NCBI RefSeq assembly: GCF_900142125.1
Contig: NZ_FQZT01000006.1
Location: 124,001 to 188,000 of the forward strand
Length of the DNA stretch: 64,000 nt
Direction: 5' to 3'
Source of the DNA: Malonomonas rubra DSM 5091
Lineage (GTDB): Bacteria > Desulfobacterota > Desulfuromonadia > Desulfuromonadales > Geopsychrobacteraceae
This document shows positions 1 through 64,000 of this stretch, piece after piece. A model generated the notes under the pieces. The model saw nothing but the letters and a program-made list of their open reading frames with translations, had not been told where the DNA came from and did not search any database. The position numbers and the translations under genes were made by a program. Within the stretch, counting starts at the first letter, position 1. Each line of letters opens with the position of its first letter.

Positions 1-323
1 AGATTATTCAGAGTTCTACCGCGGGATTGCTGGTCGCAGCTATAACTGGCGATATTCTTTCTTCCGGATCCATCGCTGCCGCTCTGCCGACTATGCTGGT
101 TGATGCCAAGTACTCCCGCGACATGGAACGGGAAGCAGACGATGCCGCTGTTGAATACATGCTGGCGCAGGGGATTCCTTTACATCATCTTGCTGACGTT
201 CTGCTGAACCTGCAAAGATCAGTTGGTGGGGAAAAAGAAGGCAGCGGTGAGCCCTCGGCGCTTCGTTATCTCTCAACGCATCCGGCAACGCAGGAGAGGA
301 TTGAGCGCTTATCCAGCTATTGA
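1..323 (+). CDS. M48 family metallopeptidase, C-terminal fragment
   Basis: The gene enters from the left edge; the frame is open from base 3, so only about the last 107 residues are seen. The fragment holds the MEREAD motif, whose glutamate is the third zinc ligand of M48 peptidases, and a C-terminal STHPATQERI motif typical of the family. The HEXXH helix and any membrane or signal segment lie outside the window. M48 proteins of this type are usually membrane or periplasmic zinc endopeptidases in protein quality control. The stop overlaps the convergent next gene by 7 bases. The family call is firm; the subgroup cannot be set from this fragment. Confidence 0.85.
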   Translation, partial: IIQSSTAGLLVAAITGDILSSGSIAAALPTMLVDAKYSRDMEREADDAAVEYMLAQGIPLHHLADVLLNLQRSVGGEKEGSGEPSALRYLSTHPATQERIERLSSY

Positions 324-688
324 TCAGACTTTTTCAGCCAGGCCAGAGCTGCATCGTAGTCATCAAAAATTTCAACGGTCCAACCGCGTGTGACCGCGGC
401 ATCACGGTAGAATTGTAGGTCTCTGGTGATTTCTTGCAGCAGGGACGCAATCCGCATTTGCGGCTCCAGACCAATTTCCTTATAACGATCTGAGCGCTCA
501 TAGGCTTCCATGGTTTCCGCGATCACCTCTGTCTGCCGATGATCGAACAGGCAACGATTACATCTGTGCGATTTCATCATCTCAATCGCCCTTTTTACGG
601 TTTCAACTTCCTGATTGAGGGCATAGGTTCCCAAAGTTTGCACGCATACAATGTCCAAGTCATTTAAATACTCAATGGCTCTGCGCAT
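317..688 (-). CDS. STAS/SpoIIAA-like hypothetical protein
   Basis: A 123-residue soluble protein. The alternation of short beta strands and helices, with an ending of the form WTVEIFDDYDAALAWL, resembles the STAS-like (SpoIIAA-like) proteins common in environmental proteobacteria. These are usually unassigned in function and thought to act in signalling or lipid binding. An AGAGGA ribosome site precedes the ATG. Two cysteines lie in a CNRC pair near residue 45. It is convergent with the protease fragment and has no evident operon partner. The family assignment is tentative. Confidence 0.6.
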   Translation of the reverse strand: MRRAIEYLNDLDIVCVQTLGTYALNQEVETVKRAIEMMKSHRCNRCLFDHRQTEVIAETMEAYERSDRYKEIGLEPQMRIASLLQEITRDLQFYRDAAVTRGWTVEIFDDYDAALAWLKKSDQ

Positions 689-833
689 ATTTTTCCTCTA
701 AGGGGCCCTGATGATATCTTAAAGGTGGTCTATATCACATATTACTGGAAAAATTTGGTAGGTCAAAAAACGAAAGTAACAGCAAAAAGGCAATGATGAA
801 AATACTATTTTCCTGAAGTGTGGAGAAGCTTCT

Positions 834-959
834 TCACTCTTGATCTTGTGGGGGCTGGGAAGATTGTTCTTGCTTACGCTTTAATTTTTCTTCTTTTTTG
901 GCCTTTTTCGCGAGTTCTTTCTGGCGTTTCTCATAACCATAATTCGTTTTTCTTGCCAT
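834..959 (-). CDS. small lysine-rich protein, 41 aa
   Basis: The ATG at 959 has a good AAAGGAT ribosome site. It opens a 41-residue, very basic protein starting MARKTNYGYEKRQKELAKKA and ending in a Gln/Pro/Glu tail. An upstream TTG-type extension exists, but it would run through the cspA terminator and is not credible. Small proteins starting M-x-RKT-xYG-xEKRQKE are widespread in proteobacteria, often near cold-shock genes, and have no assigned function. The charge suggests nucleic-acid or ribosome contact, which is inference. Confidence 0.7.
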   Translation of the reverse strand: MARKTNYGYEKRQKELAKKAKKEEKLKRKQEQSSQPPQDQE

Positions 960-1004
960 CAGGTATCCTTTTCTGTCAGCAGGGCACAATTCCACTTGAA
1001 AGCT

Positions 1005-1042
1005 GAAAAAAAGGGCTCTGCAAAACTGCAGAGCCCTTTTTC
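1005..1042 (-). terminator. terminator of the cold-shock gene
   Basis: A stem of AGGGCTCTGCA against TGCAGAGCCCT around an AAAC-type loop is flanked by A and T runs on both sides. It lies directly after the cspA stop and before the small basic gene. The symmetric tails mean it could also stop plus-strand transcription. Confidence 0.85.
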
Positions 1043-1061
1043 GAATGTTATGCAAGTATTT

Positions 1062-1262
1062 TTAGAGCTTGACGACATTCGCTGATTGAGGGCCTTTCTG
1101 ACCTTGGGTGACATCAAAACTTACCCGGTCGCCTTCGTAGAGGGATTTGAACCCCTCGCCCTGGATATTGGAAAAGTGGACGAACACATCAGGTCCATTA
1201 TCCTGCTCGATGAAACCAAAACCTTTTGATTCGTTAAACCACTTCACTGTACCTTCTGCCAT
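1062..1262 (-). CDS. cold-shock protein, CspA family
   Basis: A 66-residue single cold-shock domain, the normal family length. Both RNA-binding motifs are intact: RNP1 (KGFGFI) near residues 14-19 and RNP2 (VFVHF) near residues 26-30. The first residues [10 protein letters not shown] are classical. Such proteins bind single-stranded RNA or DNA and melt mRNA structure; some are cold induced and others constitutive. An AAGGAG ribosome site precedes the ATG. The gene stands alone between its own terminator and a leader of about 160 bases with a terminator-like hairpin, which points to post-transcriptional control. Which csp paralogue it is cannot be told. Confidence 0.95.
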
Positions 1263-1327
1263 TGATTTTCTCCTTGTTCCTGTATCGGAACATGATTTGT
1301 TCGTGCGAAACTCACTCAGCTAAAATA

Positions 1328-1359
1328 AAAAACACACGCCCAAGAGGGCCTGTGTTTTT
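1328..1359 (-). promoter_or_regulatory. terminator-like hairpin in the csp leader
   Basis: Fourteen pairs with one C.C mismatch close an AAGA/TCTT tetraloop. In the direction of the cold-shock gene, the stem ends in TTTTTT followed by an A/T-rich stretch. It lies about 65 bases upstream of the csp start, inside the predicted transcript and not after any gene, so it fits a leader attenuator or structured 5' UTR better than a gene-end terminator. A weaker CCGGA/TCCGG pairing (1363-1387) lies just upstream. Confidence 0.55.
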
Positions 1360-1428
1360 GGTCCGGAACGACACCTTGCCAGTCCGGTGAGTGACAAAAA
1401 ATTTCCACAAACGTACTTAAGTTTTTTA

Positions 1429-1458
1429 ACCATAGCACCTTTGGCATTATAAAAGCAA
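1429..1458 (-). promoter_or_regulatory. candidate csp promoter
   Basis: On the minus strand TTGCTT and TATGGT are separated by 18 bases, and TG-C precedes the -10 box (extended -10). Transcription would start near 1422, giving a 5' UTR of about 160 bases, close to what is usual for cspA-type genes. A TTGACT and a TATAAT also lie nearby, but only 13 bases apart. Confidence 0.4.
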
Positions 1459-1605
1459 GGAGCAAGTCAATATTGGTTCCGTTTAGCTGTATTGTTTTAC
1501 GGAGATTGAACGTCGGCAGTAGCCTTTTCCTGGGGATTGGTGTATGAATCCGGCATTGACTATGTAGAACCACCTTGGGTTGAGATTGTTCTCAGGATAG
1601 AGTTG

Positions 1606-2226
1606 ATGAGTAGCACCGTCCTTGCTGTTTTTGTTCCCACATTTGTTGCCGTATCGGTCACCCCCGGCATGTGCATGACACTGTCGATGACCCTCGGCAT
1701 GACCATCGGTGTGCGCAGGACGCTGTGGATGATGGCGGGAGAACTGATCGGCGTCGGCTTGGTTGCCGGTGCTTCGGTGGTCGGCGTGGCGGCGATCATG
1801 CTGCAATATCCGATGTTGTTTCTGGCGCTGAAATATCTCGGTGGTCTCTATCTTTGCTACCTCGGCGTGCAAATGTGGATGGCCAAGGGGAAGATGGCGA
1901 TCGACTTTGAGTCGGGATTCAGTGGCAAGATGTCCGCGCCGCAGCTGGCTTTGCAGGGCTTTGTCACCGCTGTCGCCAACCCCAAGGGCTGGGCGTTTTT
2001 TATCGCCCTGCTACCGCCTTTCATCGATCAGCAAAGGCCTCTGCCGGGGCAGCTTTCTCTTCTACTCGGCATCATCCTGTGTATCGAGTTTATCAGCCTG
2101 GTTCTGTACGCCAGTGGCGGGCGGACCCTCAATCATCTGCTACAGAAAAGCGATAACGTTCGCCTGCTCAACCGCATCGCCGGCACCCTGATGTTCGCTG
2201 TCGGAGTGTGGTTGGCTGTAGATTGA
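1606..2226 (+). CDS. LysE/RhtB family amino-acid exporter
   Basis: The ATG at 1606 is chosen because it follows AGGATAG and gives 206 residues, the usual LysE length; the longer frame from 1537 adds a non-homologous tail. The protein begins with a hydrophobic helix holding SVTPGMCM, the family's first-helix P-G motif, and has about six membrane segments. An internal ANPKGWAFFIALLPPF stretch matches the conserved NPK(A/G) segment. The family exports lysine, homoserine, threonine or other small solutes by proton antiport. The substrate cannot be read from sequence. It is divergent from the cold-shock gene and has no co-directional partner close by. Confidence 0.9.
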   Translation: MSSTVLAVFVPTFVAVSVTPGMCMTLSMTLGMTIGVRRTLWMMAGELIGVGLVAGASVVGVAAIMLQYPMLFLALKYLGGLYLCYLGVQMWMAKGKMAIDFESGFSGKMSAPQLALQGFVTAVANPKGWAFFIALLPPFIDQQRPLPGQLSLLLGIILCIEFISLVLYASGGRTLNHLLQKSDNVRLLNRIAGTLMFAVGVWLAVD

Positions 2227-2453
2227 TGCTGGCTCGTTCTTAATCGTACCTTAATGCGGGACTGAAACCGTAAATCAACACGCCGAATTTCCCTTGTCTG
2301 ATGTTTTCAGTTCATTGTTCGGCCGTTGCATCCCACCTCGAATAAGAATTTTTTCAAACATTGCAATCCAATTAATTCGTGAGACAATTATGGTATCAAT
2401 CTCTCATTGATTAATCGAGTTAAGTGCCGGTTTTTTCATGTGCTGGGAAAAGT

Positions 2454-3647
2454 ATGCAACCTGATGTCAAAACAGCCTGGTTGTCTATTCTGACCAATGT
2501 GTTACTGGTGATGATTAAGGCGCTGTTGGCGGCTGCTACCGGAAGTCTGGCGATTAAAGCCGATGCCGTTCATTCGCTCACCGATGTCCTCTCCTCGTTT
2601 GCCATCCTGCTTGGCATCAAAATATCCAAACGCCGCACACGCGCCTTTCCTTATGGCCTGTACAAGCTGGAAAACCTGGTCGCGTTGGGAACTTCGCTGC
2701 TGATTTTCCTGGCTGGCTACGAAATTATCAAGGACGTGTTTGCAAACGCTTCTCCTCTGGTTGCCGGGCAGATGCCGCTTGCTGTCGGCGGAATTGCGCT
2801 GACCATTATCATCACCTGGCTTTTTTCTCGCTATGAGCTGAAAAAAGGGGAGGAGACCGGCTCCCCCAGTTTAGTGGCGGATGCCCGGCACATTTGGACA
2901 GATATGCTGTCGTCGCTGGTCATCCTGCTGTCACTGCTCGGCAACATGATCGGATTCGCACTGGATCGTTATGCGGCGCTGATTGTTGTTGCCTTCATTG
3001 GGCGGACTGCGCTTCTTATTGCCCTTGATGCGGTTCGCGTGCTGCTCGATGCCTCGCTCGATCCTGAAAGCCTGGAGTCGATTCGGCGGATTGTCACGAA
3101 CGATCCGCATGTTGTGACGATTAACCAGTTAAGGGCACGCAACGCAGGGCGCTACAAGTTTGTTGAGCTGGACTTGACCCTACGCGTCAAGGAACTGGAA
3201 AAGGGGCACCGGATAAGTGAGGAAATAAAGCGCAGCATCAAGGCTGAGCTGCAACATGTCGACCATGTGCAAATTCATTACGAACCTCAGCAAAAAGACC
3301 ATTTCATTGTGGCGATGCCTCTGTCAGCGGACCGCCGAACTTTGTCTGAACATTTCGGCGAAGCGCCATTTTTTCGGATGGTCACTCTCCTCGCCAGAAC
3401 GGGAGATGTCACTCTGGATGCCGTTACAGCGAATCCATTCTGCGATGAGGAAAAAGCAAAAGGAATCAAGGTTGCCAATTGGCTGTTGACGCAGGGAGTT
3501 GATAGCCTGCTGGTTCGTGAGCAGCTTGCCGGAAAGGGGCCGGGGTATGTCCTTGGCAATGCTGAGGTCACTATCGAGGTGACTCGGCAAAGCGATGCGG
3601 AGGTTGCCTTGTCAAATTTACGGGAAAGCGGGAGTCAGGAGTCATAA
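2454..3647 (+). CDS. CDF cation efflux protein with C-terminal NifX-like domain
   Basis: A 397-residue protein from the ATG at 2454; a GTG at 2424 is the alternative. Residues 1-200 form the six-helix CDF core with both metal-site helices visible (ADAVHSLTD and ADARHIWTD). Residues 200-280 are the cytoplasmic CDF domain. Residues from about 282 to the end are an extra NifX/NifB-like domain (dinitrogenase iron-molybdenum cofactor family), recognised by SEHFGEAPFF and the terminal G-V-x-x-L-x-x-E pattern. CDF proteins export Zn, Fe, Co, Mn or Cd by proton exchange. The fused domain may sense or carry a metal or metal-sulfur species, which is inference. The next gene, 52 bases on, is an Mrp-type ATPase. 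Confidence 0.88.
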   Translation: MQPDVKTAWLSILTNVLLVMIKALLAAATGSLAIKADAVHSLTDVLSSFAILLGIKISKRRTRAFPYGLYKLENLVALGTSLLIFLAGYEIIKDVFANASPLVAGQMPLAVGGIALTIIITWLFSRYELKKGEETGSPSLVADARHIWTDMLSSLVILLSLLGNMIGFALDRYAALIVVAFIGRTALLIALDAVRVLLDASLDPESLESIRRIVTNDPHVVTINQLRARNAGRYKFVELDLTLRVKELEKGHRISEEIKRSIKAELQHVDHVQIHYEPQQKDHFIVAMPLSADRRTLSEHFGEAPFFRMVTLLARTGDVTLDAVTANPFCDEEKAKGIKVANWLLTQGVDSLLVREQLAGKGPGYVLGNAEVTIEVTRQSDAEVALSNLRESGSQES

Positions 3648-3699
3648 ATTTGGCCGGTACTGCTAGTGTTAACCGGTCTTTCAGGGAAAGGGGCCCAGA

Positions 3700-4509
3700 A
3701 TGTCTTCTGAACAGAAAGAGAAGCAAACCTTTAATTCTCGCCGAGAATCTTTGCTTGGACTGGAAAAGGTCAAGCAGGTACTGGCCGTTGCCAGCGGTAA
3801 GGGTGGTGTCGGCAAAACAACCTTAGCGGTGAATATCGCTCTGGCCCTCGCCGGAGAAGGCAAGCAGGTCGGCCTTCTGGATGCAGATGTTTACGGGCCG
3901 AGTGTGCCGGTTATGCTCGCTCTAAAAGAGGAGCCGGCCCGGGAAAACAAAATGATCGTCCCGGTGTGCAAATACGGGCTGAAAGTCATGTCGTTGGGGA
4001 TGCTTGCCGAAGCCGGGCAGGCATTTATCTGGCGGGGACCAATGGTGGGCCGGGCGATTCAGCAGTTGCTGGGTGACGTTCTCTGGGGAGAGCTGGATTT
4101 TCTGGTTGTGGATCTGCCTCCCGGCACCGGAGACCCGTCAATAACCATCGCCCAGTCGATTCCGAAGGCAAAAGTGCTGATGGTGACAACTCCCCAGGGG
4201 GTTGCTCTGGCTGATGTCAGGCGGGCCATACAGATGTTCCGCAGGTACGATCTTGAAATCATTGGCCTGGTTGAAAACATGTCCTATTTCATGTGCGGGC
4301 ATACCTCCGAGCCGATCGAGATATTCGGCCATGGGGGTGGAGAACTCCTCAGTGAAGAACTCGATCTCCCTCTTCTGGGATCTGTTCCCCTGGATCTCGC
4401 CATCGGCACCGGAGGAGACGCAGGCGTACCATTGATGGCAGCAGATGCCGATTCCGAGGCCGGCCAAATTTTTAAAGCGATTGGTCGGAGTATTTTGGCT
4501 TCCACTTGA
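3700..4509 (+). CDS. mrp: Mrp/NBP35 (ApbC) family P-loop ATPase
   Basis: A 269-residue MinD-like ATPase. The deviant Walker A GKGGVGKT lies near residue 35, a DADVYGPSVP motif follows, and VVDLPPGTGD is intact. Mrp/ApbC proteins carry Fe-S clusters on a dimer bridged by a CXXC pair after the ENMSYF motif. Here the segment reads ENMSYFMCGHTSEP: the first cysteine (about residue 199) is present and the second is threonine. Cluster binding in the usual way is therefore doubtful. AAAGGGG supplies the ribosome site. The gene follows the CDF-NifX gene on the same strand, which suggests a shared role in metal or cluster handling. Alternatives are a general ParA/MinD ATPase role. Confidence 0.9.
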   Translation: MSSEQKEKQTFNSRRESLLGLEKVKQVLAVASGKGGVGKTTLAVNIALALAGEGKQVGLLDADVYGPSVPVMLALKEEPARENKMIVPVCKYGLKVMSLGMLAEAGQAFIWRGPMVGRAIQQLLGDVLWGELDFLVVDLPPGTGDPSITIAQSIPKAKVLMVTTPQGVALADVRRAIQMFRRYDLEIIGLVENMSYFMCGHTSEPIEIFGHGGGELLSEELDLPLLGSVPLDLAIGTGGDAGVPLMAADADSEAGQIFKAIGRSILAST

Positions 4510-4545
4510 AACACGTCCTTCGGTTGCTGGAAATGAGAGGCTGAT

Positions 4546-5814
4546 ATGGAGTTGTGGCAGACTGACCTGGCTGGAGGACTGAGCCAGGCGCATTCGCTGG
4601 TTTTTCTCGGACTGCTGTTATTGCTCAGTCATTTTGGCGGCAAAGTGGCCAACTATTTCAATGCCCCGCGGGTCACTGGCTACCTAGTCATAGGGATTTT
4701 GGTAAGTCCTTCTGTGCTGGGGGTCTTTCATGAACGGCTGGTCAAGGATGAACTAAGCCTGATCACCGATATGGCCCTTTCGATCATCGCGTTTTCCATC
4801 GGCGGGTCGCTGGGGGTCGCCAAGCTGAAAAAGCTCGGCAAGCAGATTCTTTGGATTACCTGCGCAGAAGCCTCGAGCGCTTTTATCGCTGTAACGCTTT
4901 TACTGCTTGTTACGTTCGGTGCTTTCAGCGCCTTGTCATCTTCGTTTTCAACTCTCCAATGGCCGGTCGCACTTCTGATTGGAGCTCTGAGTGCGGCAAC
5001 CGCGCCGGCAGCGACTTTGGCTATCATCCACGAATACAAGGCGCGAGGACCTTTGACTTCGGTTCTACTTGGTGTTGTAGCATTGGATGATGCTCTGGCG
5101 ATCCTTTTTTTCGCGTTCGCAAGTGCTGTTGCCGCAGGTCTGCTGCAACAGACCGCAGTCAGTTGGCAGCAAGTCGTGCTTGTCCCGGGTGTTTCCATTC
5201 TTCTGTCACTGCTTCTGGGCGGGGCTTTGGGGCTTGGGCTGCAAAAAGCCATACGCTTTGTGTCCCGTAAAAAAGCGCTTCCGGGCATGATGATCGGCAC
5301 GATCTTCCTACTGGGCGGTCTCGCCATCAGCCTGAAGGCCTCCCCTTTACTGGCCAATATGTCGCTCGGTTTTGTGGTCACCAATTTCGTGGAGCGACGT
5401 GATGACATGTTTGCTGCTGTCGAGGAGTTTGAAGAGCCGATTTTCGCCATGTTTTTTACCCTGGCTGGAGCTCACTTTGATTTCCGGGTCATCGAAGCTG
5501 CCGGTGGGCTGGCATTGCTCATCATTCTCGGTCGATTTGTCGGCAAACTGCTGGGAAGTCGGGTCGGTGCCCGCATTTCCGGCGCACCTGACTGCGTGAG
5601 AAACTATCTCGGTTTTGCGCTGTTGCCGAAAGCCGGGGTCACCGTAGGGCTGGTACTGGCCGCCGAAGAGATCTTCGGGCCGACTCTTCAGGCGGAAGTG
5701 ATGATCAACGCCGTCCTTGGATCGGTCATCATCAATGAATTGCTGACACCGTTTTTCGTCCGTTTTGCCTTGTCCAGGGCGGGGGAAATACACCAAAAGC
5801 AGAAGGCCCGTTGA
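4546..5814 (+). CDS. CPA2-type cation:proton antiporter
   Basis: A 422-residue, very hydrophobic protein with about 12 membrane segments. The N-terminal HFGGKVANYFNAPRVTGYL stretch is typical of KefB/NapA-like exchangers, and ALDDALAI supplies the paired aspartates of the transport core. It ends without a TrkA-N or other cytosolic domain. The family exchanges Na+ or K+ for H+ in the inner membrane. GAGAGG precedes the ATG. The CBS-domain gene begins just after its stop, so the two are probably co-translated. Ion preference is not readable. Confidence 0.9.
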   Translation: MELWQTDLAGGLSQAHSLVFLGLLLLLSHFGGKVANYFNAPRVTGYLVIGILVSPSVLGVFHERLVKDELSLITDMALSIIAFSIGGSLGVAKLKKLGKQILWITCAEASSAFIAVTLLLLVTFGAFSALSSSFSTLQWPVALLIGALSAATAPAATLAIIHEYKARGPLTSVLLGVVALDDALAILFFAFASAVAAGLLQQTAVSWQQVVLVPGVSILLSLLLGGALGLGLQKAIRFVSRKKALPGMMIGTIFLLGGLAISLKASPLLANMSLGFVVTNFVERRDDMFAAVEEFEEPIFAMFFTLAGAHFDFRVIEAAGGLALLIILGRFVGKLLGSRVGARISGAPDCVRNYLGFALLPKAGVTVGLVLAAEEIFGPTLQAEVMINAVLGSVIINELLTPFFVRFALSRAGEIHQKQKAR

Positions 5815-5822
5815 GGGAAAGG

Positions 5823-6293
5823 ATGGCAGGCATGGCACAGGAGGAAATTGTCCGCAGTTCAAAAATCAGCGAACTGGTGGCTCGCATCAAAACAAGGAAT
5901 CTGCCGCTGATTCCCGAAGACGCCAGCATCGCAGATGTGGTTGATGCCATGATTGATTATGAGCACAGCCGCCTGCTTTACGTGGTCAACAGCGAGGGTT
6001 GCCTTGTCGGCACCATCTCGCTGGGCCTGCTGGCTCGTCATGTCTTTTGTCCCAGCCATGAGCCACAGATTCATCCGCGGTTTCTCATCGATATGGTCAC
6101 CGCGGAATGTGCCAGAGATATCATGCAGAAAAATACCCTGAGTGCTCGTGACGGAGATGAAGTTGGCGCGCTACTGAAACGGATGCTCGGGGCAAATGTC
6201 AAAGAAGTTCCGGTTCTGGACAACTCCGGGCGGGTGACAGCAGATATCACGATTGTCGATTTGCTGCGTTTTTTGATCGTAGATGCCCACTGA
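5823..6293 (+). CDS. CBS-pair domain protein
   Basis: The ATG at 5823 is chosen for the GAGG ribosome site 6 bases upstream; it gives 156 residues. The protein is essentially one CBS pair: the first repeat spans about residues 15-75 (P-L-I-P-E-D-A-S-I and SRLLYVVN), the second about 95-155 (REVPVLDNSGRV-like). CBS pairs bind adenine nucleotides and gate partner proteins. It starts 8 bases after the antiporter stop, so it may act as a separate nucleotide-sensing regulator of that antiporter. This is inference from context. Confidence 0.85.
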   Translation: MAGMAQEEIVRSSKISELVARIKTRNLPLIPEDASIADVVDAMIDYEHSRLLYVVNSEGCLVGTISLGLLARHVFCPSHEPQIHPRFLIDMVTAECARDIMQKNTLSARDGDEVGALLKRMLGANVKEVPVLDNSGRVTADITIVDLLRFLIVDAH

Positions 6294-6336
6294 CCAGTTT
6301 CGGTTTGAGGGACGAGGAGGTATGTGAAGTAGCCTG

Positions 6337-6675
6337 TTACCCCAACTTGGCCCCGTTCTGCACGGCTCGCTCCGGCACTGCCAACACAACCGAGCGATCT
6401 TCCTGGTAGAAGCCTGTCAGCAGAAATTCTGAACGCATCGGCCCGATCTGTTTGACCGGGAAATTGACTACGCCGATAATCTGCCGACCGAGCAGATCTT
6501 CTTTGCTGTAAAGGTCGGTCACTTGCGCGCTCGATTTTTTGATACCGATCTCCGGGCCGAAGTCGACTTTGACTTTGTAGGCCGGGGTGCGTGCTTCCGG
6601 GAAATCCTCTACTTCGATGATGGTTCCGGTGCGGAGTTCGACCATTTCAAATTGCTGCCAGCTGATTTCTTCCAT
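6337..6675 (-). CDS. csaA: CsaA/YgjH-like tRNA-binding protein
   Basis: A 112-residue protein consisting of a single OB-fold tRNA-binding domain (the domain of the MetRS C-terminus and Trbp111). The signature [19 protein letters not shown] is near the start, and [18 protein letters not shown] follows. This length matches CsaA, a dimeric protein with chaperone-like and tRNA-binding activity in Bacillus. It stands alone and is convergent with the CBS gene. Confidence 0.9.
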
Positions 6676-6822
6676 CCTGCGTTGCTCCTGTTGTTCGTTT
6701 TCTGCTAGCGACCGGCATAACTTTAGGCATCAACGCGACTGGTCACCAGATACTTGCGCATATGCTCAGCCGTGGCCAGAGATAACCGCAATTGCGAACG
6801 GTTTTCTTGTACAAAATTGATC

Positions 6823-7647
6823 TCAGCCTAGAACCTGCTTGCGGTAGATGCCGGGGGTGACGCCGAATTTGTTTTTAAAGTGACGGGTCAGGTGGCTCTG
6901 GTCGGCGAAACCTGTTGCCAAGGCTGCATCGACCAGCGAATCCCCTTCGCTGATCAGCTGCTTCGCTTTCTCCAGTCTCATTTGGACCAAATAGGCGTGC
7001 GGCGCTATGCCGACCGCTTTTTTGAAGAAGCGGATCAAGTGGTAGGGGGTGCAATCAAACTGCTGTGCCAGCTCGCTCAGGCCGAAATCCTCTTCGATCT
7101 GTTCGTGGAACAGCTCGATAATCTTGTTCACCCGTTCTGTTTCCTGGCCGAATTTGGCTGAATTGATGGTTTTGGCGGTATGCCGGGAAATCAGCAGGGC
7201 CAGTAATTCAATAAAAGCGGTTTCTTTTTCCAGTTTGGAGTCGGAATGATAAAGGGTCTGGTGCAACTGGATAAGGCCAGCGTAGGCTTCGTTGTCCCGG
7301 TAAAAATCGGTGCGGAACTCGCAGTCGTCAGAATCGACATCACGGATTTGCGCAGCGAGCGACTGCAGTTGGGAGGGAGCAAGATAAAAGGTCAGCAGGT
7401 TGCGCCGGTCGTTTTCGCAAGCGTAATTTTCATGAACTTCTCCTGGGGCGATGATGCCGAAGTGGCCCGGCTGCAGAATTGAACTGTTTCCACTGTGGCG
7501 ATAACGTTCGCCACCACTGCTGTTGAGCCAGATACAGTAAGCGTCGTGAAAATGGGGAGGGAACAGGTAGTTGACGTCGGGGCAGCTGAGCAGTTCCAGC
7601 CCGCTTAGCCCTTCCGGTTTGAAATATCTGACTTGACAGTTCCTCAT
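6823..7647 (-). CDS. AraC family transcriptional regulator
   Basis: A 274-residue protein. Residues 1-150 are a cupin-type sensor domain (PPHFHDAYCIWL and the FGIIAPGEVHENYAC segment). Residues 170-270 hold the two helix-turn-helix motifs of AraC: LSELAQQFDCTPYHLIRFFK and the second motif ending in FGVTPGIYRKQ. Regulators with this layout often control nearby exporters such as RhtB/LysE proteins; the LysE gene here is 5 kb away, so that link is weak. The effector is unknown. Confidence 0.92.
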   Translation of the reverse strand: MRNCQVRYFKPEGLSGLELLSCPDVNYLFPPHFHDAYCIWLNSSGGERYRHSGNSSILQPGHFGIIAPGEVHENYACENDRRNLLTFYLAPSQLQSLAAQIRDVDSDDCEFRTDFYRDNEAYAGLIQLHQTLYHSDSKLEKETAFIELLALLISRHTAKTINSAKFGQETERVNKIIELFHEQIEEDFGLSELAQQFDCTPYHLIRFFKKAVGIAPHAYLVQMRLEKAKQLISEGDSLVDAALATGFADQSHLTRHFKNKFGVTPGIYRKQVLG

Positions 7648-7672
7648 TGTGTTTTACCCGGATTCATCTGTT

Positions 7673-8887
7673 TCAATCGCTGATGGAGTTGAGCGCTTTT
7701 TCAACCCAGTTGGTTGCCAGGTAAAAAGAACCAATAAAACCGTCGTCATCCCTTTTCAAACTTGATGGATTCTGCATAATGGCGTGCTCTGTCCTGATAA
7801 TCTCATCCAGAACTTGTCCAAGAAATCCTTTTCGTAGAAGCACAGCTGACGTTATTTCCTCATGCAGTGAGCTATGCTTCAAAAAAAGCTCATTATCAAT
7901 CCCGAAGAGGAGGTTGACACCAGAGAGGAGCCCGACCAGGAATGCTTTTTCTGGGGTTGTGAAAACCGTTGTGGAGGCATATTCCTCACAGGCTTTTGCC
8001 CGCGTTAGAACAACACGTCCCGTTCCTTCTTTCGCAGAGCTGTCGTGCAGCATGCTCAGCATGATAATCCAGTTTTTAACTGTACCCAGCCCAAGATATA
8101 TGATTGCTTCTTTCAACGATGAAATCGTTCTTTGCAGGGCACAGGCCGGGCTGTTGATAATTTTTAAAAGCTGGGTCGCCAGATAAGGGTTTTGGGCAAC
8201 GATCTGGCAAAGTTTGTCGATATCGATATCAGCGTGGCTGATCGATTCAAGTGTATTGGCGCAGATTTTTGCTTTTTGCTTAAGCGATTGCCCTTCGATC
8301 TGGAGAGGTTCAGCAATGAAATAGCCCTGAAACAGTGCAAAGCCGAGATCGAGAAACTTTTGGTACTGTGCTTCTGTTTCAACCCTTTCTGCGACCCAGA
8401 CAACAGAGCGTTTGGCCACGCGATTGAACTTCTCCTGAGTGTTTTCATTTTGCTCGGCAAGGGCGTCAACTTTGACATAGTCGATGACTTCAAGCAGGGA
8501 GTCATAACAAGGGGCAAAATTGTAGCTGTCTAAAGAAAAACGAAACCCTTCCGATTTGAATTTCTGGACGGCATCCAATGTCTGTTTGTCGACCTGTAAG
8601 CCAGCAGGGAGCTCGATGATGATGTTTTCAGGTGCAATCGGCAGCGACACATCCGAATAAAGGATGTCGGCGGGGAAGTTGACGAATACCGGGCGATGGT
8701 TGTTGTCGAGGTGGTCAGAAAGGCCGGTGCACATATTGACAAGAACATCTGTGGTTGCCATCTCTTCGCCGTATTCGGCCGCCGAAATGTTTTCTGCGTG
8801 GCGGAAAAAAAGTTCGTAAGCGAAAAGTCTCTTGTGCTTTGAATAAATTGGCTGACTGGCCAGAAGAATTTCGTTTTGTTTATTCAA
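7673..8887 (-). CDS. EAL-like/HDOD signalling protein
   Basis: The start is taken as the TTG at 8887, placed 5 bases after GGAGG, which gives 404 residues; an ATG at 8929 has no ribosome site. Residues 1-200 are an EAL-type barrel whose signature reads YELFFR, so several catalytic residues are missing and it should not hydrolyse cyclic di-GMP. Residues 200-400 are an HDOD domain (ISHADIDIDKLCQIVAQNPYL). The layout is that of the YuxH family, which acts in signalling by protein contact. It is separated from the AraC gene by only 25 bases and may share its mRNA. Confidence 0.88.
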   Translation of the reverse strand: MNKQNEILLASQPIYSKHKRLFAYELFFRHAENISAAEYGEEMATTDVLVNMCTGLSDHLDNNHRPVFVNFPADILYSDVSLPIAPENIIIELPAGLQVDKQTLDAVQKFKSEGFRFSLDSYNFAPCYDSLLEVIDYVKVDALAEQNENTQEKFNRVAKRSVVWVAERVETEAQYQKFLDLGFALFQGYFIAEPLQIEGQSLKQKAKICANTLESISHADIDIDKLCQIVAQNPYLATQLLKIINSPACALQRTISSLKEAIIYLGLGTVKNWIIMLSMLHDSSAKEGTGRVVLTRAKACEEYASTTVFTTPEKAFLVGLLSGVNLLFGIDNELFLKHSSLHEEITSAVLLRKGFLGQVLDEIIRTEHAIMQNPSSLKRDDDGFIGSFYLATNWVEKALNSISD

Positions 8888-9048
8888 AGCAACCTCCACA
8901 GCTTGGGTCTTAACTGTAACAGTACACAACTTTTATTGCTTACAAAAGGGAAACAGCTGTTTCTCCGGACATAGAAATTAGATCGTTGATATCAGCTTGG
9001 AGCAGTCACGCAGCCATGTATTTGGCTATGACGTTTGTCTCGAAAGAA

Positions 9049-10239
9049 TCACAGCTGAGCTGGTCTTACGAAACAGGTTTCCTGCCCTTGCTGTGGCGTT
9101 CTTGGGATCAGCGTCGCCAGCAGCAGAGAAATTAGAGCCATCGCTGCTCCAAGGAGAAAAACCAGCGCGTGGGATTGTAGCCAGATCAGACCAAAGAGGG
9201 CGGGGATGACGACGGCAGCAATGTGGTTGATCGTGAAGCTGACACCAGCCGTTGAAGCGATATCTTCCGGTGCGGCAATCTTCTGAAAATAGGTTTTCTG
9301 GCTGATCGCCAAGGCGAAGAAAAGATGGTCGAGAACATAGAGACCCGCTGCCAGTTTGCCACTTTCCACCAAAGCGTAGCCACAGAAGACCAGGATCAGG
9401 CCGATGTACTCGATCACCAGGGCGTTCCGTTCGCCAATTCGGCTGATCAGCCGACCGATACGCGGAGCGAAAAAGACATTCAGAGATGCGTTCAGCAGGA
9501 ACAGCAAAGAAATGTCGCTAACCGAGTAGCCGAACTTCTCCACCATCAGGAAACCAGCAAAGACCATGAAAATCTGCCGGCGCGCCCCTGACATGAAAGT
9601 GAGGGCATAGTAGAGCCAGTACCGTTTGCGTAGTACCATGTGTTTGTGCTGAATGGTCTGCTGCTCGAACGCCGGAAAACTGAAACGGGCGATCAGAGCG
9701 ATTAACATGGTCAGGCCACCGAACAAGAGATAAAGCCATTTAAAATCCAAGTGCAAAAAGCTTGACCCCAGCCAAATCAGTCCAAACGTGATGATAGCCG
9801 CTGACGACCCAATCGCAATCAGCTTGCCGAAAGTTTCCGCCGTGTGTTCTTTAGCGATCCATTGCTGGGTCAGAGAGGTCTGCATGGTTTCATAGTAGTG
9901 GAAGCCGAGCGACATAAGTATCGTGGTCAGGTAAAGCCCGATCGTCGATGGGAAAAATCCGGTTAAAGCTGTCCCCAGGCCGAGCAGAAAAAGTGATGTC
10001 AGCGCCAGTGTCTGTTCGCGGAACAACAGCAGCACGAAGACGACGGCAAAGGCAAGAAAACCTGGTACTTCCCGCAATGACTGCAGAATGCCCATCTCCT
10101 TGCCGGTAAAGGCGACCTGTTCGATGGCGAAATTATTCAGCAGTGCCTGCCAAGCGGAAAAGCTGATTGGAACGGCAAAGGCCATCAGCAGAAGCAGGGT
10201 TTCCGGTCGTTGCCAGGATTTGCTTGGGGAGGGTTGCAC
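9049..10239 (-). CDS. MFS transporter
   Basis: A 396-residue, 12-helix protein with major-facilitator layout and a short central loop. A GTG start follows GGAAAC. The N-terminal half has FTGKEMGILQSLREVPGF, which resembles MFS proteins of unknown substrate found in Geobacter relatives. No motif reveals the cargo. It lies after the sigma-54 activator on the same strand with a 92-base gap, so it could be cotranscribed with the amino-acid block or be independent. Confidence 0.85.
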   Translation of the reverse strand: MQPSPSKSWQRPETLLLLMAFAVPISFSAWQALLNNFAIEQVAFTGKEMGILQSLREVPGFLAFAVVFVLLLFREQTLALTSLFLLGLGTALTGFFPSTIGLYLTTILMSLGFHYYETMQTSLTQQWIAKEHTAETFGKLIAIGSSAAIITFGLIWLGSSFLHLDFKWLYLLFGGLTMLIALIARFSFPAFEQQTIQHKHMVLRKRYWLYYALTFMSGARRQIFMVFAGFLMVEKFGYSVSDISLLFLLNASLNVFFAPRIGRLISRIGERNALVIEYIGLILVFCGYALVESGKLAAGLYVLDHLFFALAISQKTYFQKIAAPEDIASTAGVSFTINHIAAVVIPALFGLIWLQSHALVFLLGAAMALISLLLATLIPRTPQQGQETCFVRPAQL

Positions 10240-10331
10240 TTAATGTTTCCGATCTGTTGTAACTGTAGAAAATGACGGCGAGTCTCTCCCATTTTTACAT
10301 CAACAGTGCGGATTTTGGTATATGAATTCTG

Positions 10332-11753
10332 TCAGAGGTTCTCTTCAGGGCTGAAATGGCTGCTGATACCGTATTTGTGCAGTTTGCGGGCAACGGTCGG
10401 TTGGCTCATGCCGAGGGCGGCAGCGATCTGTTGCTGCTTGCGGTAGCGTTTGCTTGCCTCCAGCAGGACGCGGCGCTCGACCGATTCAATGATCTGGGAC
10501 ATATCCATTTCAGATGGCCAGTTCACGAGCAGCATTTCGCTGTTGTTGTCAGATCCGCTAAGGATATGCTGTGGCAGGTCATTGACGTCAATCAGGTTGG
10601 TCTCCGACATCACGACCAGGCGCTCACAGATATTCATCAACTCACGGACATTTCCAGGATAAGAATAGCTTGTCAGGGTATCCAAGGCTGCAGTTGACAA
10701 TCTCTTTTCAGTGTTTGAACGCTTTGAAAAATGCGTTATGTATGACCGAATAAGTGGGGTCAGGCATTCTTTCCTGTTTCTTAATGGTGGGATCGAAAGA
10801 GGGATAACGCTTAAACGGTAATAGAGGTCGAGGCGAAAGCTTCCTGCATCGACCATCTGCTGCAGGTCGCGATTGGTCGCGGCGAGGATGCGTACATCGA
10901 TCTGCCTGCTCTGGGTGCTTCCCAGCCGTGAGACTTTGCCATCTTCCATGAAGCGCAACAGTTTGACCTGCGAGGCCAATGGCAACTCGGCAATCTCATC
11001 AAGAAAGATGATGCCTTTGTCTGCCAGTTCCAGGTGGCCCGGTTTGCTACCGACAGCGCCGGTGAAGGCGCCTTTTTCGTAACCGAAAAGCTCTGCTTCG
11101 ATCAGATTTTCCGGAATGGCACCGCAGTTTATTTTGATGATCGGTTCTTCTTTGCGCCTTGAGTTCTGGTGAATCAGGTCGGCGAACAGCCCTTTGCCGA
11201 CTCCTGATTCACCGAGCAGCAGGATGGTGGAGTCGACTTCGCTGACTTTCAGTGCCTGCTTCAATGCTTTGACCATGCAGGGGCTTTTGGCGATCACCGG
11301 GTAGTTTTCCAGTTGTTCCTGTTGAAGTTCGACAATCTGATGGCGGAACTGGTCGCCGAGAGCTTGTTGCTCTTCCAGTTCACGTTGCAAGCGGTCGGTT
11401 TCAGTGATATCCCGTTCGCTGACGACCACCCGAATCAGCTCGCCGGTATCATCAAATACCGGGGTCGCGGAGGAGATCAGTTTGCGCCCGTGCCTGTTCT
11501 CCTGCAGCAGGCTGACCGGTTCACGTTTTTTGATCGCTTCCAGGGCGGCCGAGGGCAGAATCAACAACCCGTCGCTGGCGGCATCCAGGTAATCACGGCC
11601 AACCAGCTGGCTGGCCGATGCATTGTTTATCCGCTCAGATGCGGGATTGACGCGCAGGATCTTCCCTTTGCCGTCGCAGACGAACAGTCCGTCCGACGAA
11701 GAGTCGATAATAGCGTCATGTTCCCAGGTCAGTTCCTGAACTTTGCGGTTCAT
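10332..11753 (-). CDS. PAS/sigma-54 activator with TyrR-like HTH
   Basis: A 473-residue enhancer-binding protein. A single PAS domain covers about residues 8-120, the AAA+ domain about 155-385 (Walker A GESGVGKG, sigma-54 contact loop GAFTGA, Walker B FLDEIAELP), and a C-terminal helix-turn-helix about 430-465 (QQIAAALGMSQPTVARKLHKYGI-type, TyrR-like). It is a clear paralogue of the activator at 20413-22131 but lacks the first PAS domain. It starts 4 bases after the usp stop, so it is the last gene of the livKHMGF-usp block. It probably senses a metabolite of the amino acids imported there, which is inference. Confidence 0.93.
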   Translation of the reverse strand: MNRKVQELTWEHDAIIDSSSDGLFVCDGKGKILRVNPASERINNASASQLVGRDYLDAASDGLLILPSAALEAIKKREPVSLLQENRHGRKLISSATPVFDDTGELIRVVVSERDITETDRLQRELEEQQALGDQFRHQIVELQQEQLENYPVIAKSPCMVKALKQALKVSEVDSTILLLGESGVGKGLFADLIHQNSRRKEEPIIKINCGAIPENLIEAELFGYEKGAFTGAVGSKPGHLELADKGIIFLDEIAELPLASQVKLLRFMEDGKVSRLGSTQSRQIDVRILAATNRDLQQMVDAGSFRLDLYYRLSVIPLSIPPLRNRKECLTPLIRSYITHFSKRSNTEKRLSTAALDTLTSYSYPGNVRELMNICERLVVMSETNLIDVNDLPQHILSGSDNNSEMLLVNWPSEMDMSQIIESVERRVLLEASKRYRKQQQIAAALGMSQPTVARKLHKYGISSHFSPEENL

Positions 11754-11757
11754 GAGT

Positions 11758-12570
11758 CTAGTGTGACATCAGTACCGGAACGGTCATGTAGTCGAGCAGG
11801 TAGCGGCCGACTTCACCGAGGGTCTGATGGCCACGGCGGTATTGTGAGAAGGCGCCAAGGACCAGCAGGTCGATTCCTTCATCGGCACAGCGGTTGAGCA
11901 GCATGTCGCCGACACTCAGTCCAGCGGTGATGTGTTTTTCCCCTTCCAGGCCTGGAAGCCCGTAGCGGGACAAGTGTTGGCAGATATCAGCATCGTGGGC
12001 TTCGTAGGCTTCATCTCCATGCTGGCCCTGAATTGTCATGACCTGAACATGCGAGGCGGAGCGCAGCAGGGGCATGGCGTCGTGCAGTGCGCGGGATGAC
12101 TCCGGGCCGCCACGCCAGGCAAGCATCACTTGTTGGCCAACATTTTTGAACTGACCAGCGTAAGGGACAATCAGCACTGGGCGGCCGGAACCGAGGACGG
12201 TCTTTTCCGGCAAATTGTGCGGGGTGGCGCGATCAGGTTTGTCCATGTCGGTCTGGCTGATAATCAGCAGGTCACGGTAATGAGCGTGCAGGTTGAGAGC
12301 GTGTGGTAAATCGAGGCCAGTCTTGACGCTGTCGACGCAGATCCATTCCGAGTCAAGGCCGGCTTCAGTCACTGTCTGCTCAAATTGTTTGCGAGCAATC
12401 TCTGCCTGTGCCTGCTGATCGATATGCTTCGATGCGTAATACGGGTGAGGAATGACATAAATCCCGGAGAGGAATGCACTCTGCTGCTTGGCCAGCTGTA
12501 TGGCGACTTGCAGCCTGGATTTGCACGTTTGGCGGTTGTCGATATGAACAAGGATGTCTTTTAAGTTCAT
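11758..12570 (-). CDS. tandem-domain universal stress protein
   Basis: A 270-residue UspA-family protein with two Usp folds: residues 1-140 (MNLKDILVHID start) and about 145-270, which ends in a GEVGRYLLDYMTVPVLMSH segment with the family's nucleotide-loop pattern degraded. Usp proteins bind ATP or AMP and modulate survival and transport. Here it lies between livF and the sigma-54 activator, with gaps of 51 and 4 bases, so it belongs to the transporter operon. It may tune the Liv system or the activator. Confidence 0.88.
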   Translation of the reverse strand: MNLKDILVHIDNRQTCKSRLQVAIQLAKQQSAFLSGIYVIPHPYYASKHIDQQAQAEIARKQFEQTVTEAGLDSEWICVDSVKTGLDLPHALNLHAHYRDLLIISQTDMDKPDRATPHNLPEKTVLGSGRPVLIVPYAGQFKNVGQQVMLAWRGGPESSRALHDAMPLLRSASHVQVMTIQGQHGDEAYEAHDADICQHLSRYGLPGLEGEKHITAGLSVGDMLLNRCADEGIDLLVLGAFSQYRRGHQTLGEVGRYLLDYMTVPVLMSH

Positions 12571-12621
12571 GCTTTTGCCCCATTTGGCAGTTTGGTTGAA
12601 TCGTGAGTCAGTTTGTTTTTG

Positions 12622-13338
12622 CTAATGCTTTTTGCCCAGATAAGCTTCCTGCACCTTCTCCGATGCCAGCAGTTCTGCCGAGGTGCCGGAGAGGGCTATC
12701 TTGCCGACATCGAGGACGTAACCACGGTCGGCCAGCTTCAGCGCTGCCTTGGCGTTTTGCTCGACCAGCAGCACTGTGACACCGCTTTTAGAAATTTCCT
12801 TGATCTCTTTGAAAATCTCCTTTACCAGAATCGGGGCGATGCCGAGGGAGGGCTCATCAAGCAGGAGCAGCTCCGGTTTACTCATCAGCGCCCGACCGAT
12901 GGCCAGCATCTGCTGCTCGCCGCCGGAAAGGGTGCCGGCCAGTTGCTTGCGCCGCTCCTTCAGGCGCGGGAACAGCTTGTAGACCCACTCAAGAACGTCG
13001 CGGTCCATCTTCTTCTGGGTGAAGGCTCCGAGCATCAGGTTTTCTTCGACGGTGAGGATACCGAAGACTCGGCGACCTTCCGGTGAATGGCTGATGCCAA
13101 GCTTGACAATCTTGTGTGCAGCGAGTTTTGTGAGTTCCTGGCCTTTAAAATTTATGGAGCCGGATTTAGCTTTCAGTAACTGGCTGATGGTGCGCATGGT
13201 GGTGGTTTTACCAGCACCGTTGGCGCCGAGTATGGTGACGATCTCACCTTTACGCACTTCCAGGGAAATCCCCTTGATGGCGGCGATGCTGCCGTAGGAG
13301 ACTTCCAGGTCTTTTATTTCGAATAGCACATCACTCAT
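12622..13338 (-). CDS. livF: branched-chain amino acid ABC transporter ATPase LivF
   Basis: The start is the ATG at 13338 inside ATGAGTGATG, overlapping the livG stop, giving 238 residues. Walker A (GANGAGKTT), the ABC signature (LSGGEQQMLAIGRAL) and Walker B (LLLLDEPSLGIAP) are all intact. LivF is the shorter of two ATPases that drive uptake of leucine-type and other aliphatic amino acids through LivHM. Position after livG and translational coupling support the call. Confidence 0.96.
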   Translation of the reverse strand: MSDVLFEIKDLEVSYGSIAAIKGISLEVRKGEIVTILGANGAGKTTTMRTISQLLKAKSGSINFKGQELTKLAAHKIVKLGISHSPEGRRVFGILTVEENLMLGAFTQKKMDRDVLEWVYKLFPRLKERRKQLAGTLSGGEQQMLAIGRALMSKPELLLLDEPSLGIAPILVKEIFKEIKEISKSGVTVLLVEQNAKAALKLADRGYVLDVGKIALSGTSAELLASEKVQEAYLGKKH

Positions 13339-14110
13339 CGTCGTCATCCTCACTTCCCAGGTAGGCCTCGATGACGGCCGGGTTCTTCTGGATTTCTGCC
13401 GGGGTGCCCTCGGCGATCTTCTTGCCGAAGTTGATTACGGTCAGATAGTCGGTGACTTCCATGACCATGTCCATGTCGTGCTCGATCAAAAACACCGTGA
13501 CACCGCTGTCGCGGATCTTGAAGATGGTTTCCAGCAGCTCCATGGTTTCTTTGTCGTTGAGGCCTGCCGCAGGTTCATCGAGGATCAGCAGAGTCGGTTC
13601 GACCGCCATCGCCCGGGCCATTTCTACCCGGCGCTGAATGCCGTAGGGCAGCGAGCCGACCGGGGTGGCAGCAAACTCGCCGAGCTTGAAAAAGTCGAGT
13701 TGCTCTTCTACTTTCTTCCAGTTTTCCAGCTCGTCCTGTTTTTTTCCGGGTGTCGGAATAATGCCGTGCCACCAGCTCTGCTTGCTCTTGATGTGACGGC
13801 CGCTCATGATGTTTTCGGCCACCGACATCTGCGAGAACAGGCGGATCGTCTGGAAAGTCCGGACGATGCCGCGATCGACGATCTGGTATGGCGTCAGCCC
13901 AGTGATCTCTTCGCCGCGCCAGTTGATCGAGCCCTCTTCCGGCCTATAGATGCCGGTGATGTTGTTGAAGGCGGTGGTTTTGCCGGCACCGTTCGGGCCG
14001 ATCAGGCCGTAGATCTGGCCGTCCTCGACTTTCAGGCTGAGGGCATCGACAGCGGTCAGCCCGCCGAAACGCTTGGTGACATCGGTCAGGATCAGTTCGT
14101 TACGCGCCAT
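13331..14110 (-). CDS. livG: branched-chain amino acid ABC transporter ATPase LivG
   Basis: A 259-residue ABC ATPase with GPNGAGKTT, a signature region around RRVEMARAMAVEPTLLILDEP and the LivG-specific linker that is longer than in LivF. The C-terminus is a run of acidic residues (EDDDDE) encoded over the livF start. It overlaps livM by 11 bases and livF by 8, so translation of the set is coupled. Confidence 0.96.
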   Translation of the reverse strand: MARNELILTDVTKRFGGLTAVDALSLKVEDGQIYGLIGPNGAGKTTAFNNITGIYRPEEGSINWRGEEITGLTPYQIVDRGIVRTFQTIRLFSQMSVAENIMSGRHIKSKQSWWHGIIPTPGKKQDELENWKKVEEQLDFFKLGEFAATPVGSLPYGIQRRVEMARAMAVEPTLLILDEPAAGLNDKETMELLETIFKIRDSGVTVFLIEHDMDMVMEVTDYLTVINFGKKIAEGTPAEIQKNPAVIEAYLGSEDDDDE

Positions 14111-15056
14111 GGCTGCCTCCCTTGATCAGGAACTTGGGGATTTTGCCGAAGGTGGCCGGGACAATGCCGCGTGGGCGCAGGATCATCGCTGCAATCATTG
14201 CAAAACCGAAAATGAAGTAACGCCAGGTGGCAAACTCACGGAAAATCTCCGGCACCACGAACATGACGAAGACACCGAGCATGACGCCGGGGATTGAGGA
14301 GCCGCCGACCAGAACGATACTGAAGAACAGCACCGATTGGATAAATTCAAAAGCTTCCGGGCTGACCGCCGAATACTGCACAGCGAACACTGTTCCGGCT
14401 AGCCCGGCGATGCCGGCGCCGAGGCCGAAGGCAAAGATTTTGTAAACGCGGGTGTTGATACCGATACTTTCGGCCGCTAGCTGGTCTTCGCGCAGGTAGT
14501 GCAGGGCGCGGCCGGGCTTGCTCTTTTCCAGGTTGCTCATTATCCACAAGGTCAGCAGCAGGACGATGAAAGCGAAGTAGTAGACCGCGACCTGATTCAT
14601 CAGGTCGTAGCCGAAGATGCTCAGGGAGTCGAGCCCGAAGATGCCGTTCGGCCCGCCGGTGACGCCGCCGAGGTTATTCTGCAGCACCTGGACGAAGACG
14701 ATATTGAAGCCGATGGTGACCACCAGCAGGTAATCACCGCGCAGGTGAACGATGGGGCCTGCGAGCAGGATGCCGAAGATGGCCGGAATCAGGATCGCCA
14801 AGGGGATAGTGGAGACGATCGACCAGCCGTATTCGTTATTGAGGATTGCCGTGGTGTAAGCGCCCATGCCGAAGAACAGCGCCTGGCCCATGTTGAACAT
14901 GCCGCTCTTGCCGAGGATGATGTCCTGGGAAAGGGCGACGACTGAGAAGATCAGAAAGGTGATGGCGACCGCCTGCCAGCGCTCGTTGAGCAGATGCGGC
15001 AGCACCGCCATCACTGCGATAAAGGCCGGGAGGACAAATTTTTCGTAATTTTTCAT
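14100..15056 (-). CDS. livM: branched-chain amino acid ABC transporter permease LivM
   Basis: Translation is taken from the ATG at 15056, which shares a base with the livH stop (TGATG); this gives 318 residues beginning MKNYEKFVLPAF. A longer reading from 15278 lies in the livH shadow frame and is rejected. The protein has about ten membrane segments and the EAA-type loop around ESIGINTRVYKIFAFGLGAG. It forms the translocation channel with LivH. Confidence 0.95.
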   Translation of the reverse strand: MKNYEKFVLPAFIAVMAVLPHLLNERWQAVAITFLIFSVVALSQDIILGKSGMFNMGQALFFGMGAYTTAILNNEYGWSIVSTIPLAILIPAIFGILLAGPIVHLRGDYLLVVTIGFNIVFVQVLQNNLGGVTGGPNGIFGLDSLSIFGYDLMNQVAVYYFAFIVLLLTLWIMSNLEKSKPGRALHYLREDQLAAESIGINTRVYKIFAFGLGAGIAGLAGTVFAVQYSAVSPEAFEFIQSVLFFSIVLVGGSSIPGVMLGVFVMFVVPEIFREFATWRYFIFGFAMIAAMILRPRGIVPATFGKIPKFLIKGGSHGA

Positions 15057-15952
15057 CAGACTTTCTCCGCAACGCGCTCGCCGAGAATCCCGGTGGGGCG
15101 GACGATCAGGATCAGAATCAACAGGATGAAGGTGAAGGCGTCGGCCCAGGTGCTGGAAACATAACCAGCGATAAAGGCGTTGAACAATCCGAGCAGCATG
15201 CCACCGAGCATGGCGCCGGGGATGTTGCCGATTCCACCGAGGATTGCGGCGATGAAGGCGTAGAGGCCGTATTGCCAACCCATGTTGAAGGTGATGCCAC
15301 GGTAGTAGAGGCCGATGAAGAGGCCGCCGACGGCACCGAGGGAGGAGCCGATGATAAAGATTAAGGCGATGATGTTGTTGACGTTGACGCCCATCAGCCG
15401 GGCTGCGTCCTGATCGATGGAAGCGGCGCGAACTGCTGCACCCATACGGGTCTTTTCGACGAACAGGTAGAGGCCGAGCATCAGGATCAGCGAAAGCACC
15501 AGGATGATTACCTGGATCAGGCTGATGACGACGCCGCCCAGGTCCCAGTAAACCTGCGGCACCAGCTCGGGGAAGATGCGCATGCGCGGGCCCCAGATCA
15601 GCATGATGCCGTTCTGGATAACCAGCGAAGCGCCAAGTGCCGAGACCACAGCCGAAAGTCGGGGGGCACTGCGCAACGGGCGGTAAGCAACCCGTTCGAG
15701 AATGACCCCGATGACCGCCATCGACAGCGCTGAAAGCAGGAAAATGGCGATAACCGCTGCCAGAGACGTGGCCTGCCCCATCACCTGGGTGTAAATCGTC
15801 AGGCCGACGAAGGCGGAAGCTGCGACCATATCGCCGTGGGCGAAGTTGATCAGCTTCATGACGCCGTAGACCATGGTGTAGCCGAGGGCGACCAAGGCAA
15901 ACATGCTGCCGATGGTCAGGCCGTTGGCCAGCTGTTGAAGAAAAATATCCAT
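15056..15952 (-). CDS. livH: branched-chain amino acid ABC transporter permease LivH
   Basis: The ATG at 15952 follows GGAGTCACTT and gives 298 residues; an in-frame start at 15964 is possible. About eight membrane segments are seen. The conserved LivH elements GYTMVYGVMKLINFAHGD near residue 25 and the loop AAVRAASIDQDAARLMGVNV are present. It is the first gene after the terminator-like hairpin that separates livK from the membrane components. Confidence 0.95.
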   Translation of the reverse strand: MDIFLQQLANGLTIGSMFALVALGYTMVYGVMKLINFAHGDMVAASAFVGLTIYTQVMGQATSLAAVIAIFLLSALSMAVIGVILERVAYRPLRSAPRLSAVVSALGASLVIQNGIMLIWGPRMRIFPELVPQVYWDLGGVVISLIQVIILVLSLILMLGLYLFVEKTRMGAAVRAASIDQDAARLMGVNVNNIIALIFIIGSSLGAVGGLFIGLYYRGITFNMGWQYGLYAFIAAILGGIGNIPGAMLGGMLLGLFNAFIAGYVSSTWADAFTFILLILILIVRPTGILGERVAEKV

Positions 15953-16075
15953 AAGTGACTCCAAGGTTGGTGAAACAGTCTGCCTTGCAAACGCCAGGTG
16001 AGGACGGCGTTGTCCTCGTCTCGCGTCTGCTGGGCAGCGGCGTAAAAGGTTTACCGTTTACGTTTTTGCGGGCAA

Positions 16076-16112
16076 AAAAAGGGCGGGAGATAGACTCCCC
16101 CGCCCTTTTTGA
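16076..16112 (-). terminator. attenuating terminator between livK and livH
   Basis: GGGCGGG pairs with CCCGCCC around a short loop, followed on the minus strand by TTTTTTT. It lies 6 bases after the livK stop and about 120 bases before livH. A hairpin here would let the binding protein be made in excess over the permease and ATPases, a common arrangement. Confidence 0.8.
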
Positions 16113-16118
16113 TCTGTA

Positions 16119-17243
16119 TTACTGGACGTACTCGTTGAAGTAGCTGCCGTCCTTCTGGATGCGCTTGACCACGTAGGCGCCGCCTTTGCGGTTGCCATCT
16201 TTGGCGAAAGCGATCGGGCCGGTGATGCCGTCGAGCGGCTGTGCCATATTGTGCAGGTAGTCAGCAGCGGCCTTGGTGTCGAAATTACCGTTCTGCTCGA
16301 ACGCGTGCAGGATGGCGCGCATGCCGTCGATGTTCATCAGGCCCCAGATGGAAGGAGGCATTTCGCCGTACTTCTTCTGGTAGTCAGCAATGAACGACTT
16401 GGCGATCGGGGTCGGCAGTGCTGCCGGCTCAGGAACGTTAACAATGAATGCGCCTTCAGCGGCAGAACCGGCCAGCTTGACGAAGTCCGGGTTGTCGTTG
16501 GCGTCGCCGCCGTAGAAGTCGGCCTTGATGCCGAGAGCAACCTGTTGAGCGCGCAGCAGACCACCGTCGGTGTAGTAACCGGCGAAGAAGATGGCGTCAG
16601 GGTTCTTGCTCTTGATGTTGGTCAGGACCGGGGTGAAGTTTTGCGAATCGGCCTTGATCTTGTCGCGGGAGACAACGTTGCCACCCATTTTCTTGATGGC
16701 AGCTTCAGCAGCGTTGGCCAGGCCGTCAGCGTAAGTCGAGAAGTCAGAGATAACGACGATGCGCTTGTACTTCTTGACATCGACCAGGTATTTGGCTACG
16801 AACTCGGCCTCTGCGCTGTTCGGGAAGGAGTTGCGCAGGAAAGTCCAGTAACCCTTTTCGGTCAGGCTGTCGGCGGTGCCGTCGGACGTCTGCAGGACGC
16901 CAGCCTTGTAGTAGGTCTTCTGGGCTGCTTCAGCAGCAGTCGAGGTGTATGAGCCGACGACCAGCTTGACACCCTTGTTGACCAGATCCTTGGCGCAGAT
17001 TGCCGAAGCCATGGCGGTACCCTGATCATCGCAGGTGATGACTTCGATATTCTTACCGAGGACGCCGCCTTTGGCGTTGAGCTGCTCGGCGAGCAGGCGG
17101 GCGCCGTTGTCGATGCCTTGGCCTTCGTTAGCGTAGGAGCCGGTGATCGGGGCCTGAACGCCGACCTTGAGAGTGTCAGCAAAAGCCGGAACGGCGATCA
17201 GGGCGATGGCTACCAGGGCCAGCATGATTTTTCCGAATTTCAT
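16119..17243 (-). CDS. livK: branched-chain amino acid ABC transporter substrate-binding protein LivK
   Basis: A 374-residue type-I periplasmic binding protein. A signal peptide (hydrophobic run to AVPAFA, cut before DTLKVG) is followed by the GVQAPITGSYANEGQ start usual in LivJ/LivK proteins. There is no lipobox cysteine, so it should be free in the periplasm. It precedes livHMGF and follows the proline dehydrogenase gene by 183 bases. The ligand may be leucine-type amino acids, but the neighbours make proline or a wider range plausible. Confidence 0.94.
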   Translation of the reverse strand: MKFGKIMLALVAIALIAVPAFADTLKVGVQAPITGSYANEGQGIDNGARLLAEQLNAKGGVLGKNIEVITCDDQGTAMASAICAKDLVNKGVKLVVGSYTSTAAEAAQKTYYKAGVLQTSDGTADSLTEKGYWTFLRNSFPNSAEAEFVAKYLVDVKKYKRIVVISDFSTYADGLANAAEAAIKKMGGNVVSRDKIKADSQNFTPVLTNIKSKNPDAIFFAGYYTDGGLLRAQQVALGIKADFYGGDANDNPDFVKLAGSAAEGAFIVNVPEPAALPTPIAKSFIADYQKKYGEMPPSIWGLMNIDGMRAILHAFEQNGNFDTKAAADYLHNMAQPLDGITGPIAFAKDGNRKGGAYVVKRIQKDGSYFNEYVQ

Positions 17244-17426
17244 TCTGTTTCCTCCGTCAAGTAAAGGTGTGAACGATCGTACTCAAAAGCACGATGACAA
17301 AAACTTCACTGCAGCAATTTCGTATCTGCTGAAGTCGAGACTGAAGTATACCCAAATCAAACAGCGGTTTGGTGAAATTAATAGCCTTCCTGACTAAATC
17401 TCAACTTCTATTGCCGATAAATTTGC

Positions 17427-18332
17427 TCAACCATTGCCACGCAGCATCTGCAACAGGGCATGGCGAGCGATGTTCGGGTTCTCTTTCAGTCGACGCCGCG
17501 AGTAAGGCATCCACTGTTCGCCGTAAGGCAGGTAGACACGCAGCTTGTGGCCGGCATCCACCAGAATCTGACGCAGTTCGGGGTCGACGCCGAGCAGCAT
17601 CTGGAACTCGTACTGGTCTTTGCTGAGACCGTACTTTTCAATCAGGCGCAAGGATTCAAAGACCAGTTTCTCGTCGTGGGTGGCGATGCCGACATAGGCA
17701 CCATGCTTGAACATTTTTTCCAGGCAGTAGATGAAGCTGCGATTGATGGTGTCCATGTCTTTGTAGGCCGCAGTACGCGGTTCATTGTATATTCCCTTGC
17801 ACAGACGGTAGTGCATCGGCTTGTCGCTGAGATCTTCGATATCCTGCGGGGTGCGGCGCAGGTAGGCCTGTAGCACAACGCCGACATTCTTCGGAAACTC
17901 GTCGCGCAGGCGACGATAGAATTCGAGAGTTTTGTCGGTGCACTCGATATCTTCCATGTCGATGCGCACGAAGTTGTCAAGTTCGGCTGCCTTGGCGATG
18001 ATCTCGCGAATGTTTTTAAAAGCGAATTCTTCGTCGAGCAGCATCCCCATCTGGGTCGGTTTCAGTGACAGGTTGCCGTCAAGCTTTTCCCGGTGGATGG
18101 TTTCGAGGATTTCCAGGCATTGGTCCTTGAAGAACGCTGCTTCCGGCTTGGTTTTGATGAACTCGCCGAGGATGTCGAGGGTCAAAACCATCCCCTGCTC
18201 GTTCAGTTTGCGGCCAACGCGGACCGCATCATCCAGTTTCTCGCCGGCAATGTAGCCCTTGGCGAAAAAACCGACGATCGGACCGGGAATGTGCATAATG
18301 GTCTTGGAGACCAGGTAGTTGAAAATAGACAT
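17427..18332 (-). CDS. proline dehydrogenase (monofunctional)
   Basis: A 301-residue FAD-dependent barrel that oxidises proline to pyrroline-5-carboxylate, passing electrons to the quinone pool. The C-terminal substrate motif YLPYGEQWMPYSRRRLKENP is fully conserved, including both arginines, and VGIATHDEKL supplies another barrel strand. The length fits the short, PutA-independent form found in Gram-positives, Thermus and Geobacter relatives. It lies 76 bases after pruA on the same strand, so the two catabolic steps are co-expressed. Confidence 0.94.
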   Translation of the reverse strand: MSIFNYLVSKTIMHIPGPIVGFFAKGYIAGEKLDDAVRVGRKLNEQGMVLTLDILGEFIKTKPEAAFFKDQCLEILETIHREKLDGNLSLKPTQMGMLLDEEFAFKNIREIIAKAAELDNFVRIDMEDIECTDKTLEFYRRLRDEFPKNVGVVLQAYLRRTPQDIEDLSDKPMHYRLCKGIYNEPRTAAYKDMDTINRSFIYCLEKMFKHGAYVGIATHDEKLVFESLRLIEKYGLSKDQYEFQMLLGVDPELRQILVDAGHKLRVYLPYGEQWMPYSRRRLKENPNIARHALLQMLRGNG

Positions 18333-18366
18333 GATTGCTCCGCTTTCTCTTGTTGGCTAAGTCAGG

Positions 18367-18390
18367 GCAGGGGAGCAGGTGCTCCCCTGC
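18367..18390 (-). promoter_or_regulatory. perfect hairpin between pruA and proline dehydrogenase
   Basis: Eleven perfect pairs (GCAGGGGAGCA with TGCTCCCCTGC) around a 2-base loop, with no U-run after it. It sits in the short gap between the two catabolic genes and may protect the upstream mRNA end or adjust the ratio of the products, rather than terminate. Confidence 0.6.
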
Positions 18391-18408
18391 GACAGATGTC
18401 CGGGCGAC

Positions 18409-20058
<1,650 letters not shown>

Positions 20059-20134
20059 CGATTTTTCCTCTTCTTTCGTTTGGTTGGTCCAGTGTATTCA
20101 TTCGCGCATGTCGATTAATTTCTCCTCTTTGTAT

Positions 20135-20152
20135 GGCAAGGAGAGTGCCAAG
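20135..20152 (-). promoter_or_regulatory. pruA: sigma-54 promoter of pruA
   Basis: The minus strand reads TTGGCAC-TCTCC-TTGC, a match to the -24/-12 consensus with correct spacing. The start point would be near 20125, about 67 bases before the pruA ATG. The sigma-54 activator gene lies next to it upstream. Confidence 0.85.
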
Positions 20153-20304
20153 CCCTGTTTTGAGTGCCCTGTGAAAACCAATGAAAAGGTCAATAGTCTT
20201 TATTTTATCAGGGTTTTTCTTTTTTTCAGGCTGGTAGGGCTAATTCTTGAAAAGAGGTTTTGCGAAGGCTTTCTGAAGAGGAGTGGTTTTTGGGAATGTC
20301 TTTT

Positions 20305-20322
20305 TTATGCTCTTTTGCATAA
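20305..20322. promoter_or_regulatory. palindromic upstream activator site for pruA
   Basis: A TATGC-N6-GCATA palindrome (18 bases including the outer T/A pair) about 180 bases upstream of the predicted pruA start, the usual distance for an enhancer-binding protein. It matches 14 of 16 positions of the palindrome in front of the activator gene. The arm-N6-arm form resembles TyrR boxes, and the activator has a TyrR-like helix-turn-helix. The rest of the 354-base gap holds no other signal I can support. Confidence 0.6.
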
Positions 20323-20412
20323 CCGTTTGGGGCGTATTCAAAATTGTAAAGTTTTAACGCGAGCAAGTGACCAAGGGCCTTAGAAAATCCCTGTTTTTGA
20401 TTTAATGGTGTT

Positions 20413-22131
20413 TCAGTTGAGCTGGTGCCGTTTCAGTTTGCGGGCGATGGTCGACTGGTTGACGCCGAGAGCTTTTGCGATTTCGGTTTGATTGCCAAAG
20501 CGTTTCTGTGCTTTTTCCAGAATGCTCTTCTCCACCCTGTCGAGTGCGTCCTGCAGGCTCATTCCTTCCTGCCATTCGACGCTGTTGACATTAAGCCTTT
20601 CTGCGCGTTCGACGATTTGAGCCGGCAGGTCGCTGATGTCGATCGACTCGGTTTCGCTCATGACCACCAGGCGCTCGCAAATGTTCATCAATTCACGGAC
20701 GTTTCCGGGAAAGGGGTAGTTGGCCAAGGTGTCGAGGGCGGCGCGGGTCAGCCTTTTTTTACTGCCAACCTGTTCGCTGAACAGCTCTATGTAATGGCGG
20801 ATCAGCGGGACCACGCAGTCGCGCCGCTCGCGCACGGCAGGCACCTGGATCGGGATAACGTTGAGTCGATAATAGAGGTCGAGCCGGAAGCGCCCCTCTT
20901 TGACCATCTGCTCAAGGTCGCGGTGGGTGGCTGCCAGCACCCGGACATCGACATTCTTGCTGCTGGTGCCGCCAAGGCGGGTAATGCGCCCGTCCTCAAG
21001 GAAACGCAACAGCTTCACCTGTGACGGGAGTGGCAACTCGGCGATTTCGTCGAGGAACAGGGTTCCCCCATCGGCAAGCTCAAAGTGGCCCGGTTTTCCG
21101 TTTGCCTGGGCGCCAGTAAAAGCGCCTTTTTCGTAACCGAATAGTTCCGCTTCGATGAGTGATTCGGGGATGGCGCCACAGTTGATTTTGATCAACGGGT
21201 TGTCAGCGCGGCGCGAGTTCTTGTGGATCAGGTCGGCAATCAGCCCTTTGCCGACTCCTGATTCGCCAAGAACCAGAACCGATGAGTCCGCTCCCGCGAC
21301 GCGCACTGCTTGTTGCAGGGCACGGATCATTTCGGGGCTGCGGGCGATAATCTGTTTCGCGTCGAGCTCAGCGTGCTGCATTGCCAGCATCTGGTCACGA
21401 AACTGGTCGTTCAGCGCCTCTTTGTCTTCGAGTTCGCGTTGCAGCGTGTCGATTTCGGTAATGTCACGCTCGCTGACGACGATGCGGATCAGTTCGCCCA
21501 TTTCATCAAAAACCGGAGTCGAAATCGAGATCAGTTTACGACCATCTTTATTTTGCAGCTGGCTGACCGGTTTTTTGGTCAAACTTGTTTCGAGTGCCGC
21601 GGAACGATCGATAAAGCCGCTTTCTACCAGCTCACGCATGTTGCGACCGATGAGTTCGCGGGCGGAAATTTTGTGGATGCGCTCAGAGGCTGGGTTGACA
21701 CGAATTACGTTCGCGTCAGCATCACAGACGAACAGTCCGTCGGAAGAGGAGTCGATGATAGTGTCGAGCTCGCGCGATAACGTTTGGAATGAAGGCAGTT
21801 TGCTGGTCATTCGCTCCAGCTGCTGGCTGTCGACCAGCGTGCAGGCAACACCAATGATATCGCCATCGACCAGTAGCGGGTTGATGTCGACAAAATATTC
21901 ATCCTGTCGCATGTGAAGTGGTAGCGCTTGCTGGGGGCTCTGCCCGCTGAGTGTTTTTTTGACTTGTGGCCAGAAATCGGGCAGCTGCTCCAGCAGGTTT
22001 TCTCCTGGTTCGATGTGAAGGCTCTGTCTGGCCAGATGGCTGGCATGAATAATCAAACCAGCTGCGTTGACGGTGAAAATGGCGCGGGCGGTGGCGTCAA
22101 GCAGGGCATCGATCGACAGGGTATGGTTCAT
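20413..22131 (-). CDS. dual-PAS sigma-54 activator with TyrR-like HTH
   Basis: A 572-residue enhancer-binding protein. PAS domains lie at about residues 5-110 and 125-235, the AAA+ domain at about 255-490 (GESGVGKG, GAFTGA and FLDEIAELPLP all present), and the helix-turn-helix at about 530-570 (EIAKALGVNQSTIARKLKRH). It is the likely activator of pruA, immediately downstream, by binding the shared palindrome. A copy of the palindrome covers the -10 region of its own sigma-70 promoter, which suggests autorepression. The PAS domains could sense proline, P5C, redox state or another ligand; this is not readable. Confidence 0.93.
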   Translation of the reverse strand: MNHTLSIDALLDATARAIFTVNAAGLIIHASHLARQSLHIEPGENLLEQLPDFWPQVKKTLSGQSPQQALPLHMRQDEYFVDINPLLVDGDIIGVACTLVDSQQLERMTSKLPSFQTLSRELDTIIDSSSDGLFVCDADANVIRVNPASERIHKISARELIGRNMRELVESGFIDRSAALETSLTKKPVSQLQNKDGRKLISISTPVFDEMGELIRIVVSERDITEIDTLQRELEDKEALNDQFRDQMLAMQHAELDAKQIIARSPEMIRALQQAVRVAGADSSVLVLGESGVGKGLIADLIHKNSRRADNPLIKINCGAIPESLIEAELFGYEKGAFTGAQANGKPGHFELADGGTLFLDEIAELPLPSQVKLLRFLEDGRITRLGGTSSKNVDVRVLAATHRDLEQMVKEGRFRLDLYYRLNVIPIQVPAVRERRDCVVPLIRHYIELFSEQVGSKKRLTRAALDTLANYPFPGNVRELMNICERLVVMSETESIDISDLPAQIVERAERLNVNSVEWQEGMSLQDALDRVEKSILEKAQKRFGNQTEIAKALGVNQSTIARKLKRHQLN

Positions 22132-22162
22132 GAAGACTGCCTTTATGCAATAAGGGATAGAG

Positions 22163-22201
22163 TATGCACAAAAGCATAGTCGCCCGACTGACTGCTGTCA
22201 A
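22163..22201 (-). promoter_or_regulatory. sigma-70 promoter with overlapping operator, activator gene
   Basis: TTGACA and TATGCT are exactly 17 bases apart on the minus strand. The palindrome TATGC-N6-GCATA (22163-22178) covers the -10 box, so a bound regulator would block polymerase. Start of translation is about 35 bases downstream. Confidence is high for the promoter, moderate for the operator. Confidence 0.75.
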
Positions 22202-22207
22202 TGGGCT

Positions 22208-24100
22208 TTAGCGGGTCAGTTCGAAGGGGTAGCTCTGTGTCATGCTGTCGCCTGCGACCAGTACTGTGATGCTTTCAATGTTGCCATCAAACATCTGTCT
22301 GAGGCTGAAGGCATCGCCGGACTTCTGCCAGGTGAAGCCGATTTCGCGCAGGGGCTCAGCATGACTGTTGCTGGCATGAACATTGAGCAGGTCAGTGCGG
22401 TCGCCGAGGAAGCGCAGCGTGACGGCATTGCTGCCGAGTCGTTGCAGGATCAGCTGTTTGCCGCCGATTTGCAGGGTTTTGCCGATATCGTTACGAGTCA
22501 ACTGCAGGCTTTCGATGGCGAGGGGCAGGGTTAGCTCAAGTTTACCTAGAATCGAGTGGACCTGTTCAGCCTGAGTGCCTTGTCGCAGGTAGATGCTGCG
22601 GATTCCGGAGAATAAATCGTTCTCATCGGTCTGGTTGATACCGACCCAGTGAAAGGCCGGGTGTTCGAAGCTGTGTTGCCTGTCATAAAGATCGCGGGCG
22701 TCGTCGTCGAGAACCTTGTCGATCTCTATCCGCGCAGAGCCTTTCTGTGCCAGGCTCAGATTGGGGAAATCGCTCAGCTCCAATTTTAGCCAGAGGTGAG
22801 GATTCTGGTCGTCGGCCCAGAAACGGTCAGCGAAAAGTGTCACTGGCCCAAGGCTCAGCCCGCCTTCAGAGGTAGTTTTTCGCTGCTTGCTCAGCAGAAG
22901 TTTGTAATCGGCAGAACTCAGACGCTGCGGTTCTTCTGGAAGTGACCGATTGAGGTCAGGCGTTTGCTGGGGCTGTGTGCCGAGTCTCTGCTGAATGTCT
23001 TTGCCGGCAGAAAGCAGCTGCTCGGCGGACAGGTTCTGGCGGCTGAGGCTAACGAGCAGTAAGCCCGGAATGAGCATCCAGCCGAAAATTGCAGCTGTCA
23101 GCGGCAGCCACTGCCTTTTGATGGGAGGGTGCTGCGGTCCCCGGTAGTTTGCTTTCAGGTCGCTGTAGATGAGGTAATAGTAAAGAAATGAGAACGGCGT
23201 CAGAAGCAAAGAAAAGGCAAGGTTCGCTGCCTCGCCGACATAGGGGATGCGCGCGGTCAGAAACGAGAGAGTAAGAGAAATGACAAGCAGTAAAACAAAA
23301 CGGCCGAAAATTGCCCACCAATGCCCGCTGACCAGCAAGCGACTTTTTTCCAATGCCTGCAGCCCGCCGATGTTGTCGTCGGCAAGGACGTATTGACAGA
23401 AAAAGAACCAGACGCAGAAGAGCAGGCCCGGAATTATCAGCAGCAGGGAGCCCCCGCCAACGACAAGAATGAGCAGAATGAGGAGCAGGGTGAATGAGCC
23501 GACATGTCGCAGCCCAAGTTTCATCGATCTGAACAGCCCAACGTCGGTTTTGCAGATGTAAATGAACATGCTGCCTGTCATCCAGGAGAGACCCAGCAGG
23601 ATGTAGGCGACAGTTGCCAGCAAGATGGCCCACTGCCAGTTTTGGTTTTGTGGGTTGAGCCATGTGGCTGGTTTCAGCAGGAGAGCAGAAAAAATGGGAG
23701 CGAACGCCAGGACAATGCCGAGCAGGTAGATGCCCAGCAATCCCCAGCCGCGGCGGCAGAACAGTTCCCAGCTGTCGGCAAGCAGTTGACTGATGCTGCG
23801 CAGGCCTGAACCGGATGCCCGGAATTCTCGTTCTGGCTGCAGGCAGAAACTGCGATTGCAGCGACGACAATTAACGGTTTTTGATTGAATTTCGAGTCGA
23901 TCGCTAGGAATGCGCCGCTGCAGCCCGCAGTGCGGGCAGGTTGCGATGTTGTCAGTCGTTTGCGTGCGTTGAGATTCTGCAGGATCAAAAATAAGGGTCT
24001 GGCAGCATTCAGGGCAACGGGCGCTACTCTTTTTTGCAGGGAGTTTGCTGCTCGGGGTGTTGCGCTCTGCACCGCAATGCGGGCATCTGACTGTCGGCAT
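22208..24100 (-). CDS. zinc-ribbon polytopic membrane protein of unknown function
   Basis: A 630-residue protein. Two MJ0042-type zinc ribbons open it: CPHC...CPEC (about residues 6-35) and CPHC...CRRC (about 55-82). Then come about eight hydrophobic segments (residues 110-355) resembling the membrane domain of glycerophosphodiester phosphodiesterases and DUF975-type proteins, and a soluble part of about 260 residues at the end. The soluble part is rich in beta strands and unrecognised. It is followed 8 bases on by a Sel1-repeat gene. Function unknown; a membrane scaffold or sensor role is conceivable. Confidence 0.75.
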   Translation of the reverse strand: MPTVRCPHCGAERNTPSSKLPAKKSSARCPECCQTLIFDPAESQRTQTTDNIATCPHCGLQRRIPSDRLEIQSKTVNCRRCNRSFCLQPEREFRASGSGLRSISQLLADSWELFCRRGWGLLGIYLLGIVLAFAPIFSALLLKPATWLNPQNQNWQWAILLATVAYILLGLSWMTGSMFIYICKTDVGLFRSMKLGLRHVGSFTLLLILLILVVGGGSLLLIIPGLLFCVWFFFCQYVLADDNIGGLQALEKSRLLVSGHWWAIFGRFVLLLVISLTLSFLTARIPYVGEAANLAFSLLLTPFSFLYYYLIYSDLKANYRGPQHPPIKRQWLPLTAAIFGWMLIPGLLLVSLSRQNLSAEQLLSAGKDIQQRLGTQPQQTPDLNRSLPEEPQRLSSADYKLLLSKQRKTTSEGGLSLGPVTLFADRFWADDQNPHLWLKLELSDFPNLSLAQKGSARIEIDKVLDDDARDLYDRQHSFEHPAFHWVGINQTDENDLFSGIRSIYLRQGTQAEQVHSILGKLELTLPLAIESLQLTRNDIGKTLQIGGKQLILQRLGSNAVTLRFLGDRTDLLNVHASNSHAEPLREIGFTWQKSGDAFSLRQMFDGNIESITVLVAGDSMTQSYPFELTR

Positions 24101-24108
24101 GACGGACC

Positions 24109-25206
24109 CTAGAGGGATTCCCAGAACTCTGCTGCTTCTTTCCAGCGCAGAGCTTCATCCATATCCTGAGGAACACCTTTACCGGTGGAGTACATGACGC
24201 CGAGGCAATACTGCGCCTTGGTGTGGCCCTGGTCGGCCGCTTTGGTCAGCCATTTTTTGCCTTCCAATGCATCCCTTTTGGCGCCTTTGCCATTGATGTA
24301 CATGACGCCGAGGTTGTACTGAGCGTCAGAGTTGCCCTCTTTGGCTGCTTCCAGCCACCAGTGATAGGCGAGTTGTAAGTCCTGAGCAATGCCGATTCCC
24401 TTGGCGTAGTGATGGGCGACGGCGACTTTGGCCCGCTGGTGTCCGCGGGTTGCTGCCTGTTGCAGCAGGCTGACTGCCAGTGCCGGATCGCGCACTTCGT
24501 CGTTGCCGGTGCTGAGGAGTTTACCGAGAGTGTAGATAGCGTCGAGATAGTTCTGTTCTGCAGCTTTCTGCAGCCATTTGCGGGCCTCGGTATAGCTTTG
24601 CAGCACGCCGGTGCCTTTTGCGTACATGATGCCGAGGTGGTACTGGGCGGTGGGCAGACCCTGGTCAGCGGCTTGACGCAGCCACTGGCGAGCCTTGGAG
24701 TAGTTTTTTTTCACACCCTTGCCGACCAGGTACATATGGCCGAGGGTGAATTGTACTTTCGGGTTGCCCTGTTCGGCGGCCAGCCCCCACCAGCGGCGGG
24801 CTTCGAGAAAGTCTTTCGGCACGCCGTGCCCCTTGGCGTACATCAGACCGAGGTTATACTGGCCATCGGAAAAATTCTGTTCCGCTGCTTTGCGGAACCA
24901 TTTCAATGCTTCGTCGTAGTTTGCAGGAACGCCATGCCCCTTGATGAAGGCCTGACCGAGGAGGTTCTGTGCGCGGGCATAGCCCAGCTCTGCTGCCTGA
25001 CGGTAGTATTTGACCGCTTCCGCCGGGTTTTCCGCGATTCCTTTTCCGGTGTCATACATGCGGCCGAGCATGAAAATAGCCCGCGGATAACCTTCCTGGG
25101 CTGCCAGGCGGAACCATTTCATCGCCTCTGCATATGATTTCTGCACTCCTTTGCCCTGAAAATAATTCATCCCTAGGCGGTAGTGCTGTTGTGCCATTCC
25201 TGTCAT
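24109..25206 (-). CDS. Sel1-repeat protein, ten repeats
   Basis: A 365-residue protein made almost wholly of ten consecutive 36-residue Sel1-like repeats, each of the form A-x-Y-x-LG-x-MY-x-x-G-x-GV followed by W-x-x-x-AA-x-x-G. No signal peptide is visible, so it should be cytosolic. Such repeats form a TPR-like superhelix that holds other proteins. AGAGGG precedes the ATG. It is the next gene after the zinc-ribbon membrane protein's operon start, upstream by 8 bases, and may work with it. A second Sel1 gene lies beyond cheV. Confidence 0.9.
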   Translation of the reverse strand: MTGMAQQHYRLGMNYFQGKGVQKSYAEAMKWFRLAAQEGYPRAIFMLGRMYDTGKGIAENPAEAVKYYRQAAELGYARAQNLLGQAFIKGHGVPANYDEALKWFRKAAEQNFSDGQYNLGLMYAKGHGVPKDFLEARRWWGLAAEQGNPKVQFTLGHMYLVGKGVKKNYSKARQWLRQAADQGLPTAQYHLGIMYAKGTGVLQSYTEARKWLQKAAEQNYLDAIYTLGKLLSTGNDEVRDPALAVSLLQQAATRGHQRAKVAVAHHYAKGIGIAQDLQLAYHWWLEAAKEGNSDAQYNLGVMYINGKGAKRDALEGKKWLTKAADQGHTKAQYCLGVMYSTGKGVPQDMDEALRWKEAAEFWESL

Positions 25207-25387
25207 TGGATCCCTCTTGATTTCTCCTGATTTATACGGTTTTACCCGTTTTTTTACAAAAAATCATTATACATCAGTTGGGGCTGAGAAAAAAATGTAA
25301 ATGTAGTATTTGCTAATTGACTCAATTTGGTTAAGATGTTCAAATGATTGCCGTGCACTGACCTTTGTGACTGAAAGGTAGAAAGAT

Positions 25388-26365
25388 ATGTCAGATCTCG
25401 TTAAACAGGAAATTCTGCTGGAAACCGGCACCAACGAAATGGAGATTATCGAGTTTTATCTCGGAACCCAATCGTTCGGCATTAACGTACATAAACTGAA
25501 AGAGATTATTCCTTTCGACGAAGAGGCCGTGACGGTTGTGCCGGGCAGTGATCCTGGCATGCTGGGGACTCTGCTGCTGCGGGGGAGCACCATCCCGCTG
25601 GTTGCTTTGAAACAGCATATCGCTTCGAAAGAACCGGATCTGCCTGAAGACGCCCGCCGCGTTGTGTTGATTTGTGAGTTCAACGATCGCGTTAACGGTT
25701 TCAAGGTTGATGGTGTGAATATGATTCACCGGGTTTCCTGGGGCGATGTTCAGCCGATGGCGACTTTTATCGATCAGTATCATCCCCGCTTTACCGGCAG
25801 TATTAATATCGAAGGGCGGGAGATTCTGATCGTCGACCTGGAGCATATCGTCTCCGAGTTTGATCCTGAATCCGCTCTTGACTATGAAGCTGAAATTCAT
25901 AGTGCCGCGATGGAAGAAAAACTGCCGAATACGCGGCAGGAGATGAAACTGATGCTGGCGGAAGACTCATCCTTGATTCGGGCTGGCATTGAGCGGGTAC
26001 TGAAGAGTTCCAACTATGCCAATCTGAAAACATTTGTAGACGGTGAGGATTGTTACCTTGATTTGATGAGGTTAAAAGAAGAGGCAACGCGGGAGGGGAA
26101 GCCGATCACCGATTACCTGAACCTGCTGATTACCGATATCGAGATGCCGAAGATGGATGGATTGACATTGTGCAAGCGGGTGAAAGATGATCCTTTCATG
26201 CGGGATGTCAAGGTGATCCTGTTTTCATCCCTGATCAACGAGCAGATGGCGGTCAAGTGTGATTCGGTCGGCGCCGATGGCTATGCGACCAAGCCACAAA
26301 TTCCATACCTGGTACAGATGATGGACAAGCATCTGGGGATCGATGGAGAGCCTGCAAATAGCTAG
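25388..26365 (+). CDS. cheV: chemotaxis coupling protein CheV
   Basis: A 325-residue fusion of a CheW domain (about residues 15-170) and a response-regulator receiver domain (about 190-318). The phosphoacceptor aspartate lies in LLITDIEMPKMDG and the conserved lysine in GADGYATKP. CheV links receptors to CheA and adjusts adaptation. GAAAGGTAG supplies the ribosome site. It lies alone, between two Sel1-repeat genes on the other strand, with no cheA, cheW or receptor gene here, so it must act on a chemotaxis set elsewhere. Confidence 0.93.
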   Translation: MSDLVKQEILLETGTNEMEIIEFYLGTQSFGINVHKLKEIIPFDEEAVTVVPGSDPGMLGTLLLRGSTIPLVALKQHIASKEPDLPEDARRVVLICEFNDRVNGFKVDGVNMIHRVSWGDVQPMATFIDQYHPRFTGSINIEGREILIVDLEHIVSEFDPESALDYEAEIHSAAMEEKLPNTRQEMKLMLAEDSSLIRAGIERVLKSSNYANLKTFVDGEDCYLDLMRLKEEATREGKPITDYLNLLITDIEMPKMDGLTLCKRVKDDPFMRDVKVILFSSLINEQMAVKCDSVGADGYATKPQIPYLVQMMDKHLGIDGEPANS

Positions 26366-26388
26366 AAGAAATAGAGATCGAGAGCTGA

Positions 26389-26421
26389 AAAAAGCGTTGC
26401 CAGTTATTGGCAGCGCTTTTT
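26389..26421. terminator. bidirectional terminator between cheV and the second Sel1 gene
   Basis: Fourteen pairs with one G.U, loop GTTAT, flanked by A5 and T5. It serves the two convergent genes. Confidence 0.85.
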
Positions 26422-26424
26422 AGT

Positions 26425-27573
26425 TTAGCCGATATTTTTTTCCAACCGCGAGCAGACCTTTTCGACATCTCTGCGTGCTGCTTCGATCTGCGCTGGAGTC
26501 ATCTTGTTTTCAAGCGACTTTAGTACTTTCTGGGCATCACTGTGCCCCTTGTCGGCTGGCAGGCGCAGCCAGACGTAAGCTTTAATGTAGTTCTTCGGTA
26601 CCCCGCGGCCGAGGGCATACATCCCTCCCAGGTTATACTGGGCGTCTGTGTAGCCCTGCTCGACAGCCAGGTTCCACCATTTGATCGCTTCGGCGTCGTC
26701 TTTTTCGACACCGTAGCCGAATACGTACATGACCCCGAGATTGTACTGTGCTGCAGCGTTGCCAGCTTCGGCCGCCATGGTCCACCAGTAGCGCGCTTCT
26801 GCATAATCCTGCGGGATGTCCTCACCGTTCACATACATGCTGCCGAGGCTGTACTGGGCGTCAATATCGCCCTGCTCGGCAGCGAGGCGGTACCACTCGA
26901 CCGCGGCATAGGGATCGGCTTCGGTCCCTTCTCCTTTGGCGTACATGCCGCCAAGGTTATGCTGAGCATCGACATGCCCCTGCTCGGCCGCCATGCGGCA
27001 CCATTTGAAAGCCTGCACGCTGTCTCGCGGAACACCTTGGCCAAAAGCGTACATGACGCCGAGGCTGTATTGGGCATCTGCATTATTTTGCTGAGCCGCC
27101 AGCCGGTACCAGTAGATGGCCTGCTCGAAGTTCTGCTCGACACCTTCGCCGTTGGCGTACATCATGCCGAGAGTGTATTGGGCTTCAATGTGATTCTGTT
27201 CAGCTGCTTTCAGGCACCAGAAAAGGGCTTCCTGGCTGTCGGTTGTGATGCCGTGACCAAAGGCCAGCATGACGCCAAGGTGATATTGAGCGTCGGCACT
27301 GTCCTGCCGCGCAGCAAGGCGATACCATTTAACTGCTTCAGCATCATTTTGCTCTACACCGGAGCCATGCTCGTAAAGTAAGCCCAGCGCCAGCTGGGCC
27401 TGCATATGTCCCTGCTCGGCCGCGCGTTGGTACCAGCTGGCCGCCTCAGCAGGATTCAGCTCGGCCCCGTCACCTTTTTCACACATCCGTCCATAGTTAT
27501 ACTGGGCATCAGCATTCCCTTGCTCAGCGGCCATGCGGTAGCGACCATCGACTATGAAAGGAGCTTTGTTCAT
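26425..27573 (-). CDS. Sel1-repeat protein, nine repeats
   Basis: The ATG at 27573 follows GGAGATGCA and gives 382 residues; a longer reading to 27660 has no ribosome site. A half repeat (YRMAAEQGN) is followed by nine full 36-residue Sel1 repeats and a helical tail. It has no signal peptide. It resembles the Sel1 gene at 24109-25206 in repeat style but is richer in acidic residues. Such proteins are adaptors; the partner is unknown. The 3' end shares a terminator with cheV. Confidence 0.9.
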   Translation of the reverse strand: MNKAPFIVDGRYRMAAEQGNADAQYNYGRMCEKGDGAELNPAEAASWYQRAAEQGHMQAQLALGLLYEHGSGVEQNDAEAVKWYRLAARQDSADAQYHLGVMLAFGHGITTDSQEALFWCLKAAEQNHIEAQYTLGMMYANGEGVEQNFEQAIYWYRLAAQQNNADAQYSLGVMYAFGQGVPRDSVQAFKWCRMAAEQGHVDAQHNLGGMYAKGEGTEADPYAAVEWYRLAAEQGDIDAQYSLGSMYVNGEDIPQDYAEARYWWTMAAEAGNAAAQYNLGVMYVFGYGVEKDDAEAIKWWNLAVEQGYTDAQYNLGGMYALGRGVPKNYIKAYVWLRLPADKGHSDAQKVLKSLENKMTPAQIEAARRDVEKVCSRLEKNIG

Positions 27574-27675
27574 TGCATCTCCGCGAATTTGAGAGTTTGT
27601 CTCATTAGTCCATGTTCGATGGAATCTAGCAGATTTGTCAAGGAGTTGCAAATTTTGCAATATGGGGGAGGCAAC

Positions 27676-27710
27676 AAAAAAGCGATCGACCAGAGCGGTC
27701 GATCGCTTGA
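27676..27710 (-). terminator. terminator of tRNA-fMet
   Basis: A perfect 12-bp stem (AAGCGATCGACC with GGTCGATCGCTT, loop AGAGC) followed on the minus strand by TTTTTT, just after the tRNA 3' end. Confidence 0.88.
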
Positions 27711-27717
27711 ATTTTTT

Positions 27718-27794
<77 letters not shown>

Positions 27795-27921
27795 ACAACG
27801 GATGCAGACCCTAACGGAAATTTAGCAGCTGGTCAACCATTTATTTACAGATCGGTTGTTTTGCTGCGAGCGATGGTGTAGAACCTTTCCACTGTAGTTT
27901 TCCTCAAGGGGCGTTTTTCAG

Positions 27922-28974
27922 GTGATTCAAGCGACAGTTGAATTAAAGAAGGTATTGCGACTACGGGCACAAGGTGCCTTGCTGGTTGACGTCCGCACGC
28001 CGGCGGAATTCTCCGAGGCGACAATTCCCGGCGCTGTGAATGTGCCGATCTTCAGCAATGAAGAGCGGGCCGAGATTGGTACTTTATACAAACAGCAGGG
28101 TAAAGGCGTTGCTCGCAAACGCGGCATCGAAGTGGTGTCACCTAAAATTCCCCAATTGATGGAGCAGGTTGAGGTTCTCCGCAGGGGCTGCAATGGACCT
28201 GTCGTTGTTTTTTGCTGGCGCGGTGGCATGCGTTCCCTGGCAATGACCAGCCTTATGAATCTGGCCGGTATTCATGCTCGACAGCTGATTGGCGGGTATA
28301 AAGCCTTTCGCAGCCATATTTGCGCTTATTTTGAAGAGGCTGACTGGCAGCCGATTTATGTGCTGCGAGGTTTAACCGGGGTTGGAAAAACGCAGGTTCT
28401 CCATCACTTGGCAGAACAGGGGTATCCCGTTGTCGATCTCGAAGGGCTGGCAAACCATCGCGGCAGCGCATTTGGTGCTTTGGGGTTGCCGCAGCAGCCG
28501 GGACAGAAAATGTTCGAAGCACTGCTGTGGGACCGCCTGCTGCAGTTGCGGGATGCTGCCTATCTGCTGACGGAAGGAGAAAGCCTGCATATCGGTCGTT
28601 TGCTGGTGCCGAAAAGATTTCATCAGGCGATGCAGGTGCAAACGAGCCTCTGGCTTGGGGCATCGCTCGATTTCCGCACAAAAATTATTCTGCAGGATTA
28701 CCCCGCTCTTGATCAATTGCGGGAACAGTTTGAAAAGCCGATCTGCGCATTGAAGGAACGGCTCGGGAAAAAGATCGTCAATCAACTTCTCGGCCTGCTG
28801 AATGAGGGTAGGTGGGAAGAGTTGGTTTACGAGCTGATGGTGCATTACTACGACCCGCTTTATCTGCACACCAAGCCGGAGCAGAGGGTTGAAATCGAAC
28901 TGGAATCCGTCGATGCCGGCGTAGAGCGGGTCGCAGCGGCATTGCAGGAACTGACGAGCTCCCCCGAGAGCTGA
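27922..28974 (+). CDS. mnmH: tRNA 2-selenouridine synthase
   Basis: A 350-residue protein from a GTG start (AAGGGG 11 bases upstream). Residues 1-135 are a rhodanese domain with the active cysteine in VFCWRGGMRS; residues 140-350 are a P-loop domain with GLTGVGKT. MnmH replaces the sulfur of 2-thiouridine at the wobble base of Lys, Glu and Gln tRNAs by selenium from selenophosphate, through a geranylated intermediate. Its presence implies selD elsewhere. The substrates tRNA-Lys(UUU) and tRNA-Glu(UUC) are encoded 7 kb away in this window. Confidence 0.95.
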   Translation: MIQATVELKKVLRLRAQGALLVDVRTPAEFSEATIPGAVNVPIFSNEERAEIGTLYKQQGKGVARKRGIEVVSPKIPQLMEQVEVLRRGCNGPVVVFCWRGGMRSLAMTSLMNLAGIHARQLIGGYKAFRSHICAYFEEADWQPIYVLRGLTGVGKTQVLHHLAEQGYPVVDLEGLANHRGSAFGALGLPQQPGQKMFEALLWDRLLQLRDAAYLLTEGESLHIGRLLVPKRFHQAMQVQTSLWLGASLDFRTKIILQDYPALDQLREQFEKPICALKERLGKKIVNQLLGLLNEGRWEELVYELMVHYYDPLYLHTKPEQRVEIELESVDAGVERVAAALQELTSSPES

Positions 28975-29001
28975 GCGCTTCGCCGGGGGAGTGTTGAATG
29001 G

Positions 29002-29589
29002 TTATTCAGTTTCAATTTCGTGGGCGTAGAACGCCCCGTTGTCTGCGAGCTTTGCCCCAGAAACCTCGACCTTTGCACCGACAGTAATTGGGCCATGTTC
29101 TGACTTGATCCGGGTCGAGCGGTCAACGAAAACCTCTCTGCCGCTAATGCGCCAGGTCCCTAGTCCCCCCGTCGGGATCTGTTCGACGACACCGTAAAAT
29201 TCATTGCCTTCCGCATAATTACTGCCGTACTCTTCGCGGTCACTGCCACGGGTTTGACGATATTTGTTTCCGTATTCATTCCGCTTGCTGTCGTTTTTCG
29301 CTTTTCCTTCGATCTCGTAGGCCCTGAACCCCTGGTTGTCGACCACGCCTTCAACCTCGACGTAACTGCCGACAGCAATGCGGCCGTACTCGTTCTCTAT
29401 TTTGGTCCTTTCAGTCACGAGAACCGGGTGGCCGTCGATGATCCAGTGTCCGTAACCGTCTTGCGGGATCTGCTCTACAACGCCGTAGATTTTCTGCTCG
29501 CCGGATTTATACCCATAGCCGCTTGCAAAGGCCGTGTGCATGGTCATTAAAATAAATAAGGTTGTGAAAAGAGCAATTCGCTTCAACAT
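29002..29589 (-). CDS. exported protein with two DUF5666-like repeats
   Basis: A 195-residue protein with a signal peptide (cut near AFASG). It holds two tandem copies of an OB-like domain, at about residues 32-95 and 130-195. Each copy follows the pattern YGVVEQIP-x-x-G-x-G-x-W-x-I-x-G with a later VG-x-x-VEV-x-G strand. A charged, Asn/Arg-rich linker joins them. DUF5666 proteins are periplasmic or outer-membrane associated with no set function. It is convergent with mnmH. Confidence 0.75.
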   Translation of the reverse strand: MLKRIALFTTLFILMTMHTAFASGYGYKSGEQKIYGVVEQIPQDGYGHWIIDGHPVLVTERTKIENEYGRIAVGSYVEVEGVVDNQGFRAYEIEGKAKNDSKRNEYGNKYRQTRGSDREEYGSNYAEGNEFYGVVEQIPTGGLGTWRISGREVFVDRSTRIKSEHGPITVGAKVEVSGAKLADNGAFYAHEIETE

Positions 29590-29802
29590 GTTGTCCCCCT
29601 TTTAGGCGTTAGCTTGGATAGATAGTTTGTATTTTACTTAATGAGATGTCGGGGCGAAAAGAGGGAGGCGCGAAAAAGTGCGAACAAGCTAACAGTAAAT
29701 ACTGCCGGTCGCAAACCAGCGACGAGGGTGCTATGATTGCTCGGATCGAAAAACAAAAATAAAATTATGCTGTTAATGTCAATGATGGTGAAAGGAGAAA
29801 AA

Positions 29803-31299
29803 ATGCACTTGAAAATAATAAAAAGCATGGGTCTGGAGCAAAAGACCTCCTGCCTGGTTCTTGGGGTTGTGGAAGGAAAGTTGAAAACGGACGAACTGCA
29901 GCAGCTGGATGAGATGGTTGGCGGCGCGTTTGCTCGCGCTGTGAAAGCTAAAGAGTTCAGTGGGCAAAAAGGGGAAACCCTGTTACTGCATTGTGCTGCT
30001 GGGGGTGTCGAGAGGGTTTTGCTCTGTGGAATGGGCAAAGATAAACAGCTGACGGCCGATAATTTGCGCAAAACTGCAAGTATGGCAGGGAAAATACTGA
30101 GCGAGAAACAGCTGGACAGCTTCGTGCTGGCGCTGGCGCAGCTGCCGGTCAAGAAGCTGGCCTTTGCAGAGAAAGTCCAGGCCGTGGCCGAGGGCGTGTT
30201 GCTGGCTGATTACCGTTACGTACGTTACCTGCCAGCAGACCGGTCAGGGCAGGCTGTGCAGCTGGGCAAGGTCACTCTGCTGATTTCTTCCGCCGATAGT
30301 AAAGCCGAGGCCGAAAAGGCCGCCAGCGATGCTAAAGCGATTGTCTCGTCGGTCGCGTTCGCTCGCGATCTGGTCAATGCTCCCGGTAACGAAAAGTCAC
30401 CGGAGTTTATGGCTATGCAGGCTGTCACTATGGCGGAACGGGTCGGGATCAAGGTCAAACTGCTTGATCGTGAACAGCTGGAAAAACAGGGTTTTGGTGC
30501 CATGCTCGGCGTAGCACAGGGCAGCGCGCGCGATCCCTACCTGATCGTCCTCGAATACTGTGGAGGAACAGCGGATGAAAAGCCGGTCGCACTGGTCGGC
30601 AAAGGAGTCGTCTTCGATACTGGAGGTATCTCGCTGAAACCTGCAGAGAAGATGGATGAGATGAAGATGGACATGGGCGGCGCAGCAGCGGTGCTTGGTG
30701 CCATCATGGCAGCGGCGCAGCTGAAACTGCCGGTTAATCTGGTGACCGTGGTCCCGGCGGTTGAGAACATGCCATCGGGGACGGCGATCCGGCCGGGCGA
30801 TATCCTCACTTCGCTGGCGGGGAAAACCATCGAAGTTCTGAATACTGACGCAGAAGGCCGTCTGATCCTGGCCGATGCGCTAACTTATGTCGGTCGCTTC
30901 GAACCGCGCGTGGTGATCGATGTCGCCACTTTGACCGGTGCGGTCATTATCGGACTTGGGAATCATGCCGCGGCTGTGCTCGGCAACAGTGATGGCCTGG
31001 CGCGCCAGCTGATCAAGGCGGGTGAACGCAGCGGGGAGCGGCTCTGGCAGCTGCCGTTGTGGGAAGAGTACGGGCAGCAGATCAAGAGCGATTTTGCCGA
31101 TGTCAAAAATACCGGCGGTCGCCCGGCAGGAACCATCACGGCTGCGGCATTTCTGCAGAAATTTGCCGATGACTACACCTGGGCACACCTTGATATCGCC
31201 GGAATGGCATGGGAGGGCAGCGGCAAACCGGGACAGCCGAAAGGTGGGACCGGTTTTGGCGTGCGGGTTCTGGTCGAATACCTGCGCGCGCTGGGGTGA
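29803..31299 (+). CDS. pepA: leucyl aminopeptidase
   Basis: The ATG at 29803 follows AAAGGAG and gives 498 residues; upstream starts in the same frame lack a ribosome site. The M17 signature NTDAEGRLILADAL, which supplies metal ligands, is intact, and KGVVFDTGGISLKP gives the catalytic lysine. PepA removes N-terminal residues and, in E. coli, also binds DNA at Xer sites and carAB. It is a single-gene unit closed by its own terminator. Confidence 0.96.
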   Translation: MHLKIIKSMGLEQKTSCLVLGVVEGKLKTDELQQLDEMVGGAFARAVKAKEFSGQKGETLLLHCAAGGVERVLLCGMGKDKQLTADNLRKTASMAGKILSEKQLDSFVLALAQLPVKKLAFAEKVQAVAEGVLLADYRYVRYLPADRSGQAVQLGKVTLLISSADSKAEAEKAASDAKAIVSSVAFARDLVNAPGNEKSPEFMAMQAVTMAERVGIKVKLLDREQLEKQGFGAMLGVAQGSARDPYLIVLEYCGGTADEKPVALVGKGVVFDTGGISLKPAEKMDEMKMDMGGAAAVLGAIMAAAQLKLPVNLVTVVPAVENMPSGTAIRPGDILTSLAGKTIEVLNTDAEGRLILADALTYVGRFEPRVVIDVATLTGAVIIGLGNHAAAVLGNSDGLARQLIKAGERSGERLWQLPLWEEYGQQIKSDFADVKNTGGRPAGTITAAAFLQKFADDYTWAHLDIAGMAWEGSGKPGQPKGGTGFGVRVLVEYLRALG

Positions 31300-31302
31300 T
31301 TT

Positions 31303-31334
31303 TTGCGGGGCAGCCGAGACGGCTGCCCCTTTTT
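31303..31334 (+). terminator. terminator of pepA
   Basis: GGGGCAGCCG pairs perfectly with CGGCTGCCCC around AGA, then TTTTTATTT. It abuts the end of the convergent muramidase gene. Confidence 0.88.
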
Positions 31335-31929
31335 ATTTCGCGTTGCCGATGCAGACCCGCTTCAGCCAGCCGCGGGCGTACTTTTCCTGGGCCGGACTTT
31401 TGCGCATATAGTCTATGTAGTGCATCCCCTGCAGCACGTTCATGATTTTCAACAGGTGTTCCGCCGGGTCTTTTGCCAGGTAGGCGTTCAGAGCTGCCAA
31501 GGTGCCCGGACCCGATTTGCCGTCCTCGAGAATATCCTTGAAACTTTTCTGGTTGCGGTTGAGCAGGTTGAGTCCTTCCTGCATGAACCTGACTGCCCGG
31601 TGAACCCCCATGTTGACCCCGGTATCGAACAGCTCTTCGGCCAGTTGCTGTGAATCGATGGCATCTCCCTGAAAGCGATCCCAGTAGTGCTGCTTGTAGA
31701 AGTCGCGGATCTGCAGCTGCAGATCGTCGTCCTCTGCCAGCAACCTGTTCAGCTGGCGCCGGTTTTCCGCCTGCTGCTTGAGCCTGTCGATGCTGCTCCA
31801 GCCAACCCATCCCGGATGGTAGCGACGGGAGACCCCACGATAGGTCTCACCGCCGGCATCATCGGGATCGAAAACATAACCGCCTTCGTGGCCGAGCGTT
31901 ATTTTGAATGCCGATTCAAAATCTGCCAT
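31333..31929 (-). CDS. GH108 family N-acetylmuramidase
   Basis: A 198-residue protein with the GH108 start: FKITLGHEGGYVFDPDDAGG, whose glutamate in EGGY is the expected catalytic acid. A C-terminal peptidoglycan-binding_3-type region (about residues 100-180) follows. GH108 enzymes cut the glycan backbone of peptidoglycan; many come from phages (endolysins) and others help secretion. There is no signal peptide and no holin or phage gene nearby, so this may be a domesticated endolysin. AGGAGG precedes the ATG. Confidence 0.88.
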   Translation of the reverse strand: MADFESAFKITLGHEGGYVFDPDDAGGETYRGVSRRYHPGWVGWSSIDRLKQQAENRRQLNRLLAEDDDLQLQIRDFYKQHYWDRFQGDAIDSQQLAEELFDTGVNMGVHRAVRFMQEGLNLLNRNQKSFKDILEDGKSGPGTLAALNAYLAKDPAEHLLKIMNVLQGMHYIDYMRKSPAQEKYARGWLKRVCIGNAK

Positions 31930-32065
31930 TTGCTCCTCCTTTTTCCTTTGTCTGAATGTAAAAATTTATCACTGATTTCATTAAAGACAAGCCGGTGCAC
32001 TGCTTGGATGAGGGCCCTTTGCCAGACGCGTAAAAATGAAACAGCGATGGGCCATTTTCGTTTCC

Positions 32066-32095
32066 TTGACATCTTGTGCAAACTGTTGCTAGATT
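32066..32095 (+). promoter_or_regulatory. sigma-70 promoter of hisZ-purA
   Basis: TTGACA and TAGATT with 18 bases between them. Transcription would start near 32102, about 100 bases before hisZ. No other signal is apparent in the rest of the 275-base gap. Confidence 0.55.
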
Positions 32096-32204
32096 GCCAC
32101 GTTCGGCCGCAATCCGTGGGCTGATCCGGGTGATTTTTCACCGTCAAAAACAATTTTGCTTCCCGTTGCCACAGGCTGAAAAACCGGCGGGATGGAGTTT
32201 GGAA

Positions 32205-33491
32205 ATGCGTTCTTCAAAGTTTTCCCTGGAGACCGATCTGCCAAAGGGAGTCAAGGACTTCCTGCCGCTGAAAGCGGCCAAGGCCGATTTCCTTCAACAG
32301 CAGTTGCGCCAGGTGTTTGCTGCTTGGGGCTTCCGCCCGGTAATTACCCCTCAACTGGAATATCTTGATGTGCTTGAGCACGGGCTGGGCGAAGGCCTGC
32401 GCGATCGGGCTTTTCGCTTTGATGACCGTCAGAGCGGCCGACTGGTTGCCTTCCCGCCCGATATGACACCGCAGATTGCCCGTATCGCCGCTACCCGCAT
32501 GAGCGAACGGCCGATGCCGCTGCGATTGAGCTACAGTGGCCGGGTGTTGCGGCATACCGAGCAGCAGATGGGCAAGGATCGCGATATCTTCCAGACCGGC
32601 GTTGAACTGATCGGCCTTGACAGCCCGGAAGCGGATGCTGAAATGATCGTTATGGCGGTCGAGGCGTTGCAGGCAGTCGGCGCAAAAGAGTTCACCATCG
32701 ATATCGGCCAGGTAGATTTCTTCCGTGGCGTCATGGACGGCCTCTCTCTCGAGGGAGATGTGGCCGATCAGGTCGCCGATGCGATCCTGCGCAAAGACAG
32801 TTCCGAACTGCAGGCGTTGCTGAGAGACGCCGATGTCGATGACAGTGCGCGCGATGAGGTGCTGGCTCTGCCGCGGTTGTTCGGTGGTCGCGAGGTGCTG
32901 GAACGGGCTGAGAAGGTTGTGTGCAACGCGCGTTCGCGCAAGGCCCTCGATAACCTGGCCCAAGTTCTGGATGTGCTGGAAGTTTATGGCGTGCTCGATC
33001 ATGTTACTGTCGATCTTGGTGAACTGCGCGGGCTCAATTATCATACCGGCATCACGTTCCAGGGTTTCCTGCCTGGCGTCGGTCGCGCCGTCTGCAGTGG
33101 GGGCCGTTACAACAATCTCACCGGGCAGTACGGCTTCGATGCGCCGGCGACCGGCTTCACGTTCAGTCTGCTGCATCTGCTGTTTGCTCTTGATAAAGAG
33201 CTGGACGAGCTGGTTCAGCCGGGAAGTGATCTGTTGATTTTTGCGGCTGGAGGCGAGTTGCGCCCGGCACAACAGCTGGCCAACAAACTGCGTAAGCAGG
33301 GCTATGCGGTTGCCCGCGACATTTTGCCGCGCGATCGAGCCGAGGCTGTCGAGTACGCAAAACAGATGAACTTCAGATATTTTGCAGTTGTTGCCGGGGA
33401 GGGGAACGAGATTGAGCTGGTCGCTCTGGCCGATGAGCAAACTCGCTGGATTCCCTGGGCTGAAGCATTCCAGAATGGCCTGGAACTCTAA
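32205..33491 (+). CDS. hisZ: ATP phosphoribosyltransferase regulatory subunit
   Basis: The ATG at 32205 follows GGAG at 7 bases and gives 428 residues. It is a class-II aminoacyl-tRNA-synthetase fold related to HisRS, with LPKGVKDFLP at the N-terminus and FPPDMTPQIARIA in place of the HisRS active-site motif. HisZ binds histidine and controls the short HisG in the first step of histidine synthesis. HisG is not in the window. The pairing with purA is common in Geobacter relatives. Confidence 0.9.
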   Translation: MRSSKFSLETDLPKGVKDFLPLKAAKADFLQQQLRQVFAAWGFRPVITPQLEYLDVLEHGLGEGLRDRAFRFDDRQSGRLVAFPPDMTPQIARIAATRMSERPMPLRLSYSGRVLRHTEQQMGKDRDIFQTGVELIGLDSPEADAEMIVMAVEALQAVGAKEFTIDIGQVDFFRGVMDGLSLEGDVADQVADAILRKDSSELQALLRDADVDDSARDEVLALPRLFGGREVLERAEKVVCNARSRKALDNLAQVLDVLEVYGVLDHVTVDLGELRGLNYHTGITFQGFLPGVGRAVCSGGRYNNLTGQYGFDAPATGFTFSLLHLLFALDKELDELVQPGSDLLIFAAGGELRPAQQLANKLRKQGYAVARDILPRDRAEAVEYAKQMNFRYFAVVAGEGNEIELVALADEQTRWIPWAEAFQNGLEL

Positions 33492-34844
<1,353 letters not shown>

Positions 34845-34880
34845 GTGTGAAAAAAAGTTGAAAAAAGTATGAAAAAAGGG

Positions 34881-34909
34881 TTGACCGGTTAAGAGCTTTC
34901 CCGTATAAC
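34881..34909 (+). promoter_or_regulatory. promoter of the tRNA-Lys/tRNA-Glu unit
   Basis: TTGACC and TATAAC are 17 bases apart, and the expected start lies about 7 bases before the tRNA-Lys 5' end. Confidence 0.75.
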
Positions 34910-34922
34910 AGGTCTCCGTTGC

Positions 34923-34998
34923 GTGCCGCTAGCTCAGTTGGTAGAGCATCTGACTTTTAATCAGATGGTCGTAGGTTCGATCCCTACGCGGCACACCA
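34923..34998 (+). tRNA. tRNA-Lys (UUU)
   Basis: A 76-base cloverleaf with a GTGCCGC/GCGGCAC acceptor stem, anticodon loop CTTTTAA with TTT, T-arm GTTCGATCC and encoded CCA. Its wobble uridine is a usual MnmH substrate. Confidence 0.98.
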
Positions 34999-35052
34999 TT
35001 TAAGGCGTCGTACACGCGGGTACATTTCCCGCAGGGTACTTAGCAAGTTTAA

Positions 35053-35130
35053 GTCCCTATCGTCTAGCCTGGCCCAGGACACCGGCCTTTCACGCCGGCG
35101 ACGGGGGTTCGAATCCCCCTGGGGACGCCA
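35053..35130 (+). tRNA. tRNA-Glu (UUC)
   Basis: A 78-base cloverleaf with a GTCCCTA/TGGGGAC acceptor stem, anticodon loop CTTTCAC (TTC), T-arm GTTCGAATC and encoded CCA. It is 54 bases after tRNA-Lys, probably on the same transcript. Confidence 0.97.
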
Positions 35131-35136
35131 ATTGAA

Positions 35137-35177
35137 AGAGCCTCTTCCGAGAAATCGGGGGAGGCTTTTTCTTTTTT
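35137..35177 (+). terminator. terminator of the tRNA-Lys/tRNA-Glu unit
   Basis: AGCCTC and GAGGCT enclose an inner CCGA/TCGG stem with a GAAA loop, followed by TTTTTCTTTTTT. Confidence 0.85.
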
Positions 35178-35270
35178 GCCAACACAAAAATTGACCCCAA
35201 AATCAAAAAGATATATTGTATACCTTTTATCGGGTATTTTTTGATTGATATTGTTTTTGGGAGAGATTTT

Positions 35271-35735
35271 ATGGGTTGGAAGCAATTGATTCCCGGGCAT
35301 GCCCGGCGTGTGGAGAAAGTTGTCGAGGAGGTTCCGTTACCGCAGGTGGTCGAACAGTGCCACTGCTCTCGGGGACACAACATTCTCAGTGAAGACCACC
35401 TTTACTCCGGCTATCCCGGAATTCTGTTAAAGCTGAAAACAGCTGAGAAGGAAGGTTTGTTGTCACTCAGCCCAATTATTGGTGATACGGATCGAACATT
35501 TCATGGCACCAAGTGGGGCAGCGGTGAGATCGTCGAAATCTGTTGTCCAGTCTGTGACGAGCCGTTCCCGATTTACAATCAATGCGGCTGCAACGCTCAC
35601 TTGATAGCGCTCTTTACGTCCCCTGATAACGATTTTTCAAATTGTATAGGTATTTGTCAGAGGATCGGTTGCCTCAATGCTGAGATCATCAGCGGCCGAG
35701 AGCTGCGAATGCTTGACCGCGTCAATTATTTCTAA
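35271..35735 (+). CDS. cysteine-rich hypothetical protein
   Basis: The ATG at 35271 follows GGGAGAG and gives 154 residues. I do not recognise it. Ten cysteines occur in tight groups (CHC near residue 30, CCPVC near 92, CGC near 105 and three more near 125-135), with nearby histidines. This suggests one or two structural zinc or iron sites. No signal peptide or membrane helix is seen, so it is probably cytosolic. It lies just after a tRNA pair, with its own terminator. No mobility gene is near and base composition is like that of the neighbours. Confidence 0.7.
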   Translation: MGWKQLIPGHARRVEKVVEEVPLPQVVEQCHCSRGHNILSEDHLYSGYPGILLKLKTAEKEGLLSLSPIIGDTDRTFHGTKWGSGEIVEICCPVCDEPFPIYNQCGCNAHLIALFTSPDNDFSNCIGICQRIGCLNAEIISGRELRMLDRVNYF

Positions 35736-35737
35736 AG

Positions 35738-35767
35738 AAGGGCCCCCGTCATTGGGGGCTTTTTTGT
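35738..35767 (+). terminator. terminator of the cysteine-rich gene
   Basis: GCCCCC pairs with GGGGGC around GTCATT, then TTTTTT, 5 bases after the stop. Confidence 0.85.
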
Positions 35768-35932
35768 TGGAAACAGGTCTCATCTTCACGCTTTGGTAAA
35801 AGTGTTGACGGCATTTCTTGACAAGCCGTAAACCTCTTTGTATATAAGCTGAATGCTCTGCTGGCTCACTGGTTTGACCAGTTCTGTCCGGCGTTCTGGC
35901 CTTAAAGAGTCAACAAGATTCGGAGATTCGAA

Positions 35933-36889
35933 ATGAAGATTGGACTGATCGGAATCGGCAAGATTGCCAACTACCAAATGCAGGCGATTTCTCATACCAA
36001 GGGGATCAGTCTGGTCGATGCTCATGACCTTGATCCGGTGCGCGCCGAGGAACTGCCTGGAAGCGTCACTTTTTATGAAAACTTTGACCAGTTGCTGAAG
36101 CGATCGACAGCCGATGCGTTTATGGTGTCGACGCCGACTCCGAGTCATTTTGAAGTTGCCATGAAAGTGATCGAAGCCGATCGGGTGGCTATCGTAGAAA
36201 AGCCCCTCTGTATCAGCCCTGAGCAGGAAGATGCTTTGCGCACTGCAGCAACAACGCGCAAGTTGCCACTCTACACAGCTTTTCATCCTTCTTACGGCCG
36301 TGAGGTCGAGTGGTGGGTCGAGCAGCGAGAGAAGCAGAATTTCGACCTTGGCAAGCTGCTCGGTTTCGAGTCCTGTTTTGCCGACCCCTACTACCTGAAC
36401 GGTGAGCTGACTCTTGGCGCTGTCGGCAAGGCTGGCGCATGGATCGATGGTGGTGCCAGCAGCTTGAGTATCCTTTCCCGCTTGATCGATCCAAGCGCCA
36501 TGCAGCTGGTCGATGGCCGGATGACCACAATTCCAAGCCTCAAATGTAGCGAAGTGCAAGGGTTGGGCATTTATCGTTTTATTGTTGATGATCAGCCCGG
36601 ATTCGGAATTGTCGATACCAACTGGACTCTTGGTAAAAACCACAAGATGACCCGCCTCTGGTACGAAAACGGCAGTATTGAGCTGGATCACGCCAAGGAA
36701 TTTGCCCGTCTCAACCATCGCGGTGGTGACGAGCTGGTCTTTAACCTGGCAACTGACAAGCCCCGACTGGTCAACCACTACTGCGGTGTTTTTTCCAACC
36801 TCACTGAAATGTACGAAAAGGGTGAGGATAACCAGGAACTATCCTGTAAGTTGCATAAACTGCTGTTCGCCGCCAATCGCAAAATTTAG
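35933..36889 (+). CDS. Gfo/Idh/MocA family oxidoreductase
   Basis: A 318-residue protein. The N-terminal Rossmann motif GLIGIGKIA binds NAD(P), and the family's EKPL catalytic lysine motif (VAIVEKPLC) is near residue 90. The C-terminal half is the mixed-sheet substrate domain. Enzymes of this family reduce or oxidise sugars, inositol or amino-sugar derivatives. The substrate cannot be inferred. It is a lone gene with a terminator. Confidence 0.9.
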   Translation: MKIGLIGIGKIANYQMQAISHTKGISLVDAHDLDPVRAEELPGSVTFYENFDQLLKRSTADAFMVSTPTPSHFEVAMKVIEADRVAIVEKPLCISPEQEDALRTAATTRKLPLYTAFHPSYGREVEWWVEQREKQNFDLGKLLGFESCFADPYYLNGELTLGAVGKAGAWIDGGASSLSILSRLIDPSAMQLVDGRMTTIPSLKCSEVQGLGIYRFIVDDQPGFGIVDTNWTLGKNHKMTRLWYENGSIELDHAKEFARLNHRGGDELVFNLATDKPRLVNHYCGVFSNLTEMYEKGEDNQELSCKLHKLLFAANRKI

Positions 36890-36910
36890 CCACGCAGAGC
36901 GTCAGAAAAA

Positions 36911-36943
36911 TCCAAGGGGATGGCCGAAAGGTCATCCCCTTTT
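36911..36943 (+). terminator. terminator of the Gfo/Idh gene
   Basis: AAGGGGATGGCC and GGTCATCCCCTT pair around GAAA, followed by a T-run. Confidence 0.85.
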
Positions 36944-37101
36944 TTGTGCCGGGAGAGTCGGTTTTGCAGAATTGTTGATTTTTTTGGTAGTATTTAGCTC
37001 AGATCTTAATTTCCAATACTCCAAAGTGGCTACTGATTATGATCGCTGGAGTTGGCCTGTTTCTTCGGGGTATTTAGGTTGGCCCAGGGGAGTAAGTTGC
37101 G

Positions 37102-37806
37102 ATGCCTCTTTCCAAAAAAACGATACTGATTGCGGAAGACGACAAGAATACTTCCTCGCTGGTGGAGACCTACCTGCAGCAAGAGGGCTTTTCGACGATT
37201 GTTGCTTTTGATGGTGAAGACGCCCTGCAGCTTGCGCGGCGCAGCAACCCCGGATTCGTGATTCTGGATATCATGCTGCCCAGCATGGACGGCTGGGAAA
37301 TCTGCCGGCAGATACGGAAATTCTCCGAGGTTCCCATTCTCATGTTGACGGCCCGGGAGGAGGAGATCGATCGGGTGATGGGACTGTCGATCGGAGCGGA
37401 TGACTACGTCGTCAAGCCGTTCAGTCCCAGGGAGCTGGTCGAGCGGGTTAAAGCGATTCTGCGTCGTGTCGAATCGCGCTCTCAGACCAACGATCAGGTT
37501 CTGACCCATCAGGGCCTCAGTCTCGACCCGGTCAAGCTAAAAGTCACTCTGGATGGCCGCAGCCTTAACCTGACAACCTCGGAATACAAACTGTTGCAGG
37601 CACTGATGTCGGCACCTGGCAAGGTTTTCTCCCGGGATGAACTGCTCGACCGCTTTTACCAGCATGGTGAAACGGTCATCGACCGGGTCATCGATGTGCA
37701 TATCGGCAAGCTCAGGCAGAAAATAGAAAGCGATCCGGCCAACCCTCAGATGATAATTACCGTTCGTGGTTTCGGCTATCGTTTTGCCGAAGAAGAGGAA
37801 GGCTGA
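37102..37806 (+). CDS. OmpR/PhoB-type response regulator
   Basis: A 234-residue regulator. The receiver domain (about residues 6-118) has the phosphoacceptor aspartate in FVILDIMLPSMDG and the lysine in ADDYVVKPFSP. A winged-helix DNA-binding domain (about 135-230) ends in the typical VRGFGYRF. The kinase gene begins 3 bases after its stop. Regulators of this class bind tandem direct repeats of about 11 bp, and such repeats are seen in front of msrB. The likely role is control of periplasmic methionine repair, which is inference. Confidence 0.94.
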   Translation: MPLSKKTILIAEDDKNTSSLVETYLQQEGFSTIVAFDGEDALQLARRSNPGFVILDIMLPSMDGWEICRQIRKFSEVPILMLTAREEEIDRVMGLSIGADDYVVKPFSPRELVERVKAILRRVESRSQTNDQVLTHQGLSLDPVKLKVTLDGRSLNLTTSEYKLLQALMSAPGKVFSRDELLDRFYQHGETVIDRVIDVHIGKLRQKIESDPANPQMIITVRGFGYRFAEEEEG

Positions 37807-37809
37807 CCC

Positions 37810-38877
37810 GTGAAGTTGCGCCTGCTCTGGAAATTGATGCTGATCACTATCCTGCCTGTGGTCGGGGTTATTTTCCTGATCGTATGGTTTTCCGTTGATA
37901 ACCTTGCCGCTCACTATTTCATGGCGCTGATGGAAAAGTACGACGTTGCTGTCGACGACGTTCACCGCATGTTCATCGGCTCGATCCATCGTTACCTTGT
38001 CTGGGCCAGCCTGGCAGCCCTGGCGCTGGCCTTTGTTCTCAGCTACCTGTTGACGCGACGGGTGCTCCGCCCTTTGCAGCAGATGACTGCGATCACCAGA
38101 GAGGTTGCTGCGGGCAATTATTCTCTGCGCGCAGAGGTTACAACAGGTGATGAGGTCGGCCAGCTGGGGGAGGCTTTCAACAGCATGGCAGATAGCCTGG
38201 AGCAGGTTGAGCGCTTGCGCAAAACGATGGTCGCTGATGTCGCACACGAGCTGAGAACCCCCCTGACCAACCTGAGAGGCTACCTGGAAGCGCTCAATGA
38301 CGGTGTCATCCCGCCGACCTCTGATACCCTGCAGATGCTGCAGCAGGAGAGCCTGCGGCTGGTGCACCTGGTGGAAAGCCTGCAGCAGCTGGCCCGTGCA
38401 GATGCCGCTAAGGCCTATCTCAAGCGTGAAACGGTTTTGCTGTCCGACCTGGTCGGCCATCTGCTCACTTTGGGACAGCTCAATTTTCAGAAGAAAGAGA
38501 TCGAAATTGAAACCGACTACAGCGCTTTGGAGCGTCCAGTGAAGGTCGATAAAGATAAAATATTGCAGGCCATGCAGAATATGCTCGACAACGCCTGTAA
38601 ATACACTCCGCATGGAGGCAGCGTACGGGTTGCTGTTACCCCGGTGGAGGACGGGATGAAGGTTGTTTTTCAGAATACTGGGCCAGATATCCCGGCGGCA
38701 GACCTGCCCTATATTTTTGAACGTTTCTTCCGTGCCGATCGTTCCCGCTCCCGCATCGGCGGTGGCGCCGGCATCGGTCTGGCAATCAGCAGAGAGCTGA
38801 TTGCGGCGCACGGCGGACAGGTTGGTGCTGAAAGTTCGGAGGGAAAAACCGAGGTGTGGCTGATAGTGCCGGAATGA
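37810..38877 (+). CDS. sensor histidine kinase
   Basis: A 355-residue kinase from a GTG start coupled to the regulator gene. Two membrane helices (about residues 8-28 and 60-80) flank a periplasmic stretch of only about 30 residues. Then follow HAMP (about 82-135), the H-box [19 protein letters not shown], and the ATPase domain with [10 protein letters not shown] and [10 protein letters not shown]. The tiny periplasmic part suggests that the signal is felt in or at the membrane, or by a partner protein. Confidence 0.94.
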
Positions 38878-38904
38878 ACAAAGGTTCAACAGAAAATGCT
38901 GGAG

Positions 38905-38948
38905 CTTTACCAAATCTTTACAGAAACGTTTTTCCCTCTTTATCACAG
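38905..38948 (+). promoter_or_regulatory. 11-bp direct-repeat operator array before msrB
   Basis: CTTTACCAAAT at 38905, CTTTACAGAAA at 38916, a degenerate copy at 38927 and CTTTATCACAG at 38938 form four 11-bp units in one helical phase. A TACTCT -10-like element starts at 38954. The form recalls Pho boxes (CTGTCAT repeats) and other OmpR-family sites. A further CTTTATCA lies at 38991. Confidence 0.6.
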
Positions 38949-39010
38949 CTCTCTACTCTGAAGGTCAAGCAGAGTTCAAGTTCTTTCGGTCTTTATCAAG
39001 GAGAGACAAG

Positions 39011-39736
39011 ATGAAAAGATCAACGAAAAAAATGCCGATATTTTACTGTTTTATGACCTTGTTCCTCGGTTCTCAACTGGCTTTTGCAGCAGACATGATG
39101 GATCAGGGGATGAAGAAAAACACTTCAGGCCACGCAATGGGCACGGAAATGCAGGATTCCATGGATGTGAAAGCGATGGATAAGGGAATGAAGAAGTCGA
39201 TGCAGGACAACATGCTGGATACGCAGGATAGGATGAAGGAAAAGCCGATGATGCATGATGGTAAGATGAAGATGGATGACGGGATGAGTATGAAGCGTGA
39301 GTATTCTGTCCCGAGTGATGAAGAGCTGCGCAAGTCTTTGACTCCACTGCAATACAAGGTCACTCGTAAAGAAGGAACTGAACCGGCGTTCAACAATACT
39401 TACTGGGATAACCATGATGCTGGTTTGTACGTCGACGTGATCTCTGGCGTTCCTCTTTTCAGTTCGACCGACAAATATGATTCTGGCACAGGCTGGCCAA
39501 GCTTCACCAAACCGCTGGATCCGGATGCAGTTTTTGTCACAGAAGACCGGAGTTTTTTCATGGTGCGTAACGAGGTTCGCAGCAAGTTGGCCGATGCCCA
39601 TCTCGGACACGTGTTCGATGACGGCCCGCAACCGACTGGATTGCGTTACTGCATGAATTCAGCGGCTTTGCGCTTTATTCCTGCTGACGAGTTGGAAAAA
39701 GAAGGCTATGGCGACTATGTTCACCTGTTCAAATAA
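39011..39736 (+). CDS. msrB: exported methionine-R-sulfoxide reductase with Met-rich segment
   Basis: A 241-residue protein. A signal peptide (cut near AFA-AD, residue 27) leads to a stretch (residues 29-94) with 17 methionines and many Lys, Asp and Gln but no cysteine. The MsrB domain follows (about 103-241) with SGTGWPSF and the catalytic Cys214 in GLRYCMNSA. The paired CXXC zinc sites of many MsrBs are absent, so it is the zinc-free type. MsrB reduces the R form of methionine sulfoxide. AAGGAG precedes the ATG. msrA follows 26 bases on and also has a signal peptide. Confidence 0.93.
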
Positions 39737-39762
39737 TTGGAGAAAACTGTCGAGGTGACATT

Positions 39763-40356
39763 ATGTTATTGAAACGGATATTGATTTTAACGGTAGCGAT
39801 ATTGACGATTTCAACCCAGGTTTTCGCTGCGACAACAATATTGGCCGGTGGCTGCTTCTGGTGCATGGAGTCCGATTTTGAAAAACTGGCTGGTGTTAGC
39901 GACGTCGTCTCGGGATTCAGCGGCGGAGACCTGCAGAACCCGACCTATAATGGCAATCATGTAGGGCATTACGAAGTGGTTGAAATTACCTATGATCCGC
40001 AGGTGCTGAGTTACCGTCAGTTGCTCGATTACTACTGGCGCCATATCGATCCTTTTGATGATGGTGGGCAGTTCTGCGATCGCGGTCACAGCTACAAGGC
40101 GGCCGTCTTTGTTGCCAACCCGGAGGAACGCAAAATAGCGGAAGAATCAAAAGCACAGGTGCAGGAGCTGTTCCCGCAGCAGAAAGTTGTGACGCCGATA
40201 TTGCCGGCCACGACATTTTGGCCGATAACGGGAAAAGAAAGCTATCACCAGGATTATTACAAAAAAAATCCGATCCGCTATAACTACTATCGCTGGGGGT
40301 GTGGCCGCGACCAGCGGGTGAAAGAGATCTGGGGTGACGAAGCGGACCACGGGTAA
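39763..40356 (+). CDS. msrA: exported methionine-S-sulfoxide reductase
   Basis: A 197-residue protein with a signal peptide (residues 1-22, cut after VFA) and the MsrA active site GGCFWC (Cys31 nucleophile, Cys34). SGFSGG and the GHYEVVEITYDP segment are as in the family. MsrA reduces the S form, complementing MsrB, so the operon can repair both epimers outside the cytoplasm. How electrons reach them is not shown here: no DsbD/CcdA or MsrQ-like gene is present. Confidence 0.94.
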   Translation: MLLKRILILTVAILTISTQVFAATTILAGGCFWCMESDFEKLAGVSDVVSGFSGGDLQNPTYNGNHVGHYEVVEITYDPQVLSYRQLLDYYWRHIDPFDDGGQFCDRGHSYKAAVFVANPEERKIAEESKAQVQELFPQQKVVTPILPATTFWPITGKESYHQDYYKKNPIRYNYYRWGCGRDQRVKEIWGDEADHG

Positions 40357-40407
40357 GCTTTGCTGATAAGAGTCTTGATGACAATAGATTGTAGATTGTG
40401 AAGTTAA

Positions 40408-40440
40408 GCCCCGGTTATGCCGGGGCTTTCTGCTTATTTT
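40408..40440 (+). terminator. terminator of msrBA
   Basis: GCCCCGG pairs with CCGGGGC around a short loop, followed by a T-rich tail that reaches the convergent DUF1847 gene's end. Confidence 0.8.
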
Positions 40441-41111
40441 TTCAGCGATCGATAATAGCTGTCGAGGGTGTAGATGGCGGCAAGCGGGTTGTGGCCGAGC
40501 AGGCGATCTTTGACGGCGAACACTGTGCAGGGGGCAACGGATTCTTTGAAGAAGATCGAGTCGTGGCCGACACAGAGGCCGATGACGACGTTGAGGTCGG
40601 TCTTTTCGTCATTCAGGACGCGCGCCTGCAGAACCGGGTTGCACATCGCCTCAGAGCTGTTGATAACGATCTTTTCGCTGTCATCCAGGCCGATCTCGTT
40701 TTTGTCGATGTTGCCGATTTTACAGATGACGGAACTGACTTTAAAGCCGTGCTGTAGCAGGAGCTGTTCAACCGCTTTAGCCTCATTGCGTAGCCCGATA
40801 CAAAAGGCCAGACCGAGGTGCTGGTAGTTCATCTTGTGGGCAAACTCGATAATTTCCAGAATGCGCGGCTTGACCGGTTTCAGCTCTGCGTAACTTTTAT
40901 CCCTGTTGGTGTAGCCTTCCGCTTCCTGGATCGATGACTGGCGGGCGAACTCGCAGAGTTCCTCGTTCTGGTAGCTGGCGAAAGCGTTCTCTTTCAAGTC
41001 ATCATGCTGCTGGGTAGGACAGCTTGCAGGGCCTTTTCCCGGAGTGATTTTGCAGGCACGCTCTGCAACGGCGACATTGCAAAGGGCGCAGTGAGATGTC
41101 ATCTCTTTCAT
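40434..41111 (-). CDS. DUF1847 cysteine-rich protein
   Basis: The ATG at 41111 is preferred (AGGAAC just upstream), with the ATG at 41102 and a TTG at 41132 as alternatives; 225 residues. The N-terminus has a Cys cluster (HCALC, then AC and SCP), followed by a conserved globular part with AFCIGLRNEA and GLCVGHDSIF. It matches the DUF1847 family, thought to bind metal and common in anaerobes. Its start lies 13 bases past the ftsK stop, so it is probably the last gene of the ftsK operon. Function unknown. Confidence 0.78.
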   Translation of the reverse strand: MKEMTSHCALCNVAVAERACKITPGKGPASCPTQQHDDLKENAFASYQNEELCEFARQSSIQEAEGYTNRDKSYAELKPVKPRILEIIEFAHKMNYQHLGLAFCIGLRNEAKAVEQLLLQHGFKVSSVICKIGNIDKNEIGLDDSEKIVINSSEAMCNPVLQARVLNDEKTDLNVVIGLCVGHDSIFFKESVAPCTVFAVKDRLLGHNPLAAIYTLDSYYRSLKK

Positions 41112-41124
41112 GTTCCTGCTCTCT

Positions 41125-43425
41125 TTATTCAATTTTGTTGATCAAGACTTCACGCGGCTTGCCGCTTCCGTCCGATGGGCCGACAATGCCTTCCTGCTCC
41201 ATCCGCTCAATCATCCGCGCAGAGCGGTTGTAACCAATTTTGAAACGGCGCTGCAGGCGGGAAATCGAAGCCTGCTTGGTATCAGCGACAAACTTCAGCG
41301 CTTCATCCCAGAGCTCATCGTACTCCTCTTCGCCCGTTTCGGCCCCGGCGCTGTTCTGCGGCGCTTGCAGAATGCTCTTGTCGTAATCTGCATTTCCCTG
41401 CTTGGAAAGGAAGTCAACCACCCGCTGCACTTCCAACTCAGAAACAAACGCACCGTGGACCCGCTGCAGGTAACCGACCCCGGGCGGCAGGAACAGCATA
41501 TCGCCCATGCCGAGCAGCGATTCGGCCCCCATCGAGTCAAGGATGGTGCGCGAGTCGGTACGCGAGAACACCTTGAAGGAGATCCGGGTCGGGAAGTTGG
41601 CCTTGATCAGGCCGGTGATGACATCGACACTCGGGCGCTGAGTGGCCAGGATCAGGTGGATGCCGGCGGCTCGCGCCATTTGCGCCAGTCGGGCGACCGA
41701 TTCTTCTATCTCCTTGCCGGCGACCATCATCAGGTCTGCCAACTCGTCGACGATGACAACGATATAGGGCAGGTGGCCGTGTTCCAGCTCCTCTTCCGGT
41801 TCGATGAATTCCGGGGTCTCTATTTCGGCATCGAGAAAATCCTCATTTGCCTCCGGTTCCGGCGGCAGGGTCTCCGCTTCCTTCTCTTCTTTTGCCAGTT
41901 TGCGGTTGTAGCCGTCGATGTTGCGTACGCCTTTGTCGGCCATCAGCTGGTAACGGCGCTCCATCTCCCGCACCGCCCAGGCCAGCGCCAGGGAGGCTTT
42001 TTTCGGGTTGGTGACGACCGGCAGCAGTAGGTGCGGGATGCCTTCGTAGATCGACAGTTCGAGCATCTTCGGGTCGATCATGATCAGGCGCACATCATCC
42101 GGCGTTGCCCGGTAGAGTAGCGACAAAATCATGGTGTTGATCGAGACCGATTTGCCGCTGCCGGTTGAGCCGGCGACCAGCAGGTGCGGCATTTTGGCCA
42201 GATCGGAAACGACCACGTTGCCGAAAATGTCCTTCCCCAGCGCCATTGGCAGTTTGCTCCCGGTTTTCTGGAACGCCTGATCTTCGATGATCTCTTTCAG
42301 GTAAACCGTTTCCCGATCTTTATTCGGGATTTCGATGCCAACCACACCGCGACCCGGAATCGGTGCGACAATACGGATCGAAACGGCCTGCAGTGCCATT
42401 GCCAGGTCATCCTGCAGGTTGGAAATTTTATTGACTTTGACGCCGGGAGCCGGAGCAAATTCGTACATGGTAACCACCGGGCCCGGCTTGACTTCAACCA
42501 CGTCGCCTTCGACACCGAAGTCAAGCAGCTTGTTTTCCAGCATCTGGGCAGCCTTGGTTAAACTGTCCTTGTCAATCGGTTTAGGGTCGCCACCATCGTG
42601 ATCGAGAAGTGACAGGCCTGGCATATGGTATGCGCCGGAGGGTTCCAGAAATGCGAATGCTTCCTGGTTCTCTTCATCTTTGCCTTTTGGTTTTTTCTGT
42701 TTTTTGCCCTTTACTTCAACCGGTTGTTTTGGCTCTTGCGGTAAGATCAGTGGGGCCTTGATTTCCGGTTCCGGCTTGTTCTTTTTCTCTTTCTGTTTCA
42801 GTTCTTTTTTAACTTTACGGGCTTCGCTGCGTTGTTCCAGCCTGCGGCCGAAGCGCTCGAGAAAGCCATCAACGAAAAGAACGAAGGAAAAGCGGGTCGA
42901 TAGAATCAGTGAAACCAGGAAGAAAACCAGCAGGACGATGGCAGCCCCGCCAAGGTTCAGATAGCTGGAGAGCAGGTTCACCAGGATGCGGCCAATTGCC
43001 CCTCCCGCCTCGCGGATCTGGCTGCCGAACAGTTTGACCTCTGACAACTGCAGCGCGAGCAGCCCGCCGAGGGTGACCTGCAGCAGCAGAAATGCAATCA
43101 GGCGCAAAAGGCGAAAGTGAACTTCGCGAAACTTCAGCCAGCGCCAGGCAAGAGTGAGGCAACCGAGCGGCCAGAGCCAGGCGGTCAGGCCGAATGCCTG
43201 ATAAAGCAGATCGGAAAGATGTGAGCCTATAATGCCGATCAGGTTGTTGACTTTTGCCGGGTTCAGGTTGTTATTGAACGATGGGTCTGCAGTGCTGTAA
43301 CTGCCGAGGCAGAGCAGCAGGAATATTCCCAGCGCCAGCCAGACCAGCCCCAGAATTTCGCGGTGGACCGGTCTTTCGATCGAGGTTTCCGTTTCCTCTT
43401 TGGTTTTACTTTTCGCTTTACTCAT
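41125..43425 (-). CDS. ftsK: DNA translocase FtsK/SpoIIIE
   Basis: A 766-residue protein: about four membrane helices (residues 25-185), a Lys/Glu-rich linker shorter than in E. coli (about 195-245), the RecA-like motor (Walker A AGSTGSGKS, Walker B VIVDELADL) and a C-terminal gamma winged helix (RRFKIGYNRSARMIERM) that reads KOPS sites. FtsK pumps chromosome ends through the septum and activates XerCD. It follows uppP by 22 bases in a cell-envelope operon. Confidence 0.97.
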   Translation of the reverse strand: MSKAKSKTKEETETSIERPVHREILGLVWLALGIFLLLCLGSYSTADPSFNNNLNPAKVNNLIGIIGSHLSDLLYQAFGLTAWLWPLGCLTLAWRWLKFREVHFRLLRLIAFLLLQVTLGGLLALQLSEVKLFGSQIREAGGAIGRILVNLLSSYLNLGGAAIVLLVFFLVSLILSTRFSFVLFVDGFLERFGRRLEQRSEARKVKKELKQKEKKNKPEPEIKAPLILPQEPKQPVEVKGKKQKKPKGKDEENQEAFAFLEPSGAYHMPGLSLLDHDGGDPKPIDKDSLTKAAQMLENKLLDFGVEGDVVEVKPGPVVTMYEFAPAPGVKVNKISNLQDDLAMALQAVSIRIVAPIPGRGVVGIEIPNKDRETVYLKEIIEDQAFQKTGSKLPMALGKDIFGNVVVSDLAKMPHLLVAGSTGSGKSVSINTMILSLLYRATPDDVRLIMIDPKMLELSIYEGIPHLLLPVVTNPKKASLALAWAVREMERRYQLMADKGVRNIDGYNRKLAKEEKEAETLPPEPEANEDFLDAEIETPEFIEPEEELEHGHLPYIVVIVDELADLMMVAGKEIEESVARLAQMARAAGIHLILATQRPSVDVITGLIKANFPTRISFKVFSRTDSRTILDSMGAESLLGMGDMLFLPPGVGYLQRVHGAFVSELEVQRVVDFLSKQGNADYDKSILQAPQNSAGAETGEEEYDELWDEALKFVADTKQASISRLQRRFKIGYNRSARMIERMEQEGIVGPSDGSGKPREVLINKIE

Positions 43426-43447
43426 AACTTATCCATTTATCGGTAAA

Positions 43448-44248
43448 TCAGCCAGCCAGCATAGAATAGCCGATAATGCTGCTGCCGACCAGCAGGCAGT
43501 AGACGGCGAATCCAGCCAGTCGTTTGCGACGGACAACGTTCATCAACCAGCGGATGGCGAACAGTCCGCTGGCAAAAGCCATGATCGCGCCGATGCCGTA
43601 AGCAGGCAGCTCGCTCGCCGTGACATGTTGCAGGTCTTTCATCGATAGCAGCATGGCGCCGCAAATTGCCGGCAACGCCAAAAGAAAAGAAAATCTGGCC
43701 GCAGCTTCACCATCGATTCCGCGCAGAAGCAATGTGGCGATGGTTGAACCGCTGCGGGAGATGCCGGGAATGATCGCCATGCCCTGCACCACGCCGACCA
43801 GAAGGGCATCGTTGATGCGTATTTCTGCCAGGCTGCGGCCGTCCTTGCGTGTCTTTTCAGCGACGATCAGGAGCATGGCTGTCAATAGCAGCATGCAGCC
43901 GATGACCAGCAGGTTCTCGAACAGTCCTTCGAAGAAATCTTTCCCGCTCAGGCCAATCACCGCTGTCGGGATGGAGCCGAGAATGATCATCCAGAATGTG
44001 TGTCGGTCATCAATGGCATAAGCATCTTTGCGGAAAAAGCAGGTCAGCAACTTCCAGACATCTTTGCGGAAATAAATAATAACCGCCAGCGTGGTAGCAA
44101 AGTGCAGCAGTACGTCGAACAGGAGCCCCGGTTGCTCGAAGCCGGGCAGAAAGTGCTGGGCTATCGCCAGATGCCCGGAAGAAGAAACGGGAAGAAATTC
44201 GGTCAGGCCCTGAATCAGGCCGAGGAGTATTGCGTGTAAAGTGTCCAT
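43448..44248 (-). CDS. uppP: undecaprenyl-diphosphatase
   Basis: A 266-residue membrane protein with about eight helices and both family motifs: LPVSSSGHLAIAQH near residue 20 and PGISRSGSTIATLLLRG near 165. It recycles undecaprenyl diphosphate for peptidoglycan and gives bacitracin tolerance. It lies between the RNase J and ftsK genes on the same strand. Confidence 0.96.
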   Translation of the reverse strand: MDTLHAILLGLIQGLTEFLPVSSSGHLAIAQHFLPGFEQPGLLFDVLLHFATTLAVIIYFRKDVWKLLTCFFRKDAYAIDDRHTFWMIILGSIPTAVIGLSGKDFFEGLFENLLVIGCMLLLTAMLLIVAEKTRKDGRSLAEIRINDALLVGVVQGMAIIPGISRSGSTIATLLLRGIDGEAAARFSFLLALPAICGAMLLSMKDLQHVTASELPAYGIGAIMAFASGLFAIRWLMNVVRRKRLAGFAVYCLLVGSSIIGYSMLAG

Positions 44249-44294
44249 CTCTATATTTTATCCTGGTTATTGATTTGGTTTCTGGTTCATGAAG

Positions 44295-45974
44295 TTAAAG
44301 CTGCAGGATGACGGGTAAAATCAGCGGCCGACGGGCGACTTTTTTGTTGAAACAACGACGTAGAGCCTTACGGACTTCCACTCGCAACTCTTCCCAGTCG
44401 CTGACGGCGTCCAGGCTGTGCTCGTCCAGCAGGTCGCAAACCGCCTGTTTCGCTTCGTCCAGCAGGGCATTGTTTTCTTCGCTCTCTTCCTCGATAAAGC
44501 CTTTGCTGAACAGCTCCGGTCCCTGAACGATTTTACCCGTCGATTGGTTGATCGCCAGCATGAGAATAACCAGGCCGTGATTTGCCAGATGACGCCGGTC
44601 GCGCAGTTGCATGGCGCCGACGTCGCCGACGCCTTTGCCGTCGACGAAGACACGGCCAGTTTCACACTTTTCACCAAGTTCGGCCCCCTCTGCAGTTATC
44701 AGCAAAGGGTAGCCGTTATCAACAACAAAACAGTTCTCTGCGTCTATCCCCATCTCCTGCGCCAGTTGCGCATGCTTGACAAGATGGCGATATTCACCAT
44801 GGACCGGCATGAAGTATTTGGGCCTGGTCAGGTTGTGTACAAGCTTCAGTTCCTCTCGGCTGGCATGGCCTGAGACGTGGATTTCACTGGTTTTCTCGTA
44901 AAAAACCTCTGCGCCCCGACGATAGAGATTGTTGATCAGGTCGGAAATCGCCTTTTCATTGCCAGGGATGAATTTGGAGGAGAGGATGACCGTATCGCCC
45001 CGTTCCAATTCGATCTGTTTATGGTCGCCAAGAGCAATCCGCATTAATGCGCTAAGCGGTTCTCCTTGGCTTCCTGTTGTTATTATGAGAACTTCTTCTG
45101 GTGGCAGGCTTCGCATATCGCGCAAATCGATAAACTGTTCCTCAGCGATTTTCAAGTAGCCAAGTTTGCGCGCTATATCGATGTTGGCAACCATGCTGCG
45201 CCCGTTGATAAGCAGTTTGCGGTTATTGCTTGCAGCGACATCGGCAATCTGCTGAATGCGGTGGATGTTGGAGGAAAAAGTTGCCACGACGACCCGCTTT
45301 ACACTCTGCGGGATAATCTCTTCGAGCGCTTTTTTGACCGTGCGTTCAGAAAGGGTATAGCCGTCGTTTTCAACATTGGTCGAGTCGGCCAGCAACAGCA
45401 AAACACCCTCTTCGCCGAATTCAGCCAGGCGGGCCAGATCGGTATTTTGGCCATCGACCGGGGTTTGGTCGATCTTGAAATCGCCGGTGTGAACAATTAA
45501 ACCAATAGGCGTTCTTATGGCAAGCCCGACACCATCAACTATTGAGTGCGCTGCTCGAAACGGTTCAATTTCAAAGGGGAAAAGATCAACTTTTTGCCGT
45601 GTTTGAATCTCGATCATCGGAACTTTGCTGTCGAGTTCAAACTCTTTCAGCTTGCTGCGCAACAGGCCCAGTGTAAGGCCAGTTGCATAAATTGCCGGCT
45701 CTCCAAGGTCTCGCCACAAGAAGGGGATCGCCCCGATGTGATCTTCATGCCCATGAGTCAGGACCAGGGCGATGATGTCGTCCTGCCTTCCCTCCAGGGA
45801 GCTGATGTCGGGCAGGACCAGGTCGATGCCCATCATGTAGGCTTCCGGGAACATCAGGCCGCAATCGACCAGCAATATTTTGCCGGCATATTCAATCGCC
45901 ATCATGTTCATGCCGATCTCGCCGAGACCACCAAGAGTGTAGAGACTGAGTTGTTCGCTTGTTTCTGTGCTCAC
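44295..45974 (-). CDS. rnj: ribonuclease J
   Basis: A 559-residue metallo-beta-lactamase/beta-CASP nuclease. The metal motif HGHEDHIGAIPF is near residue 75, HTGDFKIDQTP follows, and the beta-CASP HVSGHASREELK motif is intact. RNase J has endonuclease and 5'-3' exonuclease activity on mRNA and rRNA. Its start overlaps the plsC stop by 4 bases (ATGA), so the two are coupled. Confidence 0.95.
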   Translation of the reverse strand: MSTETSEQLSLYTLGGLGEIGMNMMAIEYAGKILLVDCGLMFPEAYMMGIDLVLPDISSLEGRQDDIIALVLTHGHEDHIGAIPFLWRDLGEPAIYATGLTLGLLRSKLKEFELDSKVPMIEIQTRQKVDLFPFEIEPFRAAHSIVDGVGLAIRTPIGLIVHTGDFKIDQTPVDGQNTDLARLAEFGEEGVLLLLADSTNVENDGYTLSERTVKKALEEIIPQSVKRVVVATFSSNIHRIQQIADVAASNNRKLLINGRSMVANIDIARKLGYLKIAEEQFIDLRDMRSLPPEEVLIITTGSQGEPLSALMRIALGDHKQIELERGDTVILSSKFIPGNEKAISDLINNLYRRGAEVFYEKTSEIHVSGHASREELKLVHNLTRPKYFMPVHGEYRHLVKHAQLAQEMGIDAENCFVVDNGYPLLITAEGAELGEKCETGRVFVDGKGVGDVGAMQLRDRRHLANHGLVILMLAINQSTGKIVQGPELFSKGFIEEESEENNALLDEAKQAVCDLLDEHSLDAVSDWEELRVEVRKALRRCFNKKVARRPLILPVILQL

Positions 45975-46675
45975 TCTTGCCCCCTTTCGGTTTTTTCGAA
46001 AATCGGCTCGCGGACTTGTGCCATCAGTTGCTTGGTCTCGGCATTTTTAAGCCCTTCAGTTGTAATGGGCGGAAAAATTTCCATTTCTATATCGCTCTTG
46101 TTGATTCGCAGGCTGTCTTTAGACATGACGTTGAAACTTCCGGTAATTGCGACCGGAACAATGGGAACCTGGGCTTTTATTGCGATCAGAAAGCCGCCTT
46201 TCTTGAACTCCTGCAGGTGACCATCGGGTGTGCGAGTTCCTTCAGGGAAGATGATGACAGAAGCCCCTGCCTGAATTTGTTTGGCAGCATCATTCATGCT
46301 GTGCATCGCTTTACGCCTGTCGGAGCGATCGATTGGGATATAACCACAACGGCGCATTGCCAGTCCAAACAATGGTACATCAAAGAGTTCTTTTTTAGCC
46401 ATCCAGCGGAATTGCAGCGGCAGACCAGCGTAGAGAACCGGAATATCGAAGTTGCTCGAATGGTTGACAATATAAACAACAGGCTGGTCGCGCGGAATGT
46501 TCTCAGATCCCTTGACTGTTATTTTCAGTCCAGCACAGAAAAGAGCGCTGCGGCCCCAGAGAATTCCCAAGCGGTGCACGTGATTTTGCCCCAGCAGGGA
46601 AAGTGGTAGCGCGAGCAGTAAAACAATGAAAGTCCAGGGATAATACGTTAGATAAAAAAACAATGTGCGTAGCAC
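45971..46675 (-). CDS. plsC: 1-acyl-sn-glycerol-3-phosphate acyltransferase
   Basis: A 234-residue protein with an N-terminal membrane helix and the PlsC motifs NHSSNFD (HX4D catalytic pair) and FPEGTRTPDG. It adds the second acyl chain in phospholipid synthesis. It is the first gene of the run plsC, RNase J, uppP, ftsK, DUF1847. The 295-base gap to divergent ssb must hold both promoters, but no strong box stands out by eye. Confidence 0.93.
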   Translation of the reverse strand: MLRTLFFYLTYYPWTFIVLLLALPLSLLGQNHVHRLGILWGRSALFCAGLKITVKGSENIPRDQPVVYIVNHSSNFDIPVLYAGLPLQFRWMAKKELFDVPLFGLAMRRCGYIPIDRSDRRKAMHSMNDAAKQIQAGASVIIFPEGTRTPDGHLQEFKKGGFLIAIKAQVPIVPVAITGSFNVMSKDSLRINKSDIEMEIFPPITTEGLKNAETKQLMAQVREPIFEKTERGQE

Positions 46676-46970
46676 TTATGCCTCCAATGCATCTAAACAT
46701 TCAACAATACTGACTTTGGTTCGTTGCCGTCAATTGAATTTACAGATTCCCGGCAAAGGTTGGCTGTCTGCAATTTTAGAGTGTCTCTGGAGCACGTGCC
46801 CAAATAGGGAAATGGCTTCACGTCTTGTGCTGAACCGTGTAACATGTCCGGTTCAAAAATATTCTGAAGAGCGAACAGGTAAACAACTGTCGGAGGTTTG
46901 GGAAACGCGGTCTGCGATTTTCTTTCAAGAATCAAGCTTGCGGGCAGTCATAATTTCGAGGAGGTTTTAA

Positions 46971-47489
46971 ATGTCTGTAAATAAAGTGATTTTAGTGGGG
47001 AACTTGGGGAAGGACCCGGAGCTTCGCTATACTCCGTCCGGTGCTGCGGTGGCAACTTTTTCCCTGGCGACGACCAACCCGTTCAAGGACCGGGAGGGTA
47101 ACAAGCAAACTGAATGGCACAATATTGTTGCCTGGCGGCAATTGGCCGAGGTTTGCGGCAAGTATCTGCATAAGGGCAAGCAGGTTTATATCGAAGGCCG
47201 CATCCAGACCCGCTCATACGACGATCGTGACGGTAATAAGCGCTACATCACTGAAATTGTTGCTGAACAGATGCAGATGCTCGGCAGTCGTGACGATCAG
47301 GGTGGTGGTTATGCTGGCGGACAGCAGGGCGGTGGCCAAGGTTACAACCAGGGTGGCCAGGGGAATTATGGCGGCGGGCCTCAGGGGGGCGGTCAATCTC
47401 AACCGCCGAGAAAACAGGAAGGCGCTCCCCAACAAGGGGGCGGTTTCAGTGAGCCGGCATTTAATCCTGATGATGAGATCCCCTTCTAG
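46971..47489 (+). CDS. ssb: single-stranded DNA-binding protein
   Basis: A 172-residue SSB. Residues 1-108 are the OB fold, starting [21 protein letters not shown] Gly/Gln-rich linker follows (about 110-160) and the tip is DDEIPF, the acidic tail that docks repair proteins. GAGGAGG supplies a strong ribosome site. A terminator follows the stop. Confidence 0.97.
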
Positions 47490-47513
47490 GAAGACTGTTG
47501 AGGAATGTGAGAA

Positions 47514-47549
47514 AGGGCTGCAGGTTGTTGAACTTGCAGCCTTTTTTTT
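47514..47549 (+). terminator. terminator of ssb
   Basis: GGCTGCA pairs with TGCAGCC around a T/G-rich loop, then T8. It isolates ssb from the hairpin array and nhaA beyond. Confidence 0.88.
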
Positions 47550-47575
47550 GCCCTTTATACGGTCGAAGACAGAAC

Positions 47576-47728
47576 ACCACGGCTTTAGCCGTGGTTGAAT
47601 GAGTCCTTTTCTCGGGTGCCGCTGCAGATGCTGTGGCATCTGGGAAATCAGATCCGAAGGATCTGTGGTGTTAACTGATTGCAACAGCAATCAGTTTGCG
47701 GAGCATCAGGAACCCGGGTGTACCCGGG
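47576..47728. repeat. array of five perfect short hairpins
   Basis: Five mismatch-free hairpins with 3-4 base loops lie in 153 bases: 8 bp with loop TTTA (47576-47595), 7 bp with TGTG (47625-47642), 7 bp with GAA (47649-47665), 10 bp with AACA (47673-47696) and 6 bp with TGTA (47713-47728). The second and third share the same outer CAGAT/ATCTG arms. The first, ACCACGGC-TTTA-GCCGTGGT, resembles the terminal hairpins of IS200/IS605 elements. No transposase, tnpB or iscB frame is adjacent. It may be a relic or non-autonomous palindromic element, or a structured RNA. It fills most of the 454-base ssb-nhaA gap. Confidence 0.6.
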
Positions 47729-47761
47729 GATATCTATAATTGGTGTTTGTTGTTGGCGGAA

Positions 47762-47920
47762 TTAACCTCTGACTGCGCTGAGGTTGATTTGTGGTGCTCT
47801 TAGATTTGCCGGCTGCAACGGGGCGGTTTGCGCGATCAAATTAACAGCTTTCGGTCTTTGTTGCCTCGAGGCGCCTTTTGCCCTAGGGCGCTTTGCGGTA
47901 TTTTATCGGATTAAATAACA
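47762..47920 (+). promoter_or_regulatory. structured leader of nhaA
   Basis: About 160 bases before nhaA hold a hairpin AACCTC/GAGGTT (47762-47783) and a GC-rich stem GCGCC/GGCGC with a palindromic loop side (about 47868-47893), ahead of a GGAG ribosome site. NhaA genes in other bacteria can be led by ion-sensing riboswitches (nhaA-I and nhaA-II types). I cannot match this one to either by eye. Confidence 0.3.
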
Positions 47921-47943
47921 TCTTTTTTTACTGGAGAGCTCAG

Positions 47944-49125
47944 ATGCTTGATGCCATCAATAAATTCTTAAAAAAAGAGTCATCTGTCGGCATTATGCTC
48001 ATGGTTGCAACCGTCGCAGCCATGTTGCTGGAAAATTCACCGCTGTACTGGTTGTACGATTACTTCCTCGAGACGCCTTTCGAGGTCCGTCTGGGACGCC
48101 AGATTCATATCGCCAAGCCGCTGTTGCTCTGGGTCAATGATGGTCTGATGGCCGTGTTTTTCCTACTCATCGGGCTGGAAGTGAAAAAGGAACTTCTGAT
48201 CGGCCGCCTTTCGCGCAAAGAGCAGATTATCCTGCCCGGTGTCGCCGCGATCGGCGGGATGTTGGTTCCTGCGCTTATCTACGTGCTGATCAACATGGGT
48301 GACATGGTGGCTTTGAACGGTTGGGCGATTCCTGCAGCGACAGATATTGCCTTTGCCCTTGGCGTCGTCGCTTTGCTCGGCGACCGGGTGCCGCCTTCTT
48401 TGAAGATTTTCTTGCTCGCTCTGGCGATCATGGATGACCTCGGCGCTATCGTTATTATCGCGCTGTTTTATTCAGGCGACCTTTCCGGAACCATGCTGGT
48501 GCTGTCGCTGGTCTGCCTGACGCTGCTGGTTATCCTCAACCGGATGCGGGTCGAGACTGTTGTTCCCTATCTCTGGGTTGGGTTCTTCCTCTGGATTTTC
48601 GTTCTCAAGTCTGGTGTTCATGCCACCTTGGCCGGGGTGGCGCTGGCTTTTGCCATCCCCCTGAAGAGCCAGAAGGATCCAGGATATTCGCCACTGACAT
48701 TCCTTGAACACGAGATGCATCCCTGGGTCAATTACATGATTCTGCCAATTTTTGCTTTTGCCAATGCCGGGATCCCGTTATCTGGAATGAGTTTCAGTGA
48801 CCTGTTGCATCCGGTGCCCTTCGGCATTATGTCTGGTTTGGTGGTTGGTAAACTGATCGGTGTCGGTGGCTTTTCTGTTGTTGCGATCAAACTGGGTATC
48901 GCACAAATGCCGGAAGGTGCAAGTTGGCGTCACCTGCTCGGTATTGCAGCTCTCTGTGGCATCGGCTTCACCATGAGTTTGTTTATCGGTGGTCTTGCCT
49001 TTGAACATACCGGTGGTGACTCGTTCAGTTACATCACCACCCTACGTCTGGGAATTCTTACCGGCTCGTTGGTTTCCGGAGTGATCGGTTACCTGGTGCT
49101 GATGGGAGGGCGCAAGCCTGATTGA
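47944..49125 (+). CDS. nhaA: Na+/H+ antiporter NhaA
   Basis: The ATG at 47944 follows GGAG at 7 bases and gives 393 residues, the usual length; an earlier frame start at 47893 is rejected. The discontinuous-helix motif AATDIAFALGVVALLGDRVP and the ion-binding aspartate pair in AIMDDLGAI are present. NhaA exports Na+ or Li+ in exchange for two protons at alkaline pH. It is a single-gene unit with its own terminator. Confidence 0.96.
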   Translation: MLDAINKFLKKESSVGIMLMVATVAAMLLENSPLYWLYDYFLETPFEVRLGRQIHIAKPLLLWVNDGLMAVFFLLIGLEVKKELLIGRLSRKEQIILPGVAAIGGMLVPALIYVLINMGDMVALNGWAIPAATDIAFALGVVALLGDRVPPSLKIFLLALAIMDDLGAIVIIALFYSGDLSGTMLVLSLVCLTLLVILNRMRVETVVPYLWVGFFLWIFVLKSGVHATLAGVALAFAIPLKSQKDPGYSPLTFLEHEMHPWVNYMILPIFAFANAGIPLSGMSFSDLLHPVPFGIMSGLVVGKLIGVGGFSVVAIKLGIAQMPEGASWRHLLGIAALCGIGFTMSLFIGGLAFEHTGGDSFSYITTLRLGILTGSLVSGVIGYLVLMGGRKPD

Positions 49126-49150
49126 GTGAGAGCCGAATGCGGGATATAAA

Positions 49151-49184
49151 AACGCCCCTTGCGCATGGCCGCAAGGGGCGTTTT
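49151..49184. terminator. bidirectional terminator between nhaA and the DUF2235 gene
   Basis: ACGCCCCTTGCG pairs with CGCAAGGGGCGT, flanked by A and T runs, between convergent genes. Confidence 0.88.
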
Positions 49185-49188
49185 TGGT

Positions 49189-50286
49189 TTAGACATCAAT
49201 GTGGTCCCGAATCCCTCGATGCTCAATCGTGTTGCCGTTGGCGTGCAGGCAGTTGTGTTTCACTCCCTTTAATGCTTTTGGTCGATAATCGACGATTTCT
49301 TTGATGCGCTCGATGGCAGTGTAATGAACCAACGGCAGCTCGTTGGGGGCGGGCTTGTCATTAATGTTTACCCGAACTTCACGTTCTGTGAGGGTGGCGC
49401 GGGCGATTGGCAGCCAACGGTCCTGAGTGTGGATTTTGCCGTGCAGGCGGGGTTTGATGAACAGGTCGTCGTAATCGAGTTGATATTTTTCCGCAGGAAC
49501 GCCCAACTTATTGAACTGCACATCGTCTGCCGATAGTACGGTCAGGCCCAGTTCACGCTTTTCGAGTTCTTTCAGCATGAAATCGAGGCTGATATCTGAA
49601 AGGCCATCAAACCAGAATCCGCCCCCGACATCGGAATGAGCGCCAGCGAACCAGACTTCAGTCACCCGATCTTCTTTATTCATCAGTGTTGGCAGAAAGG
49701 CAATCCGTTTGTCGTCCAGAGATACCAGGTGCAAGGCCTCCTGGACATGCCCGGAAACAGTGCAGTTTTCAAAAATCACATCGGATACAGGTTTGTCATC
49801 ATCGTCGAGGTTGGGAAAGCCGATGGCGGCGACTGTGTCGAATACGCCGATGAAGCGGACAACCTTGTCTTCCGGTTTGACCGGCACATATTTGTCGATG
49901 ACGGCTGCAAAGCGTCGCGCTAATGCAGCACCCCGGCTGAAGCCGAAGAGGAAGATGCGGTCATTCTTTTTATAGATCTTCTGGAGATCGTAACCCGCTT
50001 GTTTGATGATGCGGGCGACGTCCAGGTTGTTCGGAGCGAAAGCGGCATTGAAGAGCTGTTGTACTTTGTTGCCGTAGGTGCCGACGCCAGAGTAGTAGAG
50101 GCTGTGCTGCTGCTTGTTGTGGGGGCGGTTGTCGAGTGTGCCGCCCAGCAACAGGTGCAGCTTCAGAACATTGGTGATGCCCTTGTCATCGATGTCCCCC
50201 AATCCGAACCATTCGCGTTCCTGTTTTGCGCTCTTCGGATGGTTACATGTCCCGTCGAAGCAGATAATGATATTTTTGCCCGCCAT
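49189..50286 (-). CDS. DUF2235 alpha/beta hydrolase (Tle1-like)
   Basis: A 365-residue protein. NIIICFDGTCNHP at the start and the nucleophile elbow GFSRGAALAR near residue 115 mark DUF2235, and FAGAHSDVGGG supplies further family residues. Related proteins include type VI secretion phospholipase effectors (Tle1). No signal peptide, vgrG, PAAR or immunity gene is adjacent, so it may be an orphan or housekeeping lipase. The stop abuts the nhaA terminator. Substrate unknown. Confidence 0.85.
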   Translation of the reverse strand: MAGKNIIICFDGTCNHPKSAKQEREWFGLGDIDDKGITNVLKLHLLLGGTLDNRPHNKQQHSLYYSGVGTYGNKVQQLFNAAFAPNNLDVARIIKQAGYDLQKIYKKNDRIFLFGFSRGAALARRFAAVIDKYVPVKPEDKVVRFIGVFDTVAAIGFPNLDDDDKPVSDVIFENCTVSGHVQEALHLVSLDDKRIAFLPTLMNKEDRVTEVWFAGAHSDVGGGFWFDGLSDISLDFMLKELEKRELGLTVLSADDVQFNKLGVPAEKYQLDYDDLFIKPRLHGKIHTQDRWLPIARATLTEREVRVNINDKPAPNELPLVHYTAIERIKEIVDYRPKALKGVKHNCLHANGNTIEHRGIRDHIDV

Positions 50287-50509
50287 AGCGTCCTCCCTGT
50301 GATGGTTGGTTTGCCGGTTCTGTGGTTAGCTGCTGCTGTCGGTTTGCGTGGGTAAGTGTTACTTAAAATGTACGTCAGTTTTAATGAAGATCAAGAGGTT
50401 AGCTGTTTTTATTCGCAGCTTTTGAATCTGGCTGCTGTGCGTTCAGCTCGCTTGCCTTTGTCCGATGTCTGGGCTAAAACTTGAATATCATTTGCCGAAA
50501 GGTTGCTCC

Positions 50510-51733
50510 ATGCAGAACTTTCCCTTCCCTCTCAGCGCTATCGTCGGCCAGGACGCCATGAAGGCAGCATTGTTGCTCAACGCCGTTGATCCCAGTATTG
50601 GCGGTGTCCTGATTCGTGGCCAGAAAGGGACGGGGAAGTCGACCGCAGCGCGTGCGTTGGCTGCGCTCTTGCCTGCCATCGAGGTTGTTGCCGGTTGTCC
50701 CTACCAGTGTGATCCGGGGAATATAGAAAAACTGCACGACGGCTGCCGGGAAAAGCTGGAAAAAGGCGAACAGCTGGAGAGAACGAAACGGCCGATGCCG
50801 GTGGTTGAGCTGCCACTGAGCGCGTCAGAAGACCGGGTGGTCGGCAGTGTGCAATTGGAGCATGTACTCAAAACCGGGCAAAAGCGTTTTGAGCCTGGCC
50901 TGCTGGCTGCGGCGAATCGCGGCATTCTTTACGTCGATGAAGTCAACCTGCTGGAAGATCACCTGGTCGATCTGCTGCTCGATGCTGCTGCGTCCGGTGT
51001 AAACCGGGTTGAGCGGGAAGGGCTCTGCGTCACTCACCCGTCACGTTTTATGCTGATTGGCACCATGAACCCGGAAGAGGGTGAGCTGCGGCCGCAGTTT
51101 CTGGATCGCTTCGGTCTTGTGGTCAATGTCGAAGGGATTAGTGATCCACATCAGCGCCGGCAATTGATCGAAAATCGCATTGCTTATGAACAGAATCCGC
51201 AGGATTTCGTTGCCCGTTGGCAGCAGGAAGAACATTTCTTGGCTGCACAGGTGCAGCAGGCCCAAAGAAATCTGAACCAGGTGGTGATCCCGGAGGCCGC
51301 GTATGATCTGGTTGTCAAGCTGGCGATTGAGCTGCAGGTGCATGGCCACCGGGCAGATATCGCCCTGCTGAAGGTCGCCCGTGCGCTGGCAGCATTGCTC
51401 GGAAAGAAAGCGGTCAGCGTGGCTGAAGTCAAAGAAGCGGCCGCTTTTGTCCTGCCGCATCGCCTGCCGGGCGGGACTTTGCTGAACAGCGAAGCTGCCC
51501 GGAAAAATCTCGACGACGCCCTGGTGAGGGTGCTTGAAGGCAAGCCGGAGCAGGTTAGTCTTGATGATCAGGATCCCCTTGATGACCTTGACTTCATGTT
51601 GGTCGATTACGAGTTTCCTGGTTCCGCCGCCGCGGGAAGCATGCTGTTCCAGACGCTTAAAAAAAAACTTCACAGCGAATCGTCGATATCGACGACCAGC
51701 ACTGCCTCGCCCCAGTCAATATCGAGCAGCTGA
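50510..51733 (+). CDS. AAA+ chelatase subunit, zero-frame product of a chlD-type gene
   Basis: The ATG at 50510 follows AAAGG; the unshifted product has 407 residues. It is a ChlI/BchI-like AAA+ ATPase with Walker A GQKGTGKST (residues 37-45), Walker B ILYVDEVNLL and the sensor region DRFGLVVNVEG. After residue 386 an A9 run is met; the unshifted frame then runs 21 Ser/Thr-rich residues to a stop. A -1 shift on the A-run joins it to the VWA half, giving a 661-residue ChlD-type protein. Such proteins drive metal insertion by magnesium or cobalt chelatase. The large catalytic subunit (ChlH/CobN) is not in the window. Confidence 0.88.
   Translation: MQNFPFPLSAIVGQDAMKAALLLNAVDPSIGGVLIRGQKGTGKSTAARALAALLPAIEVVAGCPYQCDPGNIEKLHDGCREKLEKGEQLERTKRPMPVVELPLSASEDRVVGSVQLEHVLKTGQKRFEPGLLAAANRGILYVDEVNLLEDHLVDLLLDAAASGVNRVEREGLCVTHPSRFMLIGTMNPEEGELRPQFLDRFGLVVNVEGISDPHQRRQLIENRIAYEQNPQDFVARWQQEEHFLAAQVQQAQRNLNQVVIPEAAYDLVVKLAIELQVHGHRADIALLKVARALAALLGKKAVSVAEVKEAAAFVLPHRLPGGTLLNSEAARKNLDDALVRVLEGKPEQVSLDDQDPLDDLDFMLVDYEFPGSAAAGSMLFQTLKKKLHSESSISTTSTASPQSISSS
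51659..51695 (+). promoter_or_regulatory. candidate -1 ribosomal frameshift signal
   Basis: Nine A residues (51659-51667) are read as three AAA codons and offer an A-AAA-AAA slippery heptamer. Twelve bases later a perfect 16-base palindrome, TCGTCGATATCGACGA (51680-51695), can form a hairpin. A -1 slip gives exactly the frame of the VWA half. Confidence 0.7.
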
Positions 51734-52494
51734 GCTTTTCCCGTAACAGGTCCGGACGCCGCCGCAGTAAGGGCCGTGGCCGCGCTGGCCGTCATCTGCG
51801 CAGCCTGCCGCTGCGAGCCAATCAACCTGATGCAATCATCGATCTCCCTGCAACCCTGCGCGCCAGCTTGATCCGTGGTAGTGAGGTCGAATTAAGAGAC
51901 CTGCAGGCGAAGCAGTTTCTGCAGCGGCAGCGGGCGCTGATTGTTTTCGTGATAGATGCGTCCGAATCGATGGGGCAAGGCTCACTGGAGCGGATGAAGG
52001 CGGCAAAAGGAGCCATTCTCGGTCTGTTGACGGCGGCCTACCAGAATCGTGACCAGGTTGCGCTGGTCTCTTTCGGCGGCGAACGAGCACAGGTTTTATT
52101 GCGACCGACCTCCAGCGTGTTGCTCGCCCAGCAGCAGTTACGCAAGTTGCCGCTGGGGGGTGCGACGCCTTTTGCCGATGGACTCTGGCAAGGATGGCAG
52201 CTGATCCGCACGCAACGGCAAAAGCAGCCGAGCCTGCAGCCTTTGTTGGTGATTGTCTCCGATGGTGAAGCAAACCTGCCATTGTCCCCCGGGGGCAACG
52301 TTTACGATGAGCTGTTTGGCTTGGCCCTGCAGGTTGCCAGGGATCAGATTCAAAGTGTCGTGATCGACAGCCGCGGTGGTGTCGGCAACGAAAAGCTGCA
52401 GCAATTGGCTCGACGGTTGGGTGGCCGCTACACGCAGATTCGTGATTTGCACGCCGGGCGATTGATCGAAGCTGTGCAGACACTGGAGCGGTGA
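51667..52494 (+). CDS. VWA half of the chelatase subunit, reached by -1 frameshift
   Basis: In the -1 frame the reading is open from the A-run to a stop at 52494, 275 residues. A basic linker (NRSGRRRSKGRGRAGRH) typical of ChlD is followed by a von Willebrand A domain with the MIDAS motif FVIDASESMGQG and a later VSDGEANLP. An internal ATG at 51868 has no ribosome site and would cut off the linker, so separate translation is unlikely. ChlD VWA domains bind the AAA+ ring and the catalytic subunit. A sequencing loss of one A from A10 would give the same picture. Confidence 0.82.
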   Translation, partial: TSQRIVDIDDQHCLAPVNIEQLSFSRNRSGRRRSKGRGRAGRHLRSLPLRANQPDAIIDLPATLRASLIRGSEVELRDLQAKQFLQRQRALIVFVIDASESMGQGSLERMKAAKGAILGLLTAAYQNRDQVALVSFGGERAQVLLRPTSSVLLAQQQLRKLPLGGATPFADGLWQGWQLIRTQRQKQPSLQPLLVIVSDGEANLPLSPGGNVYDELFGLALQVARDQIQSVVIDSRGGVGNEKLQQLARRLGGRYTQIRDLHAGRLIEAVQTLER

Positions 52495-52583
52495 ATGATT
52501 GACCAAAATGGTCAGAAAACGCTATTGTTGAAATAATATATTCATGATTTTTTAACGACTTGCAGCCGGAAAAGATAGGTGCC

Positions 52584-54752
52584 ATGTCCGAACATTCAAC
52601 ATGTGGCAGCCAGTGTTGCTGTGCTCATGCGGCGGGAGATGACTGCCGTATCGATAACCCTTTGACCAGCGCCAGTTGCCGTTTCTCCCTGCAGGGTCTC
52701 GGTTGTGCGAGTTGCGCCGGGAAAATAGAAGCCGCGGTGCAGGAGTTGCCCCATGTCAGCGAGGCTTACCTGAATTTTACAGCAGGAAGCCTGCGAGTTG
52801 ACTCACCTCAGCCCTGCCATCAGCTTCTGCGGGAAGTCCGCGAGATCGTCGAGCGGTTTGAACCGGGTGTGGCTGTTCGGCCCTGGGCTGAAGCGAAGGT
52901 TGAAGAGCCAGGTAGCCGAATAAAAAATCAGATAATAAGGCTATCTATCGGTGCCGCGCTTTTTATTTTAGCATTTTTGGTCGATAGCTATATTAGCTCC
53001 ACAGCGGCTGTAGTTTGTTTCCTGGCCAGTTATGCGATCACAGGTGGATCGGTGCTTTGGGCAGCACAGAACAATCTGCGACGCGGTGGTTGGTTCGACG
53101 AACACTTCCTCATGTCGATTGCAACGGTAGGTGCGCTTTTTCTTGGAGAATATGCAGAAGCCGTAGCTGTCATGATCTTCTATCTGCTCGGCGAGATTGT
53201 TCAGGGTCGAGCCGTGGATCATTCACGCCGCGAGATCTCCGCCCTGCTCAATATCCGGCCTGATAGTGCAAACCTGCTGGAAGGTCATCAAGTTCGCGTG
53301 GTGCCACCGGAGGAGATTAGTATCGGTCAGATGATTCTGGTGAGGCCTGGTGAACGTGTTCCGCTCGATGGCATTATCGTCGAAGGCGAGAGTTTACTCG
53401 ACAGCTCGGCTTTGACCGGTGAGTCTCGCCCACGCCGATTGACAGTTGGGGATGAAGTGTTGGCCGGCCTGATTAATAATACTTCAAGCCTGACACTGAG
53501 AGTTGTCAAGCTTTCTGCTGAATCATCTTTGACTCGTGTCATTGAACTGGTCGAGCAGGCGAGTGAGAAAAAAGCCAACACAGAACGTTTTATCACCCGC
53601 TTCGCTCGTATTTACACCCCTGCAGTTGTGCTGATCGCGGCATTGATTGCGCTGCTGCCGCCTATCTTTGTCGGTAGTTGGGGGGACTGGTTTTATCGTG
53701 CGCTGATCTTTCTGGTTGTTTCCTGCCCCTGTGCTTTGTTGATATCGATTCCTCTCGGCTTTTTCGGTGGCATTGGCCGAGCTTCGAAACAGGGAATTCT
53801 GGTCAAAGGTGGGAATTATCTTGAAGCATTGGCTCAGACTGAGTCGGTTGTTTTTGATAAAACCGGCACCTTGACTGAAGGTGTTTTCGATTTACAAAAG
53901 ATCTTTCCTGCAAATGGTTTTTCAGCCGACGAAGTTCTTGAACTGGCTGCGTTGGCGGAGATCGATTCCAACCATCCGATTGCCGAATCGATTCGATCTG
54001 CTCACACTAAAAAGCTGAGTAGATCGCGACTGAAGGGTTTGCAGGAGATCGCAGGTTTCGGTATCTCAGTGCAGATTGATGAACGCTCGGTTCTGCTCGG
54101 TCAGCGTAAATTGTTGGAGCAAGAGGGGATCGATGTGCCTGAGGCAGAAGAAATCGGTAGCCCGGTATTTCTCGCTGTTGGTGGCAAATATGCTGGAGCA
54201 TTGATCATCTCCGATCGTTTGCGGGAAGGATCAGCTGCTGCTGTGGCTGCCCTGCGAAAGATGGGAGTGCGAAAAGTTCGCATGCTTAGCGGTGATCGTC
54301 AGCAGGAGGCCGCGCGGATTGCGGATGAACTGCAATTAGACGGCTGGAAAGCAGAACTGTTGCCGGAGCAGAAATTGACGGCGCTGGAAAACTATCAGCA
54401 GAAATGCCGCCACGGGCGACTGGTTATGGTTGGTGACGGTATCAACGACGCGCCGGTTCTGGCGCGGGCTGATATCGGCGTCGCCATGGGAGGTCTCGGC
54501 AGCGATGCAGCCATTGAGGCGGCTGATGTGGTGCTGATGACCGATGAGCCGGGGAAGCTGGCTGAAGCGATAGAAACCGCGCGGCTGACACGGCGGATCG
54601 TCTGGCAGAATATCTCTCTCGCCTTTGTCGCCAAATGCGCTGTTATGTTGCTCGGTCTGTTCGGCTTGGCGACCATCTGGCAGGCCATTTTTGCTGATGT
54701 CGGTGTGGCGCTGTTGGCAGTCTTAAATGCCGTGCGTATTATCAAGGTGTGA
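52584..54752 (+). CDS. Zn/Cd/Pb-type P1B ATPase
   Basis: The ATG at 52584 gives 722 residues. A Cys-rich tip (CGSQCCCAH) precedes one heavy-metal domain (GLGCASCAGK, about residues 35-100). Then come the TGES loop, the CPC membrane motif (VVSCPCALL), the phosphorylation site DKTGTLTEG and the hinge GDGINDAP. The last helices contain the lysine (FVAKCAV) and aspartate (FADVGVALL) typical of Zn, Cd and Pb exporters rather than Cu pumps. It detoxifies the cytoplasm. A PAS protein gene begins 1 base past its stop. Confidence 0.94.
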   Translation: MSEHSTCGSQCCCAHAAGDDCRIDNPLTSASCRFSLQGLGCASCAGKIEAAVQELPHVSEAYLNFTAGSLRVDSPQPCHQLLREVREIVERFEPGVAVRPWAEAKVEEPGSRIKNQIIRLSIGAALFILAFLVDSYISSTAAVVCFLASYAITGGSVLWAAQNNLRRGGWFDEHFLMSIATVGALFLGEYAEAVAVMIFYLLGEIVQGRAVDHSRREISALLNIRPDSANLLEGHQVRVVPPEEISIGQMILVRPGERVPLDGIIVEGESLLDSSALTGESRPRRLTVGDEVLAGLINNTSSLTLRVVKLSAESSLTRVIELVEQASEKKANTERFITRFARIYTPAVVLIAALIALLPPIFVGSWGDWFYRALIFLVVSCPCALLISIPLGFFGGIGRASKQGILVKGGNYLEALAQTESVVFDKTGTLTEGVFDLQKIFPANGFSADEVLELAALAEIDSNHPIAESIRSAHTKKLSRSRLKGLQEIAGFGISVQIDERSVLLGQRKLLEQEGIDVPEAEEIGSPVFLAVGGKYAGALIISDRLREGSAAAVAALRKMGVRKVRMLSGDRQQEAARIADELQLDGWKAELLPEQKLTALENYQQKCRHGRLVMVGDGINDAPVLARADIGVAMGGLGSDAAIEAADVVLMTDEPGKLAEAIETARLTRRIVWQNISLAFVAKCAVMLLGLFGLATIWQAIFADVGVALLAVLNAVRIIKV

Positions 54753-54753
54753 T

Positions 54754-55095
54754 ATGAATGATTTTGCATCCCTGGCCTTTTTTCACGACCTGCTAGACAG
54801 CGTCAAGGAGCCGGTGCTCTTTGCCGATACCGATCACGTTGTCCGTTATCTCAACAAGGCGGCGGTAGAATTTTATCCCAACGGAAACAACCTGCTCGGC
54901 TGTGATTTGCTCGAATGCCACAATGAAAATTCGCGTAAGCAGCTGCGCGATATTTTGCAACAGATGGCAGAAGGGCTGGAAGAAATTCTTATCAGCGATA
55001 ATGAAAAACGGCGCCTTTACATGCGCGCCGTTCGTAACGGTGCAGGGGAACTTATCGGTTACTTCGAGCGTTTTGAGCCGCCTCGAGGCAGTTAG
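54754..55095 (+). CDS. PAS-domain-only small protein
   Basis: A 113-residue protein starting MNDFASLAFF that consists of one PAS-like domain: LLDSVKEPVLFADTDHVVRYLNKAA followed by the GCDLLECHNENSR helix and a terminal strand. It has a cysteine and a histidine in the CHNENS segment, as in some heme or redox PAS domains. It is coupled to the metal ATPase gene by a 1-base gap. No output domain is present, so it would have to work through a partner. Confidence 0.8.
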   Translation: MNDFASLAFFHDLLDSVKEPVLFADTDHVVRYLNKAAVEFYPNGNNLLGCDLLECHNENSRKQLRDILQQMAEGLEEILISDNEKRRLYMRAVRNGAGELIGYFERFEPPRGS

Positions 55096-55101
55096 CTGTT
55101 G

Positions 55102-56406
55102 TCAGTCATTTTTCTGTTCTGTGCCAAGACGTTGAATCGCTTTAAGTGCTCTGAGTGAGCCCGGTTGCAGTTCGAGAGAGCGTCGGTATGCCTTCAAAGC
55201 TTCATCTTGTTGGCCATTGGCCTCAAGTGCCTTGGCGAGCCAGTAGACAGTTGTGCCGTTAGGCGCTCTTTTGACGTTCAGTTGAGCGATCTGCAAACTT
55301 CCGAGACGATGATCTTCAGCATCCTCTGTTTTTTCCAGCAAATCATAGGTGTCAGCTAGCGACAGGTGGGCTGCTACGCTGAGCGAGTTGCGGGCGAGGT
55401 ATTCGATATCCACTTGTTGTGCCTGCTGCAGGTATTTTTTAGCCTGCGCAGGATCTCCCCGTTCCGTTTCTACCTTGAAGAGTTGGCGTAAAATATCCGC
55501 TCGCTCCGGTTCCTGTTGCAGCACGCGACTGTAGAGTTGGCTGGCAATCTCCCAATTGCCGAGTCGTTGATAACGTCCGGCAAATTTTTCCATGCCGTTC
55601 AGGTAACGTTCGCTGATTTCAGGGCCAAGGCGGGGGGAGTTGTAGCAAGCCGCGGTTGTTCCACAAGCCAGCAGGATTACAGTGGCGAAAAGAAGCAGCG
55701 TTTGTCTGCCAAGTTTTCGCGACCGCTGAAGGTCCCAACCTGAAAGCTCAGCCAACGGCTTTTTCTCGCGAGCTGTCAGCAGGTAATTCAGCGCCATCAG
55801 AGACAGAGCCAGCGGGAGTAGAAGCTCTGCAATTTCAGATTCGTTGAACTGGATCAGGCCCAGCTCAAAAATGGCACTGGCGACAAAAAAAGGCCAGAGG
55901 TAGAGTGGCGGAAAGGGTAGCCCTTTGCCGTTGAACCAGAGTGCAGGCTGCTTGCGTAGCTTGATCAGTAGTGGGTAAAGCAAGCCGTAACCGGTGATCC
56001 CGGCAGCCAGCAGGTACTCCAGCAGCATTTTGCTGGTAGACTTGATTGGGCCGGTAAAAAAGTTGTGCAGGTTGGTTTCATTCTGCTGATTGTGCTGCTG
56101 GAAAAAATCGGGCGTCGCAATGTCGAAAATTCGTTGACCCCAGGAAATCTCTTCGCCGACCACGTAAAAGCAGGCAAGCGCGAGCAGGGCAAACCACCAT
56201 CGCTCAGCGATTTTCTGGCATGCCAGCCTTGTGCATAACAGCATGGTCGATGCAAACAGGAAAACCTGTGTCCACTCGCCGACCAAATCTTCATAGGTGG
56301 CAACGATGTAAGCGAGGGGGAATTTGACAGCAAATAATAGGTAGCCAGTAATGATTATGGCAAAAAGGAGCCAGGTGACATAAATATGAGGTTGTTTGGC
56401 GGGCAT
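55102..56406 (-). CDS. polytopic membrane protein with C-terminal TPR domain
   Basis: The ATG at 56406 has AGGAAA 9 bases upstream; 434 residues. About eight membrane helices (residues 10-260) include the conserved GEEISWGQRIF motif and a following ETNLHN, which mark a widespread family of unknown function. Residues 270-430 are a periplasmic or cytosolic set of three to four TPR units (YSRVLQQEPERADILRQL and AYRRSLELQPGSLRALKA). I cannot assign a role. It is convergent with the PAS gene. Confidence 0.78.
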   Translation of the reverse strand: MPAKQPHIYVTWLLFAIIITGYLLFAVKFPLAYIVATYEDLVGEWTQVFLFASTMLLCTRLACQKIAERWWFALLALACFYVVGEEISWGQRIFDIATPDFFQQHNQQNETNLHNFFTGPIKSTSKMLLEYLLAAGITGYGLLYPLLIKLRKQPALWFNGKGLPFPPLYLWPFFVASAIFELGLIQFNESEIAELLLPLALSLMALNYLLTAREKKPLAELSGWDLQRSRKLGRQTLLLFATVILLACGTTAACYNSPRLGPEISERYLNGMEKFAGRYQRLGNWEIASQLYSRVLQQEPERADILRQLFKVETERGDPAQAKKYLQQAQQVDIEYLARNSLSVAAHLSLADTYDLLEKTEDAEDHRLGSLQIAQLNVKRAPNGTTVYWLAKALEANGQQDEALKAYRRSLELQPGSLRALKAIQRLGTEQKND

Positions 56407-56499
56407 TATCACTGCTTTCCTGATTGAGGGTGTGGGGAGCTTCTATAATATCTTTTTGCCACGGGAATGTTGAGCATTTTAATTGTGTTTGGGGGAACT

Positions 56500-57063
56500 A
56501 TGATCACTGAAAGGCGAAGCGCACTGCGCTCTATGTTGCTCGATCCGGATGCTGATGTGCGTCAAGCTGCCGCCACGGCACTCGATGTGGTTGAAGCGGT
56601 TGCCGATTTCGATCGTCTGCTGAGCGTGTTGCGCAACGGCGAACGGGTAGAGCGGCTGGAAGCGGTTTATGCACTGGGGAAATTGAATCATAAACGGGTT
56701 TATCCTGCGCTCCTGGAAGCTTTGAAGGCTGACGATGCCGAGATGCGCCTGTTGGCGGTCAAAGTGCTGGGGGAGAAAAAGCATCCGAAGACGGTCGCAG
56801 CGCTGATCAAGCTGTTGGATGATCCAGAACTTGCTGTGCAGGTCGAAGTGGCTCGGGTGCTCGGAGGCTTTGGTGACCCGGCGTTGCTGGCAGTCCTGGG
56901 GCCGTTGGTCTGCCGCCAGGAAGAGCTGGCTTTAGTTGCGCTCGATGCGATCGGAGAACTTAACTCTGCTGACGGGGAGCAGGTGGTTTTTACTGCTATC
57001 CGTGATAAGCGTTCGGCAGTTCGTGCCAAAGCGGCGCAGATTCTGGCCTGTCTGCCACTGTAA
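56500..57063 (+). CDS. HEAT-repeat protein
   Basis: The ATG at 56500 follows GGGGGA and gives 187 residues. Five to six HEAT/PBS-lyase-type helical pairs are seen, of the form D-x-x-x-x-V-R-x-x-A-A-x-x-L. It is probably a cytosolic scaffold. The larger HEAT protein at 61146-62726 is a distant relative only. Confidence 0.85.
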   Translation: MITERRSALRSMLLDPDADVRQAAATALDVVEAVADFDRLLSVLRNGERVERLEAVYALGKLNHKRVYPALLEALKADDAEMRLLAVKVLGEKKHPKTVAALIKLLDDPELAVQVEVARVLGGFGDPALLAVLGPLVCRQEELALVALDAIGELNSADGEQVVFTAIRDKRSAVRAKAAQILACLPL

Positions 57064-57065
57064 AA

Positions 57066-57103
57066 AAAGCAAAAGCCCGGCATTAACTGTCGGGCTTTCG
57101 TTG
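57066..57103 (+). terminator. terminator of the HEAT gene
   Basis: AAAGCCCG pairs with CGGGCTTT around a short loop, 10 bases after the stop, followed by CGTTG; the T-run is short. Confidence 0.7.
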
Positions 57104-57132
57104 CGTATGACTATATTCCAGTGCTGGAAGAA

Positions 57133-57270
57133 TCAGTCGGTGCCGTACTTCCAGTCGTCGTCGGTTTCGCCGTCGATCAGGGTGATGTAGTCGGTGATTT
57201 CTGCATCAGCGGCTACAGGTGTAGGGTTGATAAATTCGTCCAGCCAGTAAGAAAGTGCTGCTTCGCCCAT
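57133..57270 (-). CDS. acidic small protein, 45 aa
   Basis: An AAGGAG ribosome site 9 bases before an ATG at 57270 opens a 45-residue frame starting MGEAALSYWLDEFINPTPVA and ending DDDWKYGTD. It has about twelve Asp and Glu, no cysteine, and no signal or membrane segment. I do not recognise it. It lies downstream of the LytS/LytR pair on the same strand, with a 177-base gap, so it may be cotranscribed or have its own promoter. Confidence 0.65.
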   Translation of the reverse strand: MGEAALSYWLDEFINPTPVAADAEITDYITLIDGETDDDWKYGTD

Positions 57271-57447
57271 TGTTTTGACTCCTTGTGTTTTTGAAAAAGT
57301 TTTGCCGGCAGGAGCAATCCCTGTCGCGTTGAAAAGGAGATTAAAGCAGGCAGATTTTGAAAAAAAGTCGATTCGGAGTGACCGGCCGTATACACGAGTT
57401 AAGTGGTCGGTAGTTATATGTGAGCGGTTTTTTACTATTTTGCTTGG

Positions 57448-58158
57448 TTATAAGTGGAAAGCTTCTTTGAGACTGCGCAAATAACGTCGGCTTACCGGTA
57501 GCTTATGGTTGCTGAGGGTAACGATTTCCGCCAGCCCATTTTCTAGGGTAATGATTTCAGCAACATGGGCGAGGTTGATGAGATACTGTTTGTGGCAACG
57601 CAGCAAGCCGATTTGTTTCTCCAGTACTTTCAGGGTTAATTCGGTAAAAAAGTTGCCTTCGGCGGTAAAAACATGGACGCCGCTCAGATCGGAGTGAATG
57701 TATTCGACTTGCTTGGGATCGATCAGCTTGATTTTGTGACCGCTGGCACAAGGGATGCGGGTCAGTTCCGGGGTCTGGTAGTGAGGTTCTTCGCCGGTGT
57801 CGATAGCCGCTTCGATCTTTGCCATGGTTTTCTTCAGTCGTTCCGGGTCAATCGGCTTCAACAGGTAGTCGAGAGTTTTTTCTTCAAAGGCTTTCAGCGC
57901 ATATTGGTCGTAAGCGGTGACGAAGACAACCTGTGGCATGACCTCTTGATCGAGGAGGCTGAGCAACTCGAAGCCGTCGATCACCGGCATCTGGATATCA
58001 AGAAAAAGGACCTCGGGGTGAAGCTTGTTGATCAGCTTGACCGCTTCCAGTGCGTTGGCGCAGCTGGCAACGATATCGACCTGCGCGACTTCATTCAGCA
58101 GGCTGGCCAGCTCGTCCCGTGCATGCTGCTCATCATCAACGATCATGACCCTGATCAT
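57448..58158 (-). CDS. LytTR-family response regulator
   Basis: The ATG at 58158 overlaps the kinase stop (ATGA), giving 236 residues. The receiver (about residues 2-118) has the aspartate in LFLDIQMPVIDG and the lysine in LLKPIDP; the LytTR DNA-binding domain is about 135-234 (CHKQYLINLAHV and KLPVSRRYLRSLKEAF). It resembles BtsR/YehT. Regulators of this class often control carbon-uptake or export genes. The target is not evident; the 45-residue gene downstream is one candidate. Confidence 0.93.
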   Translation of the reverse strand: MIRVMIVDDEQHARDELASLLNEVAQVDIVASCANALEAVKLINKLHPEVLFLDIQMPVIDGFELLSLLDQEVMPQVVFVTAYDQYALKAFEEKTLDYLLKPIDPERLKKTMAKIEAAIDTGEEPHYQTPELTRIPCASGHKIKLIDPKQVEYIHSDLSGVHVFTAEGNFFTELTLKVLEKQIGLLRCHKQYLINLAHVAEIITLENGLAEIVTLSNHKLPVSRRYLRSLKEAFHL

Positions 58159-59834
58159 TTCGACTCTCTTTCCTCGAACGGTAGGACCAGCGCGACCCGA
58201 GTGACCTGGTCGGGAACACATTCCGTTTGTATTCCGTACTGGTTGCCGTAAAGGTTCTTTATCCGTTTGTCGACGATGTTCATTCCCAGCCCATCGCCAT
58301 CAAGCTTATCACAAAAACAGCCTGCGTTGTCTTCTACCGCGATGATCGCCCGGTCGCGAGAATGGCCGGCGGAAATTTTGATGACTCCGGCATCGAGCAG
58401 GTTGGAAATACCGTGTTTGACAGCGTTTTCAACAATCGGCTGAAGGGTGAATGTAGGGATTTTGATCTGCAGCAATTCTGGGTCGATTTCTTCAATGACT
58501 TGCAAACGATCACCAAAACGGGCGCGTTCGATCACCAGGTAGGAATTGACGTGATCGAGCTCTTCTTCCAGCGATGACAGGTCACCGGAGCGTTTTAGGT
58601 TTTTGCGGAAGAAGTTGGACAGGTGGCGTAGCAGGCTGCGGGCTTGTTCCGGGTCATTGCGGACGATGGCAATGATGGTGTTGAGAGCGTTGAAGAGAAA
58701 GTGCGGGTTAACCTGTGCCTGGATCAGTTTCAGTTCCGACTTTACCAGCAGGTTGCGCTGGGTTCGGTAGCGATCCCGGAGCAGTTGCTCTCCAAGCAGT
58801 TTGGCGATTCCTTCACCGAGGGTTTTATTCAGGTTCAGGAACAACTTGTTTTTCGGCTCGTAGAGTTTAATGGTGCCGACCACCTCGTTTTCCACCCTGA
58901 GCGGGACAATCAGTGCTGAACCGAGCTGGCAACTGTCAGAAATAGCACACTGGAAATGTTCGTGGACGCCGTCTGCAAAGATAACCTTGTTGTCACGGAC
59001 AGCTTCCAGGGTCTGCGGGGAAACGATATCGAGACCAGGCAGATGATGGTCATCACCGATGCCGATGTAGGCAAGAATTTTTTTTCCGTCGCTGATGCTG
59101 ACAGCGCCGACCCCGGTTTCGTCGTAAATGATTTCAGCCAGCTGCTTGGCACTCTCGGCATTAAACCCCTTGCTGAGGATGCCGAGACTGCGGTCGGCAA
59201 TGTTGAACGCTTTGGCGGAGAAGAGCGCGCCAACTTTGTCGAACATGCTCTTCTGGTCGCGCATCATGCTCATGAACAGCGCCGAGCCGATCGGGTTGGC
59301 GATCATCATCGGCAGGGCGATCACCTTGACCAGCGCCCAAGCTTCGGAAAAAGGGTTCTTCATCATCAGGATGATCAGCATCTGCAGCGCTTCGGCACCA
59401 AACGTTGCCAGGAATGCGGCTTTCGGGCTGAACACCTGGTCCGGTTTGTTCTGCCGCAGCAGGTAAATGTTGGCCAGCCCACCGAACAGTCCGGCGACCC
59501 CGGTCGAGACAACATATACGAGGGCTGAATTCCCCTTCAATATAAAAAGATGCAGGGCTGCTGTGCCACCGACGGCACTGCCGAGCACTGGACCACCAAT
59601 CAGGCCCGCAAGGACTGCACCGATCGCGCCGGTATTGGCTATCGCCCCTTCGACCGGTAGTTCGGTGTAAATGCCAAGGACCGAAAAGCCGGTGAAGATA
59701 GCGAACAGCAATAACTTGCTTTTCGGTTGAAGGTTCTTTTCAGTCAGCGGCTTAAAGGCCGGGGATTTGCTGAACAGGTAAGCAATAACCAGGAAAACGC
59801 TCAACTGACGAAGCAAAGAGATCGTTAAATCCAT
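58155..59834 (-). CDS. LytS-type sensor histidine kinase
   Basis: A 559-residue kinase: a 5TM-LYT sensor region with about six helices (residues 1-200), a GAF-like domain (about 215-345), the His_kinase domain with QAQVNPHFLFNALNTI (about 370-390), and an ATPase domain (about 440-555) with VENAVKHGIS. It resembles BtsS/YehU, which senses extracellular pyruvate in E. coli; the ligand here is unknown. Translation is coupled to the regulator gene. Confidence 0.93.
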   Translation of the reverse strand: MDLTISLLRQLSVFLVIAYLFSKSPAFKPLTEKNLQPKSKLLLFAIFTGFSVLGIYTELPVEGAIANTGAIGAVLAGLIGGPVLGSAVGGTAALHLFILKGNSALVYVVSTGVAGLFGGLANIYLLRQNKPDQVFSPKAAFLATFGAEALQMLIILMMKNPFSEAWALVKVIALPMMIANPIGSALFMSMMRDQKSMFDKVGALFSAKAFNIADRSLGILSKGFNAESAKQLAEIIYDETGVGAVSISDGKKILAYIGIGDDHHLPGLDIVSPQTLEAVRDNKVIFADGVHEHFQCAISDSCQLGSALIVPLRVENEVVGTIKLYEPKNKLFLNLNKTLGEGIAKLLGEQLLRDRYRTQRNLLVKSELKLIQAQVNPHFLFNALNTIIAIVRNDPEQARSLLRHLSNFFRKNLKRSGDLSSLEEELDHVNSYLVIERARFGDRLQVIEEIDPELLQIKIPTFTLQPIVENAVKHGISNLLDAGVIKISAGHSRDRAIIAVEDNAGCFCDKLDGDGLGMNIVDKRIKNLYGNQYGIQTECVPDQVTRVALVLPFEERESK

Positions 59835-59848
59835 AGAGCCATAGTCTT

Positions 59849-61156
59849 TCAGGGGAGATAATCGTTCAACGTGATGCCGTTGAGAATCGGGTCGACCTCG
59901 GCAACAATTTTGCTGCTGTCAGCCAGCTCTAACAAGGTTGGTTCAGGCTGTTTGTGGCCTTTGTAATCAATGACCAGCTTCAGACTGAGTGAGCCCTGGT
60001 GATCCCGATTCTGGTCGCAGATAAGGCCAATTGAACCAGCTTTCAATCGAACCAGCGTACCGACTGGATAAGGGCCGAGGTAGTCGATGAATTTATCCAG
60101 AAATTCAGGGTGCAAATAGCTGCCACGCCTTTTTTTCATATTATCTATTGCCTGGCGAGGCGAGCAGGGTGGTTGATAGCAGCGGATCGAGGTCATCGCG
60201 TCGTAGCTGTCAGCGATACAGGTCATTTCTGTCAGTGGTGAAATATGCAGATAGCGTCCGCTCGGTGGGTAGCCAGTACGGTCAAAGCCTAAATGGTGGT
60301 GTCTGACGATATCGACAACCTCAGCAGGGATCTCTTTCATTTTGCTGACCAGGTCGGCACCATTTCCCGGGTGCTGCTGGATGGTCGCATACTCATTGGG
60401 GCTAAGCTTGCCTGGTTTGTTGACAATTTGTGGCGTGATGGTCATTTTTCCGAGGTCGTGGAATAATCCGCCAAGACCCAGTTTGAACAGCTGGTCTTGC
60501 GGCAGGCCACAAGCTTTGCCGACCGACATGGCGATGACCGCGACATTGACGGAATGGTTGAATGTATAGTCATCGTAATTTTTCAGCATCGCCAGCGCCA
60601 GCAGTGTGTATGGCTGCTCGAGGATATTCACCACCATCGCTTTTGTGCTTTTGATCGCGTCTTCTGCCGAGGGAGTCCTGCCGACGCGGACATCGTTGCA
60701 CAAACTCTCTACGGTTTGCAGCGCTTGTTGATATGTGACCGCTGCGTTATCCATCTCGTCCGGCTGGATTGCACGAATGTCATGGATTCCAAGGTTCTCG
60801 AGTCTTTGCTGGAAGTCGTCGTTCTGCAGGCGCGGAAAATGCTGACAGAAAATCAATAGCTGACGACTGTCGATGCCGGGCATGATTTCCAGGGCTTTGA
60901 GCTGCTGTTTCTCGAGTAAGCGGGCGATTTCCTGGACGGCTGCTGTTTGTTCTGTACAGGGGATTTCGTTGACAAGCAGGCAACCGTCGAGTAGCCCGAG
61001 AGTCAAGCGGTCGTTCCATTTCAACAAACTCTGCAGGGTTTCAAGCGAACTGCGAAGCTGCTGCGAGATTTGCGGATGCTCGGCCGGGTAAAGGCGCAGA
61101 CCAAGCAGAAGGCTATGCAGAGATTGCGGGAGCTGTTTTCGCAGGTCAGGCGACAT
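59849..61156 (-). CDS. HD-GYP domain protein
   Basis: A 435-residue protein. Residues 1-180 are an unassigned N-terminal part with PAEHPQISQQL near the start, a pattern also seen in the next gene. The HD-GYP domain (about 190-350) has GLFHDLGK and HHHLGFDRTGYPP, both intact, so it may degrade cyclic di-GMP. It overlaps the larger HEAT gene by 11 bases, so they are co-translated. Confidence 0.92.
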   Translation of the reverse strand: MSPDLRKQLPQSLHSLLLGLRLYPAEHPQISQQLRSSLETLQSLLKWNDRLTLGLLDGCLLVNEIPCTEQTAAVQEIARLLEKQQLKALEIMPGIDSRQLLIFCQHFPRLQNDDFQQRLENLGIHDIRAIQPDEMDNAAVTYQQALQTVESLCNDVRVGRTPSAEDAIKSTKAMVVNILEQPYTLLALAMLKNYDDYTFNHSVNVAVIAMSVGKACGLPQDQLFKLGLGGLFHDLGKMTITPQIVNKPGKLSPNEYATIQQHPGNGADLVSKMKEIPAEVVDIVRHHHLGFDRTGYPPSGRYLHISPLTEMTCIADSYDAMTSIRCYQPPCSPRQAIDNMKKRRGSYLHPEFLDKFIDYLGPYPVGTLVRLKAGSIGLICDQNRDHQGSLSLKLVIDYKGHKQPEPTLLELADSSKIVAEVDPILNGITLNDYLP

Positions 61157-62726
61157 GGTGCTTCAGAAGTTGGCTCGTCGCCTGTTTCAACGCGCGGCCG
61201 GCCGGATCTTTTTCCACTTTCGGCAACTGTTCAAGGAGTGGAATCAGTTTTGCGTTTCCCAGTTGGCCGATGGCCAGAATTGCTTCAGCACGCAGGGTCT
61301 CAATATTTTTGCGGTTGAGCAGGTTTCGTTGCCGGGCGATTTTCAGCAAGGGGATAATCGCTTTTGGTGAGCGGGTTGCCGCCAGTGCCCGGATGACTTC
61401 AATTTTCAGCAGGTGCTGCTTTTCGCGAGGGCCCTTTCGCATGAGAATGTCGATCAGGGGCGGAACTGCCTGTGATCTTCTCAAGCCCCCCAGGGCCTGT
61501 ATTGCTGGTTGATGTAGATCTTCGTCTGCATCTTCCGTCAACTTTATCAGGAAGGGGATAACCTGGTTGCCTCCGATCGCCGCCAAGGCACGGATGACTG
61601 AACGACGGACCCGTGGCTCCGGGTAGTCGACCACCTGGGCCAGCAGTGGCAACGCCGATTCAAGGCGTGATTCGCCGAGAATGGTGACGACATTGCGCAC
61701 GCGGTGCCAAGTTGTGTGGTGCAGATCGGCTTTCAATAAGGGAAAGATCTTTTCCCCCATTTTTGCCAGAACAGCAGAATAATCACGGCGGATAAGGGCA
61801 TCTCTCTCGGCATAGAGTCGTTGCAGCATGTCTGGCGCGATGCGTTCCCCGAAATTGATCAGCAAGCGTACGAGCAGGCGCCTCTGTGATGATTTCAAGT
61901 CGCTGTTAGCGAGGGCGTCGATCAATTGTTTGCGGCAGCTTGCGGTTAGCAGGGCTGAGCTTAATTCGTTTGCCGATGCGCGTTGACGGGGCGAGCGTGT
62001 TTGATCCTTATGCAGAGATTCGAGCAGGCTGAAGACGGCCAACTGGCCAGTCAGTCGTGTTTCGTTGAAGAATGGTTCAGCTGTTTTTCTGATCTTGCCG
62101 AGCAGTTTATCAAAGGCAACCTCAGACTGTGGCGCTTTTAACTCTTCGAGCAGTTCTCGCATTTGCTCGGTTGTACTTGGCTGAGGTTTTTCTTCAGGCA
62201 GCTTTTCAAGCAACTGCTGCGGGTCAATATCGAATGCCTCAGCGACTGCTCCTGCAGGGGAACCCAGCTGTTCGAAGATCGCCTGCAGATTGGTTTCGTT
62301 GATCACTATGGACGTCAGCCCTTGCTGCTTCAGCTGTTCTGCCAGCCCACCTGCTGCTAATGTTTGCTCGAGCGGTGCTGCCAACTCCTCAGCCAGTATC
62401 AGTAAGTCTTGCTGGTCCATTTTCGGCATGAAGAGAATGTGGCGAACACGGCGTTCCACCAGTTTGAGCGCAAGTTCCTGCAGTTGCAGGTTCCCTGGGG
62501 CGACTGGGGTGCTGTCAAGCCTGAAGCCATTCTGGGTAACGTGGTAAGCTGCTGGTTTGTGGTTCTGCAGAAAAGTCTGAAAGGCGCTACTTGTTTTACC
62601 GATGGTGCTCAGCAAAGAAGGGTGGTCGGCCGGATAAAAGCTGAGGGCTTTTACCAGTTTCAACAGGCCAGCCAACGCTCGTTCCAGATCTGCGCTGAGA
62701 TTTTTTAAATGACTTGCTGCTTCCAT
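61146..62726 (-). CDS. large HEAT-repeat protein
   Basis: A 526-residue protein. The N-terminal 150 residues share the KALSFYPADHPSL motif with the HD-GYP neighbour (LRLYPAEHPQI), which hints at a common helical module. From about residue 270, HEAT pairs run to the end (VVDYPEPRVRRSVIRALAAIGG). It probably serves as a scaffold for the HD-GYP protein. It is the first gene after the acyl-CoA synthetase on the minus strand, 61 bases apart. Confidence 0.85.
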   Translation of the reverse strand: MEAASHLKNLSADLERALAGLLKLVKALSFYPADHPSLLSTIGKTSSAFQTFLQNHKPAAYHVTQNGFRLDSTPVAPGNLQLQELALKLVERRVRHILFMPKMDQQDLLILAEELAAPLEQTLAAGGLAEQLKQQGLTSIVINETNLQAIFEQLGSPAGAVAEAFDIDPQQLLEKLPEEKPQPSTTEQMRELLEELKAPQSEVAFDKLLGKIRKTAEPFFNETRLTGQLAVFSLLESLHKDQTRSPRQRASANELSSALLTASCRKQLIDALANSDLKSSQRRLLVRLLINFGERIAPDMLQRLYAERDALIRRDYSAVLAKMGEKIFPLLKADLHHTTWHRVRNVVTILGESRLESALPLLAQVVDYPEPRVRRSVIRALAAIGGNQVIPFLIKLTEDADEDLHQPAIQALGGLRRSQAVPPLIDILMRKGPREKQHLLKIEVIRALAATRSPKAIIPLLKIARQRNLLNRKNIETLRAEAILAIGQLGNAKLIPLLEQLPKVEKDPAGRALKQATSQLLKHHVA

Positions 62727-62787
62727 GACAAAGGCAGTTCCGCAAACAGGGAGAAAGATGATTAATCTTCACAGCATAAATGCTTTC

Positions 62788-64000
62788 TCATGGATTCTCA
62801 ACAGCTGATTTTTCTTCGCCGATACTGCAGAAGCAAGTTTTGTGAATTGCTTCACTTTTGGTGCGATAAAGGTCTTCTATGACTTCGGCGAAATTGTCAG
62901 CGATAATCTTGCGTTTAAGCTTCAGTGTTTGCGTTACTTCGCTTTTGTCACTGCTGAAGTCTCGTGCTAAAAGGGTGAAGCGCTTGATTTGCTGGTAAGA
63001 TGGGCGATGCTGCTGGAGGGTGGTAATACGTCGGCGGATCAGATCGAGAGCCTGAGGATTGTTAAGCAGGGTTTTCTGGTCAAGCACATCAAGGTGCTTG
63101 TAGTTTGCATATTTCTGCAAACTTACAAAGTCAGGCACTACTAAAGCTATTAAATAAGGCTTATTATCGCCATAAACGACCAAGTTGCTGATAAACTTGT
63201 CAGTCTTCAACTCGTTCTCGATCTCCTGTGGAGCAACATTCTTCCCGCCGGCGGTAACGATCAACTCTTTCTTCCGGCCCGTGATGAAGAGAAAACGATC
63301 ATCATCCAGCTTGGCCAGGTCGCCAGTGCGAAACCAACCGCCCTCCTGCAGGGCAGAGTTTTCGCCGGTTTCCCGCCAGTACCCGTGGAACACACTGCGG
63401 CCCTTGACCAGTAATTCCCTATCATCCGCAATTTTCAGTTCCACCTGTGGCAGCGGGGGGCCAACACTGTCGATCCGGTTTCTATCGGGATAGTTGACGG
63501 CGATAACCGGCGAGGTTTCAGTCATGCCGCAGCCTTGATAAATGGGGACTTCGGCAGCGAGGAAAAATTCAGCGATCTCAGCCGAGAGGGGAGCTCCTCC
63601 GGAGATCAGAATACGCAGGCGGCCACCAAGTCGTGCCTTGATCTTGCTGAAAATCAAGCGGTCGAACAACTTTAGTGAAAGGTTGAGGAGCGGGCTTGCG
63701 CGTAAGCCCTTCTGGCTGCGGCGAACTTTGCTGCGGCCAAGGATCAGGGCAAAGAAAAACAGCTGTTTCTTCAGCCAGGGGCCAGTGGTGACCCGCTCCA
63801 GTACACGATTGTGCATTTTTTCATAGAGGCGCGGCACACTGATAAGGACCGTCGGCCGGATCTCTGCTAGGTTGATGGCGACGCTATCGATGCTTTCAGC
63901 GTAAGCGATGGTCGCGCCCTGCCGCAGCATCAGGTAGTAGCCGGTGGTCCGCTCGAAGATATGCGACAGCGGGAGGAAAGAGAGGCATTGATCGCCAGCG
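62788..64000 (-). CDS. long-chain acyl-CoA synthetase, C-terminal part
   Basis: The frame is open to the right edge, so the N-terminus is missing; about 404 residues are seen. The upstream part reads SFLPLSHIFERTTGYY, then TVLISVPRLYEK, GCGMTETSPV (A5 motif) and RTGDLAKLDDD, and the ITGRKKELIVTAGGKNVAPQ motif, all typical of the FadD/FACL family of the AMP-forming synthetases. It activates fatty acids to CoA thioesters. A methionine at 63930 is internal and is not the start. Confidence 0.93.
   Translation of the reverse strand, partial: AGDQCLSFLPLSHIFERTTGYYLMLRQGATIAYAESIDSVAINLAEIRPTVLISVPRLYEKMHNRVLERVTTGPWLKKQLFFFALILGRSKVRRSQKGLRASPLLNLSLKLFDRLIFSKIKARLGGRLRILISGGAPLSAEIAEFFLAAEVPIYQGCGMTETSPVIAVNYPDRNRIDSVGPPLPQVELKIADDRELLVKGRSVFHGYWRETGENSALQEGGWFRTGDLAKLDDDRFLFITGRKKELIVTAGGKNVAPQEIENELKTDKFISNLVVYGDNKPYLIALVVPDFVSLQKYANYKHLDVLDQKTLLNNPQALDLIRRRITTLQQHRPSYQQIKRFTLLARDFSSDKSEVTQTLKLKRKIIADNFAEVIEDLYRTKSEAIHKTCFCSIGEEKSAVENP

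Follow-up and report, generated by a model that had tools for sequence, protein, structure and literature searches.

A chlD-type gene with a conserved -1 offset at an A9 run probably encodes a free-standing AAA+/VWA pair

The window, a 64-kb stretch of genome G000 (contig 26, positions 124001-188000), contains one plus-strand gene in which an AAA+ half is joined to a VWA half via a -1 offset at a run of nine A's. The 0 frame (50510..51733) begins with the ATG at 50510 and extends for 407 codons to the TGA at 51731-51733, encoding a ChlI-like AAA+ domain and its lid, followed by a linker segment and 21 tail residues. The A9 run (51659..51667) lies in the 0-frame register AAA AAA AAA, within the context CTT AAA AAA AAA CTT, and contains A_AAA_AAA. 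The segment before the run (51614..51667) encodes FPGSAAAGSMLFQTLKKK, and the 21 codons between the run and the 0-frame stop encode LHSESSISTTSTASPQSISSS. The -1 frame after the run (51667..52494) encodes a ChlD-type linker and a VWA domain. A -1-frame TAA (51658..51660) adjoins the run and the -1 frame is then open to the stop at 52494; a slip from the 0 frame to the -1 frame is therefore possible only on the run. With the 0-frame start and with KKK read before the slip, the long product would be about 660-661 aa. Nowhere else in the window do nine or more A's or T's follow one another. A preliminary description had proposed that the two halves form one gene joined by a -1 shift on A9, with the 0 frame ending 21 codons past the run and an uninterrupted -1 frame carrying the ChlD linker and the VWA domain, and the reading frames bear this out.

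The best family match of both halves, which were scored separately, is the putative-cobaltochelatase family TIGR02442, with 474.7 bits for the AAA+ half (profile positions 1-317 of 641) and 192.3 bits for the VWA half (positions 393-640) against a cut-off of 779.45. The AAA+ half also matches the ChlI family TIGR02030 at 408.9 bits, which is under the curated cut-off of 466.95, and VWA_2 is matched at 50.2 bits in the -1-frame half. Among solved structures, those of ChlI and BchI (6l8d, 8osf, and 1g8p) align with the AAA+ half and that of BchD (2x31) aligns with the VWA half. The AAA+ half carries the P-loop GQKGTGKST as well as ILYVDEVNLLEDH and NPEEGELRPQFLDRFG, and the VWA half carries DASES and SDGE; the roles of these motifs are putative. 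The matches to the ChlI and ChlD families and structures agree with the earlier suggestion of a 407-residue ChlI-like product and a 661-residue ChlD-like product.

Members of the gene's clade were found in 22 of the 136 genomes of the order (hereafter carriers; G000 is one of them), in two Desulfofustis genomes, and in one Spirochaetales genome. The G003 gene is cut before its second half, leaving 24 readable genes. Comparison of the run in relatives had been proposed in the preliminary description, and all 24 readable genes show the -1 offset of the second half at the run, which is A9 in 18 genes and A10 in 6; no single-frame version was found among them. A PG-centred version of the segment before the run is likewise present in 24/24, and a -1-frame stop adjoins the run in 14/24. 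In the 18 genes with an in-phase run, the run codons are all AAA (18/18), while the Lys codons upstream are 89 AAA versus 125 AAG; the log10 chance of all-AAA run codons is -9.8 for eight lineage representatives, if these are independent. Two offset-bearing genes come from genomes of one contig (G042) and two contigs (G045). Homopolymers are both error-prone and mutable, and a sequencing error, a pseudogene, or an on/off (phase-variable) run could in principle produce such an offset. However, the kept offset, found also in the one- and two-contig genomes, and the fixed AAA codons make these explanations very unlikely indeed, the least probable of those considered here. The Ser-rich 0-frame tail is common only to the window gene and its nearest relative, G082, and the other tails differ in length and sequence; the tail was accordingly rejected as a functional element. 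Among the matches listed from 395 genomes across the phylum, only four, all in the window's order, reach query residue 386 or 387.

The preliminary description had cited programmed frameshifting in chlD-type genes, and this precedent is real (PMC3711429 and PMC9227772). Antonov 2013 (PMC3711429) described 23 magnesium-chelatase genes with a -1 shift in six genera, and three cassettes gave 63, 40, and 10% frameshifting in Escherichia coli with 11, 9, and 7 A's, respectively. Frameshifted chlD genes (fs-chlD) are seen as a one-gene source of the small and medium subunits in Kuznetsov 2022 (PMC9227772). The frameshift mechanism is thus already known for this gene family, and the window gene fits that kind. 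We infer that the gene slips on the A9 run, most likely by -1 ribosomal frameshifting on A_AAA_AAA, with RNA polymerase slippage also possible. The two products would be an AAA+ small subunit of 407 aa and an AAA+/linker/VWA medium subunit of 661 aa, which may assemble with each other. Both would come from one gene, so the site would set their ratio. Re-initiation past the 0-frame stop would instead make the VWA half a separate protein. The two halves do overlap on one strand, but the first -1-frame starts in the window lie 135 (TTG), 216 (GTG), and 237 (ATG) bases past the stop, and an ATG or GTG lies within -30 to +20 of the stop in just 2/24 clade genes. We regard this route as highly unlikely.

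A perfect 16-base palindrome (51680..51695), one of four in the 64-kb window, begins 12 bases past the run, as the preliminary description had noted, and could form a hairpin. A downstream stimulatory RNA structure is described as usual for frameshifted chlD genes in Kuznetsov 2022 (PMC9227772). The folding z score of the 30-nt piece was -2.95 in the window, -2.12 in G082, +1.34 in G083, and -0.43 in G081; that of a 102-nt window piece was -0.42. Of all window positions, 2.1% have a perfect 6-pair stem that starts 5 to 15 bases downstream. The inner stem is present in the window and in G082, and the outer 6-pair stem is whole in G081, G082, and G083. Since each of these four same-genus genes has a 6-pair stem, inner or outer, it is possible that a stem aids the slip at the genus level. 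Across the clade the stem is not kept and the mean folding z score over the 24 genes was -0.12 to -0.50 at four lengths, so the palindrome is not supported as a clade-wide conserved stimulator and would be at most a local one. In three Chloroflexota genes (L057, L066, and L084), an 8-pair stem lies just past an A8 run and shows paired changes, with GATCG/CGATC in one gene and GACCG/CGGTC in the others. As a candidate stimulatory hairpin, this stem is stronger than the window palindrome.

The lack of a clade-wide stimulatory structure is also a point in favor of slippage by RNA polymerase rather than by the ribosome, which would give the same two products. A9 is long enough for this, and Thermus dnaX is cited as slipping at transcription on nine A's (PMC3711429). 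Against it, A_AAA_AA[A/G] stands in the 0-frame register in 42/42 frameshifted genes. A run of A9 or longer yields this register in any phase, however, so that only the four genes with A7-A8 runs carry weight. The sequence by itself fits both mechanisms; we consider polymerase slippage less likely than ribosomal frameshifting, though it is the strongest of the alternatives.

The preliminary description had suggested that the two products serve a chelatase that is probably CobN-type. No match to PF02514 (CobN/ChlH) was found in G000, which is 100% complete, and neither a separate small-subunit gene nor a second ChlI or ChlD was found there beyond one weak 69-residue match. In the order as a whole, PF02514 matched in 8/136 genomes. 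Two of the 22 carriers (G072 and G008) are among these, both with matches cut by contig ends, and the other 20 had no match; of the 12 carriers with a completeness of 90% or more and a contamination of 5% or less, 11 had none. The same search, which could miss a strongly diverged large subunit, recovers full-length CobN in G077 and G015. In G015, ChlI and an unshifted ChlD are on the same contig as CobN, and in G077, ChlI adjoins a ChlD whose visible part is single-frame. Four genomes of genus g23 (G032, G033, G035, and G036) present the reverse case, with CobN frames of about 1,316 to 1,330 aa and no strong match to the ChlI-like half.

G000 possesses CbiK (236 bits) and CbiD, with no match to CbiX, which we take to indicate the anaerobic B12 route with a one-subunit chelatase. 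CbiD was found in 11/22 carriers (G000, G041, G042, G045, G073, G082, G083, G087, G090, G125, and G132), compared with 78/136 genomes of the order overall. Near full-length CbiK was found in 7/22 carriers (G000, G045, G073, G081, G083, G087, and G125). With CbiD in only half of the carriers and CbiK in fewer, the distribution of the gene does not follow that of de novo B12 synthesis, although some of these genomes are incomplete.

We additionally examined a wider sample made up of the best 80 of at least 592 relatives. PF02514 was checked in the named genomes of 45 of these 80, namely 23 whose -1 offset was clear and 22 more chosen by hand, all picked before the result was seen. The frameshifted set includes L006 and L007, which are G087 and G127 of the order, and excludes L013, in which even the AAA half is divided between two frames. 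L013 is the chlD of Syntrophaceticus schinkii (792-1743), and its divided state may reflect an error in the draft or a broken gene. No PF02514 match was found in 18/23 genomes with a frameshifted gene versus 4/22 with an unshifted gene (Fisher P = 8e-5, a value that ignores shared ancestry and genome completeness).

On a 133-row tree of the AAA+ domain, the window gene falls in a 25-row clade (SH-aLRT 99) in which 23 rows were scored as frameshifted. The other two (L106 and L137) were scored "I" because they lack the second half or have too little of it to pass the threshold, although L137 (G132) does carry the -1 offset. A second clade consists of 11 frameshifted Chloroflexota genes, none of them (0/11) in a genome with a CobN match. 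A third clade, from Herpetosiphon, Roseiflexaceae, and Thermoflexus, holds six frameshifted genes and one unshifted gene; the genomes of 5/6 of the frameshifted genes have a CobN match, one of which is a 78-position fragment. A single long-branch frameshifted row, L083, is placed elsewhere. A 100-row tree was made by dropping 33/133 rows (long branches, L083 being the one frameshifted row among them; near-copies; rows from cut contigs; and a few isolated ones), and support for the window clade there was 99.9. A single clade for all frameshifted genes was rejected on this pruned tree (P = 0.017). The frameshift label had to change at least 7 times on the 133-row tree, with starred branches forcing 4 of the changes, and at least 3 times on the 100-row tree; repeated gain and loss fit these counts alike.

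The surroundings of the gene were examined for a partner. As context only, the gene is followed on the plus strand by a heavy-metal P-type ATPase (HMA and E1-E2 ATPase; 52560..54752), which lies downstream of chlD in the four same-genus carriers, and by a small PAS-domain protein (54727..55095) with a relative near chlD in five carriers. On the other side, a Tle1-like catalytic-domain protein (type VI secretion phospholipase effector family) adjoins the gene on the minus strand (49189-50286). The other carriers have different neighbors, among them a ClC channel with a NUDIX gene and an MFS transporter. In L122 (G074, 6272-7508) and L124 (G072, 5021-6665), the genes after chlD encode a small PAS protein and LarA, of the nickel-pincer lactate racemase family. 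LarA was rejected as a partner; Lar_N occurs in 100/136 genomes of the order, and LarA is too widespread there to be informative. No neighbor cluster occurred in more than 5 of 25 loci. These loci cover 23 different members of the clade, since L006 and L127 come from the same genome and L138 is a CobN-bearing control. Among 17 other frameshifted loci, the neighbor shared most often occurs in 4 loci, all of the Herpetosiphon-type clade; this gene, of 436 to 657 aa, lies downstream of the frameshifted chlD in L012, L055, L065, and L072. The neighborhood thus yielded no conserved partner gene.

Taken together, CobN/ChlH was not found in G000 or in nearly all of the clade, which suggests that the pair is most likely a free-standing AAA+/VWA complex acting on another client. 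We consider it probable that the gene slips on A9 to give two products acting as a free-standing AAA+/VWA remodelling pair, and not as part of a tetrapyrrole chelatase. Our confidence that the gene gives two products is higher than that in this statement as a whole, and we infer the non-chelatase role from the distribution of the large subunit. Counted against this reading are the CobN sequences in G072 and G008, the third frameshifted clade, which mostly does have CobN (5/6), the best family match, which is still TIGR02442, and the finding of no conserved partner gene. Apart from the last, the same observations favor the alternative that the products are subunits of a CobN-type cobaltochelatase, the model of Antonov 2020 as cited in PMC9227772. 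However, the lack of a PF02514 match in the complete G000 and in 20/22 carriers, together with CbiK and CbiD in G000 and the lack of CbiD in half of the carriers, makes this model improbable here, and the earlier "probably CobN-type" assignment was not borne out.

Genomes with frameshifted chlD and no large subunit were already noted by Kuznetsov 2022 (PMC9227772), where the function is called unexplored. We found no report of a frameshifted chelatase in Desulfuromonas in the literature searched, outside of which most subscription journals lie. Most close relatives lack a CobN/ChlH match (20/22 in the order and 18/23 named frameshifted genomes, two of which are among the 22), so this branch is not accounted for by the published idea that slippage supplies two subunits of a cobaltochelatase. 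The window gene is of interest mainly as part of this large branch mostly without CobN. On balance, we lean towards the broader view that, where CobN is absent, frameshifted ChlI/ChlD forms a distinct AAA+/MIDAS machine of two subunits that is maintained for a client of its own and is not the relic of a chelatase. It would occur in at least two separate clades (the Desulfuromonadales-type clade with a few others, and Chloroflexota), with slippage setting the subunit ratio. Should the pair prove to be a free-standing ATPase machine, the carriers could offer a way to identify the client and to explore what makes separate clades retain the slippery run.

The window gene resembles the frameshifted chlD genes described in PMC3711429 and PMC9227772 in having AAA+ and VWA halves in overlapping frames, an A-rich -1 site, and no separate small-subunit gene. 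In contrast to the model tested there, in which the products serve CobN, the search here found no CobN/ChlH and the genome carries both CbiK and CbiD; nor is the downstream structure conserved in the window clade. The "stage 1" genomes of PMC9227772, Spirochaeta thermophila and Brevefilum fermentans, have frameshifted chlD and no large subunit, as does the window genome by our search. However, B12 synthesis is absent in them, whereas the window genome has CbiK and CbiD; the 11/22 carriers without CbiD, several of them incomplete, are closer to the stage 1 genomes. Frameshifted chlD without a large subunit alongside CbiK and CbiD is a combination that does not appear in the available part of Kuznetsov 2022 (PMC9227772). 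The Mg-chelatase subunits ChlI/ChlD (BchI/BchD) share the fold family and motifs, and ChlI and BchD are the best structure matches. They are encoded by two genes rather than one, ChlH was not found by PF02514, which covers it, and TIGR02030 scored under its cut-off. RavA/ViaA, NorQ/NorD, and CbbQ/CbbO are free-standing pairs of a MoxR-type AAA+ protein and a VWA protein without a chelatase subunit, each encoded by two genes. They serve as our working model, an AAA+ motor teamed with a VWA protein, but they belong to other subfamilies and differ from the one-gene arrangement here. In E. coli dnaX, the frameshift gives the short product, whereas in the window gene the shift would give the long one. 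The likeness to dnaX gamma/tau is that a long and a short product come from one gene by slippage on an A run (PMC3711429).
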